A stretch of 64,000 bases of DNA from Crambe crambe (Eukaryota; Porifera; Demospongiae; Poecilosclerida; Crambeidae). Each line of letters starts with the position of its first letter. The stretch's first letter is position 1. Of the stretch, positions 1 through 64,000 are shown piece by piece. The notes below the pieces were generated by a model, which worked only from the letters and a program-made list of their open reading frames with translations, searched no databases and had not been told where the DNA came from. Location: the NCBI GenBank assembly GCA_963924555.1, contig OZ004586.1:7336501-7400500 (forward strand). The letters run 5' to 3'. Both the position numbers and the translations under genes were made by a program.

Positions 1-130
1 ATCTAACACACACAGACAAAAAAAGGGAATCACTCACCTCACCTCATAACCAAGGCCAGACTAGTCTAGCTAAGGCTGCTTAGTACATCAAGCTCACCTT
101 TCAAATTGCAACTCTCGATCACGAACAAAA
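1..130. repeat. array-edge repeat shared with 60,278-60,375
   Basis: The window opens with a block containing an ACACACAGACAAAAA stretch, then CACCTCATAAC and CTTAGTACATCAAGCTCACCTTT. The same block recurs just beyond the first exon of NLR-5 at 60,278-60,375, and weaker versions lie near 16,660 and 35,540. Its position suggests the window begins right after the 5' end of another NLR unit. Confidence 0.6.
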
Positions 131-184
131 GAGCACCATGTGGACTGCCACACCCTCTAGTTTTTTGCTTCAATATTACTTTAT

Positions 185-300
185 GGTTTAATGGAAGATT
201 TGTGGGCGGGGCATGGCAGCATCCGTTTCTCTTCTTCTCCCTTTCCCCTCGTCTAGAGGTCCTTTTGCTAACATCCCAATAACCAAAGCCAGGTAAGTCT
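185..300 (+). promoter_or_regulatory. candidate PDZ-LIM promoter / 5' leader block
   Basis: A GC box (GGGCGGGG) is followed by a long pyrimidine run (TTCTCTTCTTCTCCC), CGTCTAG, and a short segment that ends in a donor-like CAG/GTAAGTC. The block is repeated at 19,840-19,935, 35,715-35,815 and 45,420-45,520, always upstream of PDZ-LIM sequence. It could be a promoter with a leader exon. The stretch GGTCCTTTTGCTA also resembles the start of the LIM1 second exon, so a decayed LIM exon is an alternative. Confidence 0.3.
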
Positions 301-1199
301 TTGATACATGGACATACCAACTGTGTAGTCTCGCGGCCCAAGAAAAAGGAAAGAATCGAGTCTGGCCCGCGAGACTACCAACTGTGTCCTTCCAGCCCTT
401 CCCCTCGTATAGTACCCTACCTTGGACAAACTGAAGACGTCTACTAATTAAGGTTGGTATGCATGCTTCTGATGTGATGCACTATAATTATAATTATGGT
501 GCTCTTTATCTGGTAAATAATTACGAATGTCCTTTTTTTCCCCTAGGCCACATCAAATTAATATCGTCCTAATTTCTTCAAAAAATAGGAGAGGGGGGGA
601 GGCTTTTATTTTTATTTTTTATTGGTTTCCATGGCAACTATTTATACGGGATCTAAAAAGCAAACGAGTATAAACATGGATATCATTATGGAAATATGCA
701 TAAAAAGCTGAATTTTAATTTTTAAAAAAAGAAGCTGAAGTTCCTGCACACTTTATTATATTTGAGAATAACAATTTAATAGCCACCAAAACTAAAATCA
801 CATGAAAATCACACCTGAACTTCAAATAGAGCACACCATGCGCATGCTCAGTAGAAATAAAATTAAAAGTCCAGAAGAGCAAAAATTAGGAGAGGGAGGG
901 GATGATAAACAAGTAATTAAGTTGATGTGGCCTTAGCTAATATTTCTTCCAGTGAAGAAAGGGAGTTAGATCCCCATGGATTGATGCCATGGATTGATGC
1001 TCAGTTGGAGAGATATGACTCGATCCAATGACCCTCCTGTTTCTGCACGATACCACCCCTGAAGATCTCACATGTAGTACAAAAGTATAAAAAGATGACT
1101 GCAAAAAATTTCTTCTAAATAAAAAGTGGGCATGGTTTGATATCCAAAAAGGCATGGTTAGGCAAAAATGGGCATGGCCAAGGGCTATATTCTTCCTCC

Positions 1200-1200
<1 letters not shown>

Positions 1201-1230
<30 letters not shown>
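1201..1230. repeat. poly-C tract
   Basis: This is an uninterrupted run of about 30 C. The matching position in unit 5 (48,102-48,115) has a shorter run, so the tract is length-variable. Proline- or glycine-rich open frames across it are artefacts. Confidence 0.9.
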
Positions 1231-1302
1231 ATTCTAAATTCCTAGATAGAACCCTGTTTGGTTTAATCACATCACATGTCCATAATGTAATAATTGTTCT
1301 AG

Positions 1303-1366
1303 CTCCAAGTGGAGGCAAAGTGGTGGATGGTCAAGGTGTGTGTGAAGCCTGTCAACAACCCATAAG
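1303..1366 (+). CDS. orphan LIM1 first exon, upstream of the PDZ exon
   Basis: A 64 nt exon lies between acceptor TTCTAG and donor GTAACT. It encodes (S)PSGGKVVDGQGVCEACQQPIR, the start of a LIM domain with the first C-x2-C zinc pair. It is nearly identical to the in-order exon at 6067-6130 but lies before the PDZ exon, where it is out of order for a PDZ-LIM protein. The same misplaced exon occurs in unit 5 (48,188-48,251). It is probably a relic of unequal crossing-over; I see no evidence that it is used. Confidence 0.55.
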
Positions 1367-2193
1367 GTAACTAGTCATTATATAGAAGAAGCAGGTTAGA
1401 ATTATTAGTCATGTGCTCTCAGCTTGGAATCAAAGAAACAGGAACAAAAGGAGGTTAACTGCTTTTCATGTGCTGTTTCACTAGTAACCTCACTTAGTAC
1501 AGAGTACTCTCATAGAGTCCTTTTTTCAACTAATTTTGATGTCTGTCATCTGATTATGTTATGGAGGGTGGTCCTGTCCAAACTGCTAAGCCAATTTTGA
1601 ATTAGTAGCACTAATTAGCTCCAATGATTACTACCACCCCTCCTGATTGTAAGTTAATTCTAATTTGCCCAATTACACCCAATTGTAGCTTCATCACCAA
1701 TTAGCACCAATTAGCTCCTATTATCATCCCAAGGCTCTCTTCTTTCCTTCTTCTTTGGGGGGTAGTCTATGGACCTTTAGGGTTCACTTAAAATATGTCA
1801 AGGACCTGATCACAGTTCAAGTATGCAGTGCATAGCGCTGAATTTTAAATAATGGTGGAGTTTTAATTTGCCGGAACATTTTGTCCAGCCCCTGCAGTGA
1901 GTGTGTATGCTTTACTAGGAGAACACATACATAACTCTCTCTTAAACAGAGTGGGAAAGGAGGTCTACCTTAACATGAGGCCCAATATTGTATGAGTATG
2001 GGTATCATGGGGTATTGTGTTAGTCTTCCCATCCTAGCAAATTAGAGTTCGCATTTTCATGTGTGAGAAAGTCACTGTGTTGATAGTTGTGGCACGTCAA
2101 AACACCAATTCTTAAAGTGACAGTATTAAATCAGTTTTGTTTCTTTATTTTGTTTGTTTGTTTACTTAATCAACCTTTACTCCCTACTTTTAG
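1367..2193 (+). other. non-coding DNA between orphan LIM exon and PDZ exon
   Basis: I see no open gene here. The stretch carries short diverged repeats of CCCAATTACACCCAATTGTAG / TTAGCACCAATTAGCTCC type at 1610-1730, found again at 6835-6900 and 48,390-48,510. A GTTT-rich run precedes the PDZ acceptor. It aligns over its length with 48,252-48,973. Confidence 0.6.
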
Positions 2194-2345
2194 ATTACCC
2201 CAGGGGGCAAGGCAGCCAAGGGAGGCATAAGATTTGGGGACTATATCATCGAGATCAACGGGGACCAAACCGAGGGTCTTCTCCACTCTGATGCCATGAT
2301 GCTGATCAAGACCACAGGTGTCACACTCCAACTAAAAGTCACCAA

Positions 2346-2830
2346 GTGAGTCAAGCCAAACAGAATAAGCTCCAAATACGTAGTGGACACACATGGACCC
2401 AGCCTTTGGTCCTTCATAGAGAGGTTGTCCTCTTTTGGAGGTTATTTTGTATAGAGTATAATCTTAGGGTACTTATAGATTCTTAGTTGAGAAGTTTGTG
2501 TAGTGTCCTTTATTGGAACTTCCAATAAATTTCTCCCTGGACAAACGTCTGTTTGTGTTATGGTCAAATATTTCCTACTAGTTCACTATTAATCTTCATG
2601 CTCTGTGTGTGACATGGAGACTATGATGTCTTAATGCTAAGTGGATTCAAGCTTATAGATCACTGACAGCCATTAGTCCAGAGTGAATGTATGATTTTTG
2701 CCAAGTGAGGGCTACATACATAGAAATATCAGTTACTGGCCACTGTACCATTCATGGAAAAGGATAAGCAAAAATGGCATAATCAAGGGATAGTATAGCA
2801 TTGTAGGGTATCTGTTTTGAGCATTCAGTT
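2346..2830 (+). other. intron after PDZ exon, 5' part
   Basis: Non-coding. It aligns with 49,126-50,100 of unit 5, except that unit 5 carries an extra ~590 bp block at 49,297-49,880. A shorter diverged version follows the third PDZ exon at 7175-7490. Confidence 0.5.
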
Positions 2831-4645
2831 AGGGTCTGGGTCTCTCTAGTCAGGTCCCTTAGCAAAAAAATCGCGACAGAGTGGAACAGAACAAAGCATG
2901 AAAATTTGCACAGAGATTCTATAGTATGTAAGTAATGATGTTGGAAGGGGTGCCACAAGAGAACTGCTCTCTCAACCTAAATATGCAGGTTGACATGCCT
3001 GCAACTTTTAGCATTCCTATCAACGATATCCGCGAATATTTAAATATTCGCGCATAATACATTTTAATGTGCGAAATTTAAAAACGCGAAAATTTAAAAC
3101 AAACTTTGAGCCAAGTTTCACATTCTGCACTGCATTGGCAAAGACCAGTCCTGCTTCCCTGCATCTACACTTCCTGGAGCAAAGTGGTACAGCTTTACTT
3201 TATAGCCACACTTCAACAATTCTCGGCTGGCCTTTGCTGCTTCAGGTAGAAGTGTTCACACTGGTTCCCTGACCGCCTTCTTCTTTTGCCAACCATATTC
3301 ATCAGGTAATGGAGCATTTTGCTGACTCCGAAGACTGGTAGCCCAAATACTTGATTGATAAGTGCTCTGTTGCAATGTTGCAACAACACAGCCTGAAATA
3401 CCAAAAACAAAAAAATTACAGCATGCAGATATAGTTATAATTATATAGAGCTTGGTCTTTACCTGTAGGGGGAATGTTTTCCATTGTTTTCCATTTCTTG
3501 GAGAAAAGTTCTTGCCTCATTTCTTTACACTGGTGAGTACACTGCTTTTATCATAATATAGTACACAGGTAAAACGTTCCAGAATTGCAAATGATGGTGA
3601 GGTTACTGTCATTGGCTGAAAAGGTTGGTCGACAATGCTGACAAAAGCTGCTGTAGCTTCAGGATATGCCTTCCAAGCATCCCATGCTGACTTCTTACCC
3701 TTTCCTAGAAACTGCGATGTTGTGTCGCATCCAGTAAATGCATGGAAAAACAGTATTTCTGAGGACCTAGAGCTTGGCGGATGGCATTGATGTAATATCA
3801 CTATCTACAGTGCGCACCAGTAGATTTCTAGCACCACTCCTCACAGCACTGAAGAGATGAAGCGCGATTCTTGTATCTGCTTCTTCATGATCACATGGTT
3901 GAGTTGTTTGATCTACATTCTGACACAAAGTATGGCTGATTATAGATGAACCTGTGTTATTATAGAGATCCATAATTATTAATATGCACATTAGATTGCC
4001 ATACATACCTGAGGTGACATGGACGATTTTGTCTGTTGGAAATTCACAAGAAGATATCTCATGTTCTTGTTTGTTTGAGGAATCGATCTAAAAGAGATAG
4101 AGGCCAAGGCCACTTTGCTTTATTTTCAATAAGTTCCCCTGGTGTCATATCACCACTGATTTGAATATTCACAGGAATAGCCCCAATCTCACTGAACTTT
4201 TTAACTACTTCCAGAAAGTTACTGTATACCAGAGGACCATTGTTCTGAAGACTATCCAGTGGACATCTCAAGTCATCTCCTGCTCCAGCTTTACCACAGA
4301 TGATACACTTGCTCCAATCCATGCTCTCAAGGGTATATGGCAACCAAGAATCTTGATGCAAGAAAAAAACCCAAAATTAATTTTCGCGATGCTTACATTT
4401 CGCGCACTTTTGTATTATAATCTCCATAGCGCAAAAATTAAATATTTCGCGGATAGCGCAACTTTGGGATGAAACAACAAAACGGTTTCTATTTTGGAAG
4501 GAAAAAGTGTCCTACAATGGCACCCCTTCTGTATTTATTTAATATGCCATGAAGAAACATCATGCCAATTTTCATGCTTTGTTCCACTCTGTCACAAAAC
4601 AGCACTAAATTTGGGCTAAGGGACCTGACTACTCTGTGTGTGAGG
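2830..4645 (-). mobile_element. DNA transposon with long imperfect terminal inverted repeats in PDZ-LIM intron
   Basis: The left end (about 2830-2955) and right end (about 4513-4645) are inverted copies of each other. Shared words include CTAAGGGACCTGACTA, CATGCTTTGTTC, TTCCACTCTGTC and GGCACCCCTTC. Just inside, both ends carry AT-rich segments full of CGCGAA/TTCGCG. The interior holds the - strand protein remnant listed separately. The element sits in the intron between the PDZ exon and the first linker exon. The third PDZ copy (7175-7493) lacks it, and unit 5 holds an internally deleted version at the same place. The exact ends and target duplication were not resolved. Confidence 0.65.
3213..4361 (-). 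pseudogene. transposon protein remnant (HEEADTR / TGCDTTS family)
   Basis: Broken - strand frames read in order. 4361-4059 has CIICGKAG and DDLRCPLDSLQ; 4006-3767 has HEEADTRIALHLFSAV; 3801-3517 has FFHAFTGCDTTSQFLGKGKK; 3410-3213 gives a C-terminal piece with AVLLQHCNRA. The combination of an EADTR segment, an AFTGCDTTS segment and an LLQH C-terminus recurs in uncharacterised repeat-encoded proteins of marine invertebrates. I recognise it as a family but cannot name its enzymatic class. Frames are interrupted, so it is not functional as it stands. It is the only coding content of the surrounding inverted-repeat element. Confidence 0.6.
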
Positions 4646-5117
4646 ATACTTCACCCAAAATATGCTAAAGTGAAATTTTTATACACAACCAAACCTTTTT
4701 ATGATAGGGAAGTACCCAGTTATGCTGCTGACTCAGCACCTATTGAGTCCACTGACCATGGAGTGGGCGAGAGGCCACAACCACCTCCTGTTCCCACGTC
4801 ATCTCACTCCAGCACCGTGACTGTCTCACCTGCAGCCCACAAAACCACTGTAGTCGTCCCTAAGAAACGTAAGTACCTTACATGCAGTGCTTAAAACAGC
4901 AGTCAGGACATGCACTCAAGCTACTGTTATTATGCATACACTTAAATACGATATAAACTGATCGTACTAACTCCTTATTATTTGTAACTTTGATGTATTT
5001 TCTGTTTCAATATGTAGCTCCTTCCCCTGAGGTGAAGTCCCAGCCTTCAGCCTTGGTGTAAGTGTATCTTTAGTAGCAGTTAATAGAACGGCCAAGCTTC
5101 TTGCATACATTAATTAA

Positions 5118-5120
<3 letters not shown>

Positions 5121-5173
<53 letters not shown>
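5121..5173. repeat. CT microsatellite at a splice acceptor
   Basis: About 26 CT repeats run directly into the TCTGCAG acceptor of linker exon 5178-5270 and form its polypyrimidine tract. Copy B has a shorter run at 51,430-51,453 ending in GTGTGTGCAG. Confidence 0.9.
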
Positions 5174-5176
<3 letters not shown>

Positions 5177-5501
5177 GACCAGAGTCAGGCTTGGATTCAG
5201 GTGGAAGCTCCACTCAGCAATATCCTGCTTTCAAGAGGATCACCATTGAGAATCGACCAACTGTTTTTAAGTAGAGTTGTATGTACTAATAGTACAGAAA
5301 CGATTTTTTAGTACAGAGTGGATAACTATAGCCTGAGGATGATCCTTTTCCCTTTGTAGTTCGTCACCTGCTGCTCCTGCATCTCTGCCCACTCAGCGGA
5401 TGCAGAATATTGTCATTGATGACGGGAGTGTGAGGAAAACCTCTCAAAGACCTCAGCGTGAGTTTTCCTTTCTTTTTATCCCCTCCTAAGATGGGGACAC
5501 C

Positions 5502-5648
5502 CTCCCCCTTGATCATTCACTATAACTGCTATAACTTTCTCCATTCTTAAACAAATTTCAAACACCAGCAGAGAGAGTGGATAATCAGCTCTCTGTTGAT
5601 GCATCAAACTAGAAATTGAGAAAGTTATAGTGAATGATCAAGGGGCAA
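5502..5648. mobile_element. foldback MITE-like insertion in copy A intron
   Basis: The left arm CCCCTTGATCATTCACTATAAC and the right arm GTTATAGTGAATGATCAAGGGG are inverted copies about 110 bp apart. The same intron of copy B (51,779-52,094) contains unrelated sequence, so the element was gained after duplication or lost from copy B. Confidence 0.6.
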
Positions 5649-6340
5649 GGTGAATGCAAATAGACTTTTAGACTGCTTTCATGCTGAAAAAAAAAAACAA
5701 AAAAAAATCCTCAATCGCTTATAAAGTTGACTTTTTCCCTCTTTATTATATCTCAGCTCCTCCCAATGTTCCCTCCACTGTTACCAAGACAACAGTGGTG
5801 GTGCCCAAGAAAGGGTCCCCCATAGCAAAGCCACCTCCCCCCACCACTTCTGGATGCACTACTCAAGTGGGTGGCCGGCACCCAACCCTCATGTAAGCAA
5901 CAAAGTGAAGCATCACGACCTCTTTGTAGATGGACAAAAATTAATGATATCCCAATAGGGTGTCTATATTTAGTGGAATGGAGTGCTGGAATGAAGTTAA
6001 TTACAGGACCAATTTAGTTATTAATGCAGTTAATGTGCTTTATTTAGAGACAGTCCATTATTATAGCTCCAGGTGGAGGCAAAGTGGTGGATCGTCAAGG
6101 TGTGTGTGAAGCCTGTCAACAACCCATAAGGTAACCATTTGTTTCCTCCCTCTAATCCTTCATCCTCTCTCATATCTTCCCCTCTTCCTCTTTCCTCCTC
6201 TCCATTCGGATCGTCTTGGTTCCTTGCCTTGATCCTTCACTATCTCCTTCTCCAGGGGTCCTTTTGCTAGTGCCCTGGGTAAGGTGTGGCACCCTGAACA
6301 CTTTGTGTGCCAGGACTGCCAGAAAACTCTTCAGAACACT

Positions 6341-7066
6341 ATAATTGGGTACTCAGGAATGTACATTATCAGCAACCATAAAGTAAGTAAAAATAAGATT
6401 AAAATTATCATAACTTTGGAGTGGAATGTGATATGAGCATGATTCTGGTCTCATTTTACTCCTCGAAGTGTCAGCTTCACTCTGATACCTAACACTTAAT
6501 AGTCAATCCAAGTATCAATGGTACTAAAATAGGAGGTCGTGGTTTCCGAAGTTAATTGATGACTAGAGGTCACCAGGGGTCAATTTCAAGAGGGCTCCCT
6601 ATCTGAAAATAACCTTTATGATGTGTAATAACTATGTACCAAAATTCATGCTTTTACACAAAAAATTGCTAAACCACTGTACTAATATCACACCACAATA
6701 GCAGCTGTAATTTCATGGCTCCCATTTTAACTTAAGCTTGAGAAATTCAATGAAAAGACTAATATGGACAGTGGGACCCCTCAATGTGTCAGGACTCAGG
6801 GGGGGAAAGTGTTCTGATTAGACCACTGATTGTAAGCTAATTCTAATCTGCCCCATTACACCCAATTGTAGATCCATTAGCACTAATTAGCTCCTGTTCT
6901 CACCCTAAGGCTCTCTTCTTTCCTTCCTGTCCCTCACTAGTCTACGGACCTTTAGGATTCACTTAAAATATGTCAGTAGTGTTTGTTTGTTTATTTGTTG
7001 TTTGTTTACTTTGTTTGTTTATTCATTTGTTTGTTTACTTAATCAGCCTTTACTCCCTACTTTTAG
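6341..7066 (+). other. non-coding stretch between the LIM1 fragment and the third PDZ exon
   Basis: After 6340 the LIM1 exon sequence is replaced by unrelated DNA. The tail 6835-7066 resembles the PDZ-upstream intron (1610-2193), including the TTAGCTCC repeats and the GTTT run. This marks the start of a second partial PDZ-LIM copy. Confidence 0.5.
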
Positions 7067-7798
7067 ATCACCCCAGGGGGCAAGGCAGCCAAGGGAGGCA
7101 TAAGATTCGGGGACTATATCATCGAGATCAACGGGGAAGACCACAGGTGTCACAATCCAACTAAAAGTCACTAAGTGAGTCAAGCCAAAAAGAATAAAAT
7201 TGACACACTTGGGATACAGCCATTTATCCTTTGTAGAGAGGTTGTTCTCTAGCTTTTAGAGGTTATTTAAGTTTGTCCTTTGTTGAGAAGTTTGTCCTCT
7301 TATTAGAGTGTCCTTAATTGGAAGTTTCACTGTATTACATTTCTCCCTGGGAAAATGCCCACGTTATGACCAAAAATTTGTCAGATGTTTGACTGTTATT
7401 TCCGTGCTCTGTGTATGACATGGAGACTATATTTTGATGCTACCAAAACAACATCTTTAGTAGCTAAAAGTGAAGTTTTTATCATTATAATAGGGAAATT
7501 CCCAGTTATACTGCTGACTCAGCACCTATTGAGTCCACTGACCATGAAGTGGGTGAGAGGCCGCAACCACCTCCTGTTCCCACGTCATCTCACTCCAGCA
7601 CTGCAACTGTCTCATTAATGTTAGAATATACATACGATGCATGCAAACTCCAGAGCCAACCCGCTAATGGGGGGGCTCGCTCATGCTTGCCCCAAATTAT
7701 ATTTATTTATTCCTTTCTTTCAGAGTTGTCGTCGTCCTCTTGAAGGGACTACTTTTTTCGCTGGTCTTGGCAGACCCTGTTGCAAGGACTGTGTGTAG
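7067..7798 (+). pseudogene. PDZ-LIM copy A2: truncated PDZ, partial linker and last LIM exon
   Basis: Three exon remnants. The PDZ exon 7067-7174 lacks 44 nt in its middle (after INGE), which shifts the frame. The first linker exon starts at 7494 after a TAG acceptor, matches to about 7612 (SAPIEST-like region), then breaks off. The final exon 7724-7798 encodes CRRPLEGTTFFAGLGRPCC and then KDCV and a stop; it is intact and supplies the last zinc-ligand cysteines of LIM3. The LIM1-LIM3 middle exons are absent. The block looks like a deletion derivative of the gene. Its stop lies about 330 bp from the stop of the convergent NLR-1. Confidence 0.65.
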
Positions 7799-8032
7799 AC
7801 ACACAAAGTCATTAATGAAGTGTACAACTCTATAGTGGAGCAGATGAGTATTCAATGTAGCATAAACTCTTCTTTTTCATATGAGTAGCTATTTTTGTTG
7901 CAGACTTACAATGTATTCAATAGTCTAGTGCATGTCGTGTTCATCACTTTCTGTTATAAGAAGCTTAAGTTTTGAAAAGAAGATGGTCACGCATGCGCAA
8001 GATAAATTAACCACCAATCAAATAATGGAATT

Positions 8033-8038
8033 TTTATT
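8033..8038 (-). terminator. candidate polyadenylation signal of NLR-1
   Basis: AATAAA on the - strand lies about 95 bp beyond the NLR-1 stop, in a conserved block (AATGGAATTTTTATTT on +). Equivalents lie at 20,320-20,325, 38,853-38,858 and 54,597-54,602, downstream of the other NLR copies. Confidence 0.5.
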
Positions 8039-8130
8039 TTGTGAGTGAAGAGTTCAAAAGAGCTACATGAATTAATTTTAGCATGAAAGGATGTTCAGTA
8101 TTGGAATTGCTAGGAGCTACATGGTACATC

Positions 8131-11100
8131 TCAATTGTTTTGTATTTTGTAGTATAGTTGATCACATTCCAGAGCTTTCTGTAAAAGAGGGTGCATATTT
8201 TGGAGTGCCTGCATCTCCAGCAGGTCAGGACACGACTGGTACCATGTTGGCTCAATGGGAGAGAATGATTCAGGTTGCCACCCATAGCTAGGATGAGAGT
8301 GATAGTGATAAGTTAGTAAGAATAGTGGATCGTGTTGTTGTTGTAGTAGTTGGTGGCGATGGGGGAAGTGCAGAGTTCTGAGATCACAGAGGGATTGGGA
8401 TCTCCTTAGGTTGTGTCGTGGAACAGCAGGATCTCTTCGCAGAGCACGGGCCATGCAGTCACGAAAGGGTGGATTACTTTTAATATCATGAGTAAAATAC
8501 CTACCACTAGCAAAGTTTAAATTCTTCATGGAATGACGGAGAGAGTCATTTAGACTCATGATGTAATTGCAACAGAAATGAGGCATTGCAAATAGTATGT
8601 CATCAATGTTGTGTATTCCTACACTTATTGACTTGATGGAGTTCATCTCTGCTATGCAGCTCAAGTATTGAAAAGACCTCAACACTTCCAGTGGGTGGAT
8701 TTTTGAACTTGAAGAGGTTAATGGTATCAATTCCAGGGCAACATGCTCAATGCTCCCAGCATTAGTACATACTCTATATCCAAAGTTAGTCTTTAATGTT
8801 GAAATAGTGGAGGAAGATAGTGCTGCCTGAAGCACTGGATAAAGCTCATAAGAGGTGAACAGTTCTGACCTTTTATATGGTAGTGGCTTCACAACTTCAC
8901 CAAATAAAGCAGGATAACATTGAAGTTGTAATTCTGTGAGAGTAGAACTAGTGGATATGATTTTGCATAATTCCTGCACACCTTTCTGAGTAGGAGTACG
9001 GCACACAAGACTGGATTTTTCCAAGTTTGTAATATGTTGAATGGATTGGTAAAGTAAATAGTCATCTTCACATGATTCTAAGAATGTTAAGTCGATACTT
9101 GTCAATCCTGGTGAACTTTTTGAAATCCAATCAGAAAGAACTGGTACTAATGGAGAAGGAATGCCATTTAGAGTGAGAGAGTTGATATGAAATCTGGGAA
9201 AGTACTTTGTGAGTGATGTAAATTTGGATGATACATGCACACTGTGGTATACATGTATACATAAGTATTTAATAGTCCATAATGTTCCACCATTTGTTTT
9301 CTTTGTGTGCTCAGACAAACTATGCACCAACATCTCTAGAGATGTATATATGTACACTTCCTGGCACTGAATAGGAACATGGACTAGACAATATCCAAAA
9401 ACATACACATCCAAGGGGTTGGACAAGCGTAAAGAAGTTTTGATGTCTAGTTTAAGTTCAGAAATGTCTCGAATTTCATATAAACAATGCAGTAGGTAAG
9501 GATCAGATAGGTATTGGGTCAGGATTCCTTGAAAGAATTTTTCATTGTAGCCCACAATACCACATAAGAACTGACCAAAGACTCTGAGGTGTGGTATCAG
9601 TCGTCCATATTGGGTTACTATTTTAGAAGAAGCTTCATCTACTAAGTCAGAATGACATGAAACATACCAAGCAGCAAGAAACTCTTGGATGCTGAGATGG
9701 AGGAAGGAGTAGGAGGTTGCTGCACCCTCACACACATACATCTCTTTGACTGCATTCATGAGACCTAAATGCTGGAAACCCTCTCCAACATCACTATCAG
9801 TAAACACTAGCTGCACATCTTCCTTAAACAGACCACTGTAAGCTAGTTGACTAACTCTCTTAAGGTCCATGGAAACACTCTCTGGTAGATCTTTAAGACT
9901 ACTGGGTACTTTGGAATGCTTGTCCCATTTCCCACTAGAAATCATGTGCCTCCTGATCAGAACTAGAGTAAGGGTGGTGTAGAGCTGTGTCATGGTTTTG
10001 GGCATCAGCTCTCTGCTCTTTCTGATATCTTTGTACACTTGTGCAATAATGGCACAATTGACAGGAATGTACATCAGTGAGTTAATGACAGGGTTAGAAA
10101 ATATAAAATCCTTGAAATGAGCAAGAACCTTGGGTTCTGATTTGAAAGCTATTTCTGCAAACCTTACTTTGCACTTATCAGTGAAACCAAGTACCTCTAC
10201 ATGCCTGAAACCCTGAGGAAAGTAACTCTTAAGAGCAGAAGGTCGACTAGTAACAAGACGAGTAGCTTTAGGTAAGCAAGAACCACTAATTAATCGCATT
10301 ATCAACCTGTTCTCGTCATGAACCACAGAAGGCGGCATCTCATCGAATCCATCCAGTATGAATAGGACACCCTCCCCCTCACATTTCAACACCTCATTCA
10401 CCACTTCCCTACGAAATCGCTCATCATCATGATATATCAGGTCCTCCAAGGAAGTAGCATTCTGAACCCTTCTTTCACGAAGCTTTAGCAGAAGTACCAT
10501 TTTATAATGTTTCAATGAAGTCAAGGTGTCCCGCTTCCTGCACAACTCCCTGGCCAAAGTGCTCTTACCAATGCCAGGGGGTCCCTCCACCAACACAAAC
10601 CTTGTCCCTGAAGGTACAATGTCGTCCAATTCCAAAGGACTCTTCGCTCCTCTAATTTCATCCACACCACCATCCAGGGATGCTTTTAAGAATGTGTCGT
10701 CTTCATGAATGGTCCTACCTTTATCCACCAAAGCAAGGCTAATGAACTCACTACAAGGAGCAATGGAGAGTTTGTCATCACGAGCTACAGACTCATTTTC
10801 ATAGTATGGTTTGAGATATTGATTTGTATATCGTACCAGCATAGGCTCATTTCTTTTCTTATTTCCCTTCAAAGATTTACTGGAAATCTTCATGGAGTGT
10901 TTTTTGCGGTATTTTCTTTTGCATTTTTTTGTAGTGGTCACATGATCACTATCAAAGGAGTCAGAACTAGTGGCACTACTTGATGTAGATGATGGACTAG
11001 ATGATGAGACTACATATTGTCTTTTCTTACTTTTCTTGTGTTTGTCCAGTACCTTGTGTTTGCGTGTTCTTTTGTGCTGCCTTGTGGAGGCAGAGGGTTT

Positions 11101-11182
11101 CTTACGTTTAGCTGGTGGAGTGTTGGAGGCAGAGGCAGACTGGTCAGAATGATCACTGTCACTGGACAAGGATGAGTCATTC
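8131..11182 (-). CDS. NLR-1 main exon: basic linker, NACHT, LRRs, conserved tail
   Basis: This is the large last exon of a cytosolic NLR-type sensor. The exon starts at 11,182 after acceptor CATTACAG and needs two bases from the previous exon. The mini-exon at 12,727-12,769 supplies them. The order is as follows. First comes a Ser/Lys/Arg-rich linker of about 115 residues (SSLSSDSDHSDQ, KRKKPS, KHKKSKKRQ). The NACHT follows, with Walker A GPPGIGKST (about 10,558-10,584), Walker B VLFILDGFDE (about 10,340-10,370) and sensor-like RLVTSRPS. Next are helical NACHT-associated regions with LGLMNAVKEMYVCEG and SFLHLSIQEFLAAWYVS, then several RNase-inhibitor-type LRRs (KGVQELCKIISTSSTLTELQL). The tail has LRRSQSLCDLRTLHF and YQSCPDLLEMQALQNMHPLL. 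The frame is uninterrupted. Family knowledge says NACHT hydrolyses NTP to drive oligomerisation; the ligand is unknown. Confidence 0.9.
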
Positions 11183-12726
11183 CTGTAATGGATAGAGTGC
11201 AGTGACATTTCATGATAATATATTAACACAATGATATCCAGGATACATAAGCTAAATGTAGTTGCTAGACCTTTTCCACTTTCTCATAAAATAAAAGCAT
11301 ATTCATTGAAGGGTGAAAGGTCTAGGAACTCTAGTGGCCACCCATGCCTTGCTTGCCATGCTGGAAATCTGTGGAACTGTGGGAAATGTGTTCATTTGAT
11401 ACTAAAGCTATTCCCAAGGACCTCATGCTCCTAGATTCTGCCTACAGAACAGGTTTATTATATTCAAATATTGCCATGGTATGTAGTATGGTAAGTGGGT
11501 AATAGTCTCCGACATCGATATTGCAGTGTGGTAATGGTCATTAATGTTATAAACACACCTCAAGTCATATGGAGCTAGTCAGTAGCAACGTATGTTTGGC
11601 ACAGATGGGAACCCAGTATAGCAGTTATACCCAAAAGTTGTAGCCAAAAGGATAATATGGCAGCAGCGATGTAGGGTTTATGTCAATTGTAGGGTTTGTC
11701 AATTCTGCAGAGCTTATGAAGTACATAGCCAGCACCTTGTTTCCGTACTTTTTATAGTCATGTACTCAAGCCTACATCACTCTTTCATTTGGAAGAAATG
11801 TTTTTACTCTCATAACGTAATAGTAGTACAGCATGTGCATAATGTGCATGTTATAAATGTGATTTCTACAGCCTTAGGCGCTAGGCATTGGCACTAGACT
11901 AATCTAAGTGGATTGTAGGCACTAGGCTTTATCTAAGCACTTCATGGAAGCATTACAGCTTTCTACTGCCACTTGCATAACTCAACAGCAAAATCTTCAA
12001 GGAGTTGAAGCACAAATGAACATCAGCTCAAAAAGCCTATAGGAATACTAGCTTGCTGGCTTGCTTGCTGTGACGCATATGGAACTATGGTACAAGTCTA
12101 TGGTTACTCATGTGGACAGATAATTATGCAGTTACAATATTTATCCAGTTCAGAATCCGGGATATAAATCCACTTTATGTGTAAACTGTCAAATTGAATC
12201 TGCATTAAATTCTGTGGGTTGAATTCTGGATTTAATTCCTGGATTTTAATCTGGATAAGGTGTTTACACATGTCACTAATCTGGATTCTGATCTGGATAA
12301 AGTGCCGTGTAAACAGGGCTATACTCTATCAGCAAGAACCTCCCAAGTCACTCCATCAAAGGACATATTTGAGATTGGTTGTCTCACATTGGGAAGCTAA
12401 ATGTATTAGCAAGCATTGCGCTTCCTTAGTATGGCAAGTTGGTAATGGTCTCCAACATCTTTTATTCCAATGTGGTAATGGTCATCATTGTTATCAACAC
12501 ACTTCCTTATTCCAGGTGGGTAAGCTCTCGAGCAGTTTATTGGATGTCTAACATCTTTGGTTAGAAAATACAGCATAGATGTAGGGACTCCCTGCTATAA
12601 AAGAATGTTCCTTTTACTCCCACTTTTCATTCATGAGTACCCCCCACCCCAACCACAAATTTTCTTCCTACAACTTTGAAGGATCTTGAGCAGGTAACCA
12701 TTCAGTATAGCTATGTAGTTACTTAC
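11183..12726 (-). other. NLR-1 intron before NACHT exon
   Basis: No coding signal. The block next to the exon (11,183-11,600) is conserved in NLR-3, -4 and -5. It includes GTGTTAATATATTATCATGAAATG, which gives a false in-frame extension (MLIYYHEMSLHSIHYR) of the NACHT frame. 12,130-12,320 holds an inverted pair (TTATCCAG-TCAGAATCC / GGATTCTGATCTGGATAA), probably a MITE, repeated at 58,875-59,075. Confidence 0.5.
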
Positions 12727-12769
12727 AGTGCAGTGTTGTTGGGAGGATCTGCACCAACTTCAACACAAC
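12727..12769 (-). CDS. NLR-1 mini-exon joining effector to NACHT exon
   Basis: A 43 nt exon between acceptor GTGTAATAG and donor GTAAGTAAC encodes xCVEVGADPPNNTAL. It enters in phase 1 and leaves in phase 2, exactly what the Death exons (13,595-14,411) and the NACHT exon need. Homologues lie at 33,362-33,404, 43,053-43,095 and 59,503-59,536. Confidence 0.7.
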
Positions 12770-12950
12770 CTATTACACAAAGAAAGAAGTACCATGATGA
12801 AAATAATTTACTTTTTGATCACCCACAAAATGTAAGTCACATATGTTCCTTCCCACCACCAGAATTCATTCACTTTATGTACCTTTCCAAGAGTCTCAAA
12901 ATAGTCACTATATAATATTGTGTGGACTTAATCCTGTTGAAGTGACTGCT

Positions 12951-13230
12951 ATGGACACTTTGCTCAAGTGTACAAGACAATTGGAAACTTTGTGTGGAGA
13001 CAGAGACATTGCACACTAAGAAAGTTTTCTCAAGAAAGATGTCATTGACACAAATTCAAGACTGTCACATGTTTGTATGTTAGTAAGTGAAGCTCAATCT
13101 TCACAATTACCACAAGCTATTCCACAGCAATATGAAGAAGTAGCTATGAGGACATTGTGAATCTGGATAAAGAGTATGAGACTCTACATCCATACAGTGA
13201 CTGAATCCAGGTGGTGGTAAAGGACAAAGG
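12951..13230 (+). pseudogene. inverted, broken CARD exon inside NLR-1
   Basis: On the + strand, opposite to NLR-1, this stretch matches the NLR-5 CARD exon base for base over long runs: ACAAGACAATTGGAAACT, GGAGACAGAGACATT, CCACAGCAATATGAAGAAGTA, GGATAAAGAGTATGAGACTC. It has an early stop (after GDRDIAH), internal deletions and another stop near the end, so it cannot code. 12,790-12,895 carries a direct-orientation copy of the same exon's 3' edge, so this is an inverted duplication with loss and not a simple flip. The Death exons now provide the effector domain of this locus. Confidence 0.75.
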
Positions 13231-13594
13231 TCATCTGTTATAAGACTAACTTAGGATCCCACATAACAATACCAATGTCCCTATAAGGTGCTCTAGAGAT
13301 GTTGGGGAGTGATGATATCAAGTGCCTGTAAAGACACTTTAAGTGGACATGTCCACTATAATAGTGAATAGCATATCATGTACACACAAATATGTTCTAC
13401 CATATATAGAAAATGGAGTGCTGCACTCAAGGTCAAAAGTGACAACTTATTCTAGGACATAATTAATTAATGTTGGACCAATGCTACATCAACCTCAGTG
13501 TGCATGGTCTAAGTAATTTACACAGAGGACCCTTGGGGTGTGTGAATGGCACAAAGACCTACTCCTCAGTGTACTACCTAGTGCATATACTTAC

Positions 13595-14411
13595 TTCTTT
13601 CATTGGTGGTTCTTTGTATAAGCTCACAGACTTTTTCAGCAGTGTATGTATCTCCTCCTGCTAAACAAACCTTCAAAAGGTTTCCATATGTTGCATCTGC
13701 TTTGATCTTTCCCTTCCAAACAAGTAAAACCTCTATCCTGAAGGATCATAGTTGAATATTCATAAAGTAATCCCACACCACCCATAACAAATAAACAAAC
13801 AAACAGACAGACGAACAAACAAACAAACAAACAAACAAACACCACCAACAACACAAAAACTCCTTTGGAGTCATTAGCTTTGTTAATTCTCCTCCTTGGT
13901 ATTCCAAGGTTTTATTTATTGGGAAAGTATCACTGATCCAGGGATGCATTTAGGATTCTACTTATGGGGCTGTTTGGCATTTCGAGGGGGGGGGGCAAAG
14001 CTAATGTGCCTATTCGTATGGAATACCTTTATCAATAGGTTACTAAATCTCAAGGGGGGAAGTCCTCCCGGTCCCCCTAAATACATATTGTAACACATTC
14101 AGGCTACATAACATGCTCTTAACACATTTTATCTTTTTGAGAAGTTACAGTGTTTGGGGACCTATCTATATCAGATGAAATTCTACTAACCTCTCAATGA
14201 TAGGTTGGGTAGGATCACTTCTGCCCACTTTCTTGATGTCTGAAATGTCAGTTCGTGTAAGATGCAATTGAACTGCCAACTTTGTCTCCCATTCAGTTAT
14301 ATGTTTGGCTATCTCAGGAAGATCACGATCAGAGTCCACTATCTCCTTCAACTTCCACTGCTTGGAAGGATCAATGAGCTTGTTGACATATTTTTTCAAC
14401 TCATCAGCCAT
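13595..14411 (-). CDS. NLR-1 Death domain exons (two exons)
   Basis: Exon 1 (14,411-14,191) starts at ATG in AAAATGG context and ends at AG/GTTAGT in phase 2. Exon 2 (13,737-13,595) starts after CCTTCAG and ends at A/GTAAGT in phase 1. Joined, they give a Death fold. The first half has EWETKLAVQLHLTRTDISDI; the second half has IEVLLVWKGKIKADATYGNL then a LLKVCLAGG-TAEKVCELI end. Such domains recruit adaptors or kinases by homotypic contact. The exit phase fits the mini-exon at 12,727-12,769, so I assign it to NLR-1. Other full NLRs here have CARD-like exons in this position. A separate small Death gene is less likely but possible. Confidence 0.7.
13789..13840. repeat. AAAC microsatellite
   Basis: This is an (AAAC)n tract with a few AGAC/GAAC variants, inside the intron between Death exon 2 and exon 1. 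Cys/Val/Phe-rich - strand frames across it are artefacts. Confidence 0.85.
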
Positions 14412-15150
14412 TTTCTGAAAGTTAATGCACACAGTTACAGGGCCGGAGCCATAGGTCAGGTTTTAAGGTTTCAACCTGACCACTTTTTGTCCCAAAAATT
14501 AATGTTAGCTACTTTACTTAACTTTGCTTCAGCAAACTACAAGGCCCTGAGGAAGATTTTGAAAGTAAACCAATATCTTGGTGTGGTAGAGATAGTGGGA
14601 ATACGGTCAGACTGAATGGGCTTATCAAATTGGTGTGGTAGGTTGTGTAGGTAAATCACATGGCCCTTGCTAGGAAATGCCCTCTCCCTCCCTCCCTCCT
14701 GCTTCTTTAGATTTAGTGTTTAGCCATCAGATTGTTAGTTATAGCTAGCTATCTAGCTAGACGGCTATTGACAGTGATCCCTGAGATAGTCCAGACACTT
14801 CCACCAATGGCAACTTCTATCCTTAGCCTGGGGGAGGGGGTGTCTTGGCATGCAGAGAAAGGTGTTGAGTTTTTGCTATGATTAATATTGGTGTGTTTTT
14901 GTTCAATCACATACAATGGCTTTCTACAGTACTTATAATTTGCATTTTACTAGTGCACTTGCCAACCTGATAAAGACACTGTGGGGAGATAACCCAGAGG
15001 GATCCTGGTGTAAATACTCTGGTAATATGGTCAGACTTATGTTAGACTTGTGTATGGTCATTGCAACTAGGCATGTTTCGGCCTTTATAATTGTAACTCT
15101 CAGAACAGAAGTGAAGTCACTGACTATTAAAGAATTGCCACATGCACACA

Positions 15151-15309
15151 CTCTATACAGAGGATTGCAGGTTGGTTGGTTGAGGGAGAAGATTTTTCTT
15201 ATTGACATATTATACCACTAGCCATTGTTCAGAACAATAGCTAGTGGCCTCTTATGTAAACAAGCAAAGTCTTGAGGCTCCCTCAACCAACCTGCAATCC
15301 TCTGTAGTC
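15151..15309. mobile_element. foldback element
   Basis: The left arm CAGAGGATTGCAGGTTGGTT... and the right arm CTCAACCAACCTGCAATCCTCTG form an inverted repeat of about 30 bp. A smaller nested palindrome lies between them (TAGCCATTGTTCAGAACAATAGCTA). Confidence 0.55.
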
Positions 15310-15819
15310 TTCCTGAGGCATACAATATTATCCACATGAACATAATTATCATGTATATAATTATTCCATCTACAAGGCCCTGATGAGCCTATGGGGGTAT
15401 CTTGTAGTGGGAATGTGGAATGTGGTCAGGCTCTTATCAAATTTGCAGCTGTTGGTGTGGTAGTTGTGTAAATCACACATGGCCCTTGCTTCATGCTGTA
15501 TCCTGCTTCTTTAGCTATCTAAAGCTAGATGGCTACTGTAATCCCTGATACGTAGTCCAGACACTTCCATCAATGACAACTTCTCCAGAGGGGGTGAAAC
15601 AGTCCTGTCTTGGCATGCAGATAAAGTAAAGGAGAGGTGTTGAGTTTTGACTAGTGTTGGTGTGTTTTGTTCAGTCGTATTGCAATGGCTTAGCTACTAG
15701 CTACAGTATTTTTCATTTGCAATGTGAATTAATGCATAGTGCTGTGCACTTTGAAATAGCTATCTGCCAATCTGATGAGACACTGTGGGGAGATAACCCA
15801 TAGAGGGAATACTCTGGTA

Positions 15820-15958
15820 CAGTGGATTGCAGTGATCTTGCAACGTAACACCAAACCAAAATTTACATAGCTTCCTTTGAAAAGCCACAATTAAGTCAGT
15901 TGAAAGGAGGCTATGTAAATTTTGGTTTGGTGTTTGAATTTCATGTTGCAATCCACTG
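15820..15958. mobile_element. TA-flanked MITE, family M1, copy 1
   Basis: Ends read TA/CAGTGGATTGCA ... TGCAATCCACTG/TA. The inner arms contain ACCAAACCAAAATTTACATAG inverted as CTATGTAAATTTTGGTTTGGT. TA flanks and CAGT ends suggest mobilisation by a Tc1/mariner-type transposase. Related copies lie at 17,015-17,131 and 37,170-37,324. Confidence 0.75.
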
Positions 15959-17014
15959 TATATACTGTCCATTGTAGGTTGGTTGTCAGGAAGGATTGGG
16001 GAATAGGTGGATACAGTTTGTCCTATGGTTTACACAACTGCATGGATTGTATAGGACATGAAAGGATTGTGTTTCTTAGGTCCTTGTAAGCCACTACCTA
16101 TTTCTCATTCCTTATGGACAACCATCCTGAAATCTACAGTATGTTCAGACTTCTAGCTAATTTGTGGTAGGCTGTGTATGGTCATTGCAATTATGCATGT
16201 TTGTGAAATTGCTTAATGATCACTCCAGTAGTACTCACTCCTTCAACAATTAAGTTCGGTATCTCCTCCCTTCCCCCCAAGGAAATCCAGCTCATCCACT
16301 GCATGAACAGCTACAAGGAATGTCTCACTTGAGAAACATTACAAGGAAGGTTATAAGCTCATGTGGAATTTGGATGTGACTTAAAATAGGTCAGCTATTC
16401 ATCAATGATAAATTGGCAGCTCAGTAATTTCTAAATAGGCTATTATAGTGAAAACTGAAAGCCTAACAGATAGCATGAAGTTGCATTGCATATCATTTTG
16501 AATTCTCTTGACCCACCAACTTTTGTACCCTTATGGTGATGGATGTGGTCTAATTCCATCACCTTGTCAACCTAGTGATTCAAAACTGGGAACTATTCCC
16601 TCCATATTTCTCTCATCTCACTTCTATAACCAAAAGGAAAGTGGTCTGGTATACCTCATACCCAAAGGCCAGACTAGTCTAGCTATACTGCTTAGTACAG
16701 ACCTTGACTATAAACCCACCTTTCTCTCAGAAGTGAAGTTGCTGACAATTGCCACACACTAGTCTTGCTGATACGCAAACAATATGATCCACATGAACAG
16801 TATAGTTTATATTATAGCCCTAGCTAAACCAATGTGGTAGAGATAGTGGGAATATGGTCAGACTTCAGAATGGGCTTATCAAATTGGCGTGGTAGATTAT
16901 GTTTCACATGGCCCTTGCTAGGGAACTTCATGCTGTATGTGAAGGTCATTACTGGATGCCCCCTCCCTCCCTCCCTCCTTCCTGCTTCTTTAGATTTAGT
17001 GTTTAGCTATTATA

Positions 17015-17131
17015 CAGCAGATTGCAGTGATCTTGCAATACAAATTCAGAACAGCAAAACCAAAATTTACATAGCCTCCTTTCAAAATAACCCAATTCCA
17101 GAGCCATTTGCAAGATCACTGCAATCTGCCG
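17015..17131. mobile_element. TA-flanked MITE, family M1, copy 2
   Basis: Ends read TA/CAGCAGATTGCAGTGATCTT ... GATCACTGCAATCTGCCG/TA. It keeps the AAAACCAAAATTTACATAGCC arm but is shortened inside. The sister repeat unit at 14,708-14,745 (TTTAGTGTTTAGCCATCAGATTG) lacks the insertion. Confidence 0.7.
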
Positions 17132-17559
17132 TATACCATCAGATTGTTAGTTATAGCTATCTATCTAGCTAGATGGCTACTGATAGTGATCCCTGAGATA
17201 GTCCAGACACTTCCACCAACGGCAACTTCTATCCTTAGCCCGAGCCCGGGGTAGGGGGGGAGGGGGGGTGGGGGGCTTGGCATGCAGATAAAGTAAAGGA
17301 AAGGTGCGGAGTTTTTGCTATGATTATAGTGTTGGTGTGTTTTTGTTCAATCACATGCAATGGCTTTCTTCAGTACTTATAATATCATGTATTTACTAGT
17401 GCACTTGCCAACCTGATAAGATACTGTGGGGAGATAACCCATAAAGGGATCCTGGTGTGGTTGAGATAAATACTCTGGTAATATGGTCAGACTTCTATTA
17501 GGCTGTGTATGGCTCTCATGCATGTTTCCTGAAATTGCTTTATGATAATGATCACTGTC

Positions 17560-18175
17560 ACAGCATGCATTATGAAGGTAAATGAAAAAAAAAGAGATAC
17601 TTTCTACACTTTTTATAACATATTTTTGAAACCATATCCCCTCAGTGCAGCTAAGCCCATAGAAGCTATGATAAAGGTCTCCTAAGTACCTGTGGTGATT
17701 TTAGAAGTTTTTTTCAACCACTGAGGTCATGTCATGTCTTCCATATGGGGGGTGTAAAGTTGTAACTAAGTACACTATTGGAAAGCTCTCAAAGAAAGCT
17801 CTCTTTTGAGACCTAAATCAAGCTTATAGGGGGTAGTATAATGAAGATATGGACATTTTAAAAATTCAAATTATTATGGAATAATCTATATTGATCTTCT
17901 CTTAAAATAATTATGTTGGACAAGGACGCAGACCAGATGGAGGAAAAAGAATAACGATTGTATATTATACCATGCCTCTGATGATAGAGGGATGGGTGGG
18001 AGGGATGAGTAGAGTAGCTAGTTGCTTGGTCACTTGCATTTGCCTTGACTAACTGGCTAAGCATGTGTGCAAGCATGTCACAATACAACTGCTCCGTGTG
18101 GCCCACACTACAGTATTGCATATATGAACATCCTGCTGCTGAGAGAGAACCCCCCATCATTAACTCTGTTTAATA
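17560..18175. other. no gene seen
   Basis: AT-rich DNA. A - strand open frame of 100 codons (17,858-18,160) has no recognisable motif and no splice or start context I can defend. Confidence 0.5.
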
Positions 18176-18179
18176 TTTA

Positions 18180-19010
18180 ACATTAGCATCATGGGGTGTA
18201 AACGTGTATGGTAGTCTGGTGCCCTGAACTCTGGTTGGTAGCATCCAGCATTCAGCAAGTAATGGGGTGTAAACGTGTATGGTAGTCTGGTGCCCTGAAC
18301 TCTGGTTGGTAGCATCCAATATGAAATGTAACAATTTCAGCAAGTAGCTAATGGGGTGGAAATGTGAACTCTTGTTTGGTAGCTTCCAACATTCAGCATG
18401 AAAAGTAGTAGTGGAGTGGAAACGTGTATGGTAGTCTGGTGCCCTGAACTCTTGGTTGGTAGCATCCAACATTCAGGATGAAATGTAAGTAATGGGATGG
18501 AAATGTGTATATGGTAGTCTGGTGCCCTGAACTCTGGTTGGTAGCTAGCATCCATGAAATGTAACATTCAGCAAGTAATGGGGTGGAAATGTGTATGGTA
18601 GTATGGTGCCCTGAACTCTGGTTTGTAGTATCCATGAAATGTAACATTCAGCAAGTAATGGGGTACGTGTGGTGCCCTGAACTCTGGTTGGTAGCATCCA
18701 ACATTTAGTATGAAATGTAGGATTCAGCAAGTAATGGGATGGAAATGTGTATATGGTAGTCTGGTGCCCTGAACTCTGGTTGGTAGCATCCATGAAATGT
18801 AACATTCAGCAAGTAATGGGGTGGAAATGTGTATGGTAGTATGGTGCCCTGAACTCTGGTTTGTAGTATCCATGAAATGTAACATTCAGCAAGTAATGGG
18901 GTACGTGTGGTGCCCTGAACTCTGGTTGGTAGCATCCAACATTTAGTATGAAATGTAGGATTCAGCAAGTAATGGGGTGGAAACATTTATGGTAGTCTAG
19001 TACCCTGAAC
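18180..19010. repeat. minisatellite with higher-order repeat
   Basis: About ten tandem copies of a 70-120 bp unit are built from CAGCAAGTAATGGGGTG, GTGTATGGTAGTCTGGTG, CCCTGAACTCTGGTTGGTAG and CATCCA(ACATT). A compound segment of about 190 bp at 18,549-18,739 is repeated almost exactly at 18,788-18,978 (offset about 239 bp), which shows a second duplication layer. Overlapping - strand frames rich in repeated HQTTIH are translations of the repeat. Confidence 0.9.
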
Positions 19011-19340
19011 TCTATGGTAGTCAGCATTCGTAGAGATGTCCTCTTCAGGGAGAACTTCTGAATCAGCAAGTCTTGATCATTGTAGCATTTTTATATCTCC
19101 TATTATTGTACATACAGGGAAGCTCAGTGTCCTGGGCACAAGAAAGAGAAGCGTGACCATGATTGTGTTACAGATACTGCTGTGAAGGTACTTTGAGTTT
19201 ACTGCTCCTATTAACATTACATGGTTTTTATTAACAATGAAGAAATTAGAAAAAAAACTTTTGGAACAGAATGCACCTTATCTTTTTGGAGAGTAACAAC
19301 CATGGGTCCTTAATCAACCCCTCTTCTAGAAAACAATGTT
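19011..19340. other. no gene seen
   Basis: Short unique stretch after the minisatellite. Words from 19,240-19,320 (GAACAGAATGCACCTTATC, CATGGGTCCTTAAT) recur at 19,505-19,565, flanking the foldback element. Confidence 0.45.
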
Positions 19341-19347
19341 CCTCAAC

Positions 19348-19507
19348 TAGTCACCAGTATCCTCTATGCTAGTACTAACTATATCTGCACTTGATGATCT
19401 ATATCTCTATTCCTAGTTGAGGAACATTATTTTCCTCAACTAGGAATAGAGATATAGGTCATCAAGTGCAGATATAGTTTGTACTAGCATAGAGAATACT
19501 GGTGACC
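19348..19507. mobile_element. near-perfect foldback element
   Basis: Arms of about 75 bp are separated by a few bases. The left arm starts GTCACCAGTATCCTCTATG and passes through ATATCTGCACTTGATGA to CTAGTTGAGGAA. The right arm is its reverse complement with few mismatches, ending ATAGAGAATACTGGTGAC. Similar GAACAGAATGCACCTTATC blocks flank both sides. Confidence 0.8.
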
Positions 19508-19834
19508 ATTAGAACAGAATGCACCTTATCGTTTAGGACAGTAGTGGCCATGGGTCCTTAATATTTTTTGACCATTCCTCTTCTTGAATATTATATTACT
19601 CTTTTACATTGATGGAAGCAAGTGAGATGCTCTGAGATTAATTCATACTCCTTCCTCAATGTATTAGATATATTACACTTGCCTGAATCCATGCCATTTA
19701 GCTAGATTTTCATCCGTAGCTTATTGAGTAGCTGCAAGTAGCACTGCAAGTAGCTGCTTTAATCCGAATGTATGGGGTTAAATAAATTTAAAGATGACGT
19801 CATTTAGGTCCTTAGAAATGGGTCCTAGCCAAAA

Positions 19835-20100
19835 ATTCCTGGATATGCAGCATCTGATCCTCTTCTTCTCCCTTTTCCCTCGTCTAGCGGTCCTTAGCTA
19901 ACATCCCAATAACCAAAGCCTTGCTTGAGGTAAGTCTTTGATACATGCATGAAGTTTGACCTACCTCCTGTGTCCTTCCAGCCACTCACAAATCTCCTCC
20001 TCCTTGTACTACTCACCTGTCGTCGTCCTCTTGAAGGCACTACTTTTTTCGCTCGTCTTGGCAAACCCTGTTGCAAAGACTGTGTGTAGGCACACAAAGT
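19835..20100 (+). pseudogene. PDZ-LIM leader block fused to last LIM exon remnant (unit 2)
   Basis: The promoter-like block (CTTCTTCTCCCTTTTCCCTCGTCTAG, then GGTAAGTCTTTGATACATG) runs directly into the last LIM exon sequence at about 20,020 (CTGTCGTCGTCCTCTTGAAGG ... AAGACTGTGTGTAG). All other exons are deleted, and the normal CTTTCAG acceptor is replaced. It shows that unit 2 once had the same PDZ-LIM/NLR arrangement. Confidence 0.6.
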
Positions 20101-20424
20101 CATTAATGAAGTGTACAACTCTATAGTGAAGCAGATGAGTATTCAATGTAGCCATTATAAACTCTTCTTTTTTATATGAGTAGCTATTTTTGTTGCAGAC
20201 TTACAATGTATTCAATAGTCTAGTGCATGTCGTCATCACGTTATAAGAAGCTTAAGTTTTGAAAAGAAGATGGTCACGCATACGCAAGATAAATTAACCA
20301 CCAATCAAATAATGGAATTTTTATTTGATGAGTGAAGAGTTCAAAAGAGCTACATGAATTAATTAGCATGAAAGGATGTTCAGTATTGGAATAGTTTAAC
20401 AAAAGAGACACTTTTAGTGTTTTT

Positions 20425-22015
20425 GTAATATAGTTGATCACATCTCAGAGCATTCTGTAAAAGAGGGTGCATGTTTTGGAGTGCCTGCATCTCCAGCAGG
20501 TCAGGACATGACTGGTACAATGTTGGCTCAATGGGATCAAATACACTACGCTGGCCAGTATTTTTTAGAGGGATATGTCGCCACCCATATGAGGATAGTG
20601 GTCTGGGAGAGTCATGTTGCTGTAGTAGTTGGTGGCGATGGGGGAAGTGCAGAGTTCTGAGATCACAGAGGGATTGGGATCTCCTTAGGTTGTGTCACGG
20701 AACAGCAGGATCTCTTCGCAGAGCACGGGCCATGCAGTCACGAAAGGGTGGATAACTTTTAATATCATGAGTAAAATACCTACTACTAGTAAAGTTTAAA
20801 TTCTCCATGGAATGACAGAGAGAGTCATTTAGACTCATGATGAAATTGCAACAGAAGTGAGGCATTGCTAATAGTATGTTATCAATGTGATGTATTTCTA
20901 CTCCTATTGACTTGATGGAGTTCTTCTCTGCTATGCAGCTCAAGTATTGGAAAGACCTCAATACTTCCAGTGGGTGAATTTTACGTAAGGGGATTGATGG
21001 CATCGATCCCAGGGTAACATGCTCAATGCTCCCAGCATTAGTACATACTCTATATCCAAAGTTAGTCCCTAATGTTGAAATAGTGGAGGAAGATAGTGCT
21101 GCCTAAAGTATTGGATAAAGCTCATAAGAGGTGAACAGTTCTGACCTTTTATATGGTAGTGGATCACCCAGACGTGTTGGCCCTGCAACTTCACTAAGTA
21201 AAACATGAAGTACTAATTCTGTGAGAGTAGAACTAGTGGATATGATTTTGCATAATTCCTGCATACCTTTCTGAGTACACAAGACTGAATTCTTCCAAGT
21301 TTGTAATATGTTGAATGGATTGGAAAAGTAAATAGTCATCTTCACATGATTCAGAGAATTCTAAGGTAATACTTGTCAATCCTGGTAAACTTTTTGAAAT
21401 CCAATCACAAAGAACTGGTACTAATGGAGAAGAAATTCTATTTAGAGTGAGAGAGTTGATATGAAATCTGGGAAAGTACTTTGTGAGTGATGTAAGTTTG
21501 GATGATACATGCACACTGTGATGTACATCTATACGTAAGTCCTTAATAGTCCCTAATGTTCCACCATTTGTTTTCTTTGTGTGATCAGACAAACTATGCA
21601 CCAACATCTCTAGAGATGTAAGTATGTACACTAACTGGCACTGAATAGGAACATGGACTAGACAATATCCAAAAACATACACATCCAAGGGGGTGGACAA
21701 GTATATATCAGCATTTTTGATATCTAGTGAATGTTTAGAGATGTCATATAAACAATGCACTAAGTAAGAAGAACCAAGGTTTTTCAGGATTCCTTGAAAG
21801 AATTTTTCATTGTAGCCCACAATACCGCACAAGAACTGACCAAAGACTCCGAGGCATGGTATCAAGAAAGATTGGGATACTATTTTAGAAGAAGCTTCAT
21901 CTACTAAATCGTGATATGAAACATACAACACAGCAAGAAACTCTTGGATGCTGAGATGGAGGAAGGAGTAGGAGGTTGCTGCACCCTCACACACATACAT
22001 CTCTTTGACTGCATT
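20425..22015 (-). pseudogene. NLR-2, truncated pseudogene (C-terminal NACHT-associated region, LRRs, tail)
   Basis: This - strand copy matches the C-terminal half of the other NLRs, beginning abruptly at 22,015 inside MNAVKEMYVCEG. It lacks the NACHT core, linker and effector exons. It carries SFLHLSIQEFLAVLYVS, the LRR segment and the DPAVP tail. Lesions include a 5 nt deletion near 21,275 (frameshift before the KGMQELCKII repeat), a CAG to TAG stop near 21,104 and a CGA to TGA stop near 20,697 in the tail. The sequence upstream of 22,015 is unrelated to NLR. It could still be transcribed. Confidence 0.85.
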
Positions 22016-22260
22016 CCTGTGTATGCAGCTGCCACAACCACTGCAATATCTTAGCCCAATAAGTCAAAGTACAAATGACTTTCACCAACTGCTTCGCTCG
22101 CTCGCCGATTGAATATGTTACACGAACATACCCTAGTGTCAAGCAACCTGCAATCCGCTTACGCATGAAATAGCTACTCAGCTAATAACTTTCATGCAAT
22201 GATTTTCATTGAACTTGAAGTAGAAACGAGTATTATGAAACCCAGAGAACCAGAAAAAAA
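22016..22260. other. no gene seen
   Basis: This is the junction stretch between the NLR-2 breakpoint and the arginine-rich remnant. It has no supported feature apart from a TTCGCTCGCTCGCC run. Confidence 0.4.
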
Positions 22261-22603
22261 GTGAAGGAGGGCCCCTGACGAGCAAAGAAGAGCGAGACTT
22301 AATGAAAGAAATAAAGGGGACAGAGAACAGAGTCAGAGGAACAGAGAAAAGCAAGACTAGCCAAAAGAAATGCGAGAGATAGAGCCAGGAGGAGGGCATG
22401 TACAGAGTCAGCAGAAATAAAACTGCAAAAGCAGAGCAGATGAGAGCCAGGAGGAAAGCAGAGTCAGCAGAACACAGAGCTGCCAGATTACAGCAAATGA
22501 GGGCTCAAATAATGAGAAACTAGCCTCTGAGTCTGCTGAGCAGAGAGCTGCTAGACTCACAGATTTCCTATGTAGTGCAACAGCAGGTGAGCATCTGTTC
22601 ACA
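22260..22603 (+). pseudogene. arginine-rich repeat protein remnant of a mobile element
   Basis: Across three + strand frames there are at least four copies of a ~23-residue pattern: RRAPDEQRRARLNERN, EQRKARLAKRNARDRARRRA, RRKAESAEHRAARLQQMRA and ASESAEQRAARL. The frame changes between them and stops occur. Repeats of the AExREARL...RxRxRRA type are common at the N-terminus of large transposon proteins in invertebrates, including Helitron-like helicases. A donor-like GCAG/GTGAGC follows at about 22,590. No helicase motifs are in the window, so the family call is tentative. Confidence 0.45.
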
Positions 22604-22929
22604 ACACTGTGTGTAGTTACCACTATTTTAAACCATGCATGCATACATGATCTGACGACGACACTTTTGTTATTATGCAGGGAGAAGAATGATCCACAGC
22701 CTCATGTTCCACTCCTTTCTCATTCAGGATGTATTATACAGTTATTATTATGTATTATTGTTGAGGCTATACAATCATCAGTGAGGGAGGAGTACATTGA
22801 AATGACCACTGGCTGCTTGCTCGCCCAACTAATGCTATACGAGCATCTCTAGTAGTGTGATGAACTCTGGACCTTGTATATTTAACACCTCTGTTTGTAT
22901 GTTTGTAGCTTAATTGTCGTTTCTGTGTG

Positions 22930-23485
22930 TTAAGGGTGGTCAGACATACCGCCCACACATGGTTGCTAAGGAAGCCAATCTCCAAAGCTACTAATGCTAA
23001 GGACTTGAAACTCCACGTGACTAAGACACACTATAACACTACCACACATACCAAATATGAAGGAGAAAGGACAATTCTTACCCAAGATATGAAGCTTTAT
23101 CACTCTCAAAGTATAAAAAACTATTTCTCACCAAATACTTGAGTTCAGTGGCTGATTTTTGGTCAGCCATTTCTTATTACTATCCTTTACAAATTTACAT
23201 GAGCTTTTGTTGATATCTTTTAATTTATTCCTATGGCAACATTAGTGGTGACTACATGGCTTGCTAATTGAAGTTCTAGAATAGGTATCGATAAATCCAA
23301 ATGTAAATTTGTTCACCTATTCAGATAATAGCTGTATGCAAATTTTAGGCCCAGTGCTATACTTCACTCCAGAGAAACAATGCATTTCATATAGTTCCAT
23401 TGAAACTCTATGTATCACTGGAAATTTATGGTTAGTAATTACATTCTTTTGTGACCACATGGTTACTATGTCTGACCACCCTTAA
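22930..23485. mobile_element. TTAA-flanked non-autonomous DNA transposon
   Basis: Ends read TTAA/GGGTGGTCAGACATA ... TATGTCTGACCACCC/TTAA. The ~15 bp terminal inverted repeat is perfect, and related bases follow (CCACACATGGTT / ACCACATGGTTA). TTAA duplication is typical of piggyBac and Kolobok superfamilies. About 548 bp; no transposase frame. Confidence 0.75.
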
Positions 23486-23626
23486 GATTAATAAAAATTT
23501 GTATCATTCCCGTGTGCGGGCAGGGAGAAAAAGCGGAATGACGGAAATGGCGGAAATGGATGTAAAGCCTTAAGGGACTAACTGACTGGTATACTGGTAT
23601 TTATAAAGGTTAATCTGCATCTGAGC

Positions 23627-24470
23627 ATGCCCAGAAGAGAACACAGAAGCACATATTTGGCACAGCTCAAAGAATTAGCTAACTATGAAGAATTTATCGA
23701 TCTGACACAGAGTTCAGATGTCTCAGAAGAATCTTTTAGGTATGTCTAGCATTTATGGGTACAGTGTATTTCCATAGCTAAGGTGTGTAGCTATGTTACT
23801 ATATTTCTTTCCTTTGATTTATCAGCCCCATTCTGTTTGAAAGCCACAAGGACCATTCTGAAGATTTTAATACTAGTGCCAGCATTTTGGAAGATGATAT
23901 AATTGAGCTCCCATAAAAAAAGTTAACTCTGTCAATAATGGAAGAAAGTATGTAACAGTTAGTTTCCGTCACTTCTAGCTCCTTAATTAGTTACTATTTT
24001 CCATTTTTAAAGTTCTACCAGAAGAGTCCTCTTCAAGCAAGAAAAAGGCACAGTGGAGTTATGGAATGGAAATACTAAACTTCCCGTGTACAGTAAACTC
24101 AATGAGCATATCAGTATGGAGAATGCTGTCAAAATAATATTAGATGAAGAATTTGATGTGTTAATGTTGTGTCAGATGCAACCAACATGTGTCGATAAGA
24201 ATTGTGTATTTGTTATTGACCTCGAAAAGTTACGAGATCCAAAAGACATCTCTTGTGATGACATGGGATCCTGGCGTGCTAATGGTACTCATCCAAGTTA
24301 TATCTTAGTAGACCGAAAAGGATTCATCACGGATTCATCACTACGATATCTCGAAAGAAAGCTGAAAAGGGAAAATTTTCAGGAAGATAATACAAGCTAA
24401 TAAAGCGGTATTACTATCACAAAACAGATATAGATTTGCTGAAAACTATCTTTCTGATGCAAGGTTAGTA
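23627..24470 (+). pseudogene. MULE protein N-terminal region
   Basis: A first exon 23,627-23,739 (ATG, LAQLKELANYEEFIDLTQ; donor TTTAG/GTATGT) is followed by a segment after TTATCAG at 23,826 that runs into a stop. The main frame to 24,398 has CVDKNCVFVIDLEKLRDPKD and DDMGSWRANGTHPSY, a conserved N-terminal signature of large MULE-like proteins in marine invertebrates. A frameshift near 24,375 moves the continuing reading (QNRYRFAENYLSDAR) to another frame, with a GTTAGT donor at about 24,462. Confidence 0.55.
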
Positions 24471-25936
24471 GTTGTATTAAGAAAACATACACCTTAGGGC
24501 ACTTTTACTCAATTACGGTACAGCTACAGCAAATATTTCAAGTGGGAAAAATTCACGAATTTCGCTTGCATCCAGCAATCGAAATCTTCACACACAAAAT
24601 AATGGAACATGTGGCTAGTATGCAGCTGCCCAGCACTATCAACTCTACCAGATTCTTCTGTCAGACACTGTGCCATCTTCGTCAATAAAAGCTGAAGTGA
24701 GCCCAGCTAGCTAAGCTCTCTCAGGTGAAAACTAGAGCTAGAGACAGCCATCATTGTTTGACAGAAACATGGTGGTCATGGGCTAATAGCTAAACTCGTG
24801 GATATCAATATCACAGATGAAAAATCCACTATGTGAAATCTGCATGGAATTTTTTCCCACTTGATGCCGTATAGGTAGTACCTACCAATTATCTGATACA
24901 TGCACACTGCTTAGAGGCAGTAAACCATTATGTGAGCAGATGTCTGTCTGTGTGGTGTATGTGAACATGTTTATACATGTCATGTGTGTGCATGCATGTT
25001 GTATGCAGTATGTGTGTGTATAGTGGGTGATATTATGTATGTACATGTTAGACATACATGTATGTACAGTGTGCATATGATTACATAATTTTGCTATTAA
25101 AGCATTAGTGATGGACCAGTTCAAAGTTAATGGAACTTCAGTATAGGCTATAAGTTCATATGATGCTCTATGCATGAACTGCATGGTTTGCCTACTTTGT
25201 ATGGTTCTTGATATATCAGTACCATAATGGACCAACATTAATTAAGCTCAAGGTTATCAATTACACCTTTTTTTATAAAAAAATAATGAGAGTTTGCTGT
25301 ATGAAATTCCAGTATTAGTAGCTTTTAGAGAAGATCAATCTGGGAAGAACAGAGTGAGGTAAGGGTTTCATCAGCATTTCTGCAAGGATTTTTGAACATA
25401 ATGCTGGATATGAAATTCACTTTGTATCATGTTACATGTGAGGCCATTTCCATAATTATGGTACTTGATCACTCAAGATAAAGTAGTTAATTCATTTAGC
25501 CTCTTCAAGAATGTGTTCTACAAATCTACAAAGGTAGGAACATGGCTATTATTGAAGAGAAGGCTGATGAAACGGCAGCTTTTGTACATGTAACTCTGAG
25601 TCAATCTGACAATGCAGAAAAGCAAATTTCCCTCAAGAGTATATAGCCAGAAATGGTTCTACACCAAGCACTGATGGAACCTTCTCAGCTCAACCTCCAT
25701 GGCTGCTGCAATACTGGAACTTCATACAGATAATGCAACATAGCTCCTGCGTGAATAATAATAGTACAACATTAACATAATTATGCAGATTATGAAGACC
25801 ATTTATTGAGCAGAGCCATAGTGCAGTACCATTTTATTGGTGAAGAACATGCTGTACTATTAACCCGCCCCCATGGTAACTCGAAGAAATCCTACCCACA
25901 CGTCCGTACAATGCCAAGTACTCTCAAAAGCTTGCT

Positions 25937-26914
25937 TTGAAGCTAACGCCAAAACATGCAGCGCATATAGTGTTGTCTCAAGCTGGAGGTGCTTCTTCTG
26001 CTGGGTCCTTACCTAGAAATGATAGGCAGGTAAAGGATATGCGACGAAAAAAGAGAGTTGGATTAAAGGACCCCCTGGTTTCTGTAATGATGATGTGTAA
26101 AGAAAGTATGAAGGATTTTATTAGAGCTGTAACCAGAGCTCCTGATTCTTAGCTTTGATCGTATACTCTTGACAATGTTGTTCGCTTCTGTTGCAATCCT
26201 AAACTACCTAGTGTTCTCACTTTTGACCCAACCTTCAATCTCGGCCCATTTGATGTCACGGTAACCACCTATAAGCATCCATTGCTTGTGTTTCGAAATC
26301 CACAAGAACATACATCAGAGCACCCTAACCTTATTGGACCAGTTCTTATCCATCAGAGGAAGCAGTTCAGTAATTATCATTATTTTACTTCTGCCATGGT
26401 TGGATTCCACCAGAATCTTACTGCTTTTGGAACTGATGGAGAGGTAGCTCTGTACAGGCCTGTCATTCACAATTCCCTACTGCCATCCACTTGAGGTGCT
26501 GGCTTCACTTTAAAGAAATAAGCTTAAACTAGATTTATGACTTCCAAGGAATGTTGCACAAGAGTTTATAGCAGATGTTCTGGGTAGTGCATCAAGTCTT
26601 GAAACAGGGTTAGTGGACGCCGATAATGAAGATGTCTACACTGCCCAATTAACAAGCTCAAAGGAAGTATGGAACGAAAGAGAGCATGGTTCCAGAAAAA
26701 CTCTTCTGAAATCATTAAAAAGACAATGCTACGAAGTGTTCGACAATCTGCTGGCTTAGGGCTACCACCCTCTCCTTATTATACCAATGCTGTAGAATCC
26801 ATTAACAGCTTGCTGAAACTAAGGACCAACAACAAAAAGCAGGATTTGGCAACTTTTATTACTCAGCTCAGAGAAATTGTATCTCACGGTTCACAGAAGT
26901 TGACCGTGCCTTAG
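25937..26914 (+). pseudogene. MULE transposase DDE core, broken
   Basis: Pieces in order: LPRNDRQVKDMRRKK; a stop at 26,150; LTFDPTFNLGPFDVTVTTYK with the likely first catalytic Asp; IGPVLIHQRKQFSNYHYF; LTAFGTDGE with the likely second Asp; then, after further frame breaks, YTNAVESINSLLKLR with the likely catalytic Glu, ending at 26,914. The order and spacing fit MULE transposases. At least three interruptions make it non-functional. Confidence 0.65.
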
Positions 26915-27109
26915 CAGGATTGGGTGAGTATAAGGTGGCTGCTGAATATCAAAACTTCCAATATAATGCATGCAGCTCGCTGGTGTGCAATGTCCGAACA
27001 ACAAAGAAAAAGAGTTCAGATACAGTTTACTTCAGTGAAAACTGTGGCCCTGGGTACGATGTCCAGTCTGCAAGAAAGCAGCTCATCACTATAGGAAGGC
27101 TTCAATATA

Positions 27110-28070
27110 GCTAGAAGAAGAGGAACAATCTTCTTCAAATCCACTAATTTGTCTGCTTATGTCGCAGATATGATTTGGAAGAATGCTAATGATCTCCTTC
27201 AAGCTCACAACAGCATTGTTCCTGCTCCAGGGAAGGTTTTGTGTCTATGCAAAAAGGACACCTATGAATGTGAATCTACTACCAATCAGGTAAAGTGTGT
27301 GCACACATGCATTATCGCTGTAGCCAAGACGAATGGAGATCTGGATAAATTTATTGCCTGGCATGAACAATACCAACATGAAGTCAATGTAACTCATTTG
27401 GCTGAGAGTGGCTTATCAAAGAGTTCTATTGGTTTAAAAAAACCACTACAAGGAAGGGAGTGTCAAAGAAAAAAAGTGCAAAAATTGGCAAAATGATAGC
27501 TAAGGCTAATGAATCTTCCTGGAAGCAAAGAGCAGCATTGAGAACAATCAGCCCTACTGTTGTGCCACAGCAAATGTCTTCTTCAGCACCAACAAGTGAA
27601 AGCATGCAGTATACAGTTCTCCAAGTGCACCATTCCAAGTTCAACCAGTCACCTCTAATCTGCAACACATTTATGCTCCACCACAAACCATGCAATCAAG
27701 TTTTCCCACTGCTCCATCGCCAGCAACTCCAGGTTATATGACACAGCAAGAAATGGATCCATTTTGGGTGACCTTCATTCAAGGTAACATCAGTGTTTGC
27801 TTTGGTTGCAAACAACGGTACATGAAACCTGTCATTCCTCCTCATGATCTGTGCATCATGCATCGTGAATGGAGGACATTCACACTTGCAGGAAGCCCAA
27901 TTCCCCAGTCTCAGTTTGGTAATGCATATTACCATCTACATGTGATGTGCATTCGTTCAGTATGGCCACAGTTTGACCCACAGAGGCATCTAATAATCCC
28001 TCATGAAATAATTTCTGCTCTGCTTGAAAGTCATAAAGTCATTTTACGTACTCTTGGAGTCAATATCTAA
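27110..28070 (+). pseudogene. MULE transposase SWIM motif and C-terminal region
   Basis: 27,149-27,496 includes CLCKKDTYECESTTNQVKCV followed by H, a C-x-C ... C-x-H SWIM-type zinc motif expected downstream of a MULE catalytic domain. A frame change near 27,450-27,690 leads to the last open stretch (27,690-28,070). That has ISVCFGCKQRYMKP and PHDLCIMHREWR, a possible second zinc site, and ends in a stop. It is the best preserved part of the element. Confidence 0.6.
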
Positions 28071-28255
28071 TTATTATCAACAAGACTATGAATGATTTGC
28101 CTACATGTTATTATTGACTTTATTATTATAACATATACTAGTTATCATAATAGTCCCTGCACCCTTTCTTAAAGCTTTACATTTGTCTCCCTGCCCCAGT
28201 CTTAAGGCTTTACATCCATTTCTGCCATGTTCGCCATTCCGCTTTCCCCCATGTG

Positions 28256-28581
28256 CTTGTGAATCTTGGTTGTGTTAATTTGTTACTCTTTGATGTGTTC
28301 TAGAACTAGGCTTTTTTGGTAGTGACTTTGTTTAAAAGGAGCAGATATAGATGAGTAGAGAGCTCCTGTGTTTTTCATTTTGTGTGTGTCATCCTGAAAC
28401 TATTAATATTTTACTGATACTCGACTTCTGCATCACGTCCTGACAGACGACATTATCACAATAATTTTTAAATGATTATTTGTTTGGTGAGTGAAGAGCA
28501 CAAAGGAGCTATTAACATGAAAGGATGTTCAGTATTATAATAGTTCAGTGTAGGAACATTTTTGTATTAATTAGCAAAAGA
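28256..28581 (-). other. 3' flank of NLR-3
   Basis: No gene. Unlike the other units, no PDZ-LIM last exon lies here; the transposon insertion or a deletion removed it. Weak similarity to other NLR 3' flanks resumes near 28,480 (GTGAGTGAAGAG, ATGAAAGGATGTTCAGTATT). Confidence 0.5.
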
Positions 28582-31546
28582 CTATAGGCCATTACATCCC
28601 AGAGCTTTCTGTAAAAGAGGGTGCATGTCTTGGAGTGCCTGCATCTCGAGCAGGTCAGGACATGACTGGTACACTGTTGGCTTCATGACAAGAGAAGGGA
28701 AACGAAAAATATGTTTTCTTGCCCTGGGAGGGATATGTCGCCACCCATAGCTAGGATAAGAGTGAGAGTCGTGTTGTTGTTGTAGTAGTTGGTGGCGATG
28801 GGGAAAGTGCAGAGTTCTGAGATCACAGAAGGACTGGGATCTCCTTAGGTTGTGTCGTGGAACAGCAGGATCTCTTTGCAGAGCATGGGCCATGCAGTCA
28901 CGAAAGAACGGATTTTTAAAAAGGTATTTAAAATAAGTGAAGTCTAAATTCTTCATGGAATGATGGAGAGAGTCATTTAGACTCATGATGAAATTGCAAC
29001 AGAAGTGAGGCATTGCTAATAGCATGTCATCAATGTCGCCTATTTGTACTGTCATTGACTTGATGGAGTTCATCTCTGCTATGCAGCTCAAGTATTGGAA
29101 AGAGCTTAATACCACTAGTGGGTGATATGATCTCATGTCCAGGGTCACACACTCAATGCTTCCAGCATTAGTACATACTCTATACCCAAAGTTAGTCTCT
29201 AATGTTGAAATGGTGGAGGAAGATAGTGCTGCCTGAAGAACTGGATAAAGATCATAAGAGGCGAGCAGTTGCTTTACAGCAAAAATAGCAGGACGATTTT
29301 TAAGTACTAATTCTTTAAGAGTAGAACTAGTGGATATGATTTTGCATAATTCCTGCACACCTTTCTGAGTAGGAGTATGGCACATAAGCTTGAATTTTTT
29401 CAAGTTTGTAATATGTTGAATGGATTGGAAAAGTAAATAGTCATCTTCACATGATTCAGAGAATTTTAAGGAAATACTTGTCAATCCTGGTGAACTTTTT
29501 GAAATCCAATCAGAAAGAACTGGTACTAATGGAGAAGAAATGCCATTTAGAGTGAGAGAGTTGATATGAAATTTGGGAAAGTACTTTGTGAGTGATGTAA
29601 GTTTGGATGATACATGCACACTGTGATGTACATCTATAAGTAAGTCTTTAATAGTCCATAATGTTCCACCATTTGTTTTCTTTGTGTGCTCAGACAAACT
29701 ATGCACCAACATCTCTAGAGATGTATGTATGTTCACTGACTGGCACTGAATAGGAACATGGACTAGACAATATCCAAAAGCATACACATCCAAGGGGTTG
29801 AACAAGTGTAAAAGAGAAGTTTTGATGTCTAGTTTAAGTTCAGAAATGTTTTGGATTTCATATAAACAATGCACTAGGTAAGAAGAATCAAATATGGATA
29901 GGGTCAGGATTCCTTGAAAGAATTTTTCATTGTAGCCCACAATACCACACAAGAACTGACCAAAGACTCTGAGGTGTGGTATCACTTGTCCAGATTGGGA
30001 TACTATTTTAGAAGAAGCTTCATCTACTAAGTCAGAGTGACATGAAACATACCAAGCAGCAAGAAACTCTTGGATGCTGAGATGGAGGAAGGAGTAGGAG
30101 GTTGCTGCACCCTCACACACGTACATCTCTTTGACTGCATTCATGAGACCTAAATGCTGGAAACCCTCTCCAACATCACTATCAGTAAACACTAGCTGCA
30201 CATCTTCCTTAACCAGACCACTGTAAGCTAGTTGACTAACTCTCTTAAGGTCTATGGAAACACTCTCTGGTAGATCTTTAAGACTACTGGGTACTCTTGT
30301 ATCCTCGTCCCATTGCCCGCTAGAAATCATGTGCCTCTTGATCAGAACTAGAGTAAGGGTGGTGTAGAGCTGTGTCATGGTTTTGGGCATCAGCTCTCTA
30401 CTCTTTCTGATGTCTTTGTACACTTTTGCTATAATGGCACAATTGATAGGAATGTACATCAGTGAATTGATAATTGGGTTAGAAAGCATAAATTTCTTAA
30501 AGTGAGCGAGAATTTTTGGCTCCGATTCGAAAGCTACTTCTACAAATTTTTTTCTGCACTCATCAGTGAAACCAAGCACCTCTACATGCCTGAAACCCTG
30601 AGGAAAGAATTTATGAGGTACAGAAGGTCGACTAGTAACAAGACGAGTAGCTTTAGGTAAGCAAGAACCTCTAATTAGTCGCATTATCAAAATATTCTCT
30701 TTACAAATCACTGAAGGCATCTCGTCAAACCCATCCAGTATGAATAGGACACCCTCCCCCTCACATTTCCGCAACTCACTCACTACTTTCCTTTGAAATC
30801 GTTTATCTTCATGATATATCAGGTCCTCCAAGGAAGTAGCATTCTGGACCCTTCTTTCACGAAGCTTTAGCAGCAATACCATTTTATAGTGTTTCAATGA
30901 AGTCAAGGTGTCCCACTTCCTGCACAACTCCAAAGCCAAAGTGCTCTTACCAATGCCAGGGGGTCCTTCCACCAACACAAACCTTGTCTCTGAAGGTACA
31001 ATATCATCCAATTCTAAAGGACTCTTTGCTCCTCTAATTTCATCCATACCACCATGCAGGGATGCTTTTGAGAATGCGTCGTCTTCATAAATAGTCCTAC
31101 CTTTATCCACCAAAGCAAGGTTAATGAACTCACTACAAGGAGCGATGGAGAGTTTGTCATCATGAGCTATAGACTCATTCTGGTAATATGGTTTGAGATA
31201 ATTATTTGCATATTGCATCAGTGCAGGCTCATTAGATTGCTTAATTCTCTTCAAAGATTTACTGGAAATCTTCTTGGAATGTTTTTTGTGATGAGTTTTC
31301 CTCTTGTGTTTTTTCGTAGTGGTCACGTGATCACTATCAAAGGAGTCAGAACTAGTGGCACTACTTGATGTAGATGATGAACTAGATGATGAGACTACAC
31401 GTTGTCTTTTCTTACTTTTCTTATGTTTGTCCAGTACCTTGTGTTTGTGTGTTCCAGAGGGTTTCTTACGTTTAGCTGGTGGAGTGTTGGAGGCAGAGGA
31501 AGATTGGTCAGAATGATCACTGTCACTGGACAAGGATGAGATATTC
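28582..31546 (-). CDS. NLR-3 main exon: basic linker, NACHT, LRRs, tail
   Basis: Same architecture as NLR-1. The exon starts at 31,546 after CATTACAG and needs phase-2 input from the mini-exon 33,362-33,404. It has a Ser/Lys-rich linker with a longer serine run, Walker A GPPGIGKST, Walker B VLFILDGFDE, RLVTSRPSV, SFLHLSIQEFLAAWYVS, LRRs and the LRRSQSFCDLRTLHF tail. The LRR segment after LKELVL is about 13-24 residues shorter than in its sisters, with the frame kept. The tail insert (RARKHIFRFPSLVMKP) is unique. The sequence between sensor and NACHT helices (FESEPKILAHFKKFMLSNPI) differs more from NLR-1/4/5 than they do from each other. The frame is intact, so it is likely functional. Confidence 0.9.
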
Positions 31547-31978
31547 CTGTAATGGATAGAGTGCAGTGACATTTCATGATAATATATTAACACAACGATA
31601 TGCAGGATACATAAGCTAAATGTAGTAGCTAGACCTTTTCCACTTTCTCGTAAAATAAAAGCATGTTTGAAAAGGTCTAGGAACTCTAGTGGTCACCCAT
31701 GCCTTGCTTGCCATGCTGGAAATCTGTGGAACTGTGGGAAATGTGTTCATTTGAGACTAAAGCTATTCCCAAGGACCTCATGCTCCTAGATTCTGTCCAC
31801 AGAACAAGTTTATTATATTCAAATATTGCCATGGTATGTAGTATGACAAGTTGGTAATTAGATGATGTTGCAGTGTGGTAATGGTCATCAATGTTATAAA
31901 CAAACCTCGAGTTATATATATGCAGCTAGTTGGTAAAGGTCGTCATCTGGACAGTCTAACTTAACTAGCAACATATGT

Positions 31979-32643
31979 GACCGGCTCTGGGAAAACCCTC
32001 CGTCCGGTGAAAATTAAAAATTTTTTGTTATGGTAAAATTTATTATCTATGGCCCTTTGGCTCTTTATTGTGCAAATTTCAAAGCTATAGCTTTTATGAC
32101 GCCTGAGGAACAGCTCTTAGAAAGATCGAGGTAGCGTCCATTAGCGTTATTGTTTTTTCGAGAAAAGCTGACTAAGCAACGTGAACATTATTTCCGGACA
32201 TGCCCGTGGACTAGTAAATTGACGGTGGGTGGGGTTTCGAACTGTAGTTAGTAAGAAGCTAGTTTCTTGCCTTTTGGCTCGAGAAAGGTCCAACCAAAGC
32301 TCCGAGAAGAGAAGCAAGGTACCGAAGGTAGCGCAGATAGCTTAGTAAGTTCATATTTCCCAGCGCATAAGCTGGAAAGCCTGCCTAAAGTTCAATGAAT
32401 TTCAGCCTGACTAGAATCTCCGTGCACGAAGCTTCAATGGCTGACTAGCTAACTTTAGCGCTTCATTTGAAGCCTTTGTACTTGTAGTCTGAGCTCCAAA
32501 CTTCATCTGTGCTTTGTTCAAGGATCATAGTTGTCATTTATGCTTAAAAAATTTTTTAGCCAAATTTTGGCACTGCCAACTAAACGTGCTCATATCTGAT
32601 AATTGATTTTTGCACCGGACGGAGGGTTTTCCCAGAGCCGGTC
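31979..32643. mobile_element. 665 bp non-autonomous element, 31 bp perfect inverted repeats, 8 bp target duplication
   Basis: It starts GACCGGCTCTGGGAAAACCC and ends with the exact inverse, GGGTTTTCCCAGAGCCGGTC; the match extends to 31 bp. It is flanked by ACATATGT and ACATATAT. Paralogous empty sites exist in unit 1 (near 11,590) and unit 4 (near 42,400), reading AACGTATGTTTGGCACAG. An 8 bp duplication fits hAT-type transposition. It lies in the NLR-3 intron. Confidence 0.85.
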
Positions 32644-33361
32644 ACATATATTTGGCACAGATGGGAATCCAGTATAGAAGTTATACCCAGAGGGTATCAT
32701 TATGAATTAAAGGTGAGTGGTGACGATTCATATTGACACAATGATATGCAGGATAACTGAAGTTGCTAGATTTTCCCCCATTTCTAGAAGTCTGCAGAAC
32801 TGTTCATGCTCCTAAATTTCGACCACAGCAAACATAATATTACTATGGAGTTAATACTGCCATGGTACAAGTCTAAATACTGATATGGTTAGTCTTGTCG
32901 ACAGCTAAAACACTAAATCAAACTCTATTAGCAAGAACCTCCCAAGTCACTCCATCAAAGAGATCGGTTGTCACATTGTAAACTAGTATGTACTTCCTTA
33001 GTATTATAGTATGGAAAATTGGTAATGGTCTCCAACAGTAAAAGCTACATTTTAATGCAATGTGGTAATGGTCATCATTGTTATAAACACAACTCCCTCA
33101 TTCCAGGTGGATAAGCTCTTGAGCAGTTTATTACATCTTAGTTGTAGAGATACTACACAATTTTATAGTAAAACTTCTACAATAGGTAACTAAGAATGGA
33201 GCATAGATGTAGAGAATGAACTTTTCATTCATGAGCCCCAACCAATATTTTCTTCCTACACCTTTGAAGGATCTTTAAGCATAAGAATGAGATCCACCAT
33301 GTCTAACTTTAGTGAGCAGGTAATCAATAACCATTCAGTATAGTGTACCGTAGTTACTTAC

Positions 33362-33404
33362 AGTGCAGTGTTGTTTGGAGGATCTGCACCAACTTCAATG
33401 CCAC
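33362..33404 (-). CDS. NLR-3 mini-exon
   Basis: 43 nt between TTTGTAATAG and GTAAGTAAC; encodes GGIEVGADPPNNTAL with its junction codons. The phase links CARD exon 33,630-33,999 (phase 1 out) to the NACHT exon (phase 2 in). Confidence 0.7.
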
Positions 33405-33629
33405 CTATTACAAAGAATGTCATTAGTAAAAGTACCATGATAAAAATAACTGCATACCACCACCTGGATTCAGTATGGAAGTACCTAACCTCGTGCCCAG
33501 GCCCGCTTTTCATCACCACCCCGCGGGCCTGGGTACAAAGCTACAAAGTACCTTTGCCAAGACTATATCACCAGGATAGGTGGTAAAGGGTGGTTGCTGA
33601 CCTCTCTACACATCTTATGATCTACCTAC

Positions 33630-33999
33630 CTGGTAGGGGCTGGTGGGAAGAAAGTTTGGGAGCCACTTTTGACACACCAGGACCTGTGTTTCCCTGATAC
33701 TCTGTACCAAGAATCTCAATTATGTCTTTGTATCTTGTGTTGTTCTGGTGCATATAGTTGACCACTACACGGTAATTGCGAGGATGGAGTTCAACTCGAT
33801 CTCTGATTGCAGTCACAAGTGTGTTAGATTTCTCAGCAGGAGAGAGTCTTGACGTTGGACTGCTGATGACATCATAATCATCTTTTGTGAGGAGTCCCTG
33901 CTCATGAAGAAACTGTGCTATATCTCGGTCAGACTTGAGAGCAATCTCCAGCTTCCTGCTGCACTTGACAATAGTGGAATACTCCTTGGACTCTGCCAT
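33630..33999 (-). CDS. NLR-3 CARD-like effector exon
   Basis: ATG at 33,999 (AGTGGAAATGG) gives MAESKEYSTIVKCSRKLEIA; the frame runs to donor CCAG/GTAGGT at 33,630 in phase 1. Conserved death-fold positions are seen in IAQFLHEQGLLTKDDYDVI, the LSPAEKSNTLVTAIRDRVEL stretch and YKDIIEILGTEYQ, which resembles a CARD of six helices. Such domains bind partner CARDs. The upstream in-frame TTG (MVVE reading) is not needed as a start. The NLR-4 exon differs by only a few bases. Confidence 0.75.
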
Positions 34000-34244
34000 T
34001 TCCACTACCAACAGTCAGCAATGGCTCTAATTGCAAATGATCAGTAAAGAAAGAGAAAAGTGTGATAGCAAGGGAAGGAGTGGGTGGAAACTAACAGTAC
34101 AGCAGAAAATTTTTGTGGGGTAAAACTTTTGTGTTCTGAAAGAATAATACAAAAAAAAAAAATCAAGGTGCTTCACACTTTTTCTATAAACCATGAAAAA
34201 ATTTACTCCACGAAAATTTCATGCTATATAGAACAGTCATACTG

Positions 34245-34665
34245 TAATCGTATAAATTTTCGATGGGGTTTTATTTTCGTTTTTTTCGTAGTCAATCAGA
34301 ATCCTCGAAAATAATAAATGAAGTCTTAGTACTATGATGTCATATATGACGACTATGCGCATGCGTGTGCGATGCGATATTGATAGCAGCTGGAAAAAAA
34401 CCTGGAGCAGATAGTCCGTGAGATGAAAGTATCATGCTTCATTACCGGGACTCTCTTCTACAACGAAGCGTCTCGCCTTCCGTAGCAGTCTAGATTTTAG
34501 TCTGGTATACCAGCCCAGCTTTTTGGGGACTATCTATGCGCATGCGTTATTTTCCATGTGCTTGCTACGAAAATTAGACCTGCGGAAATTTTTTATTACA
34601 GGAACAGCTCCGGAAATCACGAAATTTTAAACCTCCGAAAATTTATACGATTACGATAATGAGAT
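34245..34665. mobile_element. inverted-repeat element, ends ATCGTATAAATTTTCG
   Basis: The left end TAATCGTATAAATTTTCGATGG and right end CCGAAAATTTATACGATTACG are inverted. AAATTTTCG-rich segments follow inside. The copy in unit 4 lies at about 43,938-44,355. No coding content. Confidence 0.6.
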
Positions 34666-34696
34666 ATTGATACAGTAACTATCCTATCTACTTCCA

Positions 34697-35246
34697 GGCC
34701 TCACTATTCTATGGAACGGAATGGAACGAAACAGAACAGAACAGAACATAACGGAACAAACGGTTCCAGGACCCTATTTCATGGAACGGAATTTTTACTG
34801 CGCATGCATGTACAGTAAGAGTTTAACAGTTATCTTCAGACTCTAGGATGGTGAAAGTGTGTAATGCACTGTCATAGCTCGGATCTTCCAATTTCCCACA
34901 ATATATTAATGACTGGTGTGTTCATAGTACTGTAGTTTGTAGCATTAGAGAAAGGGTTTATTAAAAGCTGTTTCTGCTGCAACAGAGGAAGGTTGGATGA
35001 GCGCTGCTCTACAGCCACTAGATCATCAAGTTGATATGTCATGCATGCAAAATGTGGAAATTAACTGTCACCTCCTTGTGTGCTAAGAATTCCAAGAATC
35101 TTCCCTATTACTCCTCCAGTACACCTATATTATTCTGCCAGCATAATATGCACATGCAGGAGCTACTAATCAGGGGCACATGTGCGCATATGCAGTGAAA
35201 ATTCCGTTCTGTGAAATAGTGTTCTGTTCCATAGAATTGTGAGGCC
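34697..35246. mobile_element. hAT-like non-autonomous element (GGCCTCAC ends)
   Basis: Ends GGCCTCACTATTCTATGGAA and TTCCATAGAATTGTGAGGCC are inverted with one mismatch. A second inner pair (TTCATGGAACGGAATTTTTACTG / CAGTGAAAATTCCGTTCTGTGAA) follows. Flanks TCTACTTCCA repeat on both sides, giving a target duplication of about 8-10 bp. The duplicate copy is at 44,390-44,939. Confidence 0.75.
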
Positions 35247-35714
35247 CTCTACTTCCATGTTACCATAAAGGCTGTGTCAGTTGAGACTACTAGCCATCCA
35301 AAAATAGGTGTAGAATTAGTCTAGTACCCACTGGAAATAGCAGCTGGTACAAGGAAATGTTTGCACTTAAGAAACATGTCCCCTTCTGTGAGGGGTGTGG
35401 TCTGATTTTGACTGGATTTGACTACACTCCCTCCATATTTCCCTTGCACATCTCTTCTACTCAAAAGGAAACTGGTCTGCTCAAATCTCGCTAGTCTAGC
35501 CCACTTTTTTTTTTTTTCCGGGACTATTAACCTCACCCAGAGGCCAGACCAGACTAGACTAGTCTACTACTTAGTAGATACATCAAGTTACAACAGACCT
35601 AGATCTATAAACCCACCTTTATCACTGAAGGAACGAACGAAACTGGAAAGAAGTCCTAGTCTAGTCTGGCATAGCACCGCCCACACGTTATTTCAATATT
35701 ACTTTATGCTTTAA

Positions 35715-35815
35715 TAGAGAAGATTTGTGGGTGGGGCCGGCATGCAGCATCCGATTCTCTTCTCTTCCCTTTCCCCTCGTCTAGCGGTCCTTTAAGCCTT
35801 GCTTGGGGTAAGTCT
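35715..35815 (+). promoter_or_regulatory. leader block of unit 4 PDZ-LIM
   Basis: Copy of the GC-rich plus pyrimidine block (GTGGGTGGGGCCGGCATGCAG, CTCTTCTCTTCCCTTTCCCC, then GGGGTAAGTCTCTGATACATG). See 185-300 for the two possible readings. Confidence 0.3.
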
Positions 35816-35989
35816 CTGATACATGCATGAAGTTTGACCTATCTCCTGTGTCCTTCCAGCAACTTACAAATCTCCTCCCCTCTTATGGTACTCACCTGAG
35901 TCCTCCTTTACTAACATCATGTTAGTTACCCATGCTCCATCCCTTCCCCCTCCCCTTAAATATCATCTCCATCTTCTTTATCACCATTA

Positions 35990-36155
35990 GGGGTCCTCTT
36001 GGTAGTCCCCTGGGTAAAGTGTGGCATCCTGAACAGAAACCTCTTCTTCAAGACAGTACCATCACAAGGAAACAGTATATGAACATCCGAGGGATATAGT
36101 TCAGCCCTCATCTTTGATGAGGAACGTTCTCAGACTTTCCACTCTTGCCATTCTA
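35990..36155 (+). pseudogene. decayed LIM1 second exon
   Basis: After a TTAG acceptor the sequence reads like the LIM1 exon (GPLGSPLGKVWHPEQ). It then loses the zinc-binding HFVC-x2-C part by deletion and frameshift, and resumes near the exon end as SALIFDEERSQTFHSCHS before a GTAAGT. The Cys ligands are incomplete, so it cannot form a LIM finger. The duplicate lies at 45,681-45,850. Confidence 0.6.
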
Positions 36156-37168
36156 GGAGTAAGTCCATATCACACCACAATAGCAGCTGTAACTATGGAA
36201 ATTTCATGGCTCCCATTTTAATTTAAGCTTGAGAATTCACTAATATGGACAGTGGAACCCCTCAATGTGTCAGGACTCAGGGGGGAATAGAGCAATGTCC
36301 TTATCATGTCCATTAACACCCCTAGAAATGCGTGGTACAAACTTATTTCCAGCTGTTTAACTTGTGCTGGTGTGGGGTTCCCTCAAAACTTCCAGCTTCC
36401 CCCCAAAAAATTTCCATTACAATTATATTATTACAATTATACTATTGTACATGTCCATTAACACCCCTAGAAATGATGTGGCACACACCCACGAGGCGGA
36501 TTAACCATAAAGAGAATGTTTAATACATCAAGTGGGCATGGTTTGATATCCAAAATGAATGGATCAAAGAATTAGAGCTGGTTCCTCTGCACACATGTTG
36601 ATAGGTGATATGATGTGTAGGTAATGTCCATTGATAATACATAAGTCATTGTTAATATCATCAAGTAGGTACAGTTTATCCAAAAGGGTGTGGTCAGGCA
36701 AAAGTGGGCATTTTAGTAAAAATTTTCCGTGCACAAGCATGGATATGCTTGCCCTCCTTATTCTGCTCAACCTTCATTTTGTCCCCACCCCAGGTCAGTG
36801 GTGTAGCCAAGCCAGGGCCTACCATGAATCTATTATCATAAATAACTCAAAGTAGAGTCTTAAAGCACAATTTCATGCTCAAGTCCAACATGAAACATAA
36901 CCATGCCCTGGGAATGAAAATAACCTGGCTACGCCACTGCTTGGGTATAATCCTAAATGAAACCTTGGTGGGCATTATATACTGTGGGTTTTAACAATGT
37001 GTTTGTACTGTAAATGGTTAGTTGGTGCAGCTGTGAAGCAATACTGACAAGGTATGCACACATCAAGCAAACCTCTTAAAATTCCAGCTATTGAAGAATA
37101 GTCTATCCCCAGCCTTCATGGTTTCATGAATTAAATTGAGCCCATATCTGTGAATCCTTCACTTTCTT
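36156..37168. other. no gene seen
   Basis: Non-coding. It includes short sequences shared with unit 1 intron 6170-6250 and 6690-6800 (CACACCACAATAGCAGCTGTAA, GGACAGTGGAACCCCTCAATGTGTCAGGACTCAGG). It also has a CATGGTTTGATATCCAAAA block like that at 1131-1165. Confidence 0.5.
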
Positions 37169-37169
37169 A

Positions 37170-37324
37170 CAGCAGATTGCAGTGATCTTGCAACATGAAA
37201 TCCAGAACAGCAAAACCAAAATTTACATAGTCTCCTTTCAAATGGCTTTGGAGTTGGGCTACTTGAAAGGAGGCTATGTAAATTTTTGGTTTTGCTGTTC
37301 TGGATTTGTATTGCCAATCTGCTG
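37170..37324. mobile_element. TA-flanked MITE, family M1, copy 3 (insertion proven by empty site)
   Basis: CTTTCTTA/CAGCAGATTGCAGTGATC ... CAATCTGCTG/TACTCTATC. Unit 5 at 47,513-47,527 reads CTTTCTTACTCTATC with a single TA, which is a perfect empty site. 155 bp, no coding capacity; arms share AAAACCAAAATTTACATAG with the other two copies. Confidence 0.9.
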
Positions 37325-37476
37325 TACTCTATCCACTTGTATGGTGTCTGTGCTGTATGTAGAAAGGTTTATTAGTATATAGGCAAATTCATTTCCTATT
37401 GATGACATTTGCTGCAGTAGTTGCTGACTATTCCCAAGGACATGGCAATTGCTTTAGGATCGAGATCTGATAGGCA

Positions 37477-38613
37477 GGGTTCAACATGGAGAACAACATG
37501 TTGTTTTGTGGAGATTGTTATGGGGCAGTGTATGGGGCCACCTGCTTTGGCTGCAGCCAGCGAATTGGAGGAGACCAGTTGTGGGTGGAGGCCCTGGACC
37601 ACCAGTGGCACCCTGCATGTTTTGTTTGTGATGTGAGTCGCTTACCTAGCAATTTATATTTAGTCTAACAACTAGAATTCTCAACCAAATTTCTACTTAA
37701 CTAGACAAATGCAATGCATTGTGGGGCGAGCCTGAGCTGAATGTGTTGCATGTATTTTGCCTCTCTCTCTGACTGTATTCTCTGAGCCTGATCAACTGCT
37801 GACTTGCACTCTCCCTCAAGCGCTGTCTTTTCTCTGTAGCTGTGCTTTGAGCAGGATGTCTTGCCTCCTACTTAAGTACTTTCTTCTTTCTGTTCAGCAA
37901 TCTCAGAGTTTGTCAGCTTTCTAATTTCATCCATTCTTTAGTAGCTAGCTAGCAAACCAAAATTTCTCTGCTATTCGATGCCTGAGGCATTCTTTTCTGT
38001 GGGCCAGCATTTGGGGAGCATGTCTTGCTGATCTACGCTTCCTAAGAGGTTCTTCCTTCTGTTTAGCGGTCTCAGTAGCCCTCTCTTAGCACATGTTTAT
38101 ATACACATGTGCAATTTACTGTGATATAATGTTACCAGACGATCGTCGCAGAGTAAAACCACTATTATTAGAACGTACGATATATATCAAACTTCAGCAG
38201 TTAGGCTCGCCCAATTAGAGTTATTTCTCTATTGATAGGGGCTTGCTGCAAGCACTTTTTATACCTACGTATGTTCTAACATTCATACTCACCCCACAGT
38301 TATTTAAATTTTGGTTGACAGCATCTTTTATTACTAGAAGTTGATGTGGTTAGATGTATTCTTTGTTTTGGATTTGAATCATGTTGTTAAAGTTTGTAAT
38401 GTGATGTAATGTTACCGCAGAGAAAACCATTAATGTTAGAACATACATACGATACATGCAAACTCCAGAGCCAACCTGCTAATGGGGGGGGGGCTCGCTC
38501 AGGCTTGCTCCAAATTATATTTTATTCCTTTCTTTCAGAGCTGTCGTCGTCCTCTTGAGGGCACTACTTTTTTCGCTCGTCTTGGCAGACCCTGTTGCAA
38601 GGACTGTGTGTAG
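37477..38613 (+). pseudogene. PDZ-LIM copy C: last two exons only
   Basis: Exon 37,477-37,632 encodes NMENNMLFCGDCYGAVYGAT and then CFGCSQRIGG...HQWHPACFVCD, the end of LIM2 and start of LIM3. It is five bases shorter at its 5' end than in copy B because a breakpoint replaced GGTCA. The last exon 38,539-38,613 gives CRRPLEGTTFFARLGRPCC then KDCV and stop. The upstream sequence jumps at 37,476 to DNA matching 47,677, so everything from PDZ to LIM2 is deleted here. The remaining exons are clean, but no complete gene is possible. Confidence 0.75.
37701..38230. repeat. ~550 bp repeat R3, copy 1
   Basis: It begins ACAAATGCAATGCATTGTGG, followed by GCGAGCCTGAGCTGAATGTG. Copies lie at 49,300-49,880 (diverged, in the PDZ intron of copy B) and 53,442-53,970 (nearly identical, same gene position). 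It lies between the LIM3 exon and the last exon. Confidence 0.7.
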
Positions 38614-38852
38614 ACACACAAAAGTCATTAATGAAGTGTACAACTCTATAGTGGAGCAGATGAGTATTCAATGTAGCCATTATAAACTCTTCTTTTTTAT
38701 ATGAGTAGCTATTTTTGTTGCAGACTTACAATGTATTCAATAGTCTAGTGCATGTCGTGTTCATCACTTTCTGTTATAAGAAGCTTAAGTTTTGAAAAGA
38801 AGATGGTCACGCATGCGCAAGATAAATTAACCACCAATCAAATAATGGAATT

Positions 38853-38858
38853 TTTATT
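38853..38858 (-). terminator. candidate polyadenylation signal of NLR-4
   Basis: AATAAA on the - strand about 75 bp past the NLR-4 stop, in the same conserved block as 8033-8038. Confidence 0.5.
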
Positions 38859-38931
38859 TGGTGAGTGAAGAGTTCAAAAGAGCTACATGAATTAATTTTA
38901 GCATGTAAGGATGTTTAGCTAAAAGCTAATC

Positions 38932-41900
38932 TCAATTCTGTTTTGTATCAAAGAGCCACTTTTTGTAGTATAGTTGATCATATTCCAGAGCATTCTGTAA
39001 AAGAGGGTGCATGTTTTGGAGTGCCTGCATCTCCAGCAGGTCAGGACATGACTGGTATGATGGCTCAATGGAACCAAATACACTATACCTGACAGTATTT
39101 TTGGGGGGGATATGTCGCCACCCATATGAGGATAGTGGTCTGGGAGAGTAGTGTCGCTGCAGTAGTTGGTGGCGATGGGGGAAGTGCAGAGTTCTGAGAT
39201 CACAGAGGGATTGGGATCTCCTTAGGTTGTGTCGTGGAACAGCAGGATCTCTTCGCAGAGCACGGGCCATGCAGTCACGAAAGGGTGGATTATCATGAGT
39301 AAAATACCTACTACTAGCAAAGTTTAAATTCTCCATGGAATGACGGAGAGAGTCATTTAGACTCATGATGTAATTGCAACAGAAATGAGGCATTGCAAAT
39401 AGTATGTCATCAATGTTGTGTATTCCTACTCTTATTGACTTGATGGAGTTCATCTCTGCTATGCAGCTCAAATATTGGAAAGACCTCAACACCTCCAGTG
39501 GGTGAATTTTTAAACTTAAAGAGGTCAATTCCAGGGTAACATGCTCAATGCTCCCAGCATTAGTACATACTCTATATCCAAAGTTAGTGTCTAATATTGA
39601 AATAGTGGAGGAAGATAGTGCTGCCTGAAGTACTGGATAAAGCTCATAAGAGGTGAACAGTTTTGACCTTTCACTCGAGAATAACAAAAGTAGTTTCACA
39701 ACTTCACTAATTAAAAAAGGATGATAATTAAGTACTAATTCTGTGAGAGTAGAACTAGTGGATATGATTTTGCATAATTCCTGCACACCTTTCTGAGAAG
39801 GAGTAAAACACACAAGACTGAATTTTTTCAAGTTTGTAATATGTTGAATGGATTGGTAAAGTAAATAGTCATCTTCACATGATTCAAAGAATGTTAAGGC
39901 AATACTTGTCAATCCTGGTGAACTTTTTGAAATCCAATCACTCAGAACTGGTACTAATGGAGAAGAAATGCCATTTAGAGTGAGAGAGTCGATATGAAAT
40001 TTGGGAAAGTACTTTATGAGTGATGTAAGTTTGGATGATACATGCACACTGAGATGTACATCTATTTGTAAGTCTTTAATAGTCCCTAATGTTCCACCAT
40101 TTGTTTTCTTTGTGTGATCAGACAAACTATGCACCAACATCTCTAGAGATGTACATATGTACACTGACCGCCACTGAATAGGAACATGGACTAGACAATA
40201 TCCAAAAACATACACATCCAAGGGGGTGGACAAGTGTAAAAGAGAAGTTTTGGTGTCTAGTTTAAGTTCAGAAATGTCTCGAATCTCATATAAACAATGC
40301 ACTAGGTAAGAATCCTCAAGTAGGGATTGGGTCAGGATTCCTTGAAAGATTTTTTCATTGTAGCCCACAATACCACACAAGAACTGACCAAAGACTCTGA
40401 GGTGTGGTATCACTTGTCTAAGTCCAGATTGGGATACTATTTTAGAAGAAGCTTCATCTACTAAGTCAGAATGACATGAAACATACCAAGCAGCAAGAAA
40501 CTCTTGGATGCTGAGATGGAGGAAGGAGTAGGAGGTTGCTGCACCCTCACACACGTACATCTCTTTGACTGCATTCATGAGACCTAAATGCTGGAAACCC
40601 TCTCCAACATCACTATCAGTAAACACTAGCTGCACATCTTCCTTAAACAGACCACTGTAAGCTAGTTCACTAACTCTCTTAAGGTCTATGGAAACACTCT
40701 CTGGTAGATCTTTAAGACTACTGGGTACTTTGGAATGCTCGTCCCATTGCCCACTAGAAATCATGTGCCTCCTGATCAGAACTAGAGTAAGGATGGTGTA
40801 GAGCTGTGTCATGGTTTTGGGCATCAGCTCTCTGCTCTTTCTGATATCTTTGTACACTTGTGCAATAATGGCACAATTGACAGGAATGTACATCAGTGAG
40901 TTAATGACAGGGTTAGAAAATATAAAATCCTTAAAGTGAGCAAGAACCTTGGGTTCTGATTTGAAAGCTATTTCTGCAAACCTTACTTTGCACTCATCAG
41001 TGAAACCACACACCTCTACATGCCTGAAACCCTGAGGAAAGTAACTCTTAAGAGCAGATGGTCGACTAGTAACAAGACGAGTAGCTTTAGGTAAGCAAGA
41101 ACCACTAATTAATCGCATTATCAAACTGTTCTCTTTGCGAATCACGGAAGGCATCTCGTCAAAACCATCAAATATGAATAGGACACCCTCCCCCTCACAT
41201 TTCCACACCTCATTCACCACTTCCCTACGAAATCGCTCATCATCATGATATATCAGGTCCTCCAAGGAAGTAGCATTCTGGACCCTTCTTTCACGAAGCT
41301 TTAGCAGAAGTACCATTTTATAGTGTTTTAATGAAGTCAAGGTGTCCCACTTCCTGCACAACTCCCAGGCCAAAGTGCTCTTACCAATGCCAGGGGGTCC
41401 TTCCACCAACACAAACCTTGTCCCTGAAGGTACAATGTCGTCCAATTCTAAAGGGGTTTTTACTCCTCGAATTTCATCCACACCACCATACAGGGATGCT
41501 TGTGAGAATGTGTCGTTTTTATGAATGGTCGTATCTTTTTCCACCAAAGCAAGGCTAATGAACTCACTACAAGGAGCAATGGAGAGTTTGTCATCACGAG
41601 CTACAGGTTTATTCTGGTAATATGGCTTGAGATATTGATTTGTATATCGTACCAGCATAGGCTCATTTCTTTTCTTATTTCCCTTCAAAGATTTACTGGA
41701 AATCTTCATGGAGTGTTTTTTGTGGTGTTTTCTTTTATGTCTCTTTTTCGTAGTGGTCACATGATCACTATCAAAGGAGTCAGAACTAATGGCACTACTT
41801 GATGTAGATGATGAACTAGATGCACGTTGTCTTTTCTTATTTCTCTTATGTTTGCCCCGTACCTTGTGTTTGTAAGTTCCTTTGTGCTGCCTTGTGGAGG

Positions 41901-41992
41901 CAGAGGGTTTCTTACGTTTAGCTGGTGGAGTGTTGGAGGCAGAGGCAGACTGGTTAGCACTATCACTGTCACTGGACAAGGATGAGTCATTC
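38932..41992 (-). CDS. NLR-4 main exon: basic linker, NACHT, LRRs, tail
   Basis: The intact exon starts at 41,992 after CATTACAG. The linker resembles NLR-1 (HSMKISSKSLKGNKKRNEP), while the NACHT middle is closest to NLR-5 (RHVEVCGFTDECKVRFAEIA, SVIRKENSLIMRL). It has Walker A GPPGIGKST, Walker B VLFIFDGFDE (Phe replaces the usual Leu next to the acidic run), RLVTSRPSA, SFLHLSIQEFLAAWYVS, LRRs and the LRRSQSLCDLRTLHF tail. The C-terminus is extended past YYKK by eight residues (WLFDTKQN) compared with its sisters. Phase agrees with mini-exon 43,053-43,095 and CARD exon 43,321-43,690. Confidence 0.9.
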
Positions 41993-43052
41993 CTGTAATG
42001 GATAGAGTGCAGTGACATTTCATGATAATATATTAACACAATGATATCCAGGATACATAAGCTAAATGTAGTTGCTAGACCTTTTCCACTTTCTCATAAA
42101 ATAAAAGCATGTTTATTGAAGGGTGAAAAGGTCTAGGAACTCTAGTGGCCACCCATGCCTTGCTTGCCATGCTGGAAATCTGTGGAACTGTGGGAAATGT
42201 GTTCATTTGATACTAAAGCTATTCCCAAGGACCTCATGCTCCTAGATTCTGCCTACAGAACAGGTTTATTATATTCAAATATTGCCATGGTATGTAGTAT
42301 GGCAAGTGGGTAATAGTCTCCGACATCGATATTGCAGTGTGGTAATGGTCATTAATGTTATAAACACACCTCAAGTCATATGGAGCTAGTCAGTAGCAAC
42401 GTATGTTTGGCACAGATGGGAACCCAGTATAGCAGTTATACCCAGAGGGTATCATTATGAATTAAAGGTGAGTGGTGACCATTCATATTGACAGATGATA
42501 TGCAGGATAACTGAAGTTGCTAGATCTTTCCTCATTTCTAGAAGTGTGAAATGATGCTACCCCATGCTCCTAGATTTCGACCACAGCAAACATATATATA
42601 TATTGAGTTAATACTGCCACGGTACAAGTCTAAACACTGATATGGTTAGTCTTGTGGTCAGCTGAAACATTAAATTAAACTCTATAAGCAAGAACCTCCC
42701 AAGTCACTCCATCAAAGGACATGTTTGAGATTGGTTGTCTCACGTAAATGTATTAGCACTATTCAAAAAGCAGGCGCTTCCTGTATGGCAAGTTGGTAAT
42801 GGTCTCCAGCAGTAAAAGCTACGTTTTATTACAACGTGGTAATGGTCGTCAATGTTATAAACACATTTCCTTATTCCAGGTGGATAAGCCCCTCCAGGCT
42901 CTCAAGCAGTTTATTGGATGTCAGCTACCACCCACTGTATTCAAAGGTGCTGCTCAGACTGTAGGCATACTAAACAACTTTATAGTATAAACTGCTAAAT
43001 AGATAAGAGTGGTAGAAAATAGAGCATAGATGTACGTAGTGTAGTTACTTAC

Positions 43053-43095
43053 AGTGCAGTGTTGTTGGGAGGATCTGCACCAACTTCAATGCCAC
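43053..43095 (-). CDS. NLR-4 mini-exon
   Basis: 43 nt, borders TTTGTAATAG and GTAAGTAAC; encodes the same GIEVGADPPNNTAL peptide as NLR-3, with phase 1 in and phase 2 out. Confidence 0.7.
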
Positions 43096-43320
43096 CTATT
43101 ACAAAGAATGTCATTAGTAAAAGTACCATGATAAAAATAACTGCGTACCACCACCTGGATTCAGTATGGAAGTACCTAACCTCGTGCCCAGGCCCGCTTT
43201 TCATCACCACCCCGCGGGCCTGGGTACAAAGCTACAAAGTACCTTTGCCAAGACTATATCACCAGGATAGGTGGTAAAGGGTGGTTGCTGACCTCTCTAC
43301 ACATCTTATGATCTACCTAC

Positions 43321-43690
43321 CTGGTAGGGGCTGGTGGGAAGAAAGTTTGGGAGCCACTTTTGACACACCAGGACCTGTGTTTCCCTGATACTCTGTACCA
43401 AGAATCTCGATTATGTCTTTGTATCTTGTGTTGTTCTGGTGCATATAGTTGACCACTACATGGTAATTGCGAGGATGGAGTTCAACTCGATCTCTGATTG
43501 CAGTCACAAGTGTGTTAGATTTCTCAGCAGGAGAGAGTCTTGACGTTGGACTGCTGATGACATCATAATCATCTTTTGTGAGGAGTCCCTGCTTGTGAAG
43601 AAACTGTGCTATATCTCTGTCCGACTTGAGAGCAATCTCCAGCTTCCTGCTGCACTTGACAATAGTGGAATATTCCTTGGACTCTGCCAT
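43321..43690 (-). CDS. NLR-4 CARD-like effector exon
   Basis: ATG at 43,690, donor CCAG/GTAGGT after 43,321, phase 1. The protein differs from the NLR-3 effector at very few positions (QFLHKQGLL for QFLHEQGLL; RNYHVVVNY for RNYRVVVNY). NLR-3 and NLR-4 would therefore recruit the same partner while carrying different LRRs. Confidence 0.75.
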
Positions 43691-43699
43691 TTCCACTAC

Positions 43700-45680
43700 C
43701 AACAGTCAGCAATGGCTCTAATTGCAAATGATCAGTAAAGAAAGAGAAAAGTGTGATAGCAAGGGAAGGAGTGGGTGGAAACTAACAGTACAGCAGAAAA
43801 TTTTTGTGGGGTAAAACTTTTGTGTTCTGAAAGAATAATACAAAAAAAAAAAAAATCAAGGTGCTTCACACTTTTTCTATAAAACCATGAAAACATTTAC
43901 CCCACGAAATTTCATGCTACATAGAACAGTCATACTGTAATCGTATAAATTTTCGATGGGTTTTATTTTCATTTTTTTTCGTAGTCAATCAGAATCCTCG
44001 AAAATAATAAATGAAGTCTTAGTACTATGATGTCATATATGACGACTATGCGCATGCGTGTGCGATGCGATATTGATAGCAGCTGGAAAAAAACCTGGAG
44101 CAGATAGTCCGTGAGATGAAAGTATCATGCTTCATTACCGGGACTCTCTTCTACAACGAAGCGTCTCGCCTTCTGTAGCAGTCTAAATTTTAGTCTGGTA
44201 TACTAGCCCAGCTTTTTGGGGACTATCTATGCACATGCGTTATTTTCCATGTGCTTGCTACAAAAATTAGACCTGCAGAAATTTTTTATTATAGGAACAG
44301 CTCCGGAAATCACGAAATTTTTAACCTCTGAAAATTTATACGATTACGATAATGAGATATTGATACAGTAACTATCCTATCTACTTCCAGGCCTCACTAT
44401 TCTATGGAACGGAATGGAACGAAACAGAACAGAACAGAACATAACGGAACAAACGGTTCCAGGACCCTATTTCATGGAACGGAATTTTTACTGCGCATGC
44501 ATGTACAGTAAGAGTTTAACAGTTATCTTCAGACCCTAGGATGGTGAAAGTGTGTAATGCACTGTCATAGCTCGGATCTTCCAATTTCCCACAATATATT
44601 AATGACTGGTATTTTTATAGTACTGTAGTTTGTAGCATTAGAGAAAGGGTTTATTAAAAGCTGTTTCTGCTGCAACAGAGGAAGGTTGGATGAGCGCTGC
44701 TCTACAGCCACTAGATCATCAAGTTGATATGTCATGCATGCAAAATGTGGAAATTAACTGTCACCTCCTTGTGTGCTAAGAATTCCAAGAATCTTCCCTA
44801 TTACTCCTCCAGTACACCTATATTATTCTGCCAGCATAATATGCACATGCAGGAGCTACTAATCAGGGGCACATGTGCGCATATGCAGTGAAAATTCCGT
44901 TCTGTGAAATAGTGTTCTGTTCCATAGAATTGTGAGGCCCTCTACTTCCATGTTACCATAAAGGCTGTGTCAGTTCAGACTACTAGCCATCCAAAAATAG
45001 GTGTAGAATTAGTCTAGTACCCACTGGAAATAGCAGCTGGTACAAGGAAATGTTTGCACTTAAGAAACATGTCCCCTTCTGTGAGGGGTGTGGTCTGATT
45101 TTGACTGGATTTGACTACACTCCCTCCATATTTCCCTTGCACATCTCTTCTACTCAAAAGGAAACTGGTCTGCTCAAATCTCGCTAGTCCCGCCCACTTT
45201 TTTTTTTTCGGGACTATTAACCTCACCCAGAGGCCAGATCAGACTAGACTAGTCTACTACTTAGTAGATACATCAAGTTACAACAGACCTAGATCTATAA
45301 ACCCACCTTTATCACTGAAGGAACGAACGAAAGTGGAAAGAAGTCCTAGTCTAGTCTGGCATAGCACCGCCCACACGTTATTTCAATATTACTTTATGCT
45401 TTAATAGAGAAGATTTGTGGGTGGGGCCGGCATGCAGCATCCGATTCTCTTCTCTTCCCTTTCCCCTCGTCTAGCGGTCCTTTAAGCCTTGCTTGGGGTA
45501 AGTCTCTGATACATGCATGAAGTTTGACCTATCTCCTGTGTCCTTCCAGCAACTCACAAATCTCCTCCCCTCGTATGGGACTCACCTGAGTCCTCCTTTA
45601 CTAACATCATGTTAGTTACCCATGCTCCATCCCTTCCCCCTCCCCTTAAATGTCATCTCCATCTTCTTTATCACCATTAG
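43700..45680. other. NLR-4 upstream region (duplicate of 34,000-35,985)
   Basis: No gene. It contains the duplicated inverted-repeat elements at about 43,938-44,355 and 44,390-44,939, and the leader block at 45,420-45,520. Confidence 0.55.
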
Positions 45681-45850
45681 GGGTCCTCTTGGTAGTCCCC
45701 TGGGTAAGGTGTGGCATCCTGAACAGAAACCTCTTCTTCAAGACAGTACCATCACAAGGAAACAGTATATGAACATCCGAGGGATATAGTTCAGCCCTCA
45801 TCTTTGATGAGGAACGTTCTCAGACTTTCCACTCTTGCCATTCTAGGAGT
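45681..45850 (+). pseudogene. decayed LIM1 second exon (duplicate)
   Basis: Same broken LIM exon as 35,990-36,155, with GPLGSPLGKVWHPEQ and FDEERSQTFHSCHS fragments and the same deletion, so the decay predates the segmental duplication. Confidence 0.6.
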
Positions 45851-46456
45851 AAGTCCATATCACACCACAATAGCAGCTGTAACTATTGAAATTTCATGAC
45901 TCCCATTTTAATTTAAGCTTGAGAATCCACTAATATGGACAGTGGAACCCCTCAATGTGTCAGGACTCAGGGGGGAATAGAGCAATGTCCTTATCATGTC
46001 CATAACACCCCTAGAAAAACTTATTTCCAGCTGTTTAACTTGTGCTGGTGTGGGGTTCCCTCCCAAAGCTTCCAGCTTCCCCCAAAAATTTTTCCATTAT
46101 AATTATACTATTGTACATGTCCATTAACACCCCTAGAAATGATGTGGCACACACCCACGAGGTTAGCCAGTGGATTAACCATAAAGAGAATGTTTTATAC
46201 ATCAAGTGGGCATGGTTTGATATCCAAAATGAATGGATCAAAGAATTAGAGCTGGTTCCTCTGCACACATGTTGATAGGTGATATGATGTGTAGGTAATG
46301 TCCATTGATAATACATAAGTCATTGTTAATATCATCAAGTGGGTACAGTTTATCCAAAAGGGTGTGGTCAGGCAAAAGTGGGCATTTTAGTAAAAATTTT
46401 CCGTGCACAAGCATGGATATGCTTGCCCTCCTTATTCTGCTCAACCTTCATTTTGT

Positions 46457-46483
46457 CCCCCCCCCCCCCCCCCCCCCCCCCCC
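46457..46483. repeat. poly-C expansion
   Basis: About 27 C where the unit 4 sister (36,780-36,792) reads CCCCACCCC. Confidence 0.9.
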
Positions 46484-46517
46484 AGGTCAGTGGTGTAGCC
46501 AAGCCAGGGCCTACCAT

Positions 46518-47169
46518 TAGAGACATGCAAATTATGCTTTTTTTCTTCCCTATTATGCTATGCTCCAATGCCAGAACCCCTGCCCTATTATGCTCAACAA
46601 ACATGCCTATTATGCTTTAAAAATTAATAAGAAAATTAATAAGTGATGGTTTATTGTAGCATAATTGCAGCCTGTTTTAGTCATCCATCATAATTTTATC
46701 AGCAGCAAGTTAGTTTGCTGGAACATTTAGTAAAGAAAACAGCAGCAGAAGACAGTTGTAATAACACGGCCGGAGGCACTGCTACGGCTGGTACAGAGTG
46801 TGTGTGTGTGTTCGTGTGTGTATGCAATTTAAATAATATTGACTTATAAGTTAGTACATGGCATTGCCTGGATCATACCAGATTGAAATTGATATTGAAC
46901 TTACTGGAGGGAATTCCCCAGACCCTCCAGATGGTAGCTATGGCTGTACCACTATAAATGAGGTGGTTTTTTTTTTTGTTACCACCACCAATTATGTAGG
47001 TGGCTACTTTAATTCAGCAGTTTATACAAAGGAACTCAAGAGTGAGATCAATACCTCCATATCTGCCAACCCCTGGAAGTAAAAATCCCCGATTATGCCA
47101 GCATTGTGCTGGCATTAAGGTTCAACCCATTATGCCCAAAACTATGCCAGCATAATTTGCATGTCCCTA
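46518..47169. mobile_element. 652 bp hAT-type insertion with 8 bp target duplication and empty site
   Basis: CCTACCAT/TAGAGACATGCAAATTATGC ... GCATAATTTGCATGTCCCTA/CCTACCAT. The 20 bp ends are inverted with one mismatch. Unit 4 has a single CCTACCAT (GGGCCTACCATGAATC) at 36,817-36,832. The TAG(G)G termini plus 8 bp duplication are the hAT hallmark. The open frame at 46,858-47,082 (IEIDIELTGGNSPDPPDG) has no transposase feature. Confidence 0.9.
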
Positions 47170-48187
47170 CCTACCATGAATCTATTATCATAAATAACTC
47201 AAAGTAGAGTCTTAAAACACAATTTCATGCTCAAGTCCAACATGAAACATAACCATGCCCTGGGAATGAAAATAACCTGGCTACACCACTGCTTGGGTAT
47301 AATCCTAAATGAAACCTCGGTGGGCATTATATACTGTGGGTTTTAACAATGTGTTTGTAGTGTAAATGGTTAGTTGGTGCAGCTGTGAAGCAATACTGAC
47401 AAGGTATGCACACATCAAACAAACCTCAGCTATTGAAGAACAGTCTATCCCCAGCCTTCATGGTTTCATGAATTGAATTGAGGGAATGATCCCCATATCT
47501 GTGACTCCTTCACTTTCTTACTCTATCTGTCAGACCACTTGTATGGTGTCTGTGCTGTATGTAGAAAGGTTTATTAGTATAAAGGCAAATTCATTTTCTA
47601 TTGATGACATTTGCTGCAGTAGTTGCTGACTATTCCCAAGGACATGGCAATTGCTTTAGGATCGAGATCTGATAGGCACATGCCACTCACTGCCACAGGC
47701 AAGAAAGTGTCCAGGACCCTACCTTGGACAAACTGAAGACGTCTGCTAATTAAGGTTGGTATGCATGCTTCTGATGTGATGCACTATAATTATAATTATG
47801 GTGGTCTTTATCTGGTAAATAATTACGAATGTCCTTTTTTTCCCCTTAGCTAATATTTCTTCCCTTCTAAAGGCAGTGAAGAAAGGGAGTTAGATCCCCA
47901 TGGATTGATGCTCAGTTGGAGAGATACGACTCGATCCAATGACCCTCCTGTTTCTGCACTCTCCACCCCTGAAGATCTCACATGTAGTACAAAGGTATAA
48001 AAGATGACCGCAAAACATTTCTTCTAAATAAAAAGTGGGCATGGTTTGATATCCAAAAAGGCATGGTTAGGCAAAAATGGGCATGGCCAAGGGCTATATT
48101 CCCCCCCCCCCTCCCATTCGAAATTCCTAGATAGAACCCTGTTTGGTTTAATCACATCACATGTCCATAATGTAATAATTGTTCTAG
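47170..48187. other. non-coding DNA before copy B
   Basis: To 47,677 it is duplicate of unit 4. From 47,715 it matches unit 1 from about 411 (TACCTTGGACAAACTGAAGACG). It includes an AT-rich TATAATTATAATTATGG stretch at about 47,785. No gene. Confidence 0.5.
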
Positions 48188-48251
48188 CTCCAAGTGGAGG
48201 CAAAGTGGTGGATGGTCAAGGTGTGTGTGAAGCCTGTCAACAACCCATAAG
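48188..48251 (+). CDS. orphan LIM1 first exon, unit 5
   Basis: Same 64 nt exon and position as 1303-1366, upstream of the PDZ exon. It encodes PSGGKVVDGQGVCEACQQPI. The misplacement is shared by units 1 and 5, so it predates their separation. Confidence 0.5.
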
Positions 48252-49299
48252 GTAACTAGTCATTATATAGAAGAAGCATGTTAGAATTATTGTTTTTTGT
48301 TAGTCATGTGCTCTCAGCTTGATGTCTGTCATCTGATTATGTTATGGAAGGTGGTCCTGTCCAAACTGCTAAGCCAATTTTGAATTAGTAGCACTAATTA
48401 GCTCCAATGATTACTACCACCCCTCCTGATTGTAAGTTAATTCTAATTTGCCCAATTACACCCAATTGTAGCTTCATCACCAATTAGCACCAATTAGCTC
48501 CTATTCTCATCCCAAGGCTCTCTTCTTTCCTTCTTCTTTGGGGAGTACTATGGACCTTTAGGGTTCACTTAAAATATGTCAAGGACCTGATCACAGTTCA
48601 AATATGCAGTGCATAGCGCTGAATTTTAAATAATGGTGGAGTTTTAATTTGCCGGAACATTTTGTCCAGCCCCTGCAGTGAGTGTATATGCTTTACTAGG
48701 AGAACACATACATAACTCTCTCTTAAACAGAGTGGGAAAGGAGGTCTACCTTAACATGAGGCCCAATATTGTATGGGTATGGGTATCATGGGGTATTGTG
48801 TTAGTCTTCCCATCCTAGCAAATTAGAGTTTGCATTTTCATGTGTGAGAAAGTCACTGTATTGATAGTTGTGGCACGTCAAAACACCAATTCTTAAAGTG
48901 ACAGTATTAAATCAGTTTTGTTTGTTTATTTGTTTGTTTGTTTACTTAATCAACCTTTACTCTCTACTTTTAGATCACCCCAGGGGGCAAGGCAGCCAAG
49001 GGAGGCATAAGATTCGGGGACTATATCATCGAGATCAACGGGGACCAAACCGAGGGTCTTCTCCACTCTGATGCCATGATGCTGATCAAGACCACAGGTG
49101 TCACACTCCAACTAAAAGTCACCAAGTGAGTCAAGCCAAAAAGAATAAGCTCCAAATACGTAGTAGACACACATGGACCCAGCCTTTGGTCCTTCATAGA
49201 GAGGTTGTCCTCTTTTGGAGGTTATTTTGTATATTTATTGGAAGTTCCACTGGAATAAATTTCAAACATCTTGGTCAAAAATTTCCTTATGGTTCACTA

Positions 49300-49880
49300 C
49301 TAGACAAATGCAATGCATTGTGGGGCGAGCCTGAGCTGAATGTGATACCCTTTTAGCAAGGGTGAAACAATGAGAAAGGCCTCTCTTTCTGAAGACAATC
49401 TCTGGTCTGCATTCTCTGAGACTGGCCTCTCTTTTCCTCAGCTGTCTGTGACATCAACTGCTGACTTGCAATCTCCCTCAAGTGCTGTCTTTTCTCTGTA
49501 CCTATGGTTTGAGCAGGATGTCTTGTTCTTTCTGTTCAGCAGTCTTGGAAGCACACTGAATCTCCCTTCTACATCTGAGTTTGTCAGCTTTCCATTCTTT
49601 AGTAACTAGCTAGCATCTGCTATTCGATGCCTGAGGCATTCTTTTCTCTGGGCCAGCATTGTCTCTAGATTTCTCGATCCACAACGTTCTTTCTGTTCAG
49701 CTAGCCTCTAGCTCTCTTAGCTTATAGCACATGTTTATCTACGCATGTGTAATCTACTACTGTACTGTACATATGATGTAATGTTACCAGATGGTCGTCA
49801 CAGAGAAAAACCACTATTATTAGGACATACGAGATATATATATAATGTGAAGTCTAGAGAGTGTGGGGCTCGTTCAGGCT
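49300..49880. repeat. ~550 bp repeat R3, diverged copy in PDZ intron
   Basis: Matches 37,701-38,230 and 53,442-53,970 (GCAATGCATTGTGGGGCGAG, TCCCTCAAG-GCTGTCTTTTCTCTGTA, CTATTCGATGCCTGAGGCATTC). It replaces part of the intron seen at 2460-2580 in copy A. Confidence 0.65.
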
Positions 49881-50104
49881 AATCTTCATGCTCTGTATAT
49901 GACATGGAGACTATGATGTCTTAGTGCTAAGTGCTTATAGACCACTGACAGCCATTAGTCCAGAGTGAATGTAAGATTTTTGCCAAGTGAGGGCTACGTA
50001 CATAGAAATATCAGTTACTGGCCACTGTAACATTCATGGAAAAGGATAAGCAAAAATGGCATAATCAAGGGATAGTATAGCATTGTAGGGTATCTGTTTT
50101 GAGC

Positions 50105-50955
50105 ATTCAGTTAGGGTCTGGGTCTCTCTAGTCAGGTCCCTTAGCAAAAAAATCGTGACAGAGTGGAACAAAGCATGAAAATTTGCACAGAGATTCTATA
50201 GTATGTAAGTAATGATATTGGAAGGGGTGCCACAAGAGAACTGCTCTCTCAACCTAAATATGCAGGTTGACATGCCTGCAACTTTTAGCATTCAATATCC
50301 GCGAATATTTAAATATTTGCGCACAATACATTTTAATGTGCGAAATTTTAAAAAACGCGAAAATTTAAAACAAACTTTGAGTCAAGTTTCACATTCTGCA
50401 CTGCATTGGCAAAGACCAGTCCTGCTTCCCTGCATCTACACTTCCTGGAGCAAAGTGGTACAGCTTTACTTTATAGCCACACTTCAACAATTCTCGGCTG
50501 GCCTTTGCTGCTTCAGGTAGAAGTGTTCACACTGGTTCCCTGACCGCCTTCTTCTTTTGCCAACCATATTCATCAGGTAATGGAGCATTTTGCTGACTCC
50601 GAAGACTGGTAGCCCAAATACTTGATTCTGTTGCAATGTTGCAACAACACAGCCTGAAATACCAAAAACAAAAAAATTACAGCATGCAGATATAGTTGTA
50701 ATTATATAGAGCTTGGTCTTTACCTGTGTAGGGGGAATGTTTTCCATTGTTTTCCATTTCTTGGAGAAAAGTTCTTGCCTCATTTTTTTGCACTGGTGAG
50801 TACACTGCTTTTATCATATAGTACACAGGTAAAACGTTATTCAATATGCCATGAAGAAACATCATGCCAATTTTCATGCTTTGTTCCACTCTGTCACAAA
50901 ACAGCACTAAATTTGGGCTAAGGGACCTGACTACTCTGTGTGTGAGGATACTTTA
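50105..50955. mobile_element. internally deleted copy of the copy A intron transposon
   Basis: It has both ends of the 2830-4645 element (CAGTTAGGGTCTGGGTCTCTC ... GGCTAAGGGACCTGACTAC), but about 970 bp equal to 3,577-4,548 are missing. The missing part covers most of the protein remnant; the join is at about 50,839. It is a typical non-autonomous deletion derivative, or a deletion after duplication. Confidence 0.7.
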
Positions 50956-51429
50956 CCCAAAATATGCTAAAGTGAAATTTTTATACACAACCAAACCTTT
51001 TTATGATAGGGAAGTACCCAGTTATGCTGCTGACTCAGCACCTATTGAGTCCACTGACCATGGAGTGGGCGAGAGGCCACAACCACCTCCTGTTCCCACG
51101 CCATCTCACTCCAGCACCATGACTGTCTCACCTGCAGCCCACAAGACTACTGTAGTCGTCCCTAAGAAACGTAAGTACCTTACATGCAGTGCTTAAAACA
51201 GCAGTCAGGACAGAAGTGTTTATGAACTCAAGCTGTTATTATGCATACACTTAAATACGATATAAACTGATTTTACTAACTCCTTATTATTTGTAACTTT
51301 GATGTATTTTCTGTTTCAATATGTAGCTCCTTCCCCTGAGGTGAAGTCCCAGCCTTCAGCCTTGGTGTAAGTTTATCTTTAGTAGCAGTTAATAGAACAG
51401 CCAAGCTTCTTGCATACATTAATTAACCA

Positions 51430-51453
51430 TCTCTCTCTCTCTCTCTCTCTCTC
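51430..51453. repeat. CT microsatellite (copy B)
   Basis: Shorter CT run than in copy A, then GTGTGTGCAG, the acceptor of exon 51,464-51,556. Confidence 0.85.
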
Positions 51454-53441
51454 GTGTGTGCAGACCAGAGTCAGGCTTGGATTCAGGTGGAAGCTCCACT
51501 CAGCAATCTCCTGCTTTCAAGAGGATCACCATCGAGAATCGACCAACTGTTTTTAGGTAGAGTTGTATATACTAATAGTACAGAAAAGAGTCAATGAATC
51601 ATGGCCTGAGAGTTTGCTTAACGATTTATTAGTACAGAGTGGATAACTATAGCCTGAGGATGATCCTTTTCCCTTTGTAGTTCGTCACCTGCTGCTCCTG
51701 CATCTCCGCCCACTCAGCAGATGCAGAATATTGTCATTGACGATGGGAGTGTGAGGAAAACCTCTCAAAGACCTCGGCGTGAGTTTTCCTTTCTTTTTAT
51801 CCCCTCCTAATATGGGGACACTTCCCTTTTTTCCCCTGGTCTCAACATTCCATTGTTTATCAGCGTTATTGATAAAGGAGTTGATGGGCCTCTGATTCAG
51901 CTTGAGAAACGAGAGATAGGGTTATTGATGCAGTTCTTTGTTCCATTATGTACACAGTATTGCATCACATGAGCTGGCCTGTGATACTAAACAACACACC
52001 AAAGTCAAGAACTCTAACTTGTCCATTACTTCTATCATGCTATAAATAAAAACTCTATCAATTGTTACAAAGTAAATTGATTATGTCCCTTCAGCTCCTC
52101 CCAATGTTCCTTCCACTGTTACCAAGACAACAGTGGTGGTGCCCAAGAAAGGGTCCCCCATAGCAAAGCCACCTCCCCCCACCACTTCTGGAGGCACCAC
52201 TCAAGTGGGTGGCACATGTAAGTGACAAGTGAAGACGACCTTTTTAGATCTATATATGGATGAAGTCCCAATAGGGTGTCTTATTCAGTGGAATGAAACA
52301 CAATTAGCTGCAATTTTAGACTTGTAAAGCTATCCCAGTTAGTGTGCTTTATTTGGAGATAATCAAAAATTATTTTTATAGCTCCAAGTGGAGGCAAAGT
52401 GGTGGATCGTCAAGGTGTGTGTGAAGCCTGCCAACAACCCATAAGGTAACATTTGTTTCCTCCCTCTAATCCTTCATCCTCTCTCATCTCTTCCCCTCCT
52501 CAATCTCATCTCCCTCCTCTTCATTCGGATCGTCTTGGTTCCTTAATTACCTTGATCCTTCACTATCTCCTTCCTGTGATCTTCTCCAGGGGTCCTTTTG
52601 CTAGTGCCCTGGGTAAGGTGTGGCACCCTGAACACTTTGTGTGCCAGGACTGCCAGAAAACTCTTCAAAACACAACTTTCGTCTTTGAGGAGGATAAGAT
52701 ATTCTGTGAGGAATCTACCAGAAGAACTTTGCCCAGACCTGCCACTCTTGCAATAAACCCATTCTAGGGGTGAGTCTATCCAGAATAGTTGGGTTCTCTC
52801 CAGTGAAACTGATCAGAGTGGTGCTTGAATACCACATTAAAGGATTTCGATATTCTTATGGCTATAAAAATACATCGTTTTAACCACATGAAAGAAAAAT
52901 GGGCCCATCAGAGTGGTGTTGCACCTCTCTAACACCTTTTGGGGAGAAGCCTGCTATTTCACCGATAATTATCAGCTCAACCGTAATTATGTTTTGGTTG
53001 AAACATTCACCAAAGGTCAAAGTACATACTTATTTCTTACTGGGCATGCTCAGTATGTATACAAATAATTGTAATGCAGCCCAGCATCAGTGCTATGGGT
53101 CTCAACTGGCATCAGGAACACTTTTCCTGCTCACGCTGTATGGCCGACCTCTCCAAAGGTAGGAATGAAAGAGAAAATTGATGTTTAAAACAGCTGACCT
53201 TTGACCTCAGGGTCAGGGTTCAACATGGAGAACAACATGTTGTTTTGTGGAGATTGTTATGGGGCAGTGTATGGGGCCACCTGCTTTGGCTGCAGCCAGC
53301 GAATTGGAGGAGACCAGTTGTGGGTGGAGGCCCTGGACCACCAGTGGCACCCTGCATGTTTTGTTTGTGATGTGAGTCGCTTACCTAGCAATTTATATTT
53401 AGTCTAACAACTAGAATTCTCAACCAAATTTCTACTTAACT

Positions 53442-53970
53442 AGACAAATGCAATGCATTGTGGGGCGAGCCTGAGCTGAATGTGTTGCATGTATTTTGCC
53501 TCTCTCTCTGACTGTATTCTCTGAGCCTGATCAACTGCTGACTTGCACTCTCCCTCAAGCGCTGTCTTTTCTCTGTAGCTGTGCTTTGAGCAGGATGTCT
53601 TGCCTCCTACTTAAGTACTTTCTTCTTTCTGTTCAGCAATCTCAGAGTTTGTCAGCTTTCTAATTTCATCCATTCTTTAGTAGCTAGCTAGCAAACCAAA
53701 ATTTCTCTGCTATTCGATGCCTGAGGCATTCTTTTCTGTGGGCCAGCATTTGGGGAGCATGTCTTGCTGATCTACGCTTCCTAAGAGGTTCTTCCTTCTG
53801 TTTAGTGGTCTCAGTAGCCCTCTCTTAGCACATGTTTATATACACATGTGCAATTTACTGTGATATAATGTTACCAGACGATCGTCGCAGAGAAAAACCA
53901 CTATTATTAGAACGTACGATATATATCAAACTTCAGCAGTTAGGCTCGCCCAATTAGAGTTATTTCTCTA
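53442..53970. repeat. ~550 bp repeat R3, copy 3
   Basis: Nearly identical to 37,701-38,230. It forms most of the intron between the LIM3 exon and the last exon of copy B. The near-identity extends through 54,690. Confidence 0.7.
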
Positions 53971-54596
53971 TTGATAGGGGCTTGCTGCAAGCACTTTTTA
54001 TACCTACGTATGTTCTAACATTCATACTCACCCCACAGTTATTTAAATTTTGGTTGACAGCATCTTTTATTACTAGAAGTTGATGTGGTTAGATGTATTC
54101 TTTGTTTTGGATTTGAATCATGTTGTTAAAGTTTGTAATGTGGTGTAATGTTACCGCAGAGAAAACCATTAATGTTAGAACATACATACAATACATGCAA
54201 ACTCCAGAGCCAACCCGCTAATGGGGGGGGGCTCGCTCAGGCTTGCCCCAAATTATATTTATTTATTTATTCCTTTCTTTCAGAGTTGTCGTCGTCCTCT
54301 TGAAGGGACTACTTTTTTCGCTGGTCTTGGCAGACCCTGTTGCAAGGACTGTGTGTAGACACACAAAGTCATTAATGAAGTGTACAACTCTATAGTGGAG
54401 CAGATGAGTATTCAATGTAGCCATTATAAACTCTTCTTTTTCATATGAGTAGCTATTTTTGTTGCAGACTTACAATGCATTCAATAGTCTAGTGCATGTC
54501 GTGTTCATCACTTTCTGTTATAAGAAGCTTAAGTTTTGAAAAGAAGATTATCACGCATGCGCAAGATAAATTAACCACCAATCAAATAATGGAATT

Positions 54597-54602
54597 TTTA
54601 TT
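54597..54602 (-). terminator. candidate polyadenylation signal of NLR-5
   Basis: AATAAA on the - strand about 135 bp beyond the NLR-5 stop, in the conserved 3' block. Confidence 0.5.
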
Positions 54603-54735
54603 TGGTGAGTGAAGAGTTCAAAAGAGCTACATGAATTAATTTTAGCATGAAAGGATGTTCAGTATTGGAATAGCTAGGAGCTACGAGGTATATCTCAATT
54701 TTGTTTTGTATTAACAAATTAAAAGAGTCACTTCA

Positions 54736-57700
54736 TTACCTATAGTATAGTTCATAACATCTCAGAACCTTCTGTAAAAGAGGGTGCATGTTTTGGAGTG
54801 CCTGCATCTCCAGCAGGTCAGGACATGACTGGTACAGAAATGGAATGTTGCCAGTACTTTTTAGAGGGATATGTCGCCACCCATAGCTAGGATGAGAGTG
54901 ATATCTTTTTAAGGGTAGTGGTCTGGGAGAGTCATGTTGCTGTAGTAGTTGGTGGCGATGGGGGAAGTGCAGAGTTCTGAAATCACAGAGGGATTGGGAT
55001 CTCCTTAGGTTGTGTCGTGGAACAGCAGGATCTCTTCGCAGAGCACGGGCCATGCAGTCACGAAAGGGTGGATTACTTTTAACCTTAGGAGTAAAATATC
55101 TACTACTAAGAATATCAGTTAAGTTTAAATTCTCCGTGGAATGATGGAGAGAGTCATTTAGACTCATGATAAAATTGCAACAGAAATGAGGCATTGCAAA
55201 TAGTATGTCATCAATGTTGTGTACTTGTGCGCTTATTGACTTGGAGTTCATCTCTGCTACGCAGCTCAAGTATTGGAAAGACCTCAACATCTCCAGTGGG
55301 TGAATTTTATGTGATTCCAGGGTAACATGCTCAATGCTCCCAGCATTAGTACATACTCTACATCCAAAGTTAGTCTTTAATGTTGAAATAGTGGAGGAAG
55401 ATAGTGCTGCCTGAAGTACTGGATAAAGCTCATAAGAGGTGAACAGTTCTGACCTTTTATATGGTAGTGGATCACCCAATGTTGGAAGTGACGGATCACC
55501 CAGGAGTGCCTTTACGACATCACTAAGTAAAGCAGGATGACATTGAAGTACTAATTTTGTAAGAGTAGAACTAGTGGATATGATTTTACATAATTCCTGC
55601 ACACCTTTCCGAGTAGGAGTACGGCACACAAGACTGAATTCTTGCAAGTTTGTAATATGTTGAATGGATTGGTAAAGTAAACAGTCATCTTCACATGATT
55701 CAGAGAATTTTAAGGCAATACTTGTCAATCCTGGTGAACTTTTTGAAATCCAATCAGAAAGAACTGGTACTAATGGAGAAGAAATGCCATATAGAGTGAG
55801 AGAGTTGATATGAAATTTGGGAAAGTACTTCGTGAGTGATGTAAGTTTGGATGATACATGCACACTGTCATGTACATCTATATGTAAGTTCTTAATAGTC
55901 CCTAATGTTCCACCATTTGTTTTCTTTGTGTGCTCAGACAAACTATGCACCAACATCTCTAGAGATGTATGTATGCTCACTTTCTGGCACTGAATAGGAA
56001 CATGGACTAGACAATATCCAAAAACATACACATCCAAGGGGGTGGTCAAGCGTAAGGGGGTGGACAACTGTATATAAAAAGTTTTGATGTTTAGTTTAAG
56101 TTCAGAAATGTCTCGAATTTCATATAAACAATGCATTAGGTAAGAGAATTGGGTCTTGATTCCTTGAAAGATTTTTTCAATGTAGCCCACAATACCACAC
56201 AAGAACTGACCAAAGACTTTGAGGTGTGGTATCACTTGTCCAAATTGGGATACTGTTTTAGAAGCTTCATCTACTAAGTCAGAATGACATGAAACATACC
56301 AAGCAGCAAGAAACTCTTGGATGCTGAGATGGAGGAAGGAGTAGGAGGTTGCTGCACCCTCACACACATACATCTCTTTGACTGCATTCATGAGACCTAA
56401 ATGCTGGAAATCCTCTCCAACATCACTATCAGTAAACACTAGCTGCACATCTTCCTCAAACAGACCACTGCAAGCTAGTTGACTAACTCTCTCAAGGTCT
56501 ATGGAAACACTCTCTGGTAGATCTTTAAGACTACTGGGTACTTTGGAATGCTTGTCCCATTGCCCACTAGAAATCATGTGCCTCCTGATCAGAACTAGAG
56601 TAAGGGTGGTATAGAGCTGTGTCATGGTTTTGGGCATCAGCTCTCTGCTCTTTCTGATGTCTTTGTACACTTGTGCAATAATGGCACAATTGACAGGAAT
56701 GTACATCAGTGAGTTAATGACAGGGTTAGAAAATATAAAATCCTTAAAGTGAGCAAGAACCTTGGGTTCTGATTTGAAAGCTATTTCTGCAAACCTTACT
56801 TTGCACTCATCAGTGAAACCACACACCTCTACATGCCTGAAACCCTGAGGAAAGTAACTCTTAAGAGCAGATGGTCGACTAGTAACAAGACGAGTAGCTT
56901 TAGGTAAGCAAGAACCACTAATTAATCGCATTATCAAACTGTTCTCTTTGCGAATCACGGAAGACATCTCGTCAAAACCATCCAATATGAATAGGACACC
57001 CTCCCCCTCACATTTCCACACCTCATTCACCACTTCCCTGCGAAATCGCTTATCATCATGATATATCAGGTCCTCCAAGGAAGTAGCATTCTGGACCCTT
57101 CTTTCACGAAGCTTTAGCAGAAGTACCATTTTATAGTGTTTTAATGAAGTCAAGGTGTCCCACTTCCTGCACAACTCCCAGGCCAAAGTGCTCTTACCAA
57201 TGCCAGGGGGTCCTTCCACCAACACAAACCTTGTCCCTGAAGGTACAATGTCGTCCAATTCTAAAGGGGTTATTGCTCCTCTAATTTCATCCACACCACC
57301 ATGCAGGGATGCTTGTGAGAATCTGTCATCTTCATGAATAGCTCTACCTTTATTCACCAAAGCAAGGTTAATGAACTCACTACAAGGAGCAATGGAGAGT
57401 TTGTCATCACAAGCTACAGACTCATTTTCATAGTATGGTTTGAGGTAATTATTTGCATATTGCATCAGTGCTGAGTGCTTAACTTTCCCTTTCCTTGGAG
57501 ATTTATTGGAAATCTTCTTGGAATGTTTTTTGTGATGAGTTTTCTTCTTGTGTTTTTTCGTAGTGGTCACATGATCACTATCAAAGGAGTCAGAACTAGT
57601 GGCACTACTTGATGTAGATGATGGACTAGATGATGAGACTACACGTTGTCTTTTCTTACTTTTCTTGTGTTTGTCCAGTACCTTGTGTTTGTGTGTTCCT

Positions 57701-57811
57701 TTATGCTGTCTTGTGGAGGTAGAGGGTTTCTTACGTTCAGCTGGTGGAGTGTTGGAGGCAGAGGCAGACTGGTCAGAATGATCACTGTCACTGGACAAGG
57801 ATGAGACATTC
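54736..57811 (-). CDS. NLR-5 main exon: basic linker, NACHT, LRRs, tail
   Basis: The intact exon starts at 57,811 after CATTACAG. The linker is of the NLR-3 kind (THHKKHSKKIS, YANNYLKPYY) and the NACHT middle of the NLR-4 kind (RHVEVCGFTDECKVRFAEIA). It has Walker A GPPGIGKST, Walker B VLFILDGFDE and RLVTSRPSA. LGLMNAVKEMYVCEG is followed by SFLHLSIQEFLAAWYVS. The LRR region has the longest insert of the set (ALLGDPSLPTLGDPLPYKRS), with the frame kept. An extra TPLRLTTPLD duplication lies before VYVFGYCLVHVPIQ. The tail has LRRSQSLCDFRTLHF and YQSCPDLLEMQALQNMHPLL. The phase fits the 34 nt mini-exon. Confidence 0.9.
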
Positions 57812-59502
57812 CTGTAATGGATAGAGTGCAGTAACATTTCTATTTGATACAATGACATGCAGGATACATAAGCTAAATGTAGACCTATTCCACTTTCTCA
57901 TTAAATTAAGCATGTTTATTGAAGGTCTAGGAACTAGACTAGTGGTCACCTATGCCTTGCTTGCCATGCTGGAACTGTGGGAAATGATGTTATTCCCAAG
58001 GACCTCATGCTCCTAGGTCTACAGAACAAGTTTATTATTGCTACAGTATGTAGTATGACAAGTTGGTAATGGTCTCCAACATTAAAAGCTAGATAATATT
58101 GCAGTGTGGTAATGGTCATCGATGTTATAAACACACCTCGAGTCATATGGAGCTAGTTGGTAAAGGTTATCATTGGACAGTCCATCTAACTAGCAACATT
58201 AACAAGTGCATATTTGGTACAGTATAGCAGTTCAGTATGCTATACCCAAAGAGTACAATAAGCCTATATCGATGGTGAGTGGTGACCATTCATATTGACA
58301 CAATGATATGCAAGAACAATGATATGCAGCATACCCATTTCTAGAAGTCTGCAGAACTGTGTTCTTTTGAGACTAAGAAAATGATGCTACCCCATGCTCT
58401 TAGATTCTGACCACAGTATCAAACATTATTCAGCGAGCACGAGCAAGCGGAGCAAGTGAGCTGACTCTCAGGTCATAACTCATTGAAATTGTATATATAT
58501 CTAGGTCTGGGTCTACACTCCAAAATGCCTGAGGGTGATAGTAGCACAACACGTGCATAATGCACATGTTGTAATTGTGATTTCTACAGCCTTAGGCACT
58601 AGGCTAGGCTAGGCATTGGCACTAGACTATATTTAAGTGGATTGTAGGCACTAGGCTTTATCTAAGTGCTTCATGGAAGCATTACAGCTTTTTATGTATG
58701 CCACTTGCATAACTCAACAGTGAATCTTCTAAGTAACACAAGGGGAAAAATGAATATTAGCTCAAAAAGCCTATAGGAATACTAGCTTGCTCGCTTGCTT
58801 GCTGTGACTCAAATGTTGCACATTGCCCTAGTATATGGTATAAGTCTATGGTTACTCTTGTGGACAGATAGTCATACAGTTACAATATTAATCCAGTTCA
58901 GAATCCGAGATATAAATCCACTTTATGTGTAAACTGTCAAATTGAATTAGAATTGAATCCGCATTAAATTCTGTGGGTTGAATTCTGGATTCAATTTCAA
59001 TCTGGATAAGGTGTTTACACGTGTCACTACTCCGGATTCTGATCTGGATAAAAAGTGCCGTGTAAACAGGGCTATACTCTATCAGCAAGAATCTCCCAAG
59101 TCACTCCATCAAAGGACTCGTTTGAGATTGGTTGTCTCACATTGGAAGCTAAATGTATTAGCAAGCATCGTGCTTCCTTGTATGGAAAGTTGGTAATGGT
59201 CTCCAACAGCAAAAGCTAATTTTATTGCAATGTGGTAATGGTCATCACTGTTATCAACACACTTCCTTATTCCAGGTGGATAAGCTCTCGAGCAGTATTA
59301 TTGGATGTCTAACATCTTAGTTATGCTCAGACTGTAGTAGTAAGAGTGGTAGAAAATAGAGCATAGATGTACTGCTATAAAAGAATGAATTTTTCTTCCT
59401 ACACCTTTGAAGGATCTTTAGGTATAAGAATGAGATCCACCATGCCTAACTTTAGTGAGCAGGTAATCAATAACCATTCAGTATATCTATGTAGTTACTT
59501 AC
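57812..59502 (-). other. NLR-5 intron
   Basis: No coding. It shares blocks with the NLR-1 intron, including the inverted pair at 58,875-59,075 (TTATGTGTAAACTGTCAAATTG and GATCTGGATAAA-AGTGCCGTGTAAACAGGG) and the CACTAGGC-rich segment at 58,585-58,660. Confidence 0.5.
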
Positions 59503-59536
59503 AGTGCAGTGTTGTCTGGAGGATCTGCAATGCCAC
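59503..59536 (-). CDS. NLR-5 mini-exon (short form)
   Basis: 34 nt, borders TATGTAATAG and GTAAGTAAC; encodes GGIADPPDNTAL with junction codons. It is nine bases shorter than the others, so the phase is preserved (34 and 43 both leave remainder 1). Confidence 0.7.
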
Positions 59537-59656
59537 CTATTACATAAAGAAAGAATGTCACTAGTAAAAGTACCATAGATCATAATAATTATGTTTATTG
59601 GATCACCCTCAAGCTACATGCTCCTTCACCACCACCTGGATTCAGTATGGACGTAC

Positions 59657-59975
59657 CTTTTCCAAGAGTCTCATACTCTTTATCCAGTATCTTCACAATG
59701 TCCTCATACTTCTTCATATTGCTGTGGAAGTACTTGACTAGCTTGTGGTAGTTGTCAGGGTTGAGCTCCACTTTCTCCTTGATAGCAGTCGCCAACACAC
59801 CAGCTTTATCAACACGCGACAGTCTTGAGCTTGGGTCAATGACATCATCATAGTCGCCTTGCTTAAGAAAACCTTCCTTATGGAGATAGTGTGTAATGTC
59901 TCTGTCTCCACGCAAAGCAGTTTCCAGTTGTCTTGTACAATTGATCAAAGTGCTGGATTCCCTGGACTCTTCCAT
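59657..59975 (-). CDS. NLR-5 CARD-like effector exon
   Basis: ATG at 59,975 (CTGCTATGG). MEESRESSTLINCTRQLETA is followed by ITHYLHKEGFLKQGDYDDVI, LSRVDKAGVLATAIKEKVEL and YEDIVKILDKEYETL, ending at donor AAAG/GTACGT in phase 1. It is clearly homologous to the NLR-3/4 CARD but about half diverged, and it is the parent type of the inverted relic at 12,951-13,230. Confidence 0.75.
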
Positions 59976-60021
59976 AGCAGTAACTTTTCTCTGAGACTAT
60001 AGTAAGTTCATAGGATAATTA

Positions 60022-60188
60022 CAGTGGGACCCTCCAACAAGGGACATTCCAAGAAAGGACAACCTCCCAACAAAGGATGCTCTTTTGGACAAGCATCAGT
60101 ACATTTTTAACTGCCAAGAAAAGGACAACCTTTCTACAAAGGACAAAGTGGCTGATCTCAAAGTGTCCTTTACTCAGAGGTCCCACTG
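60022..60188. mobile_element. TA-flanked MITE upstream of NLR-5
   Basis: TA/CAGTGGGACCCTCC ... AGAGGTCCCACTG/TA. The inner arms carry repeated AAAGGACAACCT segments. Ends and TA flanks fit a Tc1/mariner-mobilised element. It lies about 45 bp upstream of the NLR-5 start codon, where promoter or 5' UTR would be. Confidence 0.75.
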
Positions 60189-60277
60189 TATTTTCAATCA
60201 CACATTTTAGCAGGATAAAGTTGTGTCTGGTCCATAATAGTTTAATATACAGGGTTATGTGGGGGAAATTCTTGTGG

Positions 60278-60375
60278 ATCTAATACACACAGACAAAAAA
60301 GGGAATCACTCGCTTCACCTCATAACTAAGTCTAGCTAGGACTGCTTAGTACATCAAGCTCACCTTTGAAATTCA
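60278..60375. repeat. array-edge repeat, matches window start
   Basis: TACACACAGACAAAAAAGGG, CTGCTTAGTACATCAAGCTC and CACCTTTGAAATT match 5-115. The similarity ends at about 60,375, which marks the right edge of the duplicated array. Confidence 0.65.
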
Positions 60376-61363
60376 AGGGGTGGTCACTCCAATACGCACA
60401 CCCGCGACCGGGGTCAAGATTAAGGTCAAGCGGTCAAGCCCAAAATGCAGTGACAGTCAAGCGGTCAACGGCTATTCAGTCGGTCAAATTGGGGTTCAAA
60501 GGGCAGATTAAATTGACGCATGCGCATAAATTCTTATCATAACATGAACAGGCCAGAGACCGGATCCGCGGAAGTTCCATTATAGCGCGTACAATGTTAC
60601 TTTTTATACAAATAACGATTACGTCATTAAACAGCTGATAACAAATCCACGTGTTTCGTGGGCTGTTTAAATTAGTTCATTTTTTCTGTGATCCTTTGTA
60701 AAAGTATCTTGGCAGAAAGCGAGTCACATGATCAATATGAGCAATCTGACCAACCAGTTCGCTCCAATCACTTCCGCTTTCCGCCTTCCTGTTGCAAGGT
60801 TTTGGAAAACCGCTGTATCATAACATGAACAGGCCAGAGACCGGAAGTTCCATTATAGCGCGTACATACAATGTTACTTTTTATACAAATAACGATTACG
60901 TCATTAAACAGCTGATAACAAAATCCACGTGTTTCGTGGGCTATGTTTACTAGTTCATTTTTCTGTGATCCTTTGTAAAAGTATCTTGGCAGAAAGAGAG
61001 AACAGTGCAAGAAGATCATGAAATGACAAAAGTTATCTCCTAATTAAAAAGAATAGAGGCATCAGACAGCTTAAAAAAAGGTAGGTTCAGCTTGATATGG
61101 TTGTAATTCTCTGTTCAAACATTAGTTCCCAAGGCTTCCCATATTAGATAAGCTGGCCTAAGAACATGCAGTCAATGTTTTTAACTACGATGCAGTTTGT
61201 AGTATGTTCCCTGTAGGTGGTTACAAGTTATTGTAGCTCAAATTTCAGGAAAATTTAGTATAATTAGTGAGGATATAAGTTTTATACATAGAGTTTCATC
61301 GAGTCTTTCAGTTGATTGTGTTTGTATCTTCATTATAGTCGAAGTCACCAAAAACTTCCATCA
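60376..61363. repeat. tandem duplication of a ~180 bp segment, otherwise no gene
   Basis: 60,537-60,715 and 60,820-60,998 are near-identical (CATGAACAGGCCAGAGACCGG, ATTATAGCGCGTACA, AACGATTACGTCATTAAACA, CCACGTGTTTCGTGGGCT). The second copy lacks ATCCGCG and has ACATAC inserted. 60,405-60,500 holds short GGTCAAG/CGGTCAA repeats. No coding frame. Confidence 0.75.
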
Positions 61364-61471
61364 TTATGACATGCTGCCAAAAGTGTGATCTTCAGTATGG
61401 TCATCTTCATCTTCTGAGCTTGAGTCACTGTCAGTTGTCTCCAAATCAGTGTTCGAGGGATGGCTGGTAGC
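61364..61471 (-). CDS. possible terminal exon with acidic tail
   Basis: After acceptor TGCCTTTACAG the - strand reads ATSHPSNTDLETTDSDSSSE and then DEDDHTEDHTFGSMS and a stop. The Ser/Asp/Glu-rich composition, casein-kinase-like sites, good acceptor and terminal stop look like the last exon of a gene lying to the right. I could not find the preceding exon with confidence; 61,480-64,000 shows no clear match. Unknown function. Confidence 0.35.
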   Translation of the reverse strand, partial: ATSHPSNTDLETTDSDSSSEDEDDHTEDHTFGSMS

Positions 61472-61713
61472 CTGTAAAGGCAGGTTAGTACATCCACTTC
61501 AAACTACACATCAATAACCCCATCTCCTTCTCCATTTTGGAACAGTACATGTGATCAATAAGTCCCTCTCCCTTTTGGTATATAGTCGAACCAATATAAT
61601 AATTACGCATGGTCTAAGAATCATCTGAGGATCAATCAAAATTAATAGTGAACTTTTGGCTCGTGCATTACATTCACCTCTAGCATTATAGCATGTTTAC
61701 GTACATTATGTCT

Positions 61714-61768
61714 CTACAAACATCATTACATGGTGTATTTTGTTAATGGATGAAATGGTGTATTTTGT
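61714..61768. repeat. 26 bp tandem duplication
   Basis: ATGGTGTATTTTGTTAATGG plus ATGAA occurs twice in direct tandem. Confidence 0.85.
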
Positions 61769-61779
61769 TAATGGATGAA

Positions 61780-62640
61780 ATCTCTAGCTGTCTTCATGGA
61801 TTGCTGTATTAGTTGAGCTGTGTATGGTTCATGGCTCAGTACCACAATTTGTATCCAGACACTTCCAAGTATTTAGTAATGTCGTAGGGTTATGAAGTTA
61901 GTGTGCATTTCTCTTGGAAAGGGGATTTGGTGTTCCAATGTGGTACTAGCAATCTGGCAGTCCCTATAATTGAAAATGAAATGCAGAATGGAAATAAGAC
62001 TTAGTGAGTTTTGATAACATTATTGCTTTATGAATATACATGAGCCCTTCTCAGTCAATGCTCATGCACACTATCTCACATTAATTTTAATGTAACAATG
62101 TTACACAGTGTTACTTATCTTGCATTAAATGTGACCCAATGTTACACAGTGTTACACAGTTATGCAGTTGTGAACTGATTAGCGATTTGAATACGGTTGA
62201 TTTGGTGAAGATGAAATTGGTGTCTTCTCCATATGCTTCTACTGGAGCCAGGAGACTCTTGATTCCAGTGCTCATCTCAAGCCCTTTAATGTACCTTTCT
62301 GAGTCCCATCACTCATCCAGCTACATCATTAATATCATCTCACCAGGTTCAATCCTTTGTCTTGGGGGTTCCCAGCTTGTTTCTGTTGTTTTGATGTGGC
62401 ATGGCATCTTGAGGCATTTGTGAGAATGCCAAAGATGAAATTCATTTCCATTCTTCGAATACTTCACACTTCTCAAATGGCCAAGAATTTTTGCAATGTA
62501 TTCCCGCTAGCACATTAATTTTTTTGGAAGTCCTGGTTATGATACGGTGCCAATTATAGTTGACGTTTGGTACTGAATTTCCACTGATTTCGAATACCTG
62601 CTATAATTAGTAATAGAGAAACACCTCCTATATGATTGTA
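61780..62640. other. no gene seen
   Basis: Short repeated AATGTTACACAGTGTTAC words lie at 62,093-62,160. The + frame at 62,139-62,423 has no recognisable domain. No splice-supported coding. Confidence 0.45.
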
Positions 62641-62642
62641 GT

Positions 62643-62935
62643 GAAGGGGAAAAAATTTATGCTAATAAAAGGCCATGTAGGGTTAGTCTGTACTTCTACC
62701 TGTAGCAGTTTCTGTGAACAAACATCAAAATTATGCTGCCTTCAATAATAATCCCTACATCACTGCCTAAACCCAAGCTCATGTCAGTGTAAAAGTGTTC
62801 TGCTTGGTTTAGGCAGTGATGTAGGGATTATTGAAGGCAGCATAATTTTGGACAGAAACTGCTACAGGTAAAAGTACAGACTAACCCTACATGGCCTTTT
62901 TATTTAGCATATATAATTTTTTCCCCCCTTTCCTT
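62643..62935. mobile_element. large foldback element
   Basis: Arms of about 125 bp. Left: AAGGGGAAAAAATTTATGCT ... GGCCATGTAGGGTTAGTCTG ... ATCCCTACATCACTGCCTAAAC. Right: the inverse, ending TTAGCATATATAATTTTTTCCCCCCTT. A ~30 bp loop separates them. No coding frame. Confidence 0.85.
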
Positions 62936-63640
62936 TTAAATCTACTTTTTATGTGACCTTTACTTACTTCGAATAATTACATCTCTTGCTAGAGGAACAC
63001 CAGTCCTGCTATATGATTGCAATAGTGTCAGACCAACTGGAAATGGCCAACCAAACTGCAGATTTGGATTGACATTAATGTGTCAGACTGTTACTCTATA
63101 ATAGCCCCTGCGCTATAATGCCCCATTATCAAATTAATCAGCTTGATTAAAATTAGCTCCTGGTTGGACTATCTCCACACCAAATTCAGCCCCCAAGGTT
63201 ACAAGTAACCAGCTTCTAATGAGTTGTTCTTTTCAGTATACAACCACCCTCAGCTGGCTGCAAGCATCAACCACCCTCAGCCCAGCTAGCTGCAAGAGCA
63301 ATTCTTATATAAAAGATAGAACCATGCATACTTCGGCCTCTTCATCTGGGCCTCTTATGAAGTTTGAAAGTACCTAATCACTCAGTGGCAAAAGAAACTA
63401 TAGATCAACATCACAGCAAAAAAAAATATAACAAAAAATGACACCTGTCAGGGTCGTGCATGCCCTTATGTACTGCCAAGCAATCAAATTGATCAGTCTT
63501 TGACTGATGACTGACTAACTGACTTAACATCATGGTTGGACCAACACCAGCATAGATAGATCTTGTTTTAGTTATCATGTGCATGTGGTAGCATCACTGC
63601 ACAGATGTCAAGTCAATTAGGAATGATTTTTGTTGTGACT
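62936..63640. other. no gene seen
   Basis: AT-rich. A direct duplication of CAACCACCCTCAGC lies at 63,240-63,285. No supported feature. Confidence 0.45.
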
Positions 63641-63644
63641 AATT

Positions 63645-63845
63645 TTAATAGTGGCTAACATGCCAATCTGATTGGTCGGAATGTTTCCCATAGGAACCTC
63701 GTAGAAATCAAATCTGATTGGTCAAAGTGTTTGCCATAGGAACCTTATGTAAATAGTGGAAAGGAACAGTTATACCATAGGTGAAATAGAGCAATGTGAT
63801 TGGTCAGAGCATTTCCCATAGGAACCGTATGTAAATGGTGGAGAG
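63645..63845. repeat. three tandem ~70 bp repeats with inverted CCAAT boxes
   Basis: Each unit contains TGATTGGTC, then TTTCCCATAGGAACC (or TTTGCCATAGGAACC), then in two copies TATGTAAAT-GTGGA. ATTGG is the reverse of CCAAT, so a promoter or enhancer use is possible, but no gene start is visible in the remaining window. Confidence 0.55.
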
Positions 63846-64000
63846 GAGGGAGGCTTTGACACAGGATAAATTGATGTCCAGCCTCTACAACTGAAGATTT
63901 TCCCTGTTGATCTGCATCGATCGGTGAAATTCAGTGCTGTGCCATCAAGTGTCGGGTTAACTGTGATTGACCAATGCTTATGGTAATGTTTATAAAATCA

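What the first reader, a model, noticed from the sequence alone, without database searches (positions are those of the whole stretch)
12727..14411. Effector-domain swap: NLR-1 uses a Death domain while its CARD exon is an inverted relic
NLR-3, -4 and -5 have CARD-like first exons. In NLR-1 that exon exists only as a broken + strand copy at 12,951-13,230, and a two-exon Death domain precedes the mini-exon with exactly matching phases (2, then 1). The relic directly shows how one NLR lineage could change its signalling partner while keeping its sensor.
Basis: partly seen in the sequence, partly recalled or inferred. Interest (0 to 1): 0.78.

Follow-up and report, generated by a model that had tools for sequence, protein, structure and literature searches.

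The report
Death-for-CARD swap in sponge NLR genes
In a sponge, a group of neighbouring immune-receptor genes appears to have swapped one signalling end (a CARD-like domain) for another (a Death-like domain) in a single DNA rearrangement whose scar, a backwards broken CARD exon, is still there and marks the genes that carry the new end.

Summary
NLR-1 is preceded on the minus strand by two Death-like exons and a mini-exon with GT/AG sites and matching phases; a broken copy of an NLR-5-type CARD-like exon lies inverted between them. Two points were missed. The 3' end of the original CARD exon is still in place in sense orientation (12,839-12,898), so the recipient was a CARD-type gene. And NLR-1 is not unique: 11 Death front-ends in one array carry the same relic and stub; a pattern across the stub/relic junction returned 9 places genome-wide, all in these loci. 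Two relatives have Death exons, no convincing relic and apparently their own mini-exons. So one rearrangement most likely joined a Death front-end to a CARD gene, and copying spread it. Effector and receptor body are uncoupled: 10 relic-bearing bodies do not form one clade (AU p = 4e-38); NLR-4 (CARD-B) is 97-100% like NLR-3 down to the mini-exon, but from there 94% like a Death gene. Chromosome lengths point to Crambe crambe, chromosome 6. No transcript was available.

The parts
14191..14411 (-). Death-like domain exon 1 of NLR-1, ATG at 14,411, ends in phase 2
13595..13737 (-). Death-like domain exon 2, ends in phase 1
13222..13243 (-). Possible remnant of the Death gene's own mini-exon start and acceptor, at the break
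   Evidence: about 17 bp match read by eye, weak by itself
12956..13224 (+). Inverted, broken CARD-A exon relic
   Evidence: (blastn E 8e-41 to 59,622-59,952)
12899..12955 (+). Start and 5' flank of the CARD-A exon carried in the inverted piece
   Evidence: alignment to the 5' flank of the CARD-A gene at C9:7270766
12839..12898 (-). Stub: 3' end of the recipient's CARD-A exon, its donor site and start of the intron, in sense orientation
12727..12769 (-). Mini-exon of the recipient gene, phase 1 to 2
8131..11182 (-). Main NLR-1 exon (Ser/Lys-rich linker, NACHT, C-terminal part)
   Evidence: PF05729 E 5.6e-21
59657..59978 (-). CARD-A exon of NLR-5, intact homologue of the relic
43385..43702 (-). 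CARD-B exon of NLR-4
33694..34011 (-). CARD-B exon of NLR-3

Best explanation
NLR-1 belongs to an array of NACHT receptors in which the effector front-end (one CARD-like exon, or two Death-like exons, ending in phase 1) is a module that plugs into a mini-exon plus NACHT body. In one ancestor, a rearrangement cut a Death-NLR within intron 2 or at the start of its own mini-exon, joined it to an inverted copy of a CARD-A 5' flank and exon, and joined that to the last bases of the CARD-A exon of a recipient gene. Death exon 2 could then splice to the recipient's mini-exon. This founder was copied, and recombination or gene conversion with an edge near the mini-exon combined the Death front-end with different bodies. 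Shown: the anatomy, the shared breakpoints, Death relatives without a convincing relic, and the discordance of effector and body. Inferred: the mechanism (replication template switching or staggered inversion, since the end of the CARD exon is present twice), splicing in vivo, and a change of downstream partner.
For: Splice sites and phases fit. Stub colinear with NLR-5 over 12,898-11,817 at 78%. Stub/relic junction in 11 of 11 Death+relic loci by alignment; by pattern 9 places, all in these loci, reversed-pattern control 0 (the tool's counts are lower bounds). Death loci 7869263 and 8377918 show apparently Death-specific mini-exons with the same phases and no relic above chance level in the first, a borderline one in the second. 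Death exons open and without indels over the compared 351 bp in 11 of 11 relic loci, while the relics have deletions and mostly stops. AU test rejects one clade for 10 relic-bearing bodies. NLR-4 (CARD-B) NACHT is 98.8% identical to Death genes 7407318 and 7060990 but 88.7% to CARD-B NLR-3. NLR-3 and NLR-4 are 97-100% identical from the CARD exon down to the mini-exon, then fall to 48-95% in 100-column windows, whereas NLR-4 and Death gene 7060990 align without break from mini-exon to main exon at 93.7% over 1,183 columns.
Against: No transcript. Death Pfam score of NLR-1 is below the cut-off. Pooled pN/pS of the Death exons is 0.61, weak constraint. Of 10 relic-bearing Death genes with a body, 2 (7165011, 7407318) have no recognisable mini-exon and 7165011 has a broken acceptor; 2 more (7144235, 7908497) have a broken NACHT. 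The supposed native Death gene 7869263 has GC instead of GT at its exon 2 donor. A 52-bp, 69% inverted CARD-A match in the intron of 8377918 (31.1 bits; 60 shuffles: 95th percentile 28.3, maximum 35.4) leaves open an old relic there. The Death mini-exon remnant at the break is a short match. The Death label is only mildly clustered on the NACHT tree (23 of 500 shuffles as low).
Confidence: 0.78

Rival explanations
1. The Death exons are a separate short gene or dead relic, and NLR-1 uses no effector exon or an undetected one.
For: No RNA; Pfam score below cut-off for NLR-1; in 2 of 10 genes the mini-exon is not recognisable.
Against: The same order with open Death exons recurs at 11 loci; phases fit; no minus-strand CARD hit at E 0.001 lies between NLR-1 and the NLR-3 CARD exon; the main-exon acceptor is in frame in 4 of 4 further Death genes checked.
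Confidence: 0.1
2. The discordance comes from gene conversion that homogenises receptor bodies across the array while each gene keeps its old front-end; the Death front-end did not move after the founder event.
For: Identical or nearly identical NACHT regions in genes with different front-ends; gene conversion and exon shuffling are discussed for zebrafish NLRs (passages of PMC4852459).
Against: The shared tract of NLR-4 and 7060990 runs from the mini-exon through the intron to NACHT, so conversion limited to NACHT does not suffice there; two Death loci also carry a CARD-B stub, which points to joining of front-ends.
Confidence: 0.3
3. Stacked front-ends: the Death and CARD exons first stood in tandem before one body, and a micro-inversion of the CARD promoter and exon switched the gene to Death.
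For: NACHT 7195486 has a CARD-C exon and then a relic-bearing Death front-end upstream; 7511365 has two CARD-B exons, each with a mini-exon match.
Against: The Death gene's own mini-exon seems cut and the CARD 5' flank is trimmed to some tens of bases, so extra deletion is needed; no intact Death-plus-CARD-A stack was seen among the loci examined.
Confidence: 0.3

Closest known systems
Zebrafish NLR-B30.2 family (PMC4852459, passages seen)
   Same: Large NLR family with a NACHT-bearing main exon, exon shuffling of N-terminal modules between NACHT groups, gene conversion
   Different: There N-terminal peptide repeats shuffle; here CARD-like and Death-like effector exons are exchanged and the junction scar is preserved and shared
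Dysidea avara NLRC/NLRD (PMC12909245, abstract and passages seen)
   Same: Sponge NACHT-LRR genes with either CARD or Death N-termini
   Different: There CARD and Death categories form separate NACHT clusters; here they interleave, with up to 98.8% NACHT identity between a CARD and a Death gene. That paper's pipeline gave C. crambe 1 NLRC; here CARD-like exons stand before many NACHT exons
Amphimedon queenslandica NLRs (Yuen et al., seen only as cited in PMC12909245)
   Same: 15 NLRC reported within a clade that also holds NLRX and NLRD genes
   Different: Paper not seen; whether it describes a relic of a swap is unknown to me

Membership tests
Animal NLR | NACHT NTPase domain | tested here: met
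   PF05729 E 5.6e-21 in NLR-1
Animal NLR | C-terminal leucine-rich repeats | tested here: inconclusive
   No LRR model among the hits at E up to 1; only NLRC4_HD2 below cut-off
Animal NLR | N-terminal death-fold effector domain in the same transcript | not testable with these tools
   Exons and phases fit; no RNA
Death domain (PF00531) | Match to the profile over the gathering score | tested here: not met
   18.0 of 22.6 bits for NLR-1; 6 of 6 relatives hit, best E 9.5e-05; FADD death domain is the best PDB profile hit but only at E 0.019. Called Death-like
CARD (PF00619) | Match to the profile | tested here: inconclusive
   13 of 28 paralogues, best E 6.6e-4, against 18 of 28 for FumaraseC_C; no CARD hit for the window exons; no PDB death-fold hit; six-helix model; fold search unavailable

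The most novel reading that the evidence does not exclude
The array works as a cassette system: interchangeable death-fold front-ends (Death, CARD-A, CARD-B, CARD-C) that plug in phase 1 into a mini-exon are repeatedly exchanged and sometimes stacked before one NACHT body, so one sensor could be wired to several signalling outputs through alternative first exons, and outputs turn over faster than sensors.
Probability: 0.2. Interest if true: 0.85.

Novelty: new variant of a known kind. Interest (0 to 1): 0.64.

Why it matters
How immune receptors change their signalling partner is mostly inferred from domain lists. Here the breakpoints of a likely CARD-to-Death exchange are still readable, are shared by descendants and act as a tag to follow the new front-end through the array. 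The order of events becomes testable in other individuals and species, and NACHT trees and effector categories need not agree in sponges.

Tried and rejected
Chance for the relic: rejected, blastn E 8e-41. NLR-1 as a single case: rejected. A CARD exon elsewhere for NLR-1: no minus-strand hit at E 0.001 before that of NLR-3. PDB searches with single proteins: the Death protein gave response regulators and a designed protein (E 0.078 and weaker); the NLR-5 exon gave mostly designed TPR proteins (E down to 1.8e-05, no stretch of that match passing on its own). Labels of the NACHT rows were set by hand from the nearest upstream same-strand exon hit; B includes B-like exons of about 50% identity to the CARD-A query. 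Seven of 40 family rows had no effector found (upstream stretch fetched for 6 of the 7) and were left out of the four-state count. Of 37 inner forks 14 are well supported and 16 open. All six labels together are hardly more clustered than shuffles (49 of 200 as low). The forks of the mini-exon tree that unite NLR-4 with 7060990 (90/99) and NLR-3 with a CARD-A gene (83/96) are not starred. The pattern lies in the relic end and does not span the Death side; that junction was compared by alignment only (2 of 11 carry a 14-bp deletion).

Full report
What is there. The window is C9:7,336,501-7,400,500 of a 143.14 Mb genome in 119 contigs. Contig lengths (C1 9.57, C3 9.68, C9 8.84, C10 8.73, C16 7.06, C18 6.57, C19 6.54 Mb; C11 7.66, C14 7.33 Mb) match chromosomes of the Crambe crambe assembly, span 143.20 Mb in 124 scaffolds; C8 (9.17) is nearest to one of 9.18 (passages of PMC12166358). 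C9 would be chromosome 6. NLR-1 has Death-like exons 14,191-14,411 and 13,595-13,737, mini-exon 12,727-12,769 and a main exon from 11,182, all minus, with GT/AG sites and phases 2, 1, 2. The main exon has a NACHT domain.

Domain identity. The spliced Death protein of NLR-1 scores 18.0 bits against Pfam Death, under the 22.6 cut-off. All 6 of 6 spliced relatives given hit Death, best E 9.5e-05; a profile of them finds FADD death domains first in the PDB, at E 0.019 only. The CARD-like exons match Pfam CARD in 13 of 28 paralogues (best E 6.6e-4), but FumaraseC_C in 18 of 28 (best 0.0014); the window's own exons have no CARD hit, and the profile finds no death fold in the PDB. AlphaFold predicts six helices, pLDDT 79.9. 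The names Death and CARD are used here in the sense of Death-like and CARD-like.

The relic and the missed stub. The + strand relic (12,956-13,224) is an inverted copy of the NLR-5 CARD-A exon with several deletions. On the minus strand, NLR-1 12,898-11,817 is colinear with NLR-5 59,673-58,535 at 78%; its first bases are the last bases of the CARD-A exon with its donor. The end of the CARD exon is therefore present twice: once in place and sense, once inverted. The inverted piece also carries a stretch of CARD-A 5' flank, best seen against the CARD-A gene at 7270766.

One event, many copies. The same order (Death exon 1, exon 2, inverted relic, stub) occurs at 11 Death loci of C9. Ten have a body: NACHT 7060990, 7091799, 7110297, 7144235, 7165011, 7219939, 7249706, NLR-1 = 7346443, 7407318 and 7908497. 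The eleventh is a Death front-end at 7202765-7204857. All 11 share the stub/relic junction by alignment. A 29-base pattern across it, up to 3 mismatches allowed, returned 9 places, all in these loci and without mismatch, reversed-pattern control 0; the other two carry small deletions. A twelfth relic end, near 7314191-7314459, has no Death hit in the shortened listing.

Where the Death end came from. Two relatives, 7869263 (NACHT 91% to NLR-1) and 8377918 (65%), have Death exons followed by what I read as different mini-exons of the same phases. The exon 2 donor of 7869263 is GC, so that gene may be impaired. In 7869263 CARD-A matches are at chance level; in 8377918 one 52-bp inverted match (31.1 bits) lies between the 95th percentile (28.3) and the maximum (35.4) of 60 shuffles, so an old relic is not excluded. 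Death intron 2 of NLR-1 matches that of 7869263 weakly to near its mini-exon (E 1e-07), and a further short match suggests that the break lay at the mini-exon start. The stub makes CARD-A to Death the direction of the change in the recipient.

Uncoupling of effector and body. A tree of 42 NACHT rows (40 family, 2 outgroup) interleaves Death (12), CARD-B (12), CARD-A (7) and CARD-C (2) genes; 7 rows had no effector found. The Death label needs 8 changes, at least 6 forced by well-supported branches, with 23 of 500 shuffles as low. Holding the 10 relic-bearing genes together is rejected, AU p 4.4e-38. NLR-4 (CARD-B) is 98.8% identical over 906 bp to Death genes 7407318 and 7060990, but 88.7% to NLR-3 (CARD-B). 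From CARD exon to mini-exon NLR-3 and NLR-4 are 97-100% identical in 100-column windows and then drop to 48-95%; from mini-exon to main exon NLR-4 and 7060990 align in one piece at 93.7% over 1,183 columns. The tree of the mini-exon plus 330 bp of intron (21 rows) shows the same companions with moderate support. At this gene the edge between the two halves therefore lies at the mini-exon. Genes 7165011 and 7407318 also carry a CARD-B 3' stub after the relic.

Are the copies functional? Death exons are open in 11 of 11 loci; one acceptor (7165011) is broken. Pooled pN/pS is 0.61, weak evidence for constraint. Among the 10 with a body, 8 have the mini-exon core with at most 1 mismatch and 2 have none. 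Two have a broken NACHT. The main-exon acceptor stands in the right phase in 4 of 4 checked: 7060990, 7091799, 7110297, 7249706. Together with NLR-1 and 7219939, whose main-exon start was not read, six may be complete; the introns of 7110297, 7249706 and 7219939 were read in part only.

Mechanism and literature. A cut Death gene, an inverted CARD piece and a duplicated CARD end fit replication template switching or a staggered inversion with deletion; this is inference. Exon shuffling of N-terminal modules is known from zebrafish NLRs (PMC4852459, passages). In the sponge Dysidea avara, CARD and Death NLRs form separate NACHT clusters (PMC12909245, abstract and passages); here they do not. Searches for sponge NLRs, for NLR exon shuffling, for Crambe crambe with NLR, and for inverted exons with NLR listed no report that I recognised as this relic (listings and abstract starts only).

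Noticed in passing
G000:C9:7195486-7208742 (L021, L033, L068): One NACHT body has a CARD-C exon and mini-exon, then a relic-bearing Death front-end, then a truncated NLR main exon and a CARD exon with a mini-exon match further upstream: stacked front-ends.
   Followed up: partly
G000:C9:7511365-7517183 (L056, L062): Two CARD-B exons, each with a mini-exon match, stand before one NACHT body that itself has one stop.
   Followed up: no
window 14,412-14,425: A CAG|AAAATG context just before the Death start codon looks like an acceptor, so an upstream non-coding exon is possible.
   Followed up: no
window 20,380-22,063: NLR-2 appears to be a degenerate NLR copy in several frames.
   Followed up: no
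window 4,553-4,894 and 50,855-51,196: Nearly identical 113-aa open frames, probably parts of a repeated element; no Pfam hit at E 0.01.
   Followed up: partly
window 52,450-52,767: LIM domain exon (PF00412, E 2.3e-12).
   Followed up: partly
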